Of a DNA stretch of 64,000 nucleotides, positions 1 through 64,000 are shown one piece after another; the stretch's first letter is position 1, and each line of letters opens with the position of its first letter. This DNA is from Capsaspora owczarzaki ATCC 30864. Its lineage: Eukaryota; Opisthokonta; Filasterea. The position numbers were made by a program, and so were the translations under genes. The DNA lies in contig NW_011887301.1 of NCBI RefSeq assembly GCF_000151315.2, forward strand, positions 599,760 through 663,759. Direction: 5' to 3'. The notes beneath the pieces were generated by a model. That model ran no database searches. It worked only from the letters and a program-made list of their open reading frames with translations, and was not told the origin of the DNA.

Positions 1-67
1 TCGTCCAAGCTCGACTCATTCAAGTCTTGTTTATTATTTTTTTTTGTGGCATCGAGTGTAGATCGCA

Positions 68-1270
68 ATGGCCGACGGTAACAATGTGCTCATTAGTGTT
101 TCCTGGGGAAAGAAAAACGTAGAAGAAGGCGAACACCGCAGAGCGCCGGGCGACTTGCGATGCTTGCCTGTTTTTGAGCTTTGCCACTCTCTGTTTGTGC
201 AAACGCCACTACAAGCAAGCTCTGCAGATGTCAGGAGGAGGGCAGGGCAGAGGGAAAGAGGGAAAAAAAGAAAAAGAAAAAAAGACAAAAGAACAAAGAA
301 AAAAAAAAGAACGAAGAGATCTCTGGTCGTTCTGCTCCCTGCAGATCGATGGCGACCGTGTGTCAGAGTCAGTGCAAAGGCCAGTGGGGCATGACACCGT
401 GCGGATGCGCGGAAAGCATCGGCCTCGGTCGAATCCACCAGTTGGATGCAGGGTGAGTCGCGAAGGAACTGCAGAAGCACGAGAGAGCGGGGAAAACACC
501 AAACTTTGGAACAGAGAGGGAGCGAAATGGCGGGAAAATGTTTTTTTCGAAAAGTTCGCGCCAAAAAGACGAAAGTTGGCGCCAAAAACACGATTTTTTT
601 GTACTTATGCGATGATGCTTTTTTGATAGGTGTATGAATCGGCGCGCGGGATACAAAAAACTGCTGGCTTTGCAGTACTACTGAATGCCAGACTACAAGT
701 GTCACGGCCCCTCCTAGACATCAATAGCCACACTGATCTAAGTGGAGACTACAATGATATCGGGATCGACGACAGCAGCATCGAAACCAGCAGCATCGAA
801 ACCAGCAGCATCGACAACAGCAGCATCGACAACAGCGCCAGCATCGACAACAGCAGCATCGACAACAGCAGCATCGACAACAGCAGCATCGACAACAGCA
901 GCATCGACAACAGCAGCATCGACAACAGCAGCATCGACAACAGCGCCAGCATCGACAACAGCAGCCGTCCTAGAAAACGTGTAAGTTCCCGCCCGTCAGC
1001 TGTAGTGCACGAGAAAGAACAGTGACTAATGTGTGATTCCTGGTTGAACAGGCACGAGTCAGCACGGAGGAGCGAAGCGAAGTTCCGATCCGCCCACCGA
1101 GTGCTCGAGTCCAACAGCGTGCCCAACCGCGTGCCCAACCGCGTGGCCAAACGCGTGGCCAGCGTGTTGTCAGGCAAGCCGTCCACCCGGGTAAAAGCAT
1201 CAGGAGGTGCAGGCGGGGGCGATCTGAGATTTTTGTATTTTCGTCCAAATGTAGCAACGCAAAAAAATAA
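68..1270 (+). CDS. Uncharacterised protein with SSIDN repeats and basic tail
   Basis: I do not recognise this gene. A consistent four-exon model is 68-118, 345-452, 630-980 and 1052-1270; every junction is GT-AG and phase 0, giving about 242 residues. Exon 3 carries about a dozen copies of a five-residue repeat (SSIDN, with SSIET and SASIDN variants) from a 15-bp minisatellite. Exon 4 is strongly basic and has short repeats of the type QPRAQPRGQTRGQ, then ends at a TAA just before an A/T-rich tract. No signal peptide or membrane segment is seen. Intron 2 holds three E2F-like motifs. Exon sizes and phases at the start loosely resemble those of the gene at 5433, so the two could be distant paralogues. 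The repeat exon and last exon are fairly secure; the first two exons are weaker. Confidence 0.4.
529..586 (+). promoter_or_regulatory. Cluster of E2F-like motifs
   Basis: GGCGGGAAAA (529-538), TTCGCGCCAAAA (555-566) and TTGGCGCCAAAA (575-586) all fit the E2F/DP consensus TTTSSCGC or its complement. They lie within 60 bp in what I model as intron 2 of the SSIDN-repeat gene. They could be a promoter for a transcript that starts at exon 3. Related GCGCGGGAAA motifs occur in the introns of the gene at 5433 (about 5615 and 5798). Function is inferred from motif match only. Confidence 0.35.
768..965 (+). repeat. 15-bp coding minisatellite
   Basis: Tandem copies of ATCGACAACAGCAGC encode Ser-Ile-Asp-Asn-Ser. 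Early copies read ATCGAAACC, and two units carry an extra GCC (Ala). The copies are nearly identical, so the array probably changes length readily. Confidence 0.9.
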
Positions 1271-1866
1271 AATAAAATATTAAAAATATTTTTATTAATA
1301 TTTTAGACAAGAAAAAGTCATTACCAATCAAACGTCGCCAAACCATGTCGGACAAGCATGGGGAATCCGGTCGAAATCCGGTCGAAATCCGGGGCAAAAG
1401 TGAGATTCCGCGGAATTCTAATTTTTCCGGTGCGGATTCCGGTCGGATTCCGGTAAAAAATTTTCCGCTGTGGTGTAAGACCTTGGTAGGGTTAGCCAGG
1501 CAATGTTGTTGTAAAGTGTTTTATTTCACTTTGCAGACTGAACTGCAATTCCAAATGCATGCAAACAAGCAATACAAAGACATCAACGCCGAGTCTTCTT
1601 AGCAAAGAACGACCCAGTCGGGACCGCAGAGCCTGCGGGTCCTGACACTGATTTTCTGATTTGAAAATGACAAATATGTTTGTCTGTCAGTCGTCAAAAT
1701 TTGATCAACCTGATTCGATTTGGATCCTTTCTTGTCTTGTCTTTATTAAATCCCCAAAATCCCCAATTCCTTGTCCTGTCTTGCGCCAACACCTGAGTAC
1801 CCTTCCCTGTCCAGTCCGGGATCCTAACACAGACCCTGCGGGTCCTGACAGTATGACACAGGTACT
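1271..1866. other. Spacer between convergent genes
   Basis: No gene is seen. It starts A/T-rich (possible polyadenylation region of the upstream gene). At about 1366-1460 there are short direct repeats built on TCGAAATCCGG and GATTCCGG. Two copies of CGGGTCCTGACA lie at 1636-1647 and 1839-1850; their complement occurs once more at 4724-4735. Confidence 0.6.
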
Positions 1867-4501
1867 CTACATACATCTAACAACGAGCGATTCAAACAGC
1901 ACATCTCGGGCAGACTTGCTGGGTTGAACCTGAACTTGCCAACCCACACGGATCTGCCTGATAATAGGAGTACTCGCTGGCCAGAGCGTCGCGGATACGA
2001 GCGTAGAATCGACAAACGTCGCTTTCGCCGCGTATTCATATTGAACAGTACCTTGCTCATCTCGAACAATCAAGTCAAAGACGTTGTCACCGATGCGGTG
2101 GTAAAGTTTCTTCGTGTCCCGAACCACTTGAATTGCTTTCACACGGGTCGAATTTCCATAGATGCTTTGAGGCACTGTGACCTTGACAGGACGGTCATCG
2201 CACCAGTCTCGTTTGGTATGCTGCACGCCTTGCCAGGATTGCGCTTCGTCCATAATGATGTCGGCAATCTCGGCGGGTAATGCTGGTAGAAGTGAGGACT
2301 GATCCTCTAGCGCCGGTTCGCCGGTCAGCAAGCAAAATACGGTCTGAAGGTCGTCAGCGGTAGCAAAGCGTGGAAGTAAGGAGAATGCAAGAGGATTGAC
2401 CTGGTCGTAAATGCTGCGCAACGAACAAGCACCATAAATGAGCAATCGGAAGGCACACTCCATTGGTTGGAAGCAGCTCGCGTGAGCTTCAATGGCTTCA
2501 TTTGGCAAGGACCACTTACTAAGGTCCCCGTTCATCATGGTCCCTGCGTGTATTGATTGCTTCAGAGCAAGTATTGCTAATGCAATTCCGCTCCAGACTG
2601 TTGAGCAATGCGAGTGAGTGAGCAGGATGTATGGATGACCCTGGCAAAGTTAAAGTGCGAGACACCATACAAAATATCCACCTGCTTCTGGTTCACCTTG
2701 AACGCTTCGGCAAGCGCCTGGGCTCCGGCATCGCCAATCTGATTGTTTCCCAAACTGTGCGTTCCATCCATCAGTTAGCTCTTTGCGCCAAGTGGAACTA
2801 TGAGGGATAGCTGTCTTACAAGAGGCCATACAGCGTCGAGTTCACCTTGAGTGCCTCAGCAATCGCCTGCGCTCCCGCATTACCAATCTCATTTTCACGC
2901 AAACTAGTCCACACAATCAGTGCGCACTCTGTGTGCCCTCTGCTGAATCATCCACTCGCAAGCATCAGTCAAAGTGCGATGCCTTACCAGGGCACAATCA
3001 GCCCTGTGTTGACCTTGAGTGCTTCAGCGATTGCCTGCGCTCCAGCATTGCCGATCTGATTCTGCTTGAGGCTGTCCATTCTCTCCATTAGTGAGCACTC
3101 TGAATTCGTTTGCTGGATCGCACATACACAAGCATCGTTGAAGAGAGATGACTTACAAGAGACAAGTCAGGGTCTTGTTCACTTTGAGTGCCTCAGCAAT
3201 GGCCTGCGCTCCAGCTTCGCCAACCTGATTCTCATTTAGACTGTACATCTCTCCATCAGTGAGCATTTGAATGTCGTTTGCTGCATCAACGTTAGATGAC
3301 TTACCCGAGCGCTTTCAAGGTCGTGTTTACCTTGAGTACCTCAGCAATCGCAGTCGCTCCAGCATCGCCAAGCTTATTATTGTGCAAACTGTTCAGTCAT
3401 CAGTAAGCATTCTGAGCACCTCTGCTGACTCACATCAAAGTGAGATGACTTACCCGAGGTTAGCGAGCGTCGTGTTGACTTTGAGCGCCTCAGCAATCGC
3501 CTGTGCTCCAGCATCGCCAACCTGATTCCCATTCAGACTGTACATCCCCTCCATCAATGAGCACTCTGAATTCACCCTGTTGAGTGAAAGTGACACCCCT
3601 TACTCGATCTTGATCAACGTCTTGTTCACTTTGAGTGCCACAGAAATTGCCTGGGCACCAGCATCGCCAATCTGATTCTGCCATAGGCTGTCCGTCCATC
3701 AGTGAGCACTCTAAATGTCCTCTGTTGACATCACGCACTCACCCGCATCAATCGAAGCAAATGCCTTACTCGAGGTTGGTCACCGTCGTGTTCACTTTGA
3801 GTGTCTCAGCAATCGCTTGTGCCCCAGCATCACCAATCTGATTCGCACTCAGACTGTCCACCAGATAGTTAGCACTGGTACTAGATCACCCACTCAAGTG
3901 CATCAATCGAAGCGAGTTGCCTTACCCGAGGTCGGTCACCGTCCTGTTCACTTTGAGTGTCTCAGCAATCGCCCGCGCTCCAGCATCACCAATTTGATTC
4001 TCAGTCAGACTTGTCCGTCCCATTCACCACTGAGCACTCTAAATGTTCTCTGTTGATATCACCCACTCACATGCACTAGCCATAGGGAGATAGACGACCT
4101 ACCGGGTTCAGTTACCGTCATATTGCGTTTGAGCGTCTCAGCAATCGCCCGCGCTCCAGCATCACCAATTTGATTCCAACCCAGACTGTCCGTCCCCTCC
4201 AATAGTGAGCCACTCTAATGTCCACTGCCGAAGCCACCCACTCACGCACCACACTCGAAGCGAGATGACTTACGAGAGTGCCGTTATATTCGAGTTGCCT
4301 TTGAGTCCCTCAGCAATCGCTTGTGCGCCGGCATCGTCAATATTCTCGCACTGCTGTCTATCCACCATTTCATCAGTACACATGTTGTCACACTTTCTTT
4401 CCAATACTTCCGGCTTTTTCTTACAAGAACCGTTCATTCGCATTCTTGACTTTGTCGTACAACTCGTGCTGTCTCGCGCTCATATTCTGGTACGACAGCA
4501 T
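1867..4501 (-). CDS. RNase-inhibitor-type LRR protein, one repeat per exon
   Basis: Minus strand, start codon at 4501, stop at 1867. Exons: 4425-4501, 4274-4357, 4103-4185, 3926-4009, 3770-3853, 3604-3687, 3454-3537, 3305-3388, 3157-3240, 2988-3071, 2820-2903, 2666-2754, 1867-2597. Eleven 28-residue repeats of the pattern LxxNQIGDAGAQAIAEALKVN are each one 84-nt exon bounded by phase-2 introns. This is the NLRC/RNase-inhibitor LRR class, normally cytoplasmic and protein-binding. The short N-terminus has no NACHT or signal peptide. The last exon adds about 240 residues that I do not recognise, with an F-box-like LPAEIADIIM stretch and a beta-rich end. The exon at 4103-4185 is one base short at its donor site. 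The splice at 2666 (donor GTGTCT) is weak, so the C-terminal exon could be a separate gene starting at 2538. Confidence 0.6.
2666..4357 (-). repeat. Tandem array of LRR exon-plus-intron units
   Basis: Eleven units of about 165 bp, each an 84-nt LRR exon plus a 70-80-nt intron. Introns are also alike, with shared stretches such as TCAATGGTGAGCACTCTGA-like and GAAGCGAGATGACTTAC-like segments (plus-strand reading). Whole exon-intron units were therefore duplicated. Confidence 0.8.
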
Positions 4502-5432
4502 TGCTGACTTTCAATCTGTCGAAACAACGCGCTTGTTGAGTCAGTCTCTTTGGTTGTGCTTTCACAAATCATCTCTCAAACGCAGAGCGCAGACTCCAGG
4601 CGGTACGAACAATGCAGCGACGCAAACAAAAGCAAAAAACAAAACAAAACAAAAGCGGCGCCACAACAACCCAACGAACAAAGACTAACATCAAGAAGAC
4701 TGAAAAACACAACAACACAACAGTGTCAGGACCCGAGTTTGCGTCCGTCCAGCCGGCGAGGTTAGCCGGTGGTAGTTAATGAGGATTTAGCATACTCTGG
4801 TGTATTTGGATGCTTTTGGATAGTTGTCATTGCGCATTTTGTATCAATCAATCGACGTTACCTGGCCAATAGCTCTAAGCCCCAACCCATGGGAATCGGA
4901 GTCTCACAACACATCATATTTGATCATGAGCAGCGAGGTAGAGAGCCGTAGGACGACCAAAAGGCCGTTCCAAAGTTGCCGGTAAACTTTACGAGCGAAT
5001 TTCCAGCTTCTGCTTGCCGCAATCAACCAGCCGATTGGCACATTATATTCTAGAGATTAATTATGTGATTGTCAGACTGAAGGGACGTCAAAAAGTCTTA
5101 TGACGTTTCACATTTAGGCACTGATGCATCAAGTAGCGTCTTGCCCAACCAGACAACAGTTGAGCCGATTCCCTGCTTTTGCTCTTTTTGCCTTTTTTTT
5201 TTTTTGTGACAATGGAAAAAGCAATGCACTCAAACAAAAAAAAAAGAAAAAGAAAAACCAATGTCACTCCAATGGTTTTATTGTATTTTTTAATTTTTTT
5301 AATTTTTATTTTTATTTATTTTATTTTATTTTATTTTCTGTTCTCCACAGTCTTTGTATTTTATTTTACTTACTTTTATTTTATTATTTTATTGCAAAAA
5401 GCATTGAATTTTTTTCTTTCTTTGACTTGCAA
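4502..5432. other. Divergent intergenic region
   Basis: Lies between the start of the minus-strand LRR gene and the start of the plus-strand gene at 5433. No gene is seen. TGTCAGGACCCG at 4724-4735 is the complement of two copies near 1.64 and 1.85 kb and resembles the start of some LTRs. CRE-like GACGTCA (5084-5090) and TGACGT (5101-5106) sit close together. From about 5190 to 5400 the DNA is a T-rich/A-rich low-complexity tract, likely leader or promoter. Confidence 0.5.
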
Positions 5433-8400
5433 ATGTCGTACGAGCACCAACTGATTCCGAATGGACCGACTCAGTTCATTTCGTTTCAAGAACGTAAGAG
5501 GATGCCTACCTACAATCGTTCTCCTCCTGAGTGGACACTGCACTCGAAGCAGACACCAACAGCTCAAAAGAACACGCATGGCGAAGCAGAAAAAAAAAAA
5601 AGAAGAAAAGCAAAAAGCGCGGGAAAACCAACCTTTCAGTTTGCTCTCGGTCCTGCAGATCAGCAGCCGTTCGCCGGAGCGCGCTGCCGCCAAGCATATT
5701 GTAATTGTCATGGCTTTCTTGATGGAATTGCGTCGCGATGGCGTGCGTTCGGGGAACGCGGACCCTGGGGAGGGTGAAAAGGGATTTTGATAGTAAAAGC
5801 GCGGGAAACACACTTTTTCTTGGGATGGTGAATTTCCAGCAAACGAACATTGGTTAATTTTTTGATTTGGTTGTTCGTTTGGATGTGTGGATCAGATCAC
5901 CAAGCAACCTTTGAATTTATTTCAAGACTGTCAGCGAAGAACCATGCACTGAAGGTTGAGAACGATACACTCAAGATAAATAGAGTAGCTGTCTCTAAAT
6001 CCGGACGCATTACAGACCTCGAGAGTTGCATTTTAATCCGGATGAGGCGTTTTTCTCGCAGTCTATTCATCGCTTCGCCTCGGCTCTTTCACCATTGTAC
6101 ATAAATCGAGTTGGTTATCACATGGAGTGTCTTGTTGAGGTGGCTGCGATCGTCGCGGGGTGGTTTGGGCGACTCGCCGAGGCGGCTGGAAAAAACCGAC
6201 GACCGATCGCCATCGCCATCGCCCTCAAGCTGCTAACCCCGGGTCCGCTGACCCTCTCGACTGGTTGTACGACAACACCATTTCAATGGACATGTGAACA
6301 GGTCGCCGCGCGGCTGGGGCAGGCTGGCTTCAAGTGCGGAAAGTCGACTGTCAGTGACTGGGCTCAACTCCACGCGGGCCACCGCGAACTGATTCAGTCT
6401 GGAACGCTGGATGAAGTGATCGAGCTGGCGCGGTCCACCCGCACGAAAGGCCGACCACCCATCTTTACCGATCACGAAGTTGATGCAATTATCAATTTAT
6501 TGGAAGCGTTTGCTCGCGCGTCATGCTGTCTGACGAAAGCGCAGGCCGCCAAGTACTTGAAACCGTGTTCTGAAACAACTTCTTTCGACGGCTCACCAAG
6601 GCGGGCGTTTGTCCAAGACACGCCTAGCCGGTCCTGGTGGGCCACCTTTTTGAAGCGAGCGAAGGGACGCGTCAGGCTTCGAAAGGGCCGTGTGCTGGAA
6701 GTGTGCCGGGCTGCAGCGCTGACACCCGACAATCTCGGGACTCTCCCGAGTCAACTCAAACAGGCCTACGATCAACATCCTCTCCTTACCGTCGAGCCGA
6801 GCCGCGTCAGCAACTTTGACGAGAGCGAGATTTCTTCTCGCGTCAAGGGATCGACTGTATTAGGGGCATCGTGGGGTCGTGTCGCGCTCGTTGGCGGTGG
6901 GCACAACAACAGCCTCGGACGGCACATCACCGGCGTCTTCTTGGTGTGTGCCGATGGAACTGCGCCGCTCCCTCCCATGCTGATTTTTACGAAGGGTACG
7001 AACGTCGCGACGGTTTGCCAACACGTTCCCATTGACGCCTGCTCTACCGCAACGACCGAGAAGGGGTACATGACCTCAGACTTGTTCAAAACTTATCTGC
7101 GCGAGTGGCGAAGCTGCATGCGAGAAAGACACCCGTCAGGCCCGCTGCTTTTGATCATGGATGGCTCATCCACGCACAGCCTCGAGCACGATTTGGTGGC
7201 CGAGTTTTTCTACGATCAAATTCAGATTCTTGTCTTGCCCGCGCACACGAGCACTGAGACTCAGCCACTCGATCGCACTGTGTTTGGCTACTTCAAGCGT
7301 CAGTTACAAGCAGAGTATGCGAGCGCGATTGCAGCTGGCGTCTTTGCCTCGGACGACCAAATGCGAGTGCATTGCGCTCTGAATGCGTGGTACAAGATTT
7401 CGCAAAATACAGCCGTCATCACTGCTGGATTTAAAAAGACTGGAATCTGGCCTTTGGACAAGAATGCATACTGCGAGTGGGTGGTGAGCCCGGACCATGC
7501 GAGCAGAACTGAATCACTCATAGGAAAAGAGGCCTTGGCTGCGCTCGTCCAGCCAGTTTCTGCAACGCCCACAGACACGGCGAGCGTCCCCAATCTCCTG
7601 TCGACTCCAACGCTGCCCGTCGTCGAGAGTGCCGAGATATCCCACCCCACACCGCCTTTGCCCTCGGTGGAGAGCGGGTATGCCAGCGTCCCAGACCCTG
7701 CTCCCTCGCTTTCGCCGGTGCGTTTGATATTCAAGAAGGCTCGCCTAATCCTCGATGATGCCGATGTTGAACTTGCAGCTGGTCCCAGTTCCGAGGCGCT
7801 AGAACGAGATGCACTCAGTCACGTTGGCAAACTTCGCGAGTTGCTGAGCGTCCCCATCACCGTCGATGATATCGTGCAGCGTGCTTCCTATTCCCTCGCA
7901 ATTCAAACCAGCACTACCTACAAGCACAAGCATACGAAAGGCGCGTATCTGGCGATTACCGAGGAGGCAATGCAGCGGGCGAACGCAAAAAAACTGCAAG
8001 AACAAACGAAGATTGCGCAGGAGATGACTCGATTGATGAACCGGTCACGTACCATGGCTGCCGAGGCCGCCGCCGAGCACGCAAAATTTGCTCTGACACG
8101 GAGAATCAGTGCACTGCAGACTGAACTCGCCGCCGCCGCCGAGTTGCAAGACCCTTTGCGCGAAGCAGAGCTCGCCCAAGCTCGCAACGAGCTGGCCGCA
8201 CTTCAAGCTTCAACTCCGAAACGTACTCGAGCCCCTGTTGCTCGTACTCAAACTCCCGCTCGTGCCCGACAGATTGCTTTGCGTCAATCAGAGCAAGTTT
8301 TGTCGCACCTGTTGCTGCAAATCCGACTGAGAGCCTGCCCTCGCCGTCGCTCCCCATCCTGACGACCCAGCAAACGATCGCAATCACACCAGCAAAACGA

Positions 8401-9957
8401 ACATTCTCTGAAAGGTCCGACAGCGACGGTTCATACGACGGAGTGCAGTTTACCGATGAACTAGTGGCCCGCATGCGCCAAAGTCGCCTCCCAACGCGCA
8501 GTTCCGCTACTCAACTAGCCTCTAATGCTGCCCCGACGCCTGAGCACCTTGACAAGCGTCCTCGTGTTGAAGATCCACCATCTCTTGTGATTCGCCTGAG
8601 CAAACAAGCAACAAATGCTCACCGACGGCCGTTCGTCGCACTAAATGTAAACTCTGCCTGATTTTTGTATTGTTTATTGAATAAAATGGTTTGATATGTC
8701 ATATACTCCATCAATCTAGCTCGAAGAGCGATTAGCAGCCGGACGGGAGCTCACGATGGATTGGCTGCAAAAGTGGTGTTCGAGCGTATCCTCCATTCCC
8801 ACGCTCGTGTCGACCGCACCTCCGCGCCCGCTTGGTCACGATAACACCTATCGTGTGTAGACTGCATTTGGCTCGCGGAAGGCGGGCTGGCGATGTCACA
8901 GAGCCCGCAGGGCGCGTTTGCGATCAACCTCGTGGCGGCCCCAAAAACACCTGCATTTTAATCCGGATGCATTGGATTTTGGCTGGATCCGCTTTTTCGT
9001 CATTTTTTCGTTTTTCGCGTGCCTAGCGATGAGTTCGGGCCAAAGCGCCCCGCTACTTCACCCACACATTGGTATTGATGCACTGATTGACACAGGGGGG
9101 CAAGGCGCGAGCGGAAGCTTGCACACAGGCCGTAGGAGGCGCCATCCGGATTTAGAGACCGTCACTCTAACATTCAACTGAGGTCGGACAACGAGAGACT
9201 GAGTCAATCAATAACTTTTTTGTCTCATCATGTTCGAGTACTGCAAGATGAGAACGATCGCAGATATCGAGCGAATGCCGAGCAACAAATTGCGAGTACC
9301 GTACGTAAATGAGATGTTTGCAAACGTGGCTTTGTAGCGTTTCTTTCACTGATAATCTTTGTTCAAAGGAAGTTGCCAAAGGCGCACAAATCACCAAGTT
9401 AATTAGAACGCATTTCCCTCCGTGGCTGCTACATGATCGGTATAAAGATTGGTTCCTACCGAAGCGCGCGGGAAAGCTTTGTGTGACTTCCTCTGGCCTC
9501 GATCAAGTCGAAACAGCGTTCGTTGAGGCAATCAACTGTGTATTGAGGGTGGTATTCCAGCCATCTGTATTGTCGGACCCCGAAATGAAGAAGAAGGCGA
9601 GAGCCGCGCTCCTAGTCAAGGTAACAATTGCTTTGAGATGCCGAATTATCTCTGACCTGCAATGTGAATTTGTAGATGCACGACGCACGTCGTCACTGGC
9701 CACTCCAAGCAGTTGTCGGTGATTCGAGTGATTCCTCAACGGACGCAACTCCGATGGCAGCTACGGTCGGAGTAGAGGCAAGCTCGGCAGAGCTTCCTGT
9801 GAATGCGTCGTCGGCAGCGGACGGATCGCTTCTTGTGTTGGCAGAGGAAGCGTCTCTTCTCGTGTCGGCAGCGGACGATGTCAGTCTGCCGTCCGTAGCG
9901 TTCGCTCTGGCGTGTCAGCGAAGGATCAAGGATGAAGTTATTGATATGGAAAATTAA
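5433..9957 (+). CDS. Coiled-coil, possibly BEN-like protein, interrupted by a transposon
   Basis: Exons: 5433-5493, 5659-5773, 5840-5982 continuing at 9170-9300, 9369-9620 and 9676-9957. The third exon is split by the pogo-like element at 5983-9167. If the element and one TA are left out, the frame runs on without a break across the insertion point. Exon 2 has a small Cys/His cluster (RCRQAYCNCHG). The split exon encodes a Leu/Asn/Glu-rich coiled coil (NHALKVENDTLKI, then DNERLSQSITFLSHHVRVLQ). Exon 4 (THFPPWLLHDRYKDWFLPKR followed by two helices) resembles a BEN DNA-binding domain in pattern and length, but that is a weak, unaligned match. The C-terminus is acidic/Ser-rich. The allele in this window should not make normal protein unless the element is spliced out of the RNA. 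Confidence 0.5.
5983..9167 (+). mobile_element. pogo-like DNA transposon (Tc1/mariner superfamily)
   Basis: A 3185-bp element flanked by TA dinucleotides (5981-5982 and 9168-9169), the target duplication typical of Tc1/mariner/pogo. Its 23-bp terminal inverted repeats match at 20 positions and share GTCTCTAAATCCGGA. Inside each end is an 18-bp copy of TGCATTTTAATCCGGATG (6027-6044 and 8952-8969), in direct orientation, probably extra transposase-binding sites because it repeats the ATCCGGA core. It carries one gene, a DDE transposase, and a poly(A) signal AATAAA at 8680. Intact ends and an open transposase frame suggest recent insertion. Confidence 0.88.
6026..8661 (+). CDS. pogo-like DDE transposase
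   Basis: Catalyses cut-and-paste movement of the surrounding element. The main frame is open from 6026 to 8362; the in-frame Met at 6122 is a likelier start than the one at 6026, which lies in the terminal sequences. An N-terminal helical region includes a DNA-binding-like stretch (FTDHEVDAIINLLEAF). The DDE_1 core shows all three acids in context: NFDES (first Asp), LLLIMDGSSTH (second) and TQPLDRTVFGYFK (third). A coiled coil follows (NELAALQ region). Coding character continues after the stop at 8362 in another frame to 8661. A 74-nt intron at 8297-8370 (GTTTTG...ACCCAG) joins the two frames in phase and fits the size of introns here, giving about 820-850 residues. A frameshift is the alternative. 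Confidence 0.82.
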
Positions 9958-10229
9958 TAAAATAATGAAAGTATTAAAATAACTAAAAACGAAACTTCCA
10001 CTTGTGATCAATGATACGTGATGCATCCGTAGACCTGGCTTTCACGTTGTCAGGCGTTTATAGTTCACCATGGACGAGCGTTGTGTCAATCGTATCACCA
10101 GGATGAAACATCTGTGCAGTTCTGTGCATGGCCAGTCGGTGTAGAGGTGTATTCGACAGTTTTTCCAGCACTAGCATGCAGCGCAAACTATACGAGAGAT
10201 CAACAGAGACGACACCGAATTGAAACCTG
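9958..10229. other. Short convergent spacer
   Basis: 272 bp between the 3' ends of the BEN-like gene and the CUB gene. AATAAA overlaps the stop region at about 9956, a likely polyadenylation signal. Nothing else is recognised. Confidence 0.5.
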
Positions 10230-12900
10230 TTACCAGTTCGCCTGGAAGATATAGCCGGCAGAATCCGTCGTGGCAGAGTAGATGGCAATGATGTAGTTGC
10301 CAGGGTTGGCATTCCTGTTGGACGACTGTAAGTGGAGAGATAGGGAGCGAGATAGAAGTGAAAGTGAGGAGACCGCCGCCCAGGTCAGATCAGCCGACTC
10401 AAAAATCAAGGAAAAGCTAGCAATTCAACGTACAGGATTCGGCGAAGGAATGACGAGGCTTTGGTAGGACTGCTGGGTCGTGTCCATCTTGTAGTCAAAG
10501 CTGTTCGCGTTGGGGGCAGTGCCTTGAGAGATCACGGCAATAGGGTAGCCACCGGGAACCTGGCGAGAAATTTGGAACTGCAACGAGGCGGTCGAGACCG
10601 GGACGGTGAGCTGGTAGTAGACGGGAGAGGCGCCAGCAGTGTTGGTAACCTTGATGCCATTGCCGAGAGCGGTAATGTTGAACTTCCACGTGCCGGTGAC
10701 ACTCAAGCTGCTGCTGGTTCCGTACAAGAAGACGCCAACATAGTACGAGCCGTCAGTCGGGTTGGGAATAGTCAGGCGGAAGGTGTAGTCAGAGCCAGAT
10801 TGAACAGTGTTGTTGGTGAAGTCGTAGCTCTCCAACTGGGGAATGCGGTTGCGAGCAATAAACACACCAGGCGCCTGCAGGCCCGAGTACGAATAGATGG
10901 TCACCTGGCACACACACACACAAGCATGCAACCCAGATCAGCAAGAATTGACATGCAAACCAAAAGCAATGGGCTGATTCAACAAGTAGTTCAAATGGCG
11001 ACTGTGGATGCGTACCGAAAAGTCAGCTGAGCCACCGAGAAGGTAGTTGTACAGACCAAAGTACACAAAGCCACCCTGTTGAGTCTTGGTGAGGACGGTG
11101 GGCTGAGAGGACACAAGCGTGTTGACGACAGGGCCAGTTGCAATGTTCAGAGTGAAGCCTGCGATCAACAGATGCAAAAAACAAAAAAAAAAAAAAAAAC
11201 AAAAAAAAAAAAAAAAAAAAAAAACAGACAACCAACGAAAACCAAGCACCGACAAGCCAGATGAGTGCGCGATCGCACACAACCCCAGGTAGATCCACGT
11301 TTGCAGCAGCTACAACAACAACAACACAAACCTGCATAAGTGTTCGAGGCGTCCGAGGTGAACTGAATGACAACGTTGCCAACGCCAGTAATCATTGGGC
11401 TGGGAATGGTCGCGCCAGAGAACGGGCCGTACACCGTGCCGCCTAGTGGCAAGCAATATTCACAAAATGAGCAGGACTGGACTGAAGTACAAACGAAAAA
11501 CGCGCATTCTGGGAAACAGCTAACCACATACTCGCCGTCACGAGGACCTTGTCGTAGCCAGCTTCGGTCTGGAATGACTGGAAAGTCAGCAAAAGCGGCA
11601 CAGTGGTGCTCACAGTCCAGGTCATGGTGACAGAGTTGCCTACACAAACAACCCAGTTGTTGACAACATCAGTCACCAACACAATCCACCCCCACGACGA
11701 CAATCAGCATGGACACAAAGTATTCATACTGACCATAGCTGCGAGCCAAACAATGAGCAAGGAAAGGACAATGCAATGGATTTTGCAGGAGCAAGCGTAT
11801 TAGACTGACACAAACAACAAACAAACAACGAAATGGACTCGCATTTTTTGACTCGGACTTACCCTGCCCCATTGCAGAAAAGCAATTCATGACGCGACAA
11901 CCATGGATTGCAAGGATGGTGATAAAGTAGAGTGCAAGCAACGTGAGTGCCAATCACAGTACAGCACAGCACAGCAGGACGAGATCGGGTGTAGCCAAAA
12001 CCCGCAAACAAAGAAACAAAAACAAAAAAAAAAAAAACAATGCAGCAACAAAGCGACTCCACTGCTGCTGCTGCTGCTGCTGCTCGTCCACCATCTCCGA
12101 GTGATTGAATGTTGGATGATGATCGTGAGGTTTCTTCTTCTTGACACAATTGTTGCAGTGCTCAAAAATGGTGAATTTTTGCGTTTTTTCCCCCATTTTC
12201 GTTTGTTTACAAAAAAAAAAAAAAAAAAAAAAAAATCATCCAATTTGCGGAACTTTTTTTTCGTGTTTTTTTTTTTTTTCTTCTTCTTTTCTCTCGAGCG
12301 TTAATCCAACCGAGACGGAGCGTTCGCGATAGATCAAGAGAAAGAACCATTCACAGCTGAGGAACAGAGGGAAGAGAGGGACGAGAGGGACGCCAAGTTG
12401 ACGAGAACGAGGCGGAAACCAAAAAAACGAAAAAACAAAAAAATTAAACCGCCTTAATCAGGATTGCGATTTGTTTGCGCTGATTCAACACTTGTTTTCT
12501 CTCACTTCAAGGCGAAAGGGGAGCAGCAGCAGCAGCAGCATGGCATCAGCAGCATGGCATCAGCATCAGAGAGGAGAAGGACACACGTACCAGCGCAGCC
12601 GATGGAGAGGACAGTGCCGTTGAAGGTCAGCGCGGTGCTGGACGAGGCAGTGCAAGTGGAGAGTTGGCCTGCAAAAGCAGCGTTCAGACCAGAGCGCCAG
12701 AGGTGAGCAACAGCGACAGGGGGCAACGCAAGACCAAGAACCAAGAGCAGTGAGGAGAGAGAGCGATTGGCGGGAAGCAGGGGAGCTGAGCGGAGTGAGA
12801 CGCAAAAACACAAAAACACAAAAAACACACCTTGAACAGGCGAGCTCAAAAGCGCGACAAAAGCTGCGAGTGCAACCAGCGAGGTAATGGCGGATTGCAT
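10230..12900 (-). CDS. Secreted CUB-domain protein
   Basis: Start codon at 12900; exons 12831-12900, 12591-12668, 11532-11639, 11332-11442, 11016-11158, 10434-10904, 10230-10325; about 358 residues. Residues 1-23 form a clear signal peptide (ITSLVALAAFVALLSS, Ala/Gly at the cut). A CUB-like domain follows: CTASSSTALTFNGT, then LLLTFQSFQTEAGYDKVLV, then the typical closing strand GNVVIQFTSDASNTYAGF. The remaining ~220 residues are beta-rich with repeated YYVGV/YFGLY-type strands and N-glycosylation sequons, like bacterial/protist pre-peptidase beta-sandwiches, but I cannot name the family. No membrane anchor is seen, so it is probably released. The second intron is long (about 950 bp) and holds a CTG run and A/T runs; a missed small exon there is possible. 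Confidence 0.72.
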
Positions 12901-13162
12901 GGTAGAAAAAAAAAAGGAGAACTGCACTGTTATCGACAAGTCGGATGAATGGGAATGCGGCTAATTGAACGGCGCTTTGGAAAAACGGGCGATTGTGCGA
13001 CCATGCTCTTTTCAACGCTCGGTGCAGCATCATCGCGATCAGAAAACCAAAGACTCAAAAACACCAAGAGACACAAAGATAAATTAATTCTGGTGCAGGA
13101 TTCAATGATGAAATGAGAATTAAAAAAAAAAACAATCGAAAAAACCAAAAAAAAAAACATGT
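12901..13162. other. Upstream region of the CUB gene
   Basis: 262 bp between the CUB gene start and the tRNA gene. Runs of A on the plus strand (T on the minus strand) near 13148-13158 act as the tRNA terminator; nothing else is recognised. Confidence 0.4.
13148..13158 (-). terminator. RNA polymerase III terminator of tRNA-Glu
   Basis: About ten Ts on the minus strand, starting a few bases after the tRNA 3' end. Confidence 0.7.
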
Positions 13163-13234
13163 TCCGCCACCGGGACTCGAACCCGGGTCTGGGCAGTGAG
13201 AGTGCCCCATGCTGACCGTCTATACCATAGCGGA
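13163..13234 (-). tRNA. tRNA-Glu (anticodon CTC)
   Basis: On the minus strand a 72-nt cloverleaf folds cleanly. The acceptor stem is TCCGCTA with TGGCGGA (one G-U pair), the anticodon stem GGGCA/TGCCC encloses the loop CTCTCAC (anticodon CTC, reading GAG), and the T arm is CCGGGTTCGAGTCCCGG. The D arm gives the A box (TGGTATAGACGG), and GGTTCGAGTCC is the B box for RNA polymerase III. No intron. A T-run directly downstream is the terminator. CCA is not encoded, as expected in eukaryotes. Confidence 0.95.
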
Positions 13235-13524
13235 GATGAAGGTACCAGTGGGCAATACCATACACGAATTGATTCCAATCCAGGGAGAATTGTCAAGCGC
13301 ATCGAACTTTGCATCTGCAGGCTGTACTGATGCGATCTGGTGTAATGTGATGGCTTTTGGAAGACGTTTTTTCAAAGCAATTCATCAATATCAAGGAGGC
13401 TATGCCAAAAGATGATCTTTCACATGCATCACCTCAGCTCACATGCGCGGTCGAAGAAACAAGCCCAAATGCTTTGCGAATGACTTTGTTTGCAAAATAA
13501 ATAAATGAATGACAGCACCACGCA
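13235..13524. other. Spacer downstream of PRORP
   Basis: 290 bp between the tRNA 5' end and the PRORP stop codon. No gene or repeat is recognised. Confidence 0.5.
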
Positions 13525-15994
13525 TCACGCAGATGAGCTTTGGCCTTCTCGCGAGCGAACACAGAGCCATTTCAGGGGACTGGGAGCATCTTCGGCTGCT
13601 TCGTCTTGGAAAGGCAAATGCCAGCTTGAACTTCCGTCTGGATGCTTGGAGTGCTGAGGGAAGGGTCGAATGGAGGGCGGGTGGAGAAGCGAGACCGAGG
13701 CGTTGGAGAGCTGGCTGAGGAACGCTGCCGACGCCATTTTCGCCTGCGTGGGTTGCGCAGCGTTCGGGTGCCGGATGGAGAAGCCCACGCGAACAAGGTC
13801 GCACCACTTGGCAAAAGCAATGGCAAGGTCGCCGTTGAGCCGGGCATAGTGGTCGCGCAGCAAGTCATTCGAGAGGATGGTTACGGGGTGATCTGGAAAC
13901 GCGAGTTGGCAATGCAGCGTCCCCAAAATGATGCTCGCATCGTCGTAGGCCTCCGAGACGAATGTATGCATGTTCGAGGAGAGGTTTTCAAACCGCGTTG
14001 GTCTTGCGGAGATGATGAGCACCCGAGTGGACGCCGGGACTTCCGCCAACACGCGAGTCAGCACGGAAGGACAGAAGCGCAGAGATTGGTAATAGTGACA
14101 CACGTTGGACGAATCGACAACCATGTCGAACGGGCCGTTCTGGCGGACAAATCGTCTGAAACACGCATCAAAAGGTATGATGAGCCAACCCGAAATTATT
14201 TGTGCAATCCGCCAACAGCCAACAAAAACAAAAATCAGTTACTCGAGGCGAAGCAAGGTTTGGGTCAAATTGGAGCGCGTTTGGTACACTGCAGTAAACG
14301 CCTCGACCAGCTTGTGTAAGACGGCGCTCGAAGGTGGTTGGTTGACCAGCGAATGGCCACAGCTACTGCAGGAGCTGCTGGGATCCCCGCAGGAGACCGT
14401 TAGTGCCAAAAAAAAAATCGTCCAGAAAGCGACAAGCATACAATCCCCCTCCAACATTGCTTACAAACTGGTCGCGTCGCTGTGAGCGGTGGAGGCGCTC
14501 CAATCTTGTCCAATCTCAGGTGACTCACTATGAGGGACCAAACAGGCAAAAAGAAAAAAAAAGGGGGGGGTCGTTCAATGTGAGTTTCCTGCTCAAAAAA
14601 CCTGAAGCGGGGCCACACTGAAGCGCACGTCCTGTGCTCTCGAAAACAGGAAAACAAGGGCCTCACCTCATCCACCGCACATAGTTCAAAATCGCCTGCG
14701 CTCCTTCGGCGGTGAGAGCGATAGAGCTTCGGGCCAAGGAAGCAACTGCCCATGTCCACAGTCCGATAGTGGTGGACTGTCGAGCAGCAAGTGCCTTCGA
14801 GCGAGGTAAGCCTTCGAACAGGAGCGGGAGGAAGCTGGGGTTGCTGGTAATGGCGGACGTCGAGTTGCTGTGCGACAGTCGTTGCAACACTGGCTCAATC
14901 TGGCCACCTTGCAGTGCCGCGGCGCAAAGCCGAAGCTCGGTAACGGGTCGAATCTCAGTCTGTTGCTGCTCGACGACTCGCAAAATGTCCAAGAAGATCG
15001 GGTTTGAACGCTGGTTCAGCAGCATCGGGATGAGAGGCGACGTGATGTCCGAGGTCAAGCGCAACAGCCCGCCAGCCGCTTGGATCTCATCCTCGGCGAG
15101 CTGCCTGGAAAGCCATCCCGGAAATCCTGGCGTCAGCGATGCAGGGGGACTGAGAGTGGCCGCCCTGCTCGGCAGCGGAGAACCAAGGCAAAACCGCTCC
15201 AGCATAGCCACTGCTTCCCACACCCCATCATACACACTGCATGCTTTGAAGGCCAGGCGCACATGATGGATGGACAGCTTTGGGCAATCAGCCAAGACAG
15301 CACCGACGGCTGCAAGCCCATCATCGAGAGCTACCACGAGTCGAGCAATCTCTTTCTGGTTGCTTGTTACCGCGCCTCGAGAGTCACGCGAAACTTGCTG
15401 CATTGAACGGCTATGCAACGCAGGTATCGGCATCGGCGTACCGGTCGTTTGCGCGGGACTGGCAGGTGGCAGATGTTCTGCGAGGGCGATTCGCTCAAAG
15501 ATGGTCGACCACCGTGGCACTACAGTCGAAGGTGCTTCCTGATGCTTGGCGGCAGGTGCTCCAGTGGTAGTCTGGCGACCTTGTGCGAGTTCCGAGTGGG
15601 TCTTCTTGCCATCATGCCTTGCCGGTGATGGCGCGTTGCTTGGCGCTACCAACCTGCGATGGTGGGTTTCGCCACCACTCGGGCCAGCGCTGGCTCTCCT
15701 TGGCGCGTCTGTAGGTGTGCGGACTTGCATCTTGGGTGCATGCTTTGAAGCAGTGGCAGTGGCAGTGGCAGTGGCAGTGGCCCGCAGCGACGACATTGAG
15801 GTCGAGTACTGCCGCGAAGACACAAACCGCCGTCGCTCGACGACGACCTCGTGTGACTCTCCGGCAGCGTTTGCGCCAGTGCGTGTGCTCAACATGGGAC
15901 GCATCGCAGCCATGTTCGCTGCTGATGGCGCCGATTCCGCAATCGCGAGCGGGGTGCGCGAGACCACTCTGGATGCACAGTGGACGGCCCGCAT
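13525..15994 (-). CDS. PRORP: Protein-only RNase P (PRORP), likely mitochondrial
   Basis: Cuts the 5' leader off precursor tRNAs. Exons 14667-15994, 14243-14377 and 13525-14155, joined in phase 2, give about 697 residues. The N-terminus is rich in Arg/Ser/Ala without acids (a mitochondrial targeting pattern), then a Ser/Thr/Pro-rich linker, then a helical segment in the place of the PPR domain. Exon 2 carries the structural zinc Cys pair (SSCSSCGHSL); its partners are the His in SSWHLP and the Cys in KWLC near the C-terminus, the usual PRORP arrangement. Exon 3 is the NYN nuclease: first Asp in MVVDSSNV, the pair in YDDASIILG, and SNDLLRDH, so the metal-binding acids look complete. An AC-rich stretch gives an (AT)n run near residue 75. 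It is head to head with the P5B ATPase. Animal PRORP works with two partner proteins; whether this one does cannot be told. Confidence 0.88.
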
Positions 15995-16362
15995 GGAACA
16001 GCTGCAGAGGTGTCAGGTGAAGAAGACTTCTTGCGAACTTCACTCCAGCCAAAGCAAAGAACTTGGAAGGAGGACTGCTTCGATCCAGAGTTCTAGTGTC
16101 GAGGTAAGAAGGATAAATGCTATTTTGAATTGATGCAAGCGAATGTCGTGTTGTGGCTGGTGAGTGGCACATTTGACAGGTCTCAGAGTTTTCAACCACC
16201 TGACGGCGCCAGATCCCGACATCGAGCACCAAGCACGCGATTTTCCCCGCACAATTCTCATGCGATTCTTACCGCGAATACTTTTTGTTGAATGACTCTC
16301 GCAGGTGTTCAAATCCTTGTTCAATGTCCAATTGTGGATTGACTTTTTGTATGGATGGCAGT

Positions 16363-16396
<34 letters not shown>

Positions 16397-16542
16397 GTTC
16401 GCTTCCTTTCTCTTTTTCCTCGCTCCGTGCGGTTTTTTTTTTTTTTTTTTTTAGTTTGCGCTTGTTCGTGTTCACGTGTGTGTGTGTGTTCTCGTAGTGT
16501 GTGCGTGTGTGTGTGTGTGTTCGCTGCTTGATTTGACTTGCG
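15995..16542. other. Divergent promoter region, PRORP / P5B ATPase
   Basis: 548 bp between two start codons. It contains long T-runs (about 16364-16395 and 16433-16452) and a TG-rich stretch (16477-16520) just before the ATPase start. No TATA box is evident. Confidence 0.5.
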
Positions 16543-17769
16543 ATGAGCGGAGAGCGATCTTCACTCATTGGCTACCAAGAGCAGTCGTCACCGCTTGCCT
16601 ACCACACTCCGCAGCAGCGCCGCCGCAAGCCATCCTCACTCAGCGGCGGCAGCAACAGCGGCAGCCGCAGCAACCTGCTTGGTGGCGCCGGACCTGCCTT
16701 CTCGACGGCGACGCTCATGTCTGCGCCGCACCATCCCCAGCACCCTCAGTTCCGCCAGCGCTCCTCGTCCAACACGGTCGTCGCGGGCGTCGGCGCCTTC
16801 CCCAGCGTCAGCGGCGGCGGCGACCTGCCACGCGGTTTCAGCCCCGTTCCCGGTGGTGCCTCAGCCACTCCCAAGAGCAGCAGCCCGACTGCCACCACGC
16901 CGACAACGACGACGACGACCTCGGGCTCGACAACCCCGCCGCTGCTGGTCGAGTTTGACGATGACAGCAAGCAGCCTCGCCGCGACTCGATCGACTCGTC
17001 AATGTCGCTGAACTCTGACCCACTCAACGACCCGCTGTCTTCCGACAACAACAAGAAGGGCCGGAACGGCAACGGCAGCAAGCGCGGGAGTCGCTCGGGG
17101 AGCCCGCGCCCACCGCTCGAGCGCCGCAACTCCATCCAGTCGCTCGACTCGACCAACGGCGCCGCCCCGCCAGACCCCTTCTCTGGCGGCACTGGCGCCT
17201 CCAGCAACGAAGGCGACGGCAGCGCGTCCCAAGACGAGCATGAAATTCGAGTAAGAAGAAAGCCAAACAAAAACCAAAAAAAAAAAAAAAAATCCATCCA
17301 TCGCGACAGAGTTCCCAACATTCTCCCTCCTCAACAAAACAAAGCGCCCGGTGTGGGGGGGGGGGGAAGACCAAAGACTGAAGATCGAGGGCACATGCAA
17401 TCAAGAAAAAGCGAATACACGCAGAGCAAGATGATGAAGAGTGGCGCACTTGCAGAGCATTGCTTTGTGTTATGGAGGTGAACAATGTTGACAAACAGTA
17501 TGCGAAAAGCGAGTTTGGAAAAAAAAAAAGAGGAAAAAACCATGTGCTGCTCTTTGTTTACACTGAACGAGGGGAACGAAGGGATAATGGAAGAAGCAAA
17601 GGAGCAGACATGGACAGCAGAAACGAGTGTGGAAAAGAAAAAGGGAGGTGCACAACGATGAGCACACGGACCAGAAAAATCCAGCCAAAATGGCAGGTCT
17701 GGCTTGAAACTCGTGCTCCAAAAATATTGAAAAAAAAAAAAGACACGCCACGCAATGGAAAAACACATA

Positions 17770-17808
<39 letters not shown>

Positions 17809-20800
17809 GGCATGGTTGTTGTTGAGATCGGATGACAGGAAAGGATGTGAGGTCGGAACAACAACAAACCCGCGAAATTGCAACAGGATGCAGCTTACGA
17901 CAGAAACAGCGAGACGAAAGCGCGAAAGAAGAGCTGGAAAGGGGGTGCTGCACGAGACGAGAGACGGATGAAACATGTTCACCGCTCAAAAAATGCTCAA
18001 CAACGGCAGCATGGCAGCATGAGAGTTGCTTTGTCTCTCGTGGTCGGCACCGGAAGAAAATCTCCACAGCCTTGGCTCTTGTGGAATCTCCACCACTAAA
18101 GGGTTTGTGGTGCTTGCGATCGCTCTGCTTCCAATCATATGATTGCCGCGCTTTTACCTCACAGCAGCACCGTCCACCGCAGCTCTCCCATCAACCACAC
18201 ATTCTCACCGAACGAATGAAGCAGTTTCGTGCTATTTCACTAACAAGAGCACCGGTGCGGGGAAAAGTGCGATCGAGCGCGAGATCGCGAGGGAGGAAGG
18301 ATTCGGAGTATGGAGCGCGTGAGCACCGGCTCAATGCCAACGACTTGCTCTTGTGTCTGTCTGTGGTGGGATGCAAAAAAGCGTCTTCATCGTCATTGTG
18401 TTTGACATTTCCTACCACGATCGCTCGATTGTTCGCGCGTGGCTGGACCGACTTGGAATGGAAGCGAGATTGCTGTTCTGTGCCATGCTAATCTGGTCGT
18501 TCACTCCACCTCCGACACACAGACCATCAAGGGATACCAACGATGGATGCTGGGCCTCGTCTTGTACTACTTTGCCGGGTTTGCCACCGTCGGCATCACC
18601 ACCCTCTTCTTCCGCTGGTACCCAGTCCTCCGACTCAAGCTCACGCACCGTCGTTGCAAGTACTTTGACCAAGCAGACAGTGTTCTGGTTGACGTACGTT
18701 TTATTGATGTCGTTGTTGTCGTTGCTGTTCTTGTCCTTCTTTGCAAAACGCATCTCACCCGTTTGTTGCTTTTGTGCGCTGCTAGAACATTGAAAATGGC
18801 TGGTCGGTGGAAGAAATGCTCAGCATCGACCTCGACCAGGCAATCATGACCGATCTCATGTCCGCTTCGACCCCTCACCGGCAGGATGATTTGCACTCGC
18901 TGGATTCGTACCACGACAGCGAGCCCATCCTGATGTCTCGTCGCAACGTACGTGAACCACGCCAATCCGTGCAATGCTAATGTGATTTCGCGTGCTCAAT
19001 CTCATTTTCGTGATTATTTTGTTGGTTTTGCAGGACTCTGTTAAGCCTCCCGTCTCTCTCAAGTACTTTTCTCATCGCATGGTTCGCTACGTTCTGGACA
19101 AGCAGAGCGGCGAGTTCAACCGCATGAGGTTTGTTGCTTTGTTGGCGTGTGGTTTTTTTTTTCGTCTGACGGATACATTCAGGAGAGGAGAAAGTGCGTG
19201 GATTGCTCACGATTTCTCTTTTGCCCTCGAATTCCGTTCTACAACAGCGGTCTCTCGTCAGACGACTTTGAAACCCTCCCCGAGCACGTCACTAGGGGTT
19301 TGGATGCCTCCACCCACGCCCGCCGCATTGCCATTTTTGGTCCCAACCAAATTGACGTGCAAGTCAAATCCTACGTTCGCCTTCTCTTTGAGGAAGTATG
19401 TCGCTCGCTTTTTCTGTTTTGCAATTCTATTGTTTTGTTTTTTTGCGTTTTTTGTGGTTGATGTCGTTGCTGACTTGTTGCCACTGCTGACTTGTTGCTA
19501 CTGTCCGTTGTTTCTGGTTAGGTTCTCAATCCTTTCTACATTTTCCAACTGTTCAGCGTTCTCGTGTGGATTGGCATTGCCTACTATTACTATGCAGCCT
19601 GCATCATTGTCGTCTCGGGCGTGTCGATCGCTATATCGCTGGTCGAAACGAAAACTGTATGGAGCATACTTGTCCTATGCGTGTTTGCGTTTTGCCGTGT
19701 TCCGTCTCTCGCGTTTCTTTACTGACTTTTCTTTGTTTGTTGTTTGTTTTACAGAACCAACGCAATCTCCGCAACATGGCGCTCTTCCACGAAAAGCTCA
19801 CAGTCGTTCGCAACGGCTCGACTTGTAAGTAGTCGCTTCTCTTGAACGGCATCTCGCGAATAATTGCACTTCTAACGCTCTGCACACTGCGTTCTCTCGT
19901 CCTTTCATCGCCCCATGCAGTCGAAGTTCCGTCGGACGATCTTGCGCCTGGCGACCTGCTGGTCATTCCTGCCGAGGGCCTCGTCCTGTCTTGCGACGCC
20001 GTCCTCCTGAGTGGCAAGTGCATTGTCAACGAGAGCATGCTCACGGGCGAGAGTGTCCCTGTGACCAAATCCCCCCTGCCTCTGCAAGACGAGGAGCTGC
20101 GCCCTCCCAAGTACAACCCTGACGGCGACAAGAAGCACACCCTGTACTGCGGCACCCGCGTCATTCAAACGCGCCAGCCCGCTGGGTCGCGCGTTCTTGC
20201 CATGGTTGTTCGCACCGGCTTTTACACGGCCAAGGGCTTCCTCATCCGCTCCATTCTGTATCCCAAGCCCAGCAAGTTCCGCTTCTACAGCGAGGCCATG
20301 CGCTTTGTTCTGTTCCTCTTCTTGCTCGCCATGGCTGGATTCGCCTACTCGCTTGTCGTCTTTGTCAACCGCCATGTAAGATGACCCTTCGTTAATGGCC
20401 GTGACTGTGGTTGTGGCTTCTGTGGTTGGTGCTGATCTCATTTTTTTGTTTTGTTTTCCACGTCGTCTCCAGATCGGCCCAGCTGACGCCATTCTCAAGG
20501 CGTTGGATCTCATCACTGTCGTTGTCCCGCCCGCGTTGCCGGCCGCCATGACCATTGGCACGGTGTTTGCGATTGCGCGTCTCAAAAAGGGGTTGGTGTA
20601 CTGTATCTCCCCTCCCCGTGTCAACGTTTGCGGCAAGATCAAGATGATGTGCTTTGACAAGACTGGAACTCTGACGGAAGACGGCCTTGATGTCTGGGGC
20701 TTTGTCCCCATCACGAGCGAAAAGTACGTTTGATTGATTGATCGATTGTGTGGTTTTGCTAATGGGATACAGAAACAAAGCAGACTGCCTTGTTGCGCGG

Positions 20801-23044
20801 ACCTAACTTGCTCCTTGTCCGTTTCAGAACACACGACCCGGTGCCAGACCTCTCCACCCTTCCACTTGACCGCGGACTGTACGCTCTCGCCACTTGTCAC
20901 TCCCTCACGACCGTCAACAACGAGATGATTGGCGACCCTGTTGATCTCAAGATGTTTTTGGCCACCAAATGGGTAGGTTTCTTTTTTTGAGAGCCTTGCC
21001 GTGTCATTCTGTTTGAACATCGTTTCTTCAACTCATCTTTCATCTTCTTCTTCTTCTCCTCGAATTCCCCCCCCCCTTTTTTTTTGTTCTCTGCCCCATC
21101 CTGCAGCTTCTGGAAGAACCCGGCGAAGAAACGGAACGCTACGACAGCATGATGCCGACCCTTGTGCGCCCCGCAGGCACTGTCTCGTCCACCATGAAGC
21201 CGACTGCTGACAACTATCTGTCCTCCTCTCCCCACGAGATTGGTATTGTCCGTCAGTTCCACTTCTCGTCGCACCTGCAGCGCATGTCGGTCATTGTCAA
21301 CCACCTCGAGCAGCGAGAGATGGCCGTGTACGTCAAGGGCTCCCCCGAGATGCTTCGCGAGCTGTGCAACCCTGCCTCCATCCCCGCCGACTACAACGAG
21401 AAACTCAGCGCCTACACTCACCAAGGCTACCGCGTGCTTGCGATCGGCTACCGTTCGTTGCCCAAGTACAACTGGCTCAAGGCTCAGCGCGTGACGCGTG
21501 AGGAGGTCGAGTCCGACCTGACCATGCTGGGTCTCCTCATCATGCAAAACCGTCTCAAGCCCGAAACCACGCCCGTCATTGACCAGCTGCTCGACGCGAA
21601 CATTCGGTGCGCCATGGTCACTGGCGACAACCCCCTGACCGCCGTCAGCGTTGCCCGCGAGTGCCATCTCATCAACAACGACAGCATCGTCTTCCTCGGC
21701 GACCTGAGCCAGGGCCGCGTGTTCTGGTCCCACCTCGACGATCCCACCTGGCAGCTGGACCCTGCGACGCTTGTCCCGTTCCGAACGGTTGATCCGTTCG
21801 CCGAGTCTCAGACCAGCAGCCACGGCGCGCGTGTCGCCTCGCCTTTCGAAATGAACTTCACTCCCCGCAGCAAGGTCAACGCAAGCAGCTACGCCCGCAT
21901 GACCGACGAGGCCGGCAAGGCCACCTGCCCTCCGTACACGCTGGCCATCACCGGCAAAGCCTTTGAAGTGCTCAAGAAGAACTACTCTGACAACTTTTTG
22001 CGGCTGCTCGTTCGTGGCGTTGTCTTTGCGCGCATGTCCCCCGAGCACAAGACCCAGCTGGTCGAATCGCTCCAGGACATTGGTTACGTTGTCGGATTTT
22101 GCGGCGACGGCGCCAACGACTGCGGCGCCCTCAAGGCCGGCCACATTGGCGTCTCCTTGTCTGAGGCTGAGGCCTCTGTCGCGGCTCCCTTCACCTATCG
22201 CCGCCAAACGATCGAGTGCATTCCGTTTGTCATCCGCGAAGGCCGTGGCGCCCTCATGACCTCGTTTAGCATGTTCAAGTTCATGGCTCTCTACAGTTTC
22301 ATCCAGTTCACCACCGTGTTGATCTTGCGCTACATTGGTTCCAACCTCGGCGATCAGCAATACCTGTACTTTGACTTGTTTATGATTCTCATTCTCGCTG
22401 TCGTGATGGGTCGCACCGGCCCCGCGGAAAAGCTTGGCGTCTTGCGACCACCTGGCTCGCTGATTTCGCCCACCATCATGTCGTCGCTGTGTTTGCACAT
22501 CATCCTTGTCGTCGTGGTCCAGGCAAGCGCCTACATTTGGCTCCAGCACCAGTCCTGGTTTGTGCCTGTCGTTGTTCCGAACAATGTCGCCAACGAGGTC
22601 GACTGCACTGAAAACACGTTGCTCTTCTACATTTCAGCCTTCCAATACTTGATCACGGCCGTTGTCTTTTCGATCGGCGCGCCATTCCGCAAGTCCATGT
22701 TTACCAACTACTGGTTCATGGCCGCCTTGTCCATGATTCTCTTTGTGACCCTGTATCTCACCATCAACCCGCCGAGCTGGGCTGCGTCCGACAGCTTCCT
22801 CCAGCTGCTCCCGCTGCCTACCTCGGCTCGCGTCGCGGTTGCTGTTTTTGACTCTGCGCACTTGGTAATAGCCTACGCCCTCGAGCTCTTCCTTGCCACG
22901 GTTGCTGCCAAGCGCGTCTTCCGTGTGATTCTCCGCAAGAAGCGCCACAGGAACCGCTACAAGCACATTGCCAAGCACATGATGGACGACTACACTGCCG
23001 CAGCCGCAGCTCATGGCGCGGTGCGTTCCGAGTCCCGTTTGTGA
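16543..23044 (+). CDS. P5B-type cation/polyamine-transporting ATPase (ATP13A2-5 group)
   Basis: Eleven exons: 16543-17250, 18523-18693, 18786-18947, 19034-19128, 19248-19395, 19522-19656, 19755-19824, 19921-20375, 20473-20723, 20828-20972, 21107-23044; about 1425 residues. The first 236 residues are a disordered Ser/Pro/Gly-rich extension in one exon, encoded in GC-rich DNA. Next come the P5 N-terminal hydrophobic segment and the P-type core: LTGES (about 537), PPALPA in M4 (the P5B signature; P5A has PPELP), DKTGTLT phosphorylation site (about 710) and GDGAND (about 1113), then six C-terminal membrane segments. Animal P5B pumps sit in late endosomes/lysosomes and ATP13A2 exports polyamines; substrate here is inferred. 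Intron 1 is 1.27 kb and A-rich; a small extra exon there cannot be excluded. Confidence 0.93.
17251..18522 (+). other. Long first intron of the P5B ATPase
   Basis: 1272 bp with several A-runs, one of about 35 at 17770-17804, and an A-rich low-complexity middle. Open frames here run through homopolymers and look like chance. No conserved exon is recognised. Confidence 0.6.
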
Positions 23045-23484
23045 ATGGGGTCGTTTTTCTTCTTTCCTCGCTCTTTTTGCTTCCACTTCCTGACCTTCTC
23101 TCTCTCTCTCTCTCTTCTTTCTCTCCTGCTTCTCCTCTGTCTCCCAAGCATCTCCCCTTCTCAGTGTTCTACTACTAGTGCCTTGTGCTGGTTGAGTGGT
23201 CTTTCATTCATTGTCAGACTCGTTTTTGTTTCTCAACCTTTGGTTGTTGTTGTTTTTTGTTTTTGTTTTTCGATTTGTGAACAAATGCATTTATTTCGAC
23301 TTTGAGTGTTGCTTTCAATTCTGACCGTTTCTGTTCTGTAATGTTGCTCCATTCATCCTTTTGTTCCATACACTTTGTCATCGTTCATCGAGCAGTCCTT
23401 TGCCTTTGCATTGCGCGGCTTCAGTCCGTTCGTATCAACTGCGCCTCCCGTTTCATCCTCCTCCCCTTCGCTGCTCCCGTCCTC
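23045..23484. other. Spacer P5B ATPase / S1P
   Basis: 440 bp with a CT-rich stretch (23100-23125) right after the ATPase stop, then T-rich DNA. It is the 3' region of one gene and the promoter/leader of the next. The S1P frame stays open upstream to 23302, so a longer N-terminus is possible. Confidence 0.5.
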
Positions 23485-26400
23485 ATGTCTCGGCGACCCG
23501 TCGCTCGGGATGGCACAGGGCCACCAGCCGCAGCATCAGCAGCAGGACAGACGCAGCGAAGCGAGGTGGATTCGCTGGCAAAGCAGCGGCAGTCCTCGCG
23601 CAACCCACCGCCAACCCAGCCACAGCCACAGCCACAGCCACAGCCGCAGTCACAGGACCACCTGCGTCGTCGTCGTCATGGCGGTGGTGGTGGCGGTGGC
23701 GGTGGTCGCACTGGGAGCAGTGAGCACGACGCGCCCGACTCGCTGACTGCCTCATCCGTTGCCAGCGCGCCACAGCACACTCGCACGCAGCGCGGGAAAG
23801 CGAGCAAGATGAGCTCCAGTGGCACACAGGCAACACAGCCAGCGCAACACTGGCAATTGCCGTGGCTGCCCTTCCTCACGATAATAGCAGCAACAGGTCT
23901 TCTTCTTATTCTAGTGGCTGTGGTGCCATCGAGTCCATCCAGCCGCGCTTCAGATTCGCTATCGCCTTTGTCATTGTCACACCAAGTCATGCCGAATTCA
24001 ACCGTCGAGCAACGGACGCCGTTGGATGGGGAACAGTCGCCAAAAATGGCAGATTCGCAGCCAGATGCGATTCAAGATCCCAATCCTCCTCGTACCACTC
24101 CTTCAGGAACCGCCGCCCCGGACACGTCAGAGCGACGTCGAACAGGTCGCTCTGGCTCGGATCCAGCGGCTACCGCCGTGGACGGCGCGTTTATTGTGCG
24201 CTTCAAGGTCTACTCGCAGCACGATGTTCTTGTTCGCATTGTCCAGTTGGCTCTTGCAACGCTCGAGAACGCTTCTGATGTGACTGTGCCAATCGATCGC
24301 TCGGCCGAGTTTGCCTTTTCTCCGAGTTCTGATCTCTGGTGGAGCGTCGTGCATCGAGAAAACCCCGCCTCACATCTGCCGACTGATTTCGCCCTGCTTC
24401 AGGTAAGATTAACTCGACAGGGTCCCAAAGCAGCTCGTTTGTGTTTGATTCAGTCCACCTCTTTGCCATTGCTCAGTTCCACACTTGTTTTCTATTCTTG
24501 TTCCGTTTGATTTTCATCTGCATTTTCGTTTCGATTCGTATTTAGTTTCGCAACGTCGCCACTTGCTCGTTTCGTCAAGCGGCGCTCGCCGCACTTCGTC
24601 AGCATGCAACCGTTCGCTCGGTCTCGCCAGAGCGTCGACTGACACGAGCGCCTCTCCACTTTATCGACCACGAGATGCCGACAGAGTCGCAAGTACGGCC
24701 GCCCTTGTTTCTTTCTTCAGTTTGTGCCTCGTTCCTCATGAGTTTTGACACTGACCAATGCCCTCCTCGCTTCTTGCTGCCCTGCAGATCCACGAAGGGC
24801 GACGACACGGACGGCTGCCAAAAGAACTCAACGAGTCGTACAACTCATCTTTCGCCGCAGGCCGTCACATGCTTGCTGGAGTGCCGGTCATTCCCATGGC
24901 AGCTGGTCCGCACGCCCAGCACGTCCAGGTTGCCTCCGTTCTCCACGCGGAACAGATTTGGGCACGAGGTTTCACGGGAAACGGTGTCCGTACTGCGGTT
25001 TTTGACACTGGCCTGGCAAAGTCCCATCCACACTTTAAAAACATTGCCGATCGCACCGACTGGACCAACGAAAGCACGATGGTAAAGCTATAGAGTTTCT
25101 TTTTCTTGCCCTTTGTGGCTGATTACCAGTTGTTTCGCATTTTCCGCTCCCGTTTGCTTCTCACTTGATTTTTTTTCTCTTTCCGCTGCATCCAAATCAA
25201 ACCAGGACGATGCTCTAGGCCACGGCTCCTTCGTCGCTGGAGTGATTGCCAGCTCGCGGGAATGCCCCGGTCTCGCACCCGACGCAGATTTGTACATTTT
25301 CAGAGTGTTCACAAACCAGCAGGTTTCGTACACGTCCTGGTTTTTGGATGCCTTCAACTATGCCATCCACAAGAAGATTAACATTTTGAATCTCAGCATT
25401 GGTGGACCGGACTTTCTCGACATGCCGTTCGTGGAGAAGGTCTGGGAACTCAGTGCCAACGGCATCATCATGGTGAGCGCGATTGGCAACGATGGCCCGC
25501 TGTACGGCACTCTCAACAATCCTGCAGACCAGTCGGACGTGATTGGTGTTGGAGGCCTCGACATTTCCGGCCATGTCGCGTCGTTCTCGTCGCGCGGCAT
25601 GACCACTTGGGAGCTTCCTCACGGCTACGGCCGCGTCAAGCCCGATATCGTGACCCATGGCCACATGGTGGCGAGCTCGCACAAGGAAACCGGCTGCAAG
25701 ACCTTGTCCGGCACGTCTGTGGCATCGCCTGTCGTCGCAGGCGCCGTCACCCTGCTTTCGTCCATTATCGATCCCGCCTCGCGCTGGAATGTGGTCAACC
25801 CTGCCAGCATGAAGCAAGCGCTGATCGAGTCTGCGAACGTGGTGCCGGACGCGAACATTTTCGAGCAAGGCTACGGTTCGTTGAATCTTCTCGGCGCGTT
25901 CAATCTTTTGGCGCAGTACACACCCCGTGCAAGTCTGGCCCCGCCTGCACTCGACTTGACCGAATGCCCGCGCATGTGGCCGTTTTGCGCGCAGCCAATG
26001 TACTTTGGAGCCATGCCGGTGATATTCAACGTGACCATTCTCAACGGAATGGGCGTCTCAGGTCAAGTTCTCGGCTCCCCGTCGTGGCATCCGACGCTGG
26101 AGGCTGGAGGCAATCACTTGGACGTCGCCTTCACGTATTCCGAGCTGCTTTGGCCATGGAGCGGCTTCCTCGCCGTTCATCTCACTGCGCGGGCCTCCGC
26201 TGTTGACTTTACAGGCACTGCCGAGGGCACGGTTTCGTTGACCGTTGTCTCCCCGCCTGTGGTAAGGAAATCTAGTGTTTTTGTTGCCAAGAAGGAGACG
26301 ATGCGATGTTTCTCGTGGTTTTGTTTTTTTGTTTGTTTGCTTATGCTTATTCTCACTTTTGATTCGCGCTTGCAGCCTCCTGAAGTTGCGACGCGGGTGA

Positions 26401-28104
26401 CGCGGTTGACCCTGCCGATCAAGGTCAACATTGTGCCTCCGCCGCCTCGGAAGATGCGCGTCATGTGGGACCAGTACCACAACCTTCGATATCCGAGCGG
26501 CTACTTTCCTCGTGACAACCTCAAGCGCAAGGAAGACCCGCTCGATTGGAATGGCGACCACATTCACAGCAATTTTCGCGACATGTACATGCATTTGCGG
26601 TCACAAGGGTTTTTCATTGAAGTCCTCGGTCAACCGTTCACCTGCTTTGATGCTCGTCAGTACGGCACGTTGCTCCTGGTCGACCCTGAAGAGGAGTATT
26701 TCGCCGAAGAAATTGCAAAGCTACGGACCGACGTGGTGGAGCTGGGCCTGTCTGTCATTGTTGTTGCGGACTGGTACAATGCGGATGTGATGCGCGACAA
26801 GATCAAGTTCTTTGATGAGAACACAAAGCGGTGGTGGACGCCAGGTTGGTTGCATTTTCTTTTCCACGTTTTGAGAGAGAGGAAGAGCGAGAGAGAGCTG
26901 GAGCGTGGTTTGAAAATTCTCACCCTTTTGATCACTTCTTTGCTTTGTTTTTTTGGTCGTAGAAACCGGCGGGGCCAACGTTCCTGCACTGAACAATCTG
27001 TTGAACGGATTTGGCATTGCGCTCGGTGATAAGGTCTTTGCCGGCGAAGTCACCGTGCGCTCCGACGGCGAGAATCCTTTCAAAGCGCCATATCTTTCGG
27101 GCACGAGCATTACAAATTTCCCACCGAAGGGCTTGATATCGCAACTTCGCCTGACCGACCAGGTGAAGTAAACACACTTTTCGCGATGGAAAGCTGCTTG
27201 GAGTGGACTGCTCTCGCGCGATCGCTGACATTTTCTCCTGGTTGTTTTGATTCAACAGACGGACGAAATGCTGAAAGGACTGAGTCACGTCGACGATAAT
27301 GTCGCTGTCATGGGACTGCTCCAAACAGGTCGATCGGGTGGGCGTATCGTGGTCTATGGCGACTCGAATTGTTTGGATTCGGCTCATTCCGAAGGATTCT
27401 GCTTCTGGCTGCTCGACATGTGGCTGGAGTACACTGGAACCGGGCTGATTGACTCTCGCCTCATGGAAAGCCTGACAAGCTTTCCCGATGGCTACGAATC
27501 GCCTCTTGCTACCAACTCGCCGCAGCGCCTTGAGACCAGCCGGCTGCAAAAGTACTCGAAGGTTCTCCGTCGCGACTCGCTGACCCTGCAACGACCCATC
27601 CCTCAATGCATCACGCTTTCCACCGCTGCTCGCAGTCCTCTGCGCAACGCTACAGAAGGTATGATAGTCAGTTGGTTGCGTCAGATGTTGTGGATTTCTG
27701 ACTTTTTGTGGATTGTGCTTCTTGCCGTTGTTGTTGGCCAGATTTCGATCCGCATGTCGATGTTCTTGCAGGCACCTTTGGAAGGTAACCAAGCTCATTC
27801 AAAACAATGTTTGGTCGTGGCAGTGCTCGCTTTGTTTCATGCTAACTTTTTTTTCTTTTCTTTTTTTTTTTTTTGCTTTTGCTTTTGCTTTGTCTTCTGC
27901 TTGTACAGACTCGCCCCGGTCGGATCTGGACCGAAAGCCAACCGCGACAGTGTTGACAGCCCTGACACTGGGTCGGAATGGACCATGCCCGAGTCGTTGC
28001 AGTATCCAATTCTGGCCGTTGTTGCAGTGACTGTGGCTCTTGGAGGATTTGCCTTGTGGTCCCGCACGCGTCACCGTCAGCAGCGCAAACTCTTCAAGGT
28101 CTAA
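23485..28104 (+). CDS. MBTPS1: Site-1 protease / SKI-1 subtilase (MBTPS1)
   Basis: Golgi membrane serine protease that releases membrane-bound transcription factors (SREBP, ATF6) and GlcNAc-phosphotransferase in animals. Exons 23485-24402, 24546-24692, 24788-25081, 25206-26261, 26376-26844, 26963-27162, 27259-27658, 27742-27784, 27909-28104; about 1240 residues. An unusual ~125-residue N-terminal stretch rich in Gln/Pro/Gly precedes a hydrophobic segment (signal anchor). The prodomain follows. The catalytic triad is intact: Asp in VFDTGL (about 428), His in [12 protein letters not shown] (about 459) and Ser in GTSVASP (about 624), with oxyanion Asn in SAIGNDGP. The C-terminal S1P-specific region ([11 protein letters not shown]) is present, followed by a membrane segment and a basic cytosolic tail. 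Human S1P is 1052 residues; the excess is the N-terminal extension. Confidence 0.94.
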
Positions 28105-28363
28105 AATTGTTAATCATCCCCTTGTTATTTACAAACTCTCGTTTGATGTCTGATATTTTTTGGTTGCAGTTTTTCGTGTAGAATATGCGAAAACATGAAA
28201 CAACTTGATGTTAATTCGTTATTGTACCAATCATCCAAGATAACAAACTCACAGATGTAACTACAAACAAAAAAGCGTACACCACTGATACAAGGCAGCA
28301 ACCAGGCAGAAAAAAAAACAGTACAAGCGTGTGAGAGAAGGAAGAGCGGAGCAGCAGCGGGCT
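28105..28363. other. Convergent spacer S1P / VPS4
   Basis: 259 bp shared 3' region. Nothing beyond A-rich stretches is recognised. Confidence 0.4.
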
Positions 28364-30978
<2,615 letters not shown>

Positions 30979-31355
30979 GTTCGGGTCGCACAAACGAGTG
31001 TTCAGACAGTCAAAAAGCGGAGGTTTTGATTTTTGCTGTTCTGCGATGATAGACTGGCCTTCGGCGCGAAGCATGGATGAATTTGACATGCAAGAGCAGG
31101 ATCAAGAGCAGCAGCTTCTGATACTGTACTTCCATGCAATGCGAAAAGTGCTCATGCTCAAACAGCGCAGGAGGTGTAGAGGTTTTTTTGGGCAATGCAT
31201 TTCCTATGAACTTCCCTTCCTCCCTCCCTCTCTCCAACTTGCTCCTCCGTTCTACATCTCTGAATCAACCTACATCGTAATTTCAATCCTTGCTTGCTGT
31301 GCTTAGCTTCTTTACGTTGCCAGTCTTGTTATTTTGTTTTCATCCCACCTTTGCA
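30979..31355. other. Divergent promoter region VPS4 / V-ATPase d
   Basis: 377 bp between the start codons of two endolysosomal genes. No TATA box, CRE or known lysosomal CLEAR-type site (GTCACGTGAC) is seen. Confidence 0.5.
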
Positions 31356-33674
31356 ATGGAGACTGACTTTCTGTTCAACGTCAACCACGGCTTCATTGAA
31401 GGGTAACCTCGCCTCGTCCCCTTCTCTCCTGCTTCTCCTGCTTCTCCTTCTTCCTGCTTCCGGCTCTCTCGTCCTTCTTGTCTTGTGCTTTTGCTTGTGC
31501 TCGAGTGTCGCTCACTCTCCCACTTCCCCACTTCACGAATCGAAGCGAACGAGAAGCGCAATGCAAAGCACATGGAACAATAGAAAAAAACTCAAAAGCT
31601 CCAAAAAAAAAAAAAAAAAAAAGCCTGTTTTTTGTGTTTTTGTGATGCTTCGGCCTGCGTTTGTGCGTTTGCCGGGGAACTGGTGCAACGGCTGCTGCAG
31701 AGCAATGGTCGAGCTCACAGCGCCAGGTCGCTTGCGGTTGGGGGACACAAGCGAGCGCCACCCCCCCAAAAAAGCACAAAGACATTGAGTTGGGGGAAAA
31801 AAAACCAAAGAGATTTTTTTTTTTTTTTTGGGCTTTTGGGGAAAACCAGCGACGACTGCCCGCCACAGCGCGAGAAGACCGAGACCAAGACTATGAGCTG
31901 GCACTTGGCATCGTCATCAGCATTGAAGCAGCGGACGAGCGCGGAACAGACACACAAGCAAAAGCAAACGAAACAAGAGAAGAAGGGGAAAAAAAACCCT
32001 TTGAAAAATCGAAGCAACCCTCATGACTTTTTTTTTTTTCTTTCTTATTTCTTTCCCCCGACTTTTTTTTTTCTTTCTTTCTTTTCTTTCTTTCTTTTCT
32101 TTTCTTTTCGGTTTCGTTTCTTTTCGATTTCGATTGTTGATTGTTGAATCTGCATTGTTTTGAAGAGCAAACTATTCAACTTTTGCATTTGAGAATGGAG
32201 AGTAAAATTCAACCGGAGCAAAGACATGAAACTCTCTTTTCTCTCTCTCTCTCACTCACTTTCAATCGCCTGCGTCGGTCGGTTTTTGGTCAAAGTTTAA
32301 GAACTCCAGCAATCCACTGCAGACACCCCCACCCCCAATCTCATGTTGCGCGGCTTTTGGATGCGCTCACTTACTTGGTCTGATTGATTTTCTCTCATTT
32401 TTCCGAACAGCATTGTCCGCGGCATTCGCAGCGGCTTCCTCAAGCAGTCAGAGTACCTGAACATGCAACAGAGCGCCAACATTGACGGTATGTGTGCCAG
32501 TTTGTACTCTTGGGGGGGAGGGGTGGTTGCGTTGAGGCATTTGGATTGGCTCACTCTGGTCGTCCCCTGAATCCCCCGCTGCCAGACTTTAAGCTGCACT
32601 TGCAGTCCACCGACTATGGCAACATGCTCGCCAACGAGCCGTCACCAATCTCGGTGTCCACCATCTCGGACCGCTTGACGGAGCGCCTCGTGTCCGAGTT
32701 CCACTACATTCGCAACAACTCGTTCGAGCCCCTGTCCAAGTTCCTCGACTTTATCACATACGGCTACATGATTGACAACATTGTGCTGCTCATCCAGGGC
32801 ACCTTGCACGAGCGCGACCTGTCCGAGCTTCTCCCCAAGTGCCACCCTCTTGGTCTCTTCGAGAGCATGGGCTCGATCACGGTGGCCAGCACCCCCGCAG
32901 AGCTGTACAACTCGGTCATTGTCGACACACCGCTTGCCCCCTACTTCCAGAGCTGCATTTCCGAGCAAGATCTCGACGAGCTGAACGTTGAAATCATCCG
33001 CTCGTCCTTGTACAAGGCATACCTTGAGGACTTTTACGATTTCTGCGAAGGCGTTGGCAGCAACACTGCCGAGACCATGAAGCGCATTCTCGAGGTTTGT
33101 GTTTGAGTTTATTGGAGGGTTTTTTGGGGTCATGCTGTCTTTGCAATGAGTGGTTATCTGTGCTAACTCTTTTTTTTTTTTCTTTTTTTTTTTTTTTGTC
33201 TTGTTTTTATTTGATTTTCCTTTGCTTGTTCCATTTCCTCGACCTTTCTCGCAGTTTGAGGCCGACCGTCGCTGCTTTATCATTACCATCAACTCGTTCG
33301 GCACCGAGCTCAGCAAGGACGACCGAGCAAAGCTGTACCCCCAGTGCGGTCGCCTGTACCCTGACGGTCTGATCAAGCTCGCGCGCGCCGACGATCTCGA
33401 CGGTGTTCGTGCTGTTGCCGAGTACTATGCCGAGTACCGTGCCATGTTCGAGACCAGCGGCTCGTCGTCGTCGGACAAGACTCTGGAAGATCGCTTCTTT
33501 GAGTACGAGGTCAAGCTCAACGAGCTGGCTTTTGAGCAGCAGTACTCGTTCGGCAACATCTACGCCATGCTCCGACTCAAGGAACAAGAGGCTCGCAACA
33601 TTGTTTGGTTGGCAGAGTGCATTTCCCAAAACCAGCGAGCCAAGATTGACAACTACATTCCCATTTTCAAGTAA
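31356..33674 (+). CDS. ATP6V0D1: V-type ATPase V0 subunit d
   Basis: Peripheral subunit that couples the central rotor of the V1 motor to the membrane c-ring in the proton pump of lysosomes and other acidic organelles. Exons 31356-31402, 32411-32487, 32586-33094, 33255-33674; 350 residues, the family length (human d1 351). The N-terminus [20 protein letters not shown], the internal [13 protein letters not shown] and FYDFC stretches and the C-terminal [20 protein letters not shown] are highly conserved. The first intron is about 1 kb with long A/T runs. Paralogue choice (d1 or d2) is not meaningful outside vertebrates. Confidence 0.97.
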
Positions 33675-34249
33675 ACGATGGTGCGGATTGTTTGAAGCGA
33701 ACAAGGGGGGCAAAACGGAAACCCTCAAGACGGACTGGAAAAAGAAAACTGCTCCCATCGACCTACATTGGACTTGAGGCCAATTTTGCTTTGTCTTTAT
33801 TTTGCTGTATTTCCTGTCTGGCGTTGTGTGTTGTTTTTTGTGTGAGTATGAGTGTGGTCTCTTTTTGTTTGATTACTGACGTTCATCCTTTTCATTACAT
33901 GTTGTTCAATGCTGGCATCAAGAACATCGACGACAAATCAAAACCGCCTGGCGTTGATGCAAGCCCATTGGTAATTTCCAACCATTGGCAACAAACTCGG
34001 TAGAAAGGTGCCCAACCATCCATGATATCTCTCCGCCAGCTGCGAGATGGGTGCCGTAGATGGCCTGACGTGCTTGAATGACGCGTTATACCTTGGATTG
34101 GTCTTTTGGAACGAGTATGAAATATCAGTGAGAAATCAGTGGCGAGTTGATTGATTTTTATGATTTTCGCGAGCAGAACCCCGAAGGGGTTTTGTGCTTT
34201 AACATCAGTCTAACAGTGTATTGAGGGGTAGATTAATCAATAGTTCAAC

Positions 34250-34547
34250 CGTTCCAGCCAAATTAGAGGAACGCCGAGGCGTTGTGTTTTTCTAGATCAT
34301 TCCCACCAATCAATCTACTGTTTGGTTCCCCTAATTTTGTTGTACGCCGAGGCGTTGTGTTTTTCTAGATCATTCCCACCAACCAATTTACTGTTTGGTT
34401 CCCGTAATTTTGTTGTTTGTTGTTTCCTCCATGACTCGATTCGGTCACACTAGCCAAATTTGAGGAATTTCCGAGTCGTTTCTGGTTGTAGATCATTCCC
34501 ACCAACCAATTTACCGTCTTCTCTCCCTTAATTTGTTGTTTGTTGCT
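34250..34547. repeat. 73-bp tandem repeat, about three copies
   Basis: Two adjacent copies begin with ACGCCGAGGCGTTGTG at 34271 and 34344. A third, diverged copy at about 34448-34547 keeps TAGATCATTCCCACCAACCA. Each unit has CTAGATCATTCCCACCAA followed by a TTTACTGTTTGGTTCC-like segment. Function unknown. Confidence 0.75.
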
Positions 34548-34604
34548 CCCCCACTCCCAACCATAAAGTGCACCGCAGTAGAGCACATCCAACCACAACA
34601 AGCC

Positions 34605-34608
<4 letters not shown>

Positions 34609-34638
<30 letters not shown>
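34609..34638. repeat. (CA)n microsatellite
   Basis: About 15 CA units. Confidence 0.9.
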
Positions 34639-35573
34639 CAGGGTATGAATCATACATCTGCCGAAAAGCTCAAAGTTGGCCACCAAAACTCCTCGACCTG
34701 TATCTGCACCCAATTCTCACTTGCCACTTCTCGGATGCATTGGAGCACGCCAAATCGCATCTCTAGAATCAAGCACTCAGGCAAGCACCCACCCACAGAG
34801 TGCATTCCGGCAGTCGAGATGTTTCTCAAAGCTCTGTTCAAAACAAACATCGTCAATGTCCAGATCTGCACCCATCCTAGATACACTGTTGCAGTAAATG
34901 CTGCTTTAACCTGATGTTGCGAGGGTCGAAACATCATTGGTCGGTGATTTTCATCTACGTATTCGAACATCTTCGTTTAGGTATTTATTGTTTTAATTTA
35001 CAATAATGGCTGCAAACGTCTGATTGCGTGTTTGCGTTGCCAGGAGGTCTTTTTTGACGGCCGCGACTTGTGAGTGAACTGCACAAGCACGGAAACGACC
35101 GAAAGAGGGGAGCAAAAGAGTGAGAGAGAGTAGAGCGCTGAATGTGAGAGTGCTTGGAACTTGCTCAATTGATTCTGGTGAGTGTGCTGCTGACATTGTT
35201 AGTCCTGATGGCACCAAAGTAGGCCCACTCGCCTTTGAGCAAGCAGTCGCCTGTTGAAGCCTGAAGGATGACCTGTAACACTGCTTTTGCGCGTGCGATC
35301 CATCCAGCCCGGCATCCGAAACTTCCCCCGACCCTGTTCGTCAGGTGCAAGTGCTCAAGGCCGATACCGGTGTTGGCAACATTGGGTTGATTCTCGAGAC
35401 TGAGAAAACTCAGCACTGAACTTGGCCAAACGCTCTTCATGACCGAGTTTGTTCGAGCTTTGTTGTACGGGCCGCGCAATTCAAAACAACGAGGTTCTCG
35501 GGCAAAGGCCAGATGTTTCGTATTATGTTCACAAGCATAGCAGTCACTCAACGGGTTGGTCCCATCCATGAAA

Positions 35574-36265
35574 TCATCCACCATGGAGCGTTGAAATGAA
35601 CAAGATTGTGTCCTTTGCCTCCAATTCGTAATCAAGCTCGCCAATCAGCTCCCAATCCTGGTCGTTAACAAGCACCAAAATGCCTGGCCGTCTGCGCAGC
35701 CATTCCAAAAGCACAAACACATGAACTATCGAGTGAGACCGCCATACAGTAATGTGCCTGAATGTGTTCGAGGACTGCAAGTTTTTGATCTCTGCTGCTG
35801 TTTGTCCAACGTCCAGTCCTCCACCTTTGTTCGATCATAATGATAACCGAAGAACATGCAAGTCACTGACATTGTGTCGCCTTGGAGGAAGAGCTCCGGT
35901 CGCTCCTTGAGCAGGTTGTCGCGAATCCACACGAGGAAGGCGCGAATGGTCCACTTGGCGCCATCTGGCCGCGGGACTGGCAGCGCAACCACGCGCGACT
36001 TGATCTTGTCGAAGAGGAGCTCAGCGCCGCCACTGGGAACACGGCGCACAGTCCAATAGGGCAGAGGAAGGGAGGGAAAGCCAAGGCCAATGTGAGTGAG
36101 CTGTGTCATCATCCCCCGCTTCAGCCTCCATCCATCCAACTCCAAGCTTGATAAGGTCAAATCACAGTTGGTAGTAGAAGTAGTAGTAGTAACATATGGG
36201 GTGGGCTTTTCAACAAACAGTGGCGGACTGCTTTACCTGAACTCGAGCGTCACTTCGAGCGACAT
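35574..36265 (-). CDS. URM1: Ubiquitin-related modifier URM1
   Basis: Sulfur carrier for 2-thiolation of wobble uridine in tRNA-Lys, -Glu and -Gln, and a protein modifier under oxidative stress. Exons 36237-36265, 35871-36032 and 35574-35691 splice in frame to 102 residues (human 101). Conserved text: [19 protein letters not shown], the stretch [20 protein letters not shown], then [20 protein letters not shown] and the end STLHGG. The terminal Gly-Gly is directly followed by the stop, as needed for thiocarboxylate formation by the E1-like MOCS3/UBA4 without processing. Its pathway partner CTU2 is 4 kb away on the other strand. Confidence 0.96.
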
Positions 36266-36501
36266 GTCTGAGCAGCGTGAGTGAAAACTAAGAGTGAAAC
36301 AAGTCCTACGTTGCAAGCATATATTGCTTTATCTTAATGTACATTGAACCAAGTCCTACAAACAACCAATGTCATGCCTGGCAGCCATTCAGTTTCCACG
36401 CATCGAAAGCCCTCCATTCGTCCACTTTTGCATGCTATGCAGAGTGGAGTAACGTGCATGCCTGTTAGAATCAGTCATGATTGCACCAGGTAGTAGCAAC
36501 A

Positions 36502-37393
36502 TCATGGCTGGTGCTCTTGCACGCGGCCGACAGCGACAAAGAACTGATGCGGTTGGACGGCATTGTCAAAGTATCCGAACGGTCCAATCTCGCAAGCTCC
36601 ACACGCAAGGTACTTGAAAGTGGTGCCAGGCATATTACGAGCAACAGTGACGTTCTCAAAGTCCATCTGGTTGCCCAGGCGCCAGAACGAAGCCTCGAGC
36701 GATTCAATGACTGTCGGGCTGTCCTTGGGCTGCAGCATGAGTGGCAGCGAGATCTGACACCAACACAACAAACAAAAAGGGCCAGCATGCAACAGTGAGC
36801 GACTCTATGATGCTCCGTTGCTTGTGTGAACTGCGATCTGAACCAAGCACTCTCGAGTTGTTGCCGGTTTTCTCTTGGTTTCTGAGATTTCCACCACCAT
36901 AAAGTTCAACCTCCACCAAAATTTCAACCTCAACACACACAAAATTTCAACCTCAACACACACATTCATCATCATGTCGTTTTGTGCTGTGTTGGGCATT
37001 GCGGTGTTGGCAATGTACACTGACGTTCAGGGGGTTTGTCAGCTATCGACATCAGCCACTCGCTCACATGCACTCAATTCACACCACACTGTTCTGCCTT
37101 GGTTCAAATGCAATGCATTTTGTGTGTGTGCGTACCGGGTCTGTCAGCGCAACATGCGACGCGACGCCAGCGAGGAAGACCTTGCATTGGCAGAAGCGGC
37201 AGACAATGGTCGCTGCATTATGGCCCGCGTCCGTCGTGCGCGCCACTGCTGAGCCACCAGCATTCGCATTAGCAACAGCAGTGGAAGTAGTAGAAGTAGT
37301 GGTCGTGGGCGCAGTAGCGGCTGTGGTGCTCTCGCTCTCGTTCTCGAGCGCAGGCAGTGATCGCGCAGAAGTCCCTTCCGGGTTGCTGCTCAT
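36502..37393 (-). CDS. RABIF: MSS4/RABIF-type Rab-binding protein
   Basis: MSS4 binds nucleotide-free Rab GTPases of the exocytic path, acting as a slow exchange factor/chaperone. Exons 37136-37393 and 36502-36753; 169 residues against 123 in human. The surplus is an N-terminal Thr/Ala-rich disordered extension. The zinc site is complete: CRFC (exon 1) and CGAC (exon 2). The family signature FENVTVARNMPGTTFKYLAC followed by CEIGPFGYFD and the closing FFVAVGRV are clear. The intron includes two copies of AAAATTTCAACCTCAACACA. It is in tandem with URM1 and head to head with NECAB. Confidence 0.92.
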
Positions 37394-37652
37394 TGTGGTG
37401 GATGTGTAAAGCAAATACAGCGACTGAGCAAAAGTCAAAGCAAACTACCAAAGTAACCAATCCTGACGTGATTTCCAGGGCATCGAAAGTCTGAGCCGCT
37501 GAGCCAACTGACTCATCAACCGGACAAGCTCAAGCGACTGAGATTTTGCCCCATCTAAGTTTCCATTCCGCTTTTTCTGTTTTTTTTTTTTTTTCAAGCG
37601 ACTGCGTTTCCTTTTTGTTTCAGTTGCTTTGTTGTTGCTCTTGTTGTCGTTG

Positions 37653-37707
<55 letters not shown>

Positions 37708-37827
37708 ATCATCATCATCATCATCATCATCTTCTTCTTCTTCTTCTTCTTCGTCTTCATTCACTCTTCCATTCAATTTCAATTGCTTTTTTTTGCTTTG
37801 TTTTGTTTTTTCTTGTTCCAATCCAAA
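37394..37827. other. Divergent promoter region MSS4 / NECAB with microsatellite
   Basis: 434 bp. Its main feature is a long (ATC)n tract running into (TTC)n at 37653-37752, 75 bp upstream of the NECAB start. No other element is recognised. Confidence 0.6.
37653..37752. repeat. (ATC)n/(TTC)n microsatellite
   Basis: About 25 ATC units with one A insertion, then about seven TTC units. Confidence 0.95.
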
Positions 37828-40060
37828 ATGTCATCAACTTCGTCTTCCGAGCCTGGCTTTGCCGTGTTTGCCGATGTCAGTTTTCACTCTCACTCTCACT
37901 CTCAATCTCTCCTGTCGCTTGCTTTCCTTGCATCAACCGCGCGCATCAGCATCAGCATCAGCGCTCAAACCGACAGTCGAACAACAAACGTTCACAAAAA
38001 AAAAAAAAAAAAAAATCCTTCCAAAAATCCTTTCAATCTCGAATGGCCTGTTGCAGCGGATCCCTGCTGCGCTGTGCCGTGCGTGCTGAGCGAGTGCGTG
38101 TGTGAGTGAGTGCGTTGGCAACCAAAGTCCAACATGGGTGTGCGCTTGGCTCAATCGCCCCCGCTTCAGCATCGCCCTCAACAACAACAACATTCAGTCA
38201 TTCTGGCAGCGATTTTGAATTTTGGTGATTTTTTTTCTAGCTTGGCTGCTTTTTCCATTGGATTGTGCCTTTGACTGCTTTTTGTTTTCTTCCATCGGAT
38301 TTTTGTGTTGCATTGCACTGACGTTTGTATTTGTATGGGCTTTTTGAACACTTTGCCGACAGATCTTCCGTCGCGCTGACAAGAACGGTGCGTCTCAGAC
38401 TTTTTGTTTGTTTGTTTGTTTGTTTGTTTGTTTAGTGTTCTGGATCTCAGTCAAAACGGGCCCCGTTCGCTGATTTGCTTTGGAGGCTCACTGTGTATTG
38501 TGCTCATGTTTGTGCTTGAAACTGTAACTCGATCGTTCGGGGCGTGTGCTTGCAATTCGTGCTGTAGACGACGGCGAGATCTCGCTCGAAGAGTTCCGCG
38601 TCTTCTTCCGCGATGGTGTTCTGACCGCTGAGGAGATTGATGCTCTGTTTCACGCCATCGACACGGACAAGAACTTGTAAACACACACAAAAAAATCTGT
38701 TCGTGCGATGGCTTTCGAGCTTCTGGGTTGACAATCCGCGTTTATGATGCTTGTCTGTTGGCGCTGTCAGGTCTGTCGATTGCACCGAGCTGTCAAACTT
38801 CTTCCGTGGGCATTGGGGCAAGGTCCAGCCGCTCTTCGGTGCCATCGAAGGAGTTAACAAGACCATCGCCGACGTGTTGAACGGCATTGCGGCTTCGTAC
38901 GACACTTCGGATCACGTTTCGCAGTTCACCACGCGTTTCTTGCTTCGTGAAGTACGTAACAGAGCAGCAAGATCTGGTCAAAAGAGATGCATCTAACATT
39001 CGCGGTGAAATTGTGCTTTGGTCCGCCAGATTGTTAGCCAGTTTGACTCCATTCAGAGCCCCATCGTCTCGGCTCACCAGACTCTGTTTGAGCGAACCCT
39101 GGCTGCCAAGTGAGTGTCTTGGTTTGTTTTGCCGCTGCTTGTCTTTCACCTTCTTGGTTGGAACTGACTTTTGTTGTTCGTGTTGTTTGTTTTTGTTGTT
39201 CGTGTTGTTTTTTGTTTTTTGCCCCCCTCTCCCCGGGACTCCAGGCCTGCGCCCGCACGCAGCTCCGAGTTTGCTGTTGCCGACGCCACCACCGAACGTG
39301 GACGACGCGTCAAGAACCAGCAGTCTACCCAAGCACTTGCTGGTAAGCACTTGCCATGTTTGACAAGATCTGCAAACATCCAACTCACCGCGCTGTCCTG
39401 GTTTTCAAACAATAGATGGCAACTCCCACGCATTGCAAGCCCAGGTTGATCGCCTGGCTGCACTGCTCGGACGCCTGGAGGGCAAGGTCGCAGTGACTGC
39501 TGTGAGTTGTCATTCGAATGTCGAATGGAAGATTGCTTTGATTCTGTCGGGCTGACCTTTTTGGCTGGCGCCTTCCTTTTTATACTCGTTTTGCGCACTT
39601 TTGCGACGTGCCTTTGATTCTGTGACAAGATTTCCGAGGAGGACACCGACACGGACACTGTTGCGATTGTTCTGTTCAAGCGCGATTTTGTTGTTTTGCC
39701 CGACAAGATTGATAACTTCCGCAAGTCTCTGCAGACCTATCACGCTTCCTCGAGCGAGGAGGAGGGCTTCCTCCAGTACGCAGCCTCTGTTGCCTCGTTT
39801 GTTGACCCTCGTTGCCATTCGAGTTCATACTCTCACTTTGCCGCTACGCTGATTTCTTCGCTGACAGTTTTTACACCCGGCACTCGCCCAGCAAGAGCCA
39901 GTTCACCCTGTATGAGATTTGGGACTCGGACAAGGCGACTGCTGGTCACTTTGCCGGCCGCAACTTCCGCCACTTCCAGCGTGCCAACATTGAGGCTCTG
40001 GCAGCGCCCGAAACCTCGACGCGCATCGAATTGCCCGCATCCTGGTGGGTTTCGGCTTGA
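37828..40060 (+). CDS. NECAB: NECAB-like EF-hand protein with ABM domain
   Basis: NECABs are cytosolic calcium-binding proteins known mainly from neurons. Exons 37828-37875, 38363-38387, 38568-38676, 38771-38951, 39030-39109, 39245-39342, 39416-39501, 39630-39775, 39868-40060; 321 residues. An N-terminal EF-hand reads [20 protein letters not shown] (Asp, Asn, Asp and Glu at loop ligand positions); a second, weaker one follows ([20 protein letters not shown]). The NECAB mid-region has [18 protein letters not shown] and a coiled coil ([20 protein letters not shown]). The C-terminus is an antibiotic-biosynthesis-monooxygenase (ABM) fold, [20 protein letters not shown] through FQRANIE. I chose donor 39775 because it alone keeps the frame into the ABM exon. 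Confidence 0.88.
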
Positions 40061-40269
40061 GTTAAGGCGCGCATTTGCTCTTTCAAGGCTCTTTGTCCAG
40101 TCGGCTTTCCTGTTGGACGAGCTCTTGACACTACTGTTGCTGTTCATGCTTCCAAAATCGATAATTTCAGATGCAACTGGTCCATTCCTATTGTTGTCGC
40201 CTCCCACTCTTTTTTTTTTTTTTTTTTTTTTTTGTATATCGTTGTCATTTTTCACGTTTCTTGTTCGAA
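40061..40269. other. Spacer NECAB / CTU2
   Basis: 209 bp tandem spacer with a T-run of about 23 (40210-40232). Nothing else is recognised. Confidence 0.4.
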
Positions 40270-42551
40270 ATGTGCTCAGTGGACGAAGACGAGCAGATTC
40301 GCGCGCAACAGCGCCTCGACCAGGCACACGAGGCTGCACTCGCCATGGCCGATGCCGCCGAGCCGCCGCCGTCGACGCATGGCTCTGATGGCCAGCCGCG
40401 TCCTAACGGCGCCAGTGTGAGCCTTGCAGGGGCAGCAGCAGCAGGACGAGGAGGAGCGTCGCCCGCGCGCGCGTGTGTTCGCTGCGGCCAGCCGAGCGGC
40501 GTCAAGACAGCCAGCCAGACGTTCTACTGCCGCTCATGCTTTGACATTGTCATGTCCAAGAACACGCGCCTGGGTGTCGGGCAGCTCCAAGCGCCGAAGG
40601 GTGCCGGGAACAAGGTCGGTTCACTCAGTAGTCGCATTGACGCAATCGCGCAGTAGCGAGCTTCATGATGGGTCGATGACCCCAAAGTCCATACATTTTG
40701 CATCAGTGGTTGAATATCAGGGAGGGGACACAAGAATCACAACAGCAGTGATTTTAACGCGAATTCTGCAACCCTTTGGGCTTCTACAATCAGAACTAAC
40801 CAAATTTTGATACACAGGTCCTCATTGCGTGCTCAGGCGGCCCGTCGTCGTCATTGCTTGCCCATACATTCATTGGGTTGCTGCATATCGATCAAGCAAC
40901 ATTGTCCGACGATCCGAAGGCAGCTGCTGCGTCTATTGAGCGCGCAAGGAGCTCCAAGATCTTTACCACCGCTGGGTTGGTCCATATCGACGAATCTGTG
41001 CTTGCGCATGCCTTCTCGCTGGATGCTGGGAGTGGTAAGCTATCCGGCGATGCGGAACGGATTGCCATCGCGCATGCCGAGCGCGAGGCCCTCTCTGCCG
41101 CCGAGAGCACCGAGGCGACGATTCGGGCGAACTTGCTTACACTGGCCAAGCGCTCTGATAGCCCCGAGTGGCCCTTGATTACTGCGCGCATCGAGGATGT
41201 TTTTGGCTCGGGTCTCGTCAGCGGCGGTGGCTCCGTCCTGCTGCGCGTCCCGCCGGTCAACGAGGTTGTGTTGGCGCGCGAGACCACAGAGCCTTCTCCT
41301 GCAGAGCTCATTCCCTCTGCAGCTTCGAGCAGTAACCGAGATAAATTCCTAACCATGCTTGCTGGTGTTGGATCGTTGAGCGCACGCGAGGATCTCGTGC
41401 GTGTTCTCCGTCTCCGATTAATTGTGCACATTGCCAAGTCGCGCGGATATCGCTATGTTGCCTTTGGAGATTCTGCGGATCGGATTGCCCAAAACATGAT
41501 TTCGTTTGTGGCCCAGGTGAGTGGATGAGATGGTTGTTTTTTGCAGTCCTGGTGCTGTTGCGTTTTTTTTTTTCGTATTTTTTTTTTTTTGCCGCGACCA
41601 ACCTGTGCGTTTCATTGCCCCTCGCCTCCCTCCCCGCGCGCCTCCCTCTTTTTTGTTCATCTACAGGGCCGCGGCGCATCTCTGGCATACGACACGTCGC
41701 TTTTGGACGCACGAGATCCCGATGCAATTCTTGGCCGCCCATTCCGCGCATTGGCGCTGAAGGATCTAGCTCTGTACGCGCGTTGGTCGGACGTTCCATC
41801 CGAGGAAGCACCAACTCTCGCCAGTGGCATAAATCTCTTTCGTCTTTGGAAGAGCCGGTATCTATTGCGCGTGCAACAAAACGACACAACTCTGCCTGCA
41901 ATTCCCGATTCGGTAACGCCCGTGCCGGCGTGGAAGCTGGCCTTCCAGCAAACGGCTGCTGCCTCGCAAAGTAACCAAAGCAGCCAGCAGATTGCAGCCT
42001 CCATTTCCACTCTGACCGAAGCGTTTGTGAATGCCCTGCAGCGCGACTTTACTGGCACTGTCTCTACCGTTCAGCGCACGAGCACGAAACTGGTCGCCGT
42101 TCCTCCAAAGGACGAAGAGCGCTCCTGTGTGATTTGCCATGGCCCCATTGTTCGTCCAGTGGTTTTCAGCAGCAAGCCAGCTCCAACGCTCCTCACCGCG
42201 ACCGCTTCCTCGGAAAAGCCCAAAGAAGGCGGATGCGGCAGCGGCTCCGGCTCCAACAACAGCTGCGCATGCAGCACTGAGCCAGCAGCTTCGCCCATTG
42301 TCCCTCCGTCATCTTCGACTTCGAGTTGCTGCTCGAGCAGCAAGAGCAACGCAAACACCGTCCCCACGCAAGCCGTGCTCGACGCCACTTGCTACGGCTG
42401 CAGTGTGATTCTTCGTGACGTGACCTCTGCAGGCACATTGCTACCGCCCATGGTTGCACAAGAGTTTGCGAGGGCGACTTCACGCGAGCACATGCGAGCA
42501 GAAATTTCCGAGTACCTTCTCAGCGACGACGACGACGATGGTGATGATTGA
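40270..42551 (+). CDS. CTU2: Cytoplasmic tRNA 2-thiolation protein CTU2 (NCS2)
   Basis: Works with CTU1 to thiolate U34 of tRNA-Lys/Glu/Gln using sulfur delivered by URM1. Exons 40270-40614, 40818-41516, 41667-42551, all phase 0; 642 residues (human 515). Features in order: an Ala/Gly-rich N-terminus, a Cys cluster (CVRCG and CRSC), and the PP-loop position as LIACSGGPSSSLLAH. The canonical SGGxDS aspartate is Ser here, as expected for the non-catalytic CTU2 partner. Next are RLIVHIAKSRGYRYVAFGDS and ASLAYDTSLLD. C-terminal Cys pairs CVICHGP and CYGCSVIL flank a long Ser/Cys-rich insert. The protein ends in an Asp run. URM1 lies 4 kb upstream. Confidence 0.92.
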
Positions 42552-42690
42552 TTCTGCATGGAGCTTCTCGATGATTGATTCTGTGTGTGTTGTGCTTTTG
42601 TTATTTTCTGAGAATTTCATACTTCCAGTCCATCTTTTCTCTTTTTCATTCGCTCGCTCTCTTTCGCTTTCATTCGCTCGCTCCACAAAA
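42552..42690. other. Spacer CTU2 / oxygenase-like gene
   Basis: 139 bp tandem spacer containing the CTU2 3' end and the next promoter. Repeats of CATTCGCTCGCTC lie just before the next start. Confidence 0.4.
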
Positions 42691-45600
42691 ATGAGGGACG
42701 TTCGCCGCCTGTCGGCTGCATGTTCCATCTCCCGTGTGCTCCTTCTCCTGCTGGCACTGGCCGCGCTGCTCTGCGCATGTTCACCTGCATCTGCCGCCAA
42801 TCTGCGCGCACAATCTCAATCTCAATCTCAATCTCACTCGCAGGCTCACTCTCGGGTGACCTCGAGCAGCAACAAAACCACCCCGACGATCGCGACGACA
42901 CCGGAGCTCGATCCAGAGGTGCTCAAGCGACTGCCCGTCGACACGGACGCGAGCAGGTTCAAGGACATTGCCGTGGACACGCTCAGGCGAGCGCGCGCGG
43001 CAATGCGAGACCGCCACTTTGAGGTCGCCGAGCTGCTGCTGTCCCAAGTGCTGGGCAGCCGACGCCAGAGCCGCAAAGAGCTCCTCATGCAGATTGTCAA
43101 TGCGCTCGACAACAACAACGACGATGGCGACCGCGGGCGGGACTGGGACAAGGTCGACTTTGGCAGGAAGGACATTTACCAAGCGCAAGCGCACGTCGCG
43201 TCGGCATCGCCGGAAGCATATCGCCTCGAGGCCGAAATGATGGCAGAGCTGTATGTCGCCACTGCAATGATTCAGATTGATGTCGCGCCGACGCTGGAGG
43301 CGCAGAACGAGCACATTGGCAGATTGTTTAGGGACATGCTGCAACGGTCGTTTGCCGACAAACCGCTGCTCATGCACAGCTTGCACTCTGCGCAAATGCT
43401 CATTCCATTTGTCAACGACCCGACGGAAGCAGTCGAGTGCTTGACTGCGATTGCCGAACACCCGGATGCCACAGACAATCCCACGACGCTCGCGTGGGTC
43501 GCAAAGTCCTTCCTTCGATTTGGCGAAAAGGCGGCGTCGCGCAAAGCGTACCAGCGGGTTGTGCTGGGTGAGGCTCGCAGGGCGCAGGCTCTTCTCGGAC
43601 CAGCTCTCACGAACGACGATGCCAGCTTGACGTACCAGCGCAAGTACACCCCGGTAACCGAGATGCATGCGACCGCTTGCGAGGCGCTTGCTCGGGCTGC
43701 GCAGCTCGATCATGTATGGTCTCGGGTTTCGGCGTACATCCAGTGTGCCATGAGATTCCCGCCCAACCGCCGGAAGCCAGAGCTGCTTGATCAGCTGACG
43801 AACGCGTTCGCGGCTAGGGGCAACTACACCCACGCTCTCGCATTGTATTCTGTGCTTGGTCCGCTTGGCCTGCCCTTTTCATCCGCGCTAATGGATCAGA
43901 TTCCTCAGACATCCGGCGCAGAATCGGAGGAGCTGCCTGTGGTCCGATCGGGTCCCATCTCCGCCCACCGATTATCTCGGCTGCTCGTCCCTGAAATCCT
44001 TGCCTCTGTCGCCTCCAACCCCGACTTTCCCTACGTGGACGAGCTTGGCGGCCAGCATTGGACGGCGTTCGACGCATTCCAGACCGGTAAACCTGCCGTG
44101 TTTGACGGCGCCGTGCACAAGATGCTGCTCAAACTGCTCGCGTTAAGTTTGCACCCGCAGGGCCTCTTTTGGGTGCATCATCGTGAATACCTCGCCTCGC
44201 CACCAGATTTACAGTTTGACAGCCACTATGTGCCCTTTGATCGGTATCCTCGAAATCTCATTGAGCAGATAACCTGGCTGATTGGAGATTTCTTGCCCCC
44301 AGCCATCCGAGCACGCGTCGTCGGCGCAGAATACTGGGTAACTCGAAGACCTGCAATGGAAGCCAGTTACACGACGCCGAGCGAGCGACTGCGGTGGCGG
44401 ATGGATCGTGTAAGATATGGCTTGGTGATCTGTCTGCTGCGCTTGAGAGCTCTCTTCTGCGATGACTAACACTCTTTCTCCACTTCCCCCCCCCACCCGT
44501 CGACTTTATTATGCAATGTTGTTGCGTTTGGTCAAACAACAGAACCAATTCACCGGAACTGGAAAAATTCGCCATCCAGACTACATTGCCGTGTTTATGA
44601 CTGATCGCTGGAGCGGCCCGTTCGTTGTCAGCAACACGACGATGGAGTCCGGGTTTAGTGAAACCTTTCGCGAGAACGAGCACCGTAGCTGGGTGATTCC
44701 TGCGCGGCGAAATCGCGTTGTCGTTTTTCCGGGCTCCTACTTGTACGGATCGCTGCCCCACAATGGCACTTGGTCGAAACGCTACGATGACCCTGTCTTG
44801 TTTGTGGCATTCTGGCTGGACACCCCCTGCGCCATCTCGACCACCCAACCGGGCCCGTGTGCATTGGACGACCCTCCGGAGTTGTTTGAAGGACGGATTC
44901 TGCCTGGCAGGACGGCAGATCGCAGTGCGTATGCGAACATGTGGCAAGACGATGTGCGCCTTTGGACCCCCGAGGAGCGAGAGCATATAACCAACCCGAA
45001 TCGGAAGCTCATTGAACCCTTACGCCCCGACCCGACGAATGTGTATGTGCCGGTTTTGACGAACATTGTGAATCCGAGCGCGCATCTATTCCTGGCGGGT
45101 CCAGTCAGTCAAAGTGCTCTGGAGGATGCCTCTCGGCGTCATGAGGAACGTCAGAAGGAAAAGACAATCCTGACCACGGACCGCCCGCACCGCAATAACG
45201 GAGGCCACGACAAGGCTCAGCTCAAGAATCCTGCAGGAAAGCGCTTTGCCGTCCAGCCGTTTGTGCCACCAAAAGAACCGACGCTCGAAGAGCTCTTTCC
45301 CCTGACCATGCCGAACTGGCGGAGCTGGCGAGTGAGCGGGACGCGCGAACAGCTCGAGTGGATCATGGTGACCGAGGCACTCGAGGTCCGCACACAAGTC
45401 GAGCCGATTGAGGTCTTGGCACCTTGGCGCCTGCTTTCCCGTGTTGAGCAGGATCAGCTTTTGGATGCGCTGATTGGCACAGGCGAACAAGAGTGGCTCG
45501 CTGGGGATATTTCTTCCTTGCTCCCGGTCGTTGCAGTCGATCACCACACGGAAGCCTTCGATCTGCGCTTGCGCCAGGCAGAGTACCTGGTCTCTCTCGC

Positions 45601-46354
45601 CGATGGGCTTTTCAGGATGGAGCAGTACACGGCAATGGTACACCCTTTGAATCAAACCCGTTCCATCCGCCAGGCTGTGGGGCAATGTGTCACGGCAGAC
45701 TTGCTGGAGGCGCCTTCCACAGTGGCTGACGAAAGCGAGGTTGGCTGTCCCTGCACGACTAACTGGACACGCGTGGACGCGCAGTTCCGGCTATTGGAGC
45801 TCATGCCCATGTTGACCATGTCGGACGAGTTTGCGAGTGAACTCCAAGCTCGGCTCGAACAACAGCCAGACCGCGAGAGCGCAGACCAGTTCCTGCAACA
45901 CCTCTCTGCGCAACGGACTTTGGCATTTGAAACGCTTGGGCGCCTCGGCGTTATCGATCCCGCGCTCGTTCCACGCACTGCACCTGTTGTTGTGCATTGG
46001 TTGCTTGCGCGCAACGAGTGCGCCCTGGCCATGCCTTTCATTGATGCCATTTTCGCCACCGAGCCCATTTACTCCATCCTTCAAGCTGGCATCGCTTGCC
46101 TTGAGCAAAATGATGTTGCAAGCTACACGGTCGCCGCCAATATGTTGGTCAAGGCACTCGAGCTCCGCCCCAACGACCGGTACCCATGCAAGCTGCTGGC
46201 AATGCTGTACACGCCGAGTAAACTAAACGACCTTCAAACTGCCAAGCGGTACCAAGCATGTTACGATAATTGGACTCGCCACCGCGCCGAAAAACAAACG
46301 GCCATGGATCAAGCGGCGCAGCCTCCTGTGCTGCGCAGCACAATTTATGTGTAA
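42691..46354 (+). CDS. Large secreted protein with TPR-like regions and a 2OG-oxygenase-like domain
   Basis: Exons 42691-44409 and 44543-46354; 1176 residues. Residues 1-35 are a signal peptide (VLLLLLALAALLCACSPASA). A Gln-Ser run (QSQSQSQSHSQ) is followed by helical repeat segments (VEVAELLLSQVL, ALARAAQLDHVW, GNYTHALALYSVLG). The central part, residues about 470-700, has the order of an uncharacterised 2-oxoglutarate/Fe(II) oxygenase-like family: WRMDRNQ, HPDYIAVFMTDRWSGPFVV, RRNRVVVFPGSYLYGSLP, LFVAFWLD. In the family as I remember it, the iron ligands are His-x-Asp in the first motif and His in the last (LHG). Here they read Arg-Met-Asp and LYG, so iron binding may be lost. A second helical half contains TPR-like ASYTVAANMLVKALELRP. 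Several N-glycosylation sites. Probably ER/secretory; function unknown. Confidence 0.68.
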
Positions 46355-46608
46355 TGGCCGTGCCGATTATTTTCTTTCTTGTACTTTTAACGCTCTTCCC
46401 CACAACATGATGAGGGCGGGAAGATTTTCTATGAGATATTGCCTGTTATTTCTGTTCGATTGTTTTCGCGTTGGATTGGAGTTTTTTTGTCTGTTTTTTT
46501 TTTTTTTTTTTCAAAATTTGATTACCAATAAACACTGTTAAATACAATCAACACTTCGGCGCCCATACATCAGCCATTTGCTTCAATGCGTTCAAGAAAT
46601 TTCACGAT
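46355..46608. other. Convergent spacer
   Basis: 254 bp. A T-run at 46495-46511 is followed by AATAAA at 46527-46532, a likely poly(A) signal for the upstream gene. Confidence 0.5.
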
Positions 46609-48201
46609 TCACATCACAATGCAGCGACCACACGCTGCTTTCGAAGCCTTCTTCTCGAGGCGTTCAAGCTCGAGCGCCTCCATGCGCTGGAGACTAGCCG
46701 GCAAAACCACAGCTTCGCTACCAGCGGAGGAAACACCGACTGACTCTTGAGTGGGAGAGTCTGTTGCGGCTGCAGTGGGAACTACGGCCGACACAGCTGC
46801 AGCATCCACTCGACTGGCGGTCTCACGCGCGCACTCCAAAGCTGCCATGCCAGCAGAAATGGAATCCAAAAGCGGAGTGCCCATAATGACCGAGATATCG
46901 GGCAGACCCACACTTTGGTCGTCTGGGTCGGAAAAGAACCCAGTCTCGTTCAAGAAGGAGATGGTGCCCGTCTGGCAGATCGACTTGCGTTGCATCTGAA
47001 TCGTCGGGGTTGCTGGCGGCTCGTCATAATCGTCAGCTTCGTCGTCCGATTCGGGCAGGCCGATTGCCGCCGCAAGTGTAACCTCCTCCATGCCAGGCAA
47101 TGGCGTATCGAACGGACAGACCGCGCGTGTCCCACTCGAGAAAAAGTCAATGCTGTCCAAATCCAGCATGCTCAAGGGAGTCAGCGCGACTTTGGCGTGG
47201 CGGCCTGACACTAGTGTCGGTGTGATGGTTGACATGCTGATGGTGCTTGATGCTTGGTAACGCTTCTGGTTTGCGGCCATCCATTGGCGGAGCGGGACGG
47301 CCTTCTTGGATGCGGTCGACAGAATTTTTGAAGAGGAAAGGCCAAGGGCACCGGGCTTGATGGGTGTCACTATCGCACCGCCATTATCACCCTCAGGAGT
47401 AGTTGTCGGCGAGAAGAATGGCAGGCGACGGTGGATGCGCTGCAGCCGTTGCGCTCTGCGCACCTCGGCCGAGGGAACTGCGGGCGTCGGGATCTTGATT
47501 GAATCCATTTGCCACAACTCAAAGGGCGTGCGCTCGCGAGCGTGCTGTTGTTGCACACGCACATCCTCGCTTGTAGGTGGGAACAGAGGCTCCCCGATGG
47601 CGTGCATGAGCTCGGGCGAATTGAACGCTGACGGGAACGAATGGCGACGTCGACTCGCACTGGAGTACGTTGTCTGAATCGTGGGTGTCGGCTGAATATC
47701 GGGCAGCTCCACTTCAATCTCCTTGTCGACAAACAATGGGGATCGGGGAATGCGCGACCTGGCGCGGAACGGCGATGGATAGCGCGATTGATCCGGAGTG
47801 GCGTGCAAATTCACCTTGACGACGCGTTTCTCGGTGCGTCTTCCGGTCGAAGGCTTGTGGCATGGAATGGGCCGAATATCCGTAGTCTCATCGGGGGATG
47901 CAATGGCCAGCATGCAGGTCGGCGAGGTCATTGAGTTGGGACAGCTCAGAATGGACATTGGTCGGCGATGGTTTGTCGTCTGCTTCTTGCCCGTTCCAAA
48001 TGGCGCTTCACCCGAAGGCGAGTTTTCGATATCTTGCGTGCCTGGCATCTTGCCGGTGCCGGTCGAACTCGCGGGTGCGGCCGACGTAACAGTCATCACC
48101 AACGGTTTCGGTATGTGTTCGGTGGGTTCTTGGCGGTGGTGGTTGACCATCGCCCAGCCCTGGCCTTGACTGCCCGAGTTTGCAAATCCAGAGAGGAGCA
48201 T
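46609..48201 (-). CDS. Disordered protein ending in a CaaX box
   Basis: Single exon, 530 residues, start codon at 48201. I do not recognise the family. The chain is rich in Ser, Thr and Pro with many TP and SP sites (PTPTIQTT, SPTTTPEG, IVTPIKPGA), suggesting proline-directed phosphorylation. One acidic segment (LPESDDEADDYDEPP) is present. No globular domain, signal peptide or membrane segment is seen. The last residues are a coiled-coil-like MEALELERLEKKASKAACGR and the tail CIVM followed by the stop: a textbook CaaX motif (Met favours farnesylation) next to a second Cys three residues upstream that could be palmitoylated, as in small GTPases. Membrane attachment is inferred from that. It is head to head with NAA15. 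Confidence 0.75.
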   Translation of the reverse strand: MLLSGFANSGSQGQGWAMVNHHRQEPTEHIPKPLVMTVTSAAPASSTGTGKMPGTQDIENSPSGEAPFGTGKKQTTNHRRPMSILSCPNSMTSPTCMLAIASPDETTDIRPIPCHKPSTGRRTEKRVVKVNLHATPDQSRYPSPFRARSRIPRSPLFVDKEIEVELPDIQPTPTIQTTYSSASRRRHSFPSAFNSPELMHAIGEPLFPPTSEDVRVQQQHARERTPFELWQMDSIKIPTPAVPSAEVRRAQRLQRIHRRLPFFSPTTTPEGDNGGAIVTPIKPGALGLSSSKILSTASKKAVPLRQWMAANQKRYQASSTISMSTITPTLVSGRHAKVALTPLSMLDLDSIDFFSSGTRAVCPFDTPLPGMEEVTLAAAIGLPESDDEADDYDEPPATPTIQMQRKSICQTGTISFLNETGFFSDPDDQSVGLPDISVIMGTPLLDSISAGMAALECARETASRVDAAAVSAVVPTAAATDSPTQESVGVSSAGSEAVVLPASLQRMEALELERLEKKASKAACGRCIVM

Positions 48202-48794
48202 TGTCTGTTTGTTAGCTTGAGAGTGAAAGGGAGCTTGCTGTCCCTGTCAGAGCGCGTCGTAATGCAGGAAAAGAGTTGGCGTGAGATTTTGAAACTGTTT
48301 CAGTTTGAAACGGGAAGGAGTCAAACAGCGAGACAGTGCGTTGGCTGTGTCTTCAACGTGGCTCTTACGAGGTGTGTGTGCGAATGTTTGCAAGGACCAA
48401 GTTTGCTTGTGTCACTGGCGACTTGGCGGTTGTCAAGAAAAGCCAGATGAAAACCAGCCAAAACGACGGCGAAATGGATTTGGAAATAAAACGGAGACTG
48501 TGTTCCCATCCGATTGAGCCGAATCGATAACTGCTCCATTGGGAATTCATCCCATCAGTACGAGGTGTATGTTGCTGGGAGGAGGGGCGGTATGTGCGGT
48601 TGGTCTTTCGTCGCCTTTTGCAATCTGTGGCTCGCTCCAGCTCGATCTGCGCTTCATCAACCTGTCTGACTTGACCTCAGGTGCCCAACAACCTTGCTAT
48701 ACTATTGTTGACCTTGTGGTTTTCTTTTCCGCTTGTCTGAGCAACGACGACCGTGGTTCAGTCTTCACATTTGGATCGTTTCAGTGCTTCACCA
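48202..48794. other. Divergent promoter region CaaX protein / NAA15
   Basis: 593 bp. The plus-strand frame at 48539-48814 overlaps the NAA15 start in another frame and looks like chance. No TATA box or clear element is seen. Confidence 0.5.
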
Positions 48795-49189
48795 ATGAAC
48801 TTCACCAAGACTGAATCTCTGCCTGCGGCAGATCAGAAGCGTTTCAACATGATTGTGGTAAAAGCATGAGACCGAGTATCCGATGGCAAACTGAGCGACA
48901 GAGAGAGAGAGAGAGACGAGAGAGAGACGAGATGGTGTCGCTCATACAAATCTCAATGGAAAACACAAATCTCAATGGAAATCCCACTCAATGGAAACCC
49001 AAAAAAAAAAAAAAAAAAGCACATGGAAAATTGCTGGACTTGAAGCGCTGGGAAACCGACCGACCGACAGACCGACCGCGCTTGGATGGGAAGCTGCCTG
49101 ACTAGAGATCAGTGCGCTTGGCGAGTGACAGGCAACAAAGCGCAACTGCCGATGCTGCTCGTTGTTCTTGTGCTTCAAAGCTTGAAAAC

Positions 49190-49230
<41 letters not shown>

Positions 49231-52200
49231 CGATCGCAGAACTTTGCATTGGCTGGACTTGCGTTGAGTTTGCGACGGCGAGTGCACAATGGGGAGGAAA
49301 CCGGGGAGCAACAGAGTTTACTACTGGGATTCAACCGAGAGCACGGCTGGGGGGGGGGGGAAATGGACGGATCGAACCGAGCCAACAGCCACGGATTCGC
49401 CTTCAAACCCTCACTCAATGCACTACTCTTCACTGATTGACTGTGTGTGCGACCGACTATGACAACCTACAACTATCTGCTAGAACGCATATGAGCGCAA
49501 ACTCTACAAGAAAGGCCTCAAGTGGGTCGACCAGCTCATCAAGAAGTATCACGACTATGCTGGTACAGTGCATCATCGCCTTGATGTTTGGCTTTCGCTT
49601 GTAAACTTTGACCTCTTGAGCTGACCCTTGTCGCCAACACTCACTCGTGACAGACGCCATCTCGATGCGCGGTTTGATCATCCACTGCATGGGCAAAAAG
49701 GAGGAGGGTTACACGGCCGCAAAGGGTGCCTTGAAGATTGGTCTCAGCTCGCACATTTGCTGGCACGTTCTCGGCCTGATGCATCGCTCGGACAAGAACT
49801 ACGTCGAAGCGATGAAGTGCTACAAGATGGCGCTGCGTCTTTCGCCCGAGAACCAGCAGATTCTGCGTGATTTGTGCTTGCTACAGACGCATATTCGTGA
49901 TCTTGATGGCTTGAAGGTAAGCGTTTGGTGTCGCCCTTTTTCCCCCCCCCCGCGTCTTAGCGGCTCCGCTTCGTCCCCAGCAGTCGTGACAATCATACCC
50001 ATTCTCACATTGCCTCCTCTCCCCTCCCCTTATCAACACTCCGACGATAGGCCACCCGTCACATCATCCTTGCTAGCAAACCGTCGCAGCGCGTCTCGTG
50101 GGTCGGCCTCGCCATTGCCTACCACCTTCTTGGCAAGCACGATGTCGCTGTGCAAACTCTGCAGGCATACGAAGACAACGACAAGCCCGCTTCGACCGAC
50201 GTCACCACATACGATCGCGACGGCTGGCCAAAGGCGCTCGACTTTGAGAAGAGTGAAATGCTCATGTACAAGGTCCAGTTGCTCGAGGAGGGTGGTCGCA
50301 TTCCCGAAGCCATTGCTTGCCTCGACAAGAACAAGGCACTAATCTCCGACCTGCGAGCATGGAAGGAGCAGCGCGGTGCGCTTCTGCTCAAGCAAGGCAA
50401 CCGAGCGGAGGCTGAGGACATCTTCCGCGGGCTGTTTGACGAAAACCCCAACAACCGCAACTATTTGACAACCCTCGAGTCCTGCGTTGACCCTGCGGGC
50501 GTCCAGACCGGAGCACCGCTGGACGAGTCGACCGAGCTTCGACGCCTGGCCTTCTACGATGAGCTTGCCGCCAAGTATCCCCGCTCGAACATTCTGCAGC
50601 GATTGCAGCTCAACTTTGCCACTGGCGACCGTTTCCAGAGCCGCGTTGACGCGTACTTGCAACGTCGCATCCGCAAGGGTGTCCCGACCCTGTTCACTGA
50701 CATTCGCTCCTTGTACGCCGACCCTGCCAAGGTCGCCGTGTTTGACAAGCTGATTCCTGCCTATGTCGCATCGTTGACAGCTTCGCAGACCTTCCCCGGC
50801 TCTAGCGCCAAGGAGACCTCCGACGTTGTTTTGTGGGCCAAGTTCCTCGCTGCCATGCACGACGACAAGCTCGGCCGCACCGAAAGCGCGCTCAAGCACC
50901 TTGAGGATGGCATTGCACACACCCCGACTCTCATTGAGCTGTACACGGCAAAGGGCCGCGTGCTCAAGCATGCTGGCGACTACCCAGCAGCTGCCCTCGC
51001 TCTCGAGACGGCGCGCGACCTCGACACCGCCGACCGCTACCTCAACGGCAAGTGCGCCAAGTACCAACTTCGCGCTGGGCGCATCACTGACGCGAGCGCC
51101 ACGGTCAAGTTCTTCCTCAAGGAAAACGAAGAGCCTGTCGAAAAGCTCGCTGAAATGCAGTGCATGTGGTTTGAGACGGAGCGTGGCAAGGCATTCGCCC
51201 AGCAAGGCGATATCGGTCGTGCCCTCAAGCAGTTCTACCTGGTGGACAAGCAGTACAATGACATTCATGAAGATCAGTTTGACTTCCACTCTTACTGCTT
51301 GCGCAAGATGACGTTGCGGTCGTACATCAAGTGCGTTACGGTGTTGCTGGGCAAATTCAGTCTTTGTTGTGGTTTACTCATTTGTTTCTCCCCCCCAAAC
51401 TTGCCTCCTTGCTTTCGTTGCTTTCCTTGCTTTGTCCCGTGTTAGGTTGATTCGTTATGAGGATACTGTTCGTGGCCACAAGTTCTTCTTCCGCGCTGCA
51501 ACCGAGGCCATTCGCTTGTATCTTGCCTTGCATGACAAGCCGCTGAATGCTGCCGCCGAAGCTGTTCTTGGCGACTGTGAGTTTTTTTATGTCTCAGGGA
51601 TTTTGTGTGCCTTCTTATTCAAGCAGGGCAGCATGAGGTGGATGACAAGAATGGAATCTGTTCGAGTTTTTGTTTTTCTTTTGTTTTTCTGTCAATGTTG
51701 TTTCTCCACTTATCGTCCTTGGTTTTCCCCCAACCAACCAACAAAAAACAGCTGCCGAAGACAAGGAACGCAAGAAGGCTCTGAGCAAACAGCGCCGTGC
51801 TCAGCAAAAAGCACAAGCAGCTGCGCCCACAGAAAAGCCCGGTAACGTCGCCAACGCCGTCGTAACATCCCTGTTCTTCCCTTTCATGCTCACTCTTCGT
51901 CTGATGTTCTTCTCTCCAACCAGCCTCCAAAGATGCGTCGGGCAAGGACAAGAAGGAGGACAAGGATGCCGATGGTGCCTCGTACCTGCAGTCCACAACC
52001 CTGCTGGAAGATGTCATGACTTTCGTACGACCACTTCAGCAACACGCTACCCAGCACATTGAGACTCATTTGTTGGCCTTTGAGGTCTATTTCCGCAAGA
52101 GTGAGTGTGTTTTTGAACGCTGGAGCGCCGCGTTGAATCCAGACGCTCGTTGTTGTTTCGTTTGTTTGTTCACTTTGATGTTTTCTGTTGACCTGGGGGT

Positions 52201-52915
52201 TTTTCAGACAAGCCACTGTTGATGCTTCAATCGCTCAAGCGTGCCCAGCGCATCGATGCCAACAATGCCGATTTGCACAAGGCTATTGTGCAGTTTGCGC
52301 TTCGAGGTAACCATGTTTGTTATTCGTTGCTCGGTTTGTTGTTGTTGGAACTGGGCGAGCTGCTGGTGCTCATTGTCATCACTCTTTCCATTACCATGAA
52401 ATGCAGTTGCTGCCAACGGCGCAACCTACCAACCAACCGTCAGCACTGTCATCAACCAGGCCCTGCCCGAGCTTTTGAACAAGCAGACTCCCAAGCAGTT
52501 TGTTGAGGCCTACAAGCCCGCCACATTGCTTCAGGTTCTTCGAAGTGAGTGCCCTTCCTTTCCGTGTTTGAAAACGAGTCGTGTCGCTCCACTGATTTTT
52601 TTTTTCCTTGTCCAGACGCTGAGGCTCGTTTGTTGGTTGACCCCGCATCCAAGTCACAGGCAATCAAGTTGGTCGTCGATGCAGCCAGCAAGGCGAGCGA
52701 CGCAACCATCGAGGTAAGTGAAAACCAAATCTGATGGGTCTCTTTGCTCATCGTTTAACCACTCAACGCGCAATCTGCTTTTGCTTGTGTGTGTCCCGTA
52801 GACCTTCTCGACTGTTCAGAATGCACTTGCAACGACCTTTGGCGACAAGGCATCAGCTACCGTCGTGGCTGACCTGGCGCGAAAGCAATACCCCCGCGCA
52901 ACACTGTGGAAGTAA
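48795..52915 (+). CDS. NAA15: NatA N-terminal acetyltransferase auxiliary subunit NAA15
   Basis: Ribosome-anchoring TPR scaffold that holds the catalytic NAA10 and co-translationally acetylates N-termini. Exons 48795-48857, 49484-49562, 49654-49916, 50051-51330, 51446-51576, 51752-51841, 51924-52100, 52208-52306, 52407-52544, 52616-52713, 52802-52915; 843 residues (human 866). The TPR pattern starts at once (YERKLYKKGLKWVDQLIKKY, MRGLIIHCMGKKEEGYTAAK, ICWHVLGLMHRSDKNYVEAM) and continues through the large exon. The family-specific basic segment ERKKALSKQRRAQQKAQA follows HDKPLNAAAEAVLG, as in human NAA15. The long first intron (626 bp) holds GA-rich and A-rich runs. All junctions keep frame. 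Confidence 0.96.
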
Positions 52916-53050
52916 ACGCCAACGTAACGCCTTGCTCCAGCCTCTCATTTCTAACTAAATTGGATTTCTTAAGCACCAACACCCCACCAATTGGAAAATG
53001 TTACGTGTTGTCCATGTGTCATCCTAACAACAATACATACACTTCTGCGC
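52916..53050. other. Short convergent spacer NAA15 / RAD17
   Basis: Only 135 bp separate two stop codons, so the two 3' untranslated regions probably overlap. Confidence 0.5.
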
Positions 53051-56000
53051 TCAATCGAATTCTTCAATGTCATCGTCAAGCATGTACAATGGAGCGTTAA
53101 CCGTGGCCGTTTGCCGCGTAGACGACTCTGTTATTGGTGGCGGGATCGCTGGTGCTGATGCTAAACTTGAGCTGGCCGCAACCAACGCTGTGGGATCGAC
53201 GGGCGGCTCATCTCGCTCGTCGTTATCGTTCTCATCCAACTTGGCAATCGTCGCCCTCCCTCCCGTCGTGAACCTGGCGAAAAAGTGCAAAAACGACATT
53301 TGCCCTATCAAGTTTTGAGGTTGTCCTGGTGAGCGACTGAAACATCATCCTCCATGAACACAAGTTGAAGCATTGCAAAATATCGTACGTGGATTCAAAC
53401 CAGTCCTTGGTGCCGGAAATCGACCGACAATCGGCAACAATTCGGTGATGACAGATCGCACGGGTAGCATATGGACTAGATTGGGCGAATGAAAGCAAAA
53501 ATGACTGAAAGGTTAGCAAAAACCCCACAAAAACCAAAGCATGCACAATGCACCCAAATACATCGTGGACTCGATCTCTTTCATTACAAGGTGTAGGCGA
53601 ATCGGCATCAAGGCCCTGGGATAGGGCGCGCGGTACGAGAAAGAGCGACCGAAACGTGTCGCGACTAGTGCGCTGCGCACGAACAGAAGCAAACCATTCA
53701 GGCTTGTGTAGGGGTCGCCAGGATTGGGGGGCAGGGTGCTGTCTCTCATATGCAATGCCACGAGCTGCGACCAGCGAAGCGTGGGACTGCAGCGAATCTT
53801 TGTTTCGCCAGCCACCGAGGAGCAAGTCCGCGTCGCTCAGGTGGTCTGCCGCGTGCGAAATATCGTCCAGATCGGCATAAAACTCGGAGTAATTTTGGTG
53901 TAGATAGGCGACGAAGAGTTCTGGACTGACGTGTGTTTGGTCAATCACCTCCTAAAGCGAATGGAAAACGTCAAAAAGGCGGTTGTTAGAACAACGTTCA
54001 ACTTGAATGTCGGCGCAACAATCACAAAGGGCCGCTGTACCTCTGGATTCATCAGCAGTTCTCGCCGCCTGTTTGACTCGGTTGTGAGCAGTTCTTCCAT
54101 TGGCAGGCAAGCCGGGCCTCCTGCGCAAATCCGAAAGTTAGTATTTGCTGAGTCCTACGCTCTCGCACATAACAGCTTCCTCCTTACGTTTGCAATTCAG
54201 AATTTTGCCAAGCGCGTGAAATAGAAACAATGAGGTATCGCGGCCAGTCGCAAGCAAAGAAGTTGGAGCGGCAACAACGGCTACACTGAGGTCTCTGCAA
54301 AAGCAACCCAGAAAGCATGAGCTTCAGCCAATACAATGCAGCAATGATCAATTCAAGGTTCAGATGGGCAGCAACGACCTACTTGGCATCTGGAATCTGT
54401 TTGGCAAGAGGTCGCCGAGCTCCAGGGGCATTTCGTTTGAGCCAACCTGGCTCTGTGCTTTCATTGTCGCCACTTGCGTCATCATCCGAGCCATCCAGCG
54501 TGCTTTGGTCTTCAGGATTGTCGTCGATCTTTCTTGCGGGGATGAAATCTTGCGTGGTTTCGTCATCGCTGTCGTCAATCACAACACAGTCCTCCGCGTC
54601 CGAGTCCGGACTGAATTTCGCGCCACCAGATTTGCGCGTGATGATGCGTACTTTGCTGTGGCGGTCCAGTCGCACTTCTGAAGAGGCGTTCTCTTCCTGG
54701 AGAGACCGTTTGGTTCCTGTGCTGGTGGATCTCCCATTCGAGTTGGGTTCAACCTGACGAGTCTTGGACGTTTCCATTTCAGCAAAACGCCGACGCTGAA
54801 GCACCTTTTGCTCCAAGCAGTAAAATTGAAGAGCATTGATGGCAGCACGAACGTCGCCGCTGCTGGTGAGGGCCAGAGTAGCAATTTCGCTCTTGTCCAA
54901 CTGGGGCACTTCGAGAATCGAGCTCGACCGGAGCGCAAGCTGGTGCACACGTGTGATCGCCTTGACCAATGCCGTCTGTGAGACGGCATTGAAGGATATC
55001 CGATGCACTCGAGGCGCATTGTAGCCGGGTAATGTCTCCAGGACATCCAGGGGAAACAAATTTCTTACTTCCGACTCGCCATTGCGGGTGTCGGAAATAA
55101 TGAAAATCACTGGATATCGGGCATGGGCCGCAGCATTTCTTACGACGTCATGGAACGATGCATACTGACTCGGGACCAGGTGCGGCATGTCCTCGACGAG
55201 AATTACCTTTCCGAGGTTGGAAGGGGAACTGCCGTCCGCCTGACCCACGGTTGGTAACACGCCAAGCAATCCTGCATTCGACGATGTGGTAGATGTCTGG
55301 TTGGCCTCAACAGCGACCGTGTTGTATCGATCCGACCTGCCCAAAAACTCTTGGAACGCGACAACGGTTGAGAGATTGGCCTCTTGGTTGCTGGCCCGCT
55401 CTTCGGAAGTACCAGACGCTGACAACATTGCAGCGGTGCTGGCAGATGCCATGGAATGCTGTGTGCGAATCGACAACCGTTTGTTGGGAAGCAGAGTGAG
55501 AGCGAGTAAGAGAGTGAGGGAGGGGCAGGTGGATCAACTCGCAACCGTCCGAGTCAAGTACAGACCTTCCACGATTCACGAACTGGATTGACCCATTCGC
55601 AAATCTCAAAGCGAAGACTACTGGCCAGCGAGCGAATGAGGGCGGTCTTGCCGGCACCAGGTGGGCCAGTCAGCAGCAGCACTTTGTGCGCCTTTCCATT
55701 GGTCGCTCCGGCTCTTCGGCCAGCTTGTTGGATTGCTATCTGGATCCAAGCCTCGACTTCCTCAATCTGCACGCAGTACAAATCAAAGCAAAGACATGTC
55801 AGTCCTCGAATCAAGAACGATATATCGTTCCTCGCTCGTTTCCCCGCTCACAAAGTCACAGATCGCAGCGTCGAACACAGCATTGAAAAATGATCATCCT
55901 CACGATCATCATCATCGCCAACATCCACGCAGCACAAAAAAACACACACACACACACAAAAGAACGCAACAAAATTTGCGCGCCAATTTTTTTGTTCTTT

Positions 56001-56588
56001 TGTTTCAAAACTCTTCGTATTTTTGTGTTTCATAGCAGATGAGCATTCAAAGCTTACGCGTTTCTTGTGCACGCAGAGCTCGGCTGCGGCGACAGGGGCA
56101 AACCGCTCCACCCACGGCAGAGTGGCCAGCAGGGCGGCGTTGGCAGACAAGGGCGATTGCGCGGGATCGGACGCAGCGGAGGACGACGAGGACGCAGCGG
56201 CGGACGAGGACGATGGGGTCGAGGAGCGCGCTTTGGGTTGAGAGCTGCGCGCGTGCGTTGCTGCTGCGGTGGTGGTGGTGGCGCGTGGCGCTGGATCGGC
56301 CGGCGCCTCCCTGGCAATCGCGCTGGCAACACTAGAAGGGACGACAACGTCGGGGGCAGCGGCGGTGGAGGACGTGGCGGCTGGCCGCGGCTGCTGGCGG
56401 CGAAGCATGTCAACGACGGACGACATGCCCCGTGCACCCGAGACTGTTGCTGCTGCTGCTGCTGCTGTTGCAGGCTGCTGCGCCGACGATGACGATGATG
56501 ATGTTGTTGTTGTTGAACGTGCTGAAGCGGAGGATGTCGACGCCGTGGCGGACGATCGTCGCGCCTTGGCCTTGCTGGCCTCTGGCAT
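53051..56588 (-). CDS. RAD17: Checkpoint clamp loader RAD17
   Basis: Replaces RFC1 in the RFC complex that loads the 9-1-1 clamp at damaged DNA and activates ATR signalling. Exons 56058-56588, 55566-55766, 54383-55458, 54188-54294, 54041-54120, 53588-53951, 53389-53475, 53051-53325; 906 residues. The N-terminal 155 residues are a Ser/Ala-rich disordered extension; then WVERFAPVAAAELCVHKKR. Walker A is LLTGPPGAGKTALI. The Walker B region is VILVEDMPHLVPS, and the sensor 1 region is YPVIFIISDTRNG; sensor 2 area SSGDVRAAINALQF. A long acidic/disordered insert precedes DTSLFLFHALGKILNCKR, which is RAD17-specific. Later: LYLHQNYSEF-like LHQNYSEFYADLDDIS and SWRPLHKPEWF. The end DDDIEEFD is acidic, where RAD17 proteins carry their clamp-contacting tail. 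Confidence 0.93.
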
Positions 56589-57018
56589 TGCTCGCTCGCT
56601 CGGTTGCCTTTTGTCTCTACTGCAACTTTGCCAACGAATCCAAAAGCGCCAAAAAACGACGGTCTTTTGCAAAGAGGATGAAATAAATAAATCAGACTGG
56701 ACCCAACCCCCCATCTGAATGTAAAGATCTCCACAATCGACATGGACTTGGATCAAGATCCATCTCGTTTGTTTCCATCTCGTTCGTTTCGATGTGATGG
56801 ACCTCTGACGTCAGACCGTCCTCTTGTTGAGCCCTTTATAAGATCGCTTGTCATTCAGTCTTCAATTTCATTCAGCTCAGCCTTGTTTTGATTTTTATTT
56901 TTGTTTCGCGTTGAAATCCCAATTTTGGTGCATTGACATCAAACAATTGCGATATTACATCACTTTTCACTCAACAAGAACGCTGACGTCGCGAGCTCCA
57001 TCTCCTCATCCATCCACC
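56589..57018. other. Divergent promoter region RAD17 / RBR ligase
   Basis: 430 bp between start codons. On the RBR side it contains a palindromic CRE and a TATA-like box, annotated separately. On the RAD17 side nothing specific is seen. Confidence 0.55.
56806..56842 (+). promoter_or_regulatory. CRE plus TATA-like box upstream of the RBR gene
   Basis: TGACGTCA (56806-56813) is a perfect palindromic CRE for CREB/ATF bZIP proteins. TTTATAAG (56835-56842) lies 22 bp further on, about 180 bp before the RBR start codon. A second near-CRE, TGACGTCG, is at about 56983. Arrangement and spacing suit an inducible promoter; this is a motif-based inference. Confidence 0.45.
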
Positions 57019-58316
57019 ATGACTTCCACGCTTTGCCAAGTTTGCTACGAAGAGACCTTCACCTCCATGTCGTCGTGCTGCGGTCGCGCTTGTGAGACTT
57101 GCATGTGGAAGATGGTACGAATTTTGCGATTCACCAAAAACCAAAAACAGATGGACGAGCGTTTGTTTTTCATTCACACTTTTGAAATCACTTACATGTT
57201 TGATCACCCCGACGACAGTTCACCACCACCATCAAGAACACCCATGCAGGCTATATTCTTCTGACCTGCCCTGCTTGTGGCGATGCCGTGACGGACGAGG
57301 TTGCGGGCGAGCTGCTCGCGTATGATGTCTTTGAGCGTCTGCAAGCAAACCGCCAAACCCAGCTGGTCAAGATGGAATACGTCTCGTGTGCTTGGTGCAA
57401 TGCTGTGAGTTATTGCGAGCCAATGGCATCCAGGCATGGAGGGGGAAGGGGGGGGAGGAGGGCGAAAAAATGCAGCGTTTCGGCGTTGGGTTGGGAAAGG
57501 ATTCGCAAAAATTACACAATATTCGCCCACCAAAATTAGAACAAAAAGAACACAAGCCTCGTCGCTGTTGCTTTGACTCATCGTCACAAACATCCTTCTT
57601 TTGACCGCACGCACAGGAGTTCGATGTCACCAAGGCACAGACGTGGGCCGATGACATGTTTGTCGGAGTGAGTCGCGAGCGCCCAACCGACCGCCGCGAC
57701 TGTGTAATGTGCCCGGAATGCAAGCAGGACGTGTGCCGTGGATGGTAAGCCTTGAACATGCGTGATGCACTACCCGCAGGCCCCTTCCATCCTGCACCAA
57801 GGCAACTCACTCACTTACTCTCGTGTGGTTTTGTTGTTCTTTTGGTTTTCTGTTTTGTTCCGTGATTGCCCTTGCTTCGACAACCTCAGCGGCTCTCGCT
57901 ACGAATTTCACGCAGGCGTGAGCTGCACAAACTATCTGACGTGGGCGGTCGAGAATCAGGGCGAGTGGGAGACTTCTCGGGCCAAAAACTTTGACTTTTA
58001 CTTTTCGTTGCGCGAGAGCAATCCGTACCAAGCAGAGATGCAAGGTAGCATTGTCAGCAAGCAACGAGATATGCGCGATTCTCTCCACATGATCCACGGA
58101 TCCACAAAGCCTTGCCCGGATTGCAGCATTCGCATTGAGAAGAATGGCGGGTGCAACCACCACACGCACCATTGCCACGGGGCTACCACTGCCTCCCACT
58201 TTTGCTGGGAGTGCCTGGACCGCCATGCAGACGGCACGGTTATTGCCAACGGCGTTCGATGTGCCCATGGCATTACCCGGTACTGGGCACAGTTTGCCGT
58301 GGCGCGTGCTGTGTAA
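57019..58316 (+). CDS. Compact RBR-type E3 ubiquitin ligase
   Basis: RING-between-RING ligases pass ubiquitin through a thioester on RING2. Exons 57019-57114, 57219-57404, 57617-57744, 57890-58316; 278 residues, almost nothing but the RBR module. RING1: CQVCYEETFTSMSSC, CETC, then CPACG. IBR: CAWCNAEFD, MCPECKQDVCRGC, HAGVSC. RING2: CPDCSIRIEKNGGCNHHTHH, then SHFCWEC; the Cys in GGCNHH aligns with the catalytic Cys of parkin (GGCMHM). The RING2 loop is unusually His-rich and longer than usual (HHTHHCHGATTASH). No UBL, UBA or membrane anchor is seen, so targeting must come from partners. A CRE/TATA promoter lies upstream. Confidence 0.88.
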
Positions 58317-59508
58317 CATGTCCAGGTTGTTAGTTTTAGTTAGTTTGTTAGTTTTCACAACAGGGGATTTTCCCCATGTATATAATCTTAATTAAATTCA
58401 TCCCATCACGCAATATTGTCAGTTTGCAAAGTCGGCTGAAGCAGGGTAAGGCGGTGTTTTGGAATTTTCGTTCACAAGTCTCTTTCTTCCATGCGCCCCA
58501 GCTGTCCTTGTGTTGGATTCGCCCCTCAATTGCACTGCAATATTCAGGCGAAAGACTCACTGATATCCGTCCCGCAAGTGAAATACTCACTGGTATCCGG
58601 TAGTTGATGTTTGATTTGTACTTTAATTCCACATCCGCGCTCGGGGGTGAATGGTTTTTTTTTATAAGTGTTGGCTCGTTTCGGTCCTCCGTGGCGAGCT
58701 CGTAGCGATGATATGTTTCCACACAAGGCTCTGACCAACGAAGCAAAGCAAGTTGCTTTCCTTGATCGAAGGTGGTGGTGGGCTGATCACTTCTGTTATT
58801 GTTTGTTTGGGTTTTTTGAGCCGCTCTTTTGTGGTTTCCAGCAACAGTAAGCCAGAAAAGGCGCAGCGCATCGTCAACCCCCACCCAAGAAGCAAGCAGT
58901 CTCGTCGCTTCTTTTTGGATTGTCTCGCCTCCTTGTGTTCGAAGTGATCCGTGGTGGCGCATCGCGAACAGTCCGCAACCAGCATGGAAACGAGCAGGGT
59001 GCGAGTTTTGGCGCAGGCCAGGTGGATTGCGCCCGCGTTCCCTCCCTGCACTCCTTCTCTGTCTCGCTCCCCTCTGGTGCGCCTTGTTGGTGCGCCTTGT
59101 TGCTGCGAGCTGAATCAAACTCATGTTGACGAAGCGACAGAGCAGAAGGAGGCTGGCCTTGGAAGCAGCAGAACCAAAAAAAAAAAAAAAAAAAAAAAAA
59201 CACTCCGCACTTTCAATCAACGGTATTGCCGCCTCTTGGTCCTTTGTCCCCCTGGGAGGGGGGGGGCCTCCGTATCTCTCCAAGGCGCATTGCATCACAT
59301 ACACACTGGAACCAGAGTCAAGAAGCGCGCTTTGGACAGAGGAGGCAGACAAGCAGCACGCTTCAGCTAAAGTTCGCCCGCTCGTCTTCAATTGAACACA
59401 AATCCATACATCCCCCACCCCGTCTGGCCTTCACTTCATGCAGTGGTTGTGGAACAGTGGCAAACTCACTCTCTGTCCATGCCTGTTTTTTGATTCACTT
59501 TTTGAAAG
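58317..59508. other. Intergenic region RBR / LRR gene
   Basis: 1.2 kb. A minus-strand frame of 356 codons (58348-59418) exists, but it runs through a homopolymer (poly-Phe), has no recognisable domain and overlaps similar long frames on the other strand; I treat it as chance. An A-run of about 26 (59177-59202) and a G-run (about 59258-59267) are present. Confidence 0.5.
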
Positions 59509-62500
59509 ATGACGCCAAAGGGGTTTGCCTTTGGACTGCTGCTGGTGGTGCTGCTTTGCGTGGTAAATCGCGCCCAGTTGGCCCAGGCAGTCAATGCATG
59601 CGACCCGGGCGTGTGCGCGTGCACGGGAGTGACTGTCAATTGCCAGAACAAAGGTTTCACAGCCATTCCAAGCGGAATTCCAGTCAACACCACGCAGCTG
59701 TACGTGTTCCCGTTGAGATGACCTTGAGTTGAAGCAACTCACTGGCATACAATCCCAAAAAAGGTATCTGCAGTCCAACTTGATCACCAACATCCCGGCA
59801 AGCGCATTCACAGGCCTGACTGCGCTGCAGGTCATGTAAGCAAGCAAAAAACGAAAAAAAAGGAAGAATCACGCACACAACCTGCTCACTCATTTTTGCG
59901 GCACTTTGATCTGTAGATACCTGACTTCCAACCAGATCGTCAGCATTTCCAGCGGCGCATTCTCAGGCCTGAGTGCGCTGACTTACGTGTAAGCAAGCAA
60001 AGGCAGGAAGAGTCGCACACTCAAGTAGCTCAACTCTCTTTGTACAGCTCTCTGTTCAACAACCTGATCACCAGCATTCCCGACTCCCTCTTCGCTGACC
60101 TGACTGCGCTGACTTACCTGTGAGCAAGCAAAACAGGAAGCATCACAAACAAAAAAAACCGCTCACTCGTTTTGCGACTGTATCTGTAGAGGTCTGCACG
60201 GTAACCTGATCACCAGCATGGCCGCAACTGCCTTCACCGGTCTGAACGTGCTGACACGATTGTAAGCAAGCAAAGACAGGAAGAATCATGGAGGCCAAAC
60301 GACTCACCTCGTGTGCGACTCTGTTGGAAGGGATATGTACTCCAACCATATCACCAGCGTCTCCGCCAACACATTCGCAGGCCTGAGTGCGCTTACTTAC
60401 CTGTAAGCAAGCCAAGTCATGAAGAATCACGCACGAATGGCTCACTCGTTTGTGGTTCTATCTGCAGGAGTTTATACGGCAACCAGATCACAAGCATTTC
60501 TGCAAACGCATTCTCAAACCTGCCTGCGCTGACCACCTTGTAACCAAGCAAAGTCAGGAAAACCCCCAAGCACAACACGGCTCACTCGTGTGCGCCTCAA
60601 TTTGTAGGGCTTTGTACGATAACCAGCTCACCAGCATTCCCGCGGACGCATTTACAGGCCTGAGCGCGCTGACGGAGTTGTAAGCAAGCAAAAGCAGGAA
60701 GAATCAAGGTCCAAACGACTCACTCCTGACTCTATCTGTAGGACTCTGTATGACAACGAGATCACCAGCATTTCGGCAAATTCATTCACAAGCCTCCCTG
60801 CGCTGATTATCCTGTAAGCAAGCAAAGACTTGATGAATCGCACACTCACTCGCTCACTCACTCACTCACTCACTCACTCACTCACTCACTCACTCGCTGG
60901 CGACTCTATCTGTAGGAGCTTAGACAGCAACCGGATCACCGACATTTCTGCAAATGCATTCACAGGCCTGACTGCGCTGAATATCTTGTAACTAACGCAA
61001 AGACAGGAAACAAGCTAGCACAAACGGCTCACTCGTTTGCGACTCGATCTGTAGATATCTGAGCCACAACCAGCTCAGCAGCATTTCCGCGAACGCATTT
61101 ACAGGCCTGAGTGGGCTGGATTCCTTGTAAGCAAAGCACTGGGCATGGAAAGAATCCACGACAAATGGCTTACCCGTTTTGCGACTCTATCTGTAGGACC
61201 TTATTCAACAACGAGATCACCAGCATTCATGTAGACGCCTTTACAGGTTTGCCTGCGTTGACTTCCCTGTAAGCAAGCTGAGGCATGCAGAAGCACACAC
61301 AAAACGGCTCACTCGTTTGCGAACACTGTTTGCAGATATCTGCAATCCAACCTGATCACCAGCATTCCTCCCTTTGTATTCACAAACTTGACTGCGCTGC
61401 AAATCCTGTAAGCGAGCAAAAATAGGAAGAATCGCACACCAGACAACTCATCACTCGTTTGCGACTCCATCTGCAGAGTTCTGGCCTACAACCAGATCAC
61501 CGGCATTCCCGCAAACGCATTCACAGCAGACCTGGCTGCACTGAATTATCTGTAAGCAAGCAGAGACATGAAGAATCACGTACACACGGATTACATGTTT
61601 TGTGACTCGCGTTGTAGGGATGTATCCGAAAACCAGGTCACCAGCATTCCTGCAAACGCATTCGCAGGTCTGCATTCGCTGAGTTCCTTGTAAGGAAACA
61701 AAGAAACAAAGAAGTGAAGAATCACACACAAACGACTCACTCGTTTGCGGCGCTATATTTGTAGGTTTCTGCAAGGCAACCAAATCACTAGCATTCTCAC
61801 CTCTACATTCCAAGGCCTAACTGCGCTGACTCACCTGTATGCAAGAACACTTAATGCACGTTCTCCATTCACCTCTCACTTCAAGTTACTGTTAGGATTT
61901 TGTCTGACAACCCTTTCACCACCTTGCCACCTGGCCTGTTCAAGGGCTTACCGAATGGCTTGATTTTGTCACCGCCCACGCTACTGTATATGAGCCCGAA
62001 CAACTTTACCTTTGGTGAGAACACTGTCGCGCCGCCCAGCACTTACGGCAGTGCATCCGAGCCATACCGTAAGTCTGAGAGTTGACTGCCAATCCCCATA
62101 AGATCATTTAGAAGCATTTTACTGACTTTTTTTTTTTGCACTTCAGAGTGTGACACGGTTTGCGGCACCTGCTATGCCGCTGGGTCCGATGCGTGCTGCC
62201 CGAGCAATTGCCTGATCTGCACGTCATCGTCTGTGTGCACGCAGTGCTCTGAAGGTGCTATGATGGTGAGCGGATCATGCGTCTCGCACGCTTGTGGCGC
62301 TGGCGGCTTGTGCACTTGCTCGGGAACGACTGTCGATTGCCAGAACCGTTCTCTCACCGTCATTCCAAGCGCAATGCCAAGTAACACGCTGACGGTGTAA
62401 GTGTTGCCGCCGAGTTGATCTCAGATGGAAACGTTGCCCAGCTGACTGGTGCACGGTCGATAGGTATCTGCAAGCCAACCAGATCACCAGCATTCCTGCC

Positions 62501-64000
62501 TCTGCGTTTGCAGGTCTGAGTGCGCTAACGATTCTGTAAGCAAGCAACGACTTGAGAATCAAGCACAGACAGCTCACTCGTTTGATACACACTACCTGTA
62601 GAATTATGTTCAACAACAAGATCACCAGCATTGATACAGACGCATTCACAGGTCTGACTGCGATGTCACAATTGTAAGCAAACAAAAGACATGAAGAGTC
62701 ACGCCGAAATGGCTCACTCATCCGCTTTGTTCCTATCTGTAGGAATCTGCAAGACAACAATCTCGCCAGCATTCCCGCCTCGGCCATTGCAGGTCTCACT
62801 GCGTTGAAATTCTTGTAAGCCAGCAAAGCCCTGACTGACGAGATAACACACAAACGGCGGTTCACTCGTTGGTGACTCCATCTGTAGAGATCTGTCCAAC
62901 AACAAGATCACCGACATTTCCTCCTCTGAGTTTACGGGCCTGACTGCGCTGAATTACCTGTAAGCAAGCAAAGACACAAAGCATCGCACACAAACAGCTC
63001 ACTCGTCGTTGGCGACACAATTTGTAGATGGCTGAATAGCAACAGGATCACCAGCATTTCTGCGAACGCATTCACAAGCCTGCCTGCGCTGGCATTCGTG
63101 TAAGCGAGCAAAGACTAGAAGAGTCACACAAACAGCTCACTCGTCGTTGGCGACACAATTTTTGTAGCTGGCTGAGAGCAAACTGGATCACCGCCATTTC
63201 TGCTAACGCATTCGCCGGCGTGACTTTGACATACCTGTAAGCAAGCAAGCAAAGAAAAATCATACAGAATGACTTGCCTCATTTGTGCCTCTATTTGTAG
63301 GGATCTGCAAAACAACCGGATCACCAGCATTCCAGCCAACGCGTTTACAAGCCTGACTGCGCTGAATACACTGTACGCAAGCACTCTCTCGTTCATTGCA
63401 CCTACGATTTGCCTCTCTTACCATGCGGTACTTGCAGGACTTTGAACGACAACCCCTTCACCACGTTGCCCCCTGGTCTGTTTAAGGGGCTGCCAAATGG
63501 CATGGTTTTGTCGGTGGCTTTCTCCCAATATCTGAGCCCCAACAATTTCACCTTTGGTGGAAACACTGACGCTCCGCCGAGCACATACGGCAATGCATCC
63601 CTTCCTTACCGTACGTTCCGCCTTGACTGGACTGCACCTGTGATCATTTTTGACTGACATTTTTGTACCGCAGCGTGTGATACAGTCTGTGCCACCTGCT
63701 ATGCCGCTGGGTCTGGCGCGTGTTGCGCGACCAATTGCTTGACCTGCACTTCGTCCGCTGTCTGCATTCAGTGCTACGAGGGCTATGGCATGATGAGTGG
63801 ATCCTGCGTCCCGCTCGCTTCGATCGCTTCAGTCGCTTCCATCGCTTCAGTCGCTTCTGTCGCGTCTGTCGCGTCCACACAATCCGCCTCGGCTGCTTCG
63901 ATTGCCTCGACCAGATCTGCATCGATTGCGTCCGGCGCCTCAATCGTATCGGCCTCGGTTGCTTCTGATGCGACAGCTGCAACAAAAGCATCCATCGCCT
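59509..64000 (+). CDS. Secreted or surface LRR protein, one LRR per exon (3' end missing)
   Basis: Starts with a signal peptide (GFAFGLLLVVLLCVVNRAQLAQA) and an LRRNT-like cap (CDPGVCACTGVTVNC). Exon 1 is 59509-59699. Array 1: 15 LRR exons from 59764-59835 to 61765-61836. Cap exon 61896-62068 (DNPFTTLPPGLFKGLPNG). Exon 62147-62396 has a Cys-rich segment (CDTVCGTCYAAG, CCPSNCLICTSSSVCTQC) and a second LRRNT-like cap (CTCSGTTVDC). Array 2: seven LRR exons from 62464-62535 to 63301-63372, then cap exon 63438-63610 and a second Cys-rich exon from 63674. Repeats are 24 residues, LxxNxITSIxANAFxGLxAL, one 72-nt exon each (61477-61551 has 75, 63168-63236 has 69); all array introns are phase 2. A Ser/Ala repeat tract runs off the window. 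A receptor kinase or adhesion protein is possible; the end is not visible. Confidence 0.85.
59764..63372 (+). repeat. Tandem LRR exon-plus-intron units
   Basis: Twenty-two units of about 140 bp in two blocks (59764-61836 and 62464-63372). Exons are 72 nt. Introns almost all begin GTAAGCAAGCAAAGAC or a close variant, have GGAAGAATCACGCACAC in the middle, and end GGCTCACTCGTTTGCGACTC followed by a short tract and TGTAG or TGCAG. Confidence 0.9.
60845..60895. repeat. (CACT)n microsatellite in an LRR intron
   Basis: About twelve ACTC/CACT units with one GCTC variant, expanded from the CTCACTCG motif that all introns of this gene carry. Confidence 0.9.

What the first reader, a model, noticed from the sequence alone, without database searches (positions are those of the whole stretch)
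59509..63372. LRR gene built of interchangeable exon cassettes with near-identical introns
Each of 22 LRRs is one exon, all flanking introns share phase 2, and the introns resemble one another as strongly as the exons do. Any exon can be skipped, duplicated or lost without a frame change, and the similar introns invite unequal crossing-over. That is a plausible way to diversify the binding surface of a secreted or surface protein, in concept like lamprey VLR cassettes. Whether diversity is actually produced is speculation.
Basis: partly seen in the sequence, partly recalled or inferred. Interest (0 to 1): 0.75.

Follow-up and report, generated by a model that had tools for sequence, protein, structure and literature searches.

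The report
LRR receptor kinase with exon cassettes
A single-celled organism, probably a close relative of animals, carries a family of cell-surface sensor kinases whose ligand-binding halves are strings of one-repeat exons, and sister genes show such exons being gained while the likely binding face changes faster than its frame.

Summary
The anatomy is real. 22 LRR exons (15+7; 20 of 72 nt, one 75, one 69) lie between phase-2 introns, and the introns are as alike as the exons (0.67 vs 0.65; shuffled introns 0.54), though not near-identical. The gene runs past the window into a membrane stretch and a complete tyrosine-kinase domain: a 1402-aa LRR receptor tyrosine kinase. It belongs to a family in this 27-Mb genome (probably Capsaspora): 22 loci read, 388 LRR cassettes, 5-45 per locus. 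Kinase motifs follow in 11 of 22; others end in tyrosine-rich tails. Sister genes show turnover: one has an exact 138-bp one-cassette tandem duplication the other lacks; another array repeats 1225 bp at 98.9%, twelve cassettes apart. The six most variable codons are those of the LRR concave face, changing at or somewhat above the neutral rate, while frame and kinase are conserved. The same 72-nt phase-2 plan is known from brown-algal ROCO genes. Nothing here supports VLR-like somatic assembly; splicing could not be tested.

The parts
59509..59699 (+). exon 1: start, hydrophobic leader, first LRRNT-like cap
   Evidence: Pfam LRRNT 2 stretches, best at 538-557; leader and first cap judged by eye
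59764..59835 (+). LRR exon 1 (72 nt, phase 2-2)
59917..59988 (+). LRR exon 2 (72 nt)
60048..60119 (+). LRR exon 3 (72 nt)
60190..60261 (+). LRR exon 4 (72 nt)
60331..60402 (+). LRR exon 5 (72 nt; acceptor TGGAAG, weak by eye)
60468..60539 (+). LRR exon 6 (72 nt)
60608..60679 (+). LRR exon 7 (72 nt)
60742..60813 (+). LRR exon 8 (72 nt)
60916..60987 (+). LRR exon 9 (72 nt); the 102-nt intron before it holds a CTCA run
61055..61126 (+). LRR exon 10 (72 nt)
61197..61268 (+). LRR exon 11 (72 nt)
61336..61407 (+). LRR exon 12 (72 nt)
61477..61551 (+). LRR exon 13 (75 nt)
61618..61689 (+). LRR exon 14 (72 nt)
61765..61836 (+). LRR exon 15 (72 nt)
61896..62068 (+). closing exon of LRR block 1, LRRCT-like (173 nt; ends in phase 1)
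   Evidence: DNA 128 of 188 aligned columns identical to 63438-63610; cap role judged by eye
62147..62396 (+). Cys-rich exon running into a second LRRNT cap (250 nt)
   Evidence: Cys part 108 of 140 columns identical to 63674-63811; Pfam LRRNT best stretch 538-557
62464..62535 (+). LRR exon 16 (72 nt)
62602..62673 (+). LRR exon 17 (72 nt)
62743..62814 (+). LRR exon 18 (72 nt)
62888..62959 (+). LRR exon 19 (72 nt)
62987..63023 (+). 37-nt stretch of intron 19 repeated exactly in intron 20 (63125-63161), a sign of local copying
63028..63099 (+). LRR exon 20 (72 nt); a 91% copy with flanking intron pieces lies alone on contig C12
63168..63236 (+). LRR exon 21 (69 nt)
63301..63372 (+). LRR exon 22 (72 nt)
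63438..63610 (+). closing exon of LRR block 2, LRRCT-like (173 nt; ends in phase 1)
63674..64000 (+). first part of a 1520-nt exon: second Cys-rich module and start of the Ala/Ser/Val stalk. The exon continues past the window to about 65193 (stalk, membrane stretch, tyrosine-bearing segment, most of the kinase), then exons 65275-65350 and 65421-65662 (stop)

Best explanation
The locus is a single-pass LRR receptor tyrosine kinase: leader, LRRNT, 15 LRRs, cap, Cys-rich linker, LRRNT, 7 LRRs, cap, Cys-rich module, Ala/Ser/Val stalk, membrane helix, tyrosine-bearing segment, tyrosine kinase. It is one of a large family of receptors that share this ectodomain plan and carry either the same kinase or a kinase-less, often tyrosine-rich tail. 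Shown from sequence: each LRR is a symmetrical phase-2 exon; cassettes have been gained in sister genes, singly and in longer stretches; residues on the predicted concave face vary far more than the frame; the kinase stays about 90% identical. Inferred: a ligand (microbe, host, prey or self molecule) binds the concave face and a common phosphotyrosine output follows, so that germline gain and loss of cassettes plus point change keeps producing receptors with new binding faces on a constant signalling end. Exon skipping might add variants but was not shown.
For: Gene model and protein. Pfam LRR_8 E 1.3e-136, PK_Tyr_Ser-Thr E 8.2e-86, LRRNT E 2.4e-8. Best solved relatives of the first LRR block: acid-labile subunit, LRRC15, LGR4, TLR3. 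Family: 388 cassettes in 22 loci, 382 of 72 nt; kinase motifs in 11 of 22 loci (my reading). Gain: L011/L012; L032 1225 bp at 98.9% twelve cassettes apart, and 8 listed cassette pairs identical in exon and following intron; L032/L033/L034 with 45, 39 and 35 standard cassettes, of which 33 and 34 pair up between neighbours in the comparison. Binding face: the six most variable of 23 positions are 1, 3, 4, 6, 22, 23 in both the family (382 exons) and the focal gene (20). In 41 disjoint close pairs chosen by introns, concave pN 0.073 against scaffold 0.009, with pS 0.057 and 0.069, Fisher p 2e-10. Kinase: 8 of the 11 genes (those my pattern caught), 28 pairs, mean 90.3% aa identity, pN 0.054, pS 0.411.
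Against: No ligand, expression or splicing data. Concave pN exceeds pS significantly in one of three collinear comparisons (L032/L033 p 0.02; L033/L034 p 0.27; L011/L012 has 0 concave nonsynonymous changes in 6 pairs), and two of the three share L033, so relaxed constraint on exposed residues is not excluded. The concave set was fixed after seeing the focal table, though it equals the textbook xxLxLxxNx positions (recalled). Focal cassettes are old relative to one another. The single membrane helix and leader were judged by eye. Gains could be assembly artefacts.
Confidence: 0.78

Rival explanations
1. Ordinary tandem-repeat gene: the LRR exons and their introns arose by old tandem duplication, the exposed residues drift under relaxed constraint, and nothing is selected for diversity. 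Similar introns only record shared ancestry.
For: Among 8 kinase genes, synonymous distance is the same for kinases between genes (0.411), cassettes between genes (0.411) and cassettes within genes (0.411; focal 0.396), as expected if arrays and genes are of one age or synonymous sites have levelled off. Concave pN/pS is near 1 in most comparisons. Within-gene and between-gene identities hardly differ (introns 0.640 vs 0.624, exons 0.665 vs 0.644).
Against: Concave pN exceeds intron distance in two of three collinear comparisons (0.072 vs 0.041, p 0.006; 0.089 vs 0.053, p 0.003; the two share L033). Recent cassette gains show the arrays are still changing.
Confidence: 0.3
2. Combinatorial splicing system: symmetrical cassettes are skipped or included to give many receptor isoforms per gene, as reported for brown-algal ROCO genes.
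For: The array introns are phase 2, so skipping a cassette keeps the frame. If the species is Capsaspora, 191 exons with less than full inclusion are reported there, and genes with differential skipping are enriched in protein-kinase activity, tyrosine kinases included (PMC3870316, passages). L033 has one 68-nt cassette that would break the frame if included, in a gene whose kinase exon is open.
Against: No RNA was available; that paper's main text does not hold the term LRR and its supplement could not be read. The L033 cassette may mark a dying gene or an assembly error. By eye the splice sites look uniform and mostly strong.
Confidence: 0.25
3. VLR-like somatic assembly, or gene conversion from silent donor cassettes.
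For: One solitary 159-bp piece, 91% identical to focal exon 20 with flanking intron pieces, lies with no other cassette in the 3.5 kb read, beside another kinase gene. Introns 19 and 20 of the focal gene, and this piece, share a near-identical stretch.
Against: The germline gene is complete and open; only one donor-like piece was seen, without a systematic search for more; the APOBEC_N search was empty, but so were its controls, so it decides nothing.
Confidence: 0.03

Closest known systems
Brown-algal LRR-ROCO genes (Zambounis 2012, not read; Teng 2024, PMC11378527, abstract and passages seen)
   Same: One LRR per 72-bp exon in phase 2, 23 codons inside the exon; exon shuffling; positively selected sites on the concave face; proposed as immune receptors.
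   Different: ROCO proteins carry ROC-COR GTPase domains; the focal protein has LRRNT caps, a membrane stretch and a tyrosine kinase, and no ROC or COR hit. Splice variants are reported there, untested here.
Tetrahymena 90-bp-exon LRR genes (PMC6564038, passages seen)
   Same: Uniform LRR exon arrays, phase-2 introns, exon number varying from gene to gene, unequal crossing-over proposed, some fused to a 'PK' domain.
   Different: 90 bp, not 72; linked to a retrotransposon; the terms 'concave' and 'positive selection' do not occur in its main text.
Gonadotropin-receptor / LGR genes
   Same: LRR-sized exons with phase-2 introns (stated in PMC11378527, passage); LGR4 is among the closest solved LRRs.
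   Different: Seven-helix receptors with a fixed, old set of LRR exons (recalled).
Lamprey VLR
   Same: Hypervariable residues on the concave LRR face (recalled).
   Different: VLRs are assembled somatically from cassettes flanking an incomplete gene (recalled); here the germline gene is complete.
Capsaspora LRR kinase CAOG_004404 (PMC6993872, passages seen)
   Same: A kinase with several N-terminal LRRs is mentioned there.
   Different: No exon structure, family or variation is described in the passages seen; whether it belongs to this family was not tested.

Membership tests
Receptor tyrosine kinase | complete tyrosine-kinase domain with catalytic motifs | tested here: met
   PF07714 residues 1114-1386 over profile 2-258 of 258, E 8.2e-86; HRDLAARN and DFG in the translation
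Receptor tyrosine kinase | leader and one membrane-spanning segment between ectodomain and kinase | tested here: inconclusive
   a hydrophobic leader and a hydrophobic stretch followed by RRRR are visible; no dedicated predictor was run
Receptor tyrosine kinase | ligand-induced kinase activity | not testable with these tools
   needs biochemistry
Brown-algal-type LRR exon-shuffling genes | one LRR per 72-nt phase-2 exon | tested here: met
   20 of 22 focal LRR exons; 382 of 388 in the family (the finder admits 69, 72 and 75 nt only; three 66-nt and one 68-nt cassettes were seen besides)
Brown-algal-type LRR exon-shuffling genes | diversifying selection on the concave face | tested here: inconclusive
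   concave far above scaffold; above the synonymous rate in one of three collinear comparisons
Brown-algal-type LRR exon-shuffling genes | ROC-COR GTPase domains | tested here: not met
   no such family in the Pfam scan of the whole protein
Brown-algal-type LRR exon-shuffling genes | alternative splicing of the LRR exons | not testable with these tools
   no RNA data
Tetrahymena 90-bp LRR genes | exons of exactly 90 bp | tested here: not met
   69, 72 or 75 nt
Tetrahymena 90-bp LRR genes | association with a LINE-like retrotransposon | not tested
   no search made
Lamprey VLR | incomplete germline gene completed from flanking cassettes | tested here: not met
   open reading frame through all 29 modelled exons
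Lamprey VLR | AID-like cytidine deaminase | tested here: inconclusive
   PF08210 0 hits, controls also 0
LGR/gonadotropin receptors | seven-helix domain | tested here: not met
   a kinase follows the ectodomain; no 7TM family in the Pfam scan

The most novel reading that the evidence does not exclude
A unicellular relative of animals keeps an immune-like or kin-recognition repertoire of phosphotyrosine-linked receptors: dozens of LRR ectodomains diversified by germline turnover and exchange of one-repeat exons, under selection on the binding face, split into kinase receptors and kinase-less tyrosine-tail receptors, with exon skipping adding isoforms and lone cassettes acting as spare parts.
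Probability: 0.3. Interest if true: 0.85.

Novelty: new variant of a known kind. Interest (0 to 1): 0.62.

Why it matters
One-LRR-per-72-nt exons with phase-2 borders are known from brown algae, and similar arrays from Tetrahymena. Finding the plan on tyrosine-kinase receptors in a probable filasterean, beside kinase-less receptors with tyrosine-rich tails, suggests that fast-evolving, phosphotyrosine-coupled recognition exists outside animals, and that this exon design for LRR diversification arose or was kept in several lineages. It makes a concrete question testable: do unicellular relatives of animals hold variable receptor repertoires, and against what?

Tried and rejected
Looked for hybrid (mosaic) cassettes: a first strict scan of L032-L034 found none. 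A scan of 341 cassettes found 2 with a gain of 8 or more and at most 4 unexplained differences, which by the table are L014 no. 3 and L021 no. 10 (gains 23 and 12); 99 of 341 had a gain of 8 or more, mostly with many differences left; the column-shuffled control (258 draws) reached at most 11 and is not a strict null.

Tested whether focal cassettes are recent whole copies of each other: no. Tested whether introns are more conserved than synonymous sites: in intron-chosen pairs 0.029 vs 0.057-0.069 (biased by the choice); in collinear pairs 0.041 vs 0.027-0.041 and 0.053 vs 0.064-0.073, so no clear excess constraint.

A kinase-like motif in L027 was dropped by eye as out of frame. My pattern found no membrane segment in L012, L026 and L034, and the L011 hit is spurious. 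The kinase comparison caught 8 of 11 kinase genes; L011, L012 and L026 did not fit the pattern. The first cassette table counted 341 exons, including LRRCT starts and isolated false hits; one search replaced it with array members only. The fold of the protein was not predicted, because the tool takes window proteins read letter for letter and this one is spliced.

Papers: Zambounis 2012 and the Capsaspora genome paper are not held. The listings of those pairing Capsaspora with LRR or leucine-rich terms show no title about these arrays; the only texts opened were PMC3870316, PMC6564038, PMC11378527, PMC10232365, PMC6993872 and PMC9621439, in passages (one abstract), so 'not in print' is not claimed.
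Full report
WHAT IS THERE. The window ends inside a gene. Reading on into the same contig, exons can be joined from the ATG at 59509 to a stop at about 65662. The model has 29 exons and gives 1402 aa without an internal stop. Order: hydrophobic leader, LRRNT, 15 LRRs, closing cap, Cys-rich linker, second LRRNT, 7 LRRs, closing cap, second Cys-rich module, Ala/Ser/Val-rich stalk, hydrophobic membrane stretch followed by RRRR, a segment with repeated tyrosines (YQEA, YAVV, YATV), and a tyrosine kinase with HRDLAARN and DFG. Pfam agrees on LRR_8, LRRNT and PK_Tyr_Ser-Thr; leader, stalk, membrane stretch and caps were judged by eye. The two blocks with their caps look like an old duplication: cap exons 128 of 188 aligned columns identical, Cys modules 108 of 140, LRRNT parts 76 of 116. 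Splice sites are inferred from sequence; no RNA was seen.

THE OBSERVATION. [quoted passage not shown] 20 of 22 are 72 nt, one 75, one 69. Mean pairwise identity over all columns is 0.672 for the 20 introns between cassettes (0.536 when shuffled with ends kept) and 0.653 for the 20 exons of 72 nt; over non-gap columns the introns give 0.806 against 0.754 shuffled. Fourfold sites are 0.68 identical against 0.27 expected from composition. Introns and exons share ancestry to a similar degree, but 'near-identical' is too strong. One local exception is a 37-nt word shared by introns 19 and 20; the next longest among 190 pairs is 21.

THE FAMILY. The window lies in a 27.46-Mb genome of 29 contigs. 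A 485-bp piece of the array gave 200 matches on many contigs, with only 40 of 74 candidates scored; two intron words gave 327 and 223 hits against 23 and 4 for reversed controls. I read 22 array loci: 388 LRR cassettes, 5 to 45 per locus, 382 of 72 nt, 3 of 69, 3 of 75. A locus may be cut at its ends. The finder admits only those three lengths; gaps in the arrays hid three in-frame cassettes of 66 nt and one of 68 nt. By my reading, kinase motifs follow the array in 11 of 22 loci (L009, L011, L012, L013, L023, L026, L028, L029, L030, L032, L033). Ten others (L014, L017-L022, L024, L025, L027) have the membrane stretch but no kinase that I could read. In six of these (L014, L017, L018, L022, L024, L025) the tail read is 115-212 aa long with 6-13 tyrosines in recurring motifs (YEDV, YADP, YATV); the L022 tail runs to the end of the stretch. 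In the other four the frame after the membrane stretch is short (16-64 aa, 0-1 Tyr), and for L019 a similar tyrosine-rich piece follows in another frame, so introns may hide more. L034 showed neither in the stretch read. The genome has 34 SH2 matches, so readers of such phosphotyrosines exist.

WHICH ORGANISM. A small genome with 176 matches to PF07714 (a profile that also covers serine/threonine kinases, counted exon by exon), T-box (6 matches at about four places) and integrin-beta (6 matches on 4 contigs) fits the filasterean Capsaspora owczarzaki (recalled profile; n = 16 chromosomes in PMC10232365, passages). This is an inference.

CASSETTES ARE GAINED. (a) L011 and L012, both on contig C1, are 99.4% identical over an 876-bp stretch and less so elsewhere. 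L012 carries one cassette twice in tandem; the alignment shows a 138-bp insertion relative to L011, with both ends of the copied unit in introns and no substitution between the copies. Reading frame and splice sites persist. (b) L032 has 45 cassettes; 1225 bp, about nine cassettes, recur 1629 bp or twelve cassettes further on at 98.9%, and 8 of its listed cassette pairs are identical in exon and following intron. (c) Its relatives L033 and L034 on contig C16, L033 near the contig end, have 39 and 35; array alignment pairs 33 (L032/L033) and 34 (L033/L034) and leaves cassettes unpaired on both sides. (d) Hybrid cassettes in L014 and L021 match one neighbour on the left and another on the right, changing over at exon nt 46-47, as in-register unequal crossing-over would leave. 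So recombination uses exons as well as introns. (e) A lone 159-bp piece, 91% identical to focal exon 20 with intron pieces, lies on C12 with no other cassette in the 3.5 kb read. (f) One L033 cassette is 68 nt and would break the frame unless skipped.

WHERE THE VARIATION SITS. Of 23 codons per cassette, the six most variable are 1, 3, 4, 6, 22 and 23, in the family (382 exons) and in the focal gene (20) alike. These are the exposed positions of the LRR beta-strand on the concave face (textbook LRR geometry, recalled; the set was fixed). In 41 disjoint close pairs chosen only by introns, concave pN is 0.073, scaffold pN 0.009, pS 0.057 and 0.069 (Fisher p 2e-10). In collinear cassettes of sister genes, paired by exon order and similarity, concave pN is 0.072 against intron 0.041 (p 0.006) and against all synonymous sites p 0.02 for L032/L033; 0.089 against intron 0.053 (p 0.003) and synonymous p 0.27 for L033/L034; L011/L012 has no concave nonsynonymous change in 6 pairs. 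The first two comparisons share L033. The concave face therefore changes at or somewhat above the neutral rate; positive selection is likely but not proven, and recombination weakens such tests. Kinases of 8 of the 11 genes average 90.3% aa identity with pN 0.054 and pS 0.411 (28 pairs). In those genes synonymous distance is equal for kinases between genes and for cassettes between and within genes (0.41), so gene spread and array growth may be of one age, or the sites have levelled off.

HOW IT MOST LIKELY WORKS. A constant phosphotyrosine output sits behind a modular, changeable sensor. Cassettes are symmetrical, so duplication and loss keep the frame; the concave residues then diverge. This is shown for relatives and inferred for the focal gene, whose own cassettes are old: among array cassettes read, the three nearest neighbours of 18 focal cassettes reach at most 0.83 exon identity, the lone C12 piece being closer. 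Ligand and role are unknown: microbes, the snail host, prey or self are all possible.

SPLICING. For Capsaspora, 191 exons with less than 95% inclusion in some stage are reported, 29 of them differing between stages, with enrichment of protein-kinase genes (PMC3870316, passages). Whether LRR cassettes are among them could not be checked; short reads would also map poorly to such arrays.

NOVELTY. Brown-algal ROCO genes share the 72-bp phase-2 single-LRR exon, concave-face selection and splice variants (PMC11378527, abstract and passages). Tetrahymena has 90-bp arrays (PMC6564038, passages). A Capsaspora kinase with LRRs is mentioned in PMC6993872 (passages), and a review finds no obvious Toll-like receptor in that species (PMC9621439, passages). 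What I did not find in the listings of my ten searches is this exon design on receptor tyrosine kinases, with a kinase-less sister class, in a unicellular relative of animals. Hence 'new variant of a known kind'.

Noticed in passing
L014, L017, L018, L022, L024, L025 (contigs C2, C3, C3, C4, C4, C5): Receptors with the same LRR-cassette ectodomain and membrane stretch but no kinase read; their tails carry 6-13 tyrosines in recurring motifs (YEDV, YADP, YATV), like docking receptors.
   Followed up: partly
L031:1096-1254 (C12:510095-510253): A solitary cassette, 91% identical to focal exon 20 with pieces of both introns, no other cassette in the 3.5 kb read, on the opposite strand to a neighbouring kinase gene.
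   Followed up: partly
L033, reverse strand, between its cassettes 31 and 32 (about C16:4600-4790): A 68-nt LRR cassette that would shift the frame if included, in a gene whose kinase exon is open.
   Followed up: partly
C16:1200-53000, C18:156000-168005: Related arrays lie near contig ends (C16 start, C18 end) with recurring signatures, suggesting segmental copies near chromosome ends.
   Followed up: partly
window 62987-63023 and 63125-63161: Introns 19 and 20 of the focal gene share an exact 37-nt word, far longer than any other of 190 focal intron pairs (next 21), a sign of local copying.
   Followed up: partly
window 60814-60915: The intron before LRR exon 9 is 102 nt long and holds a CTCA simple repeat where the other introns have a single CTCAC motif.
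   Followed up: no
window 59176-59200 and about L010:1507-1541: Long A and T homopolymer runs upstream and downstream of the gene.
   Followed up: no
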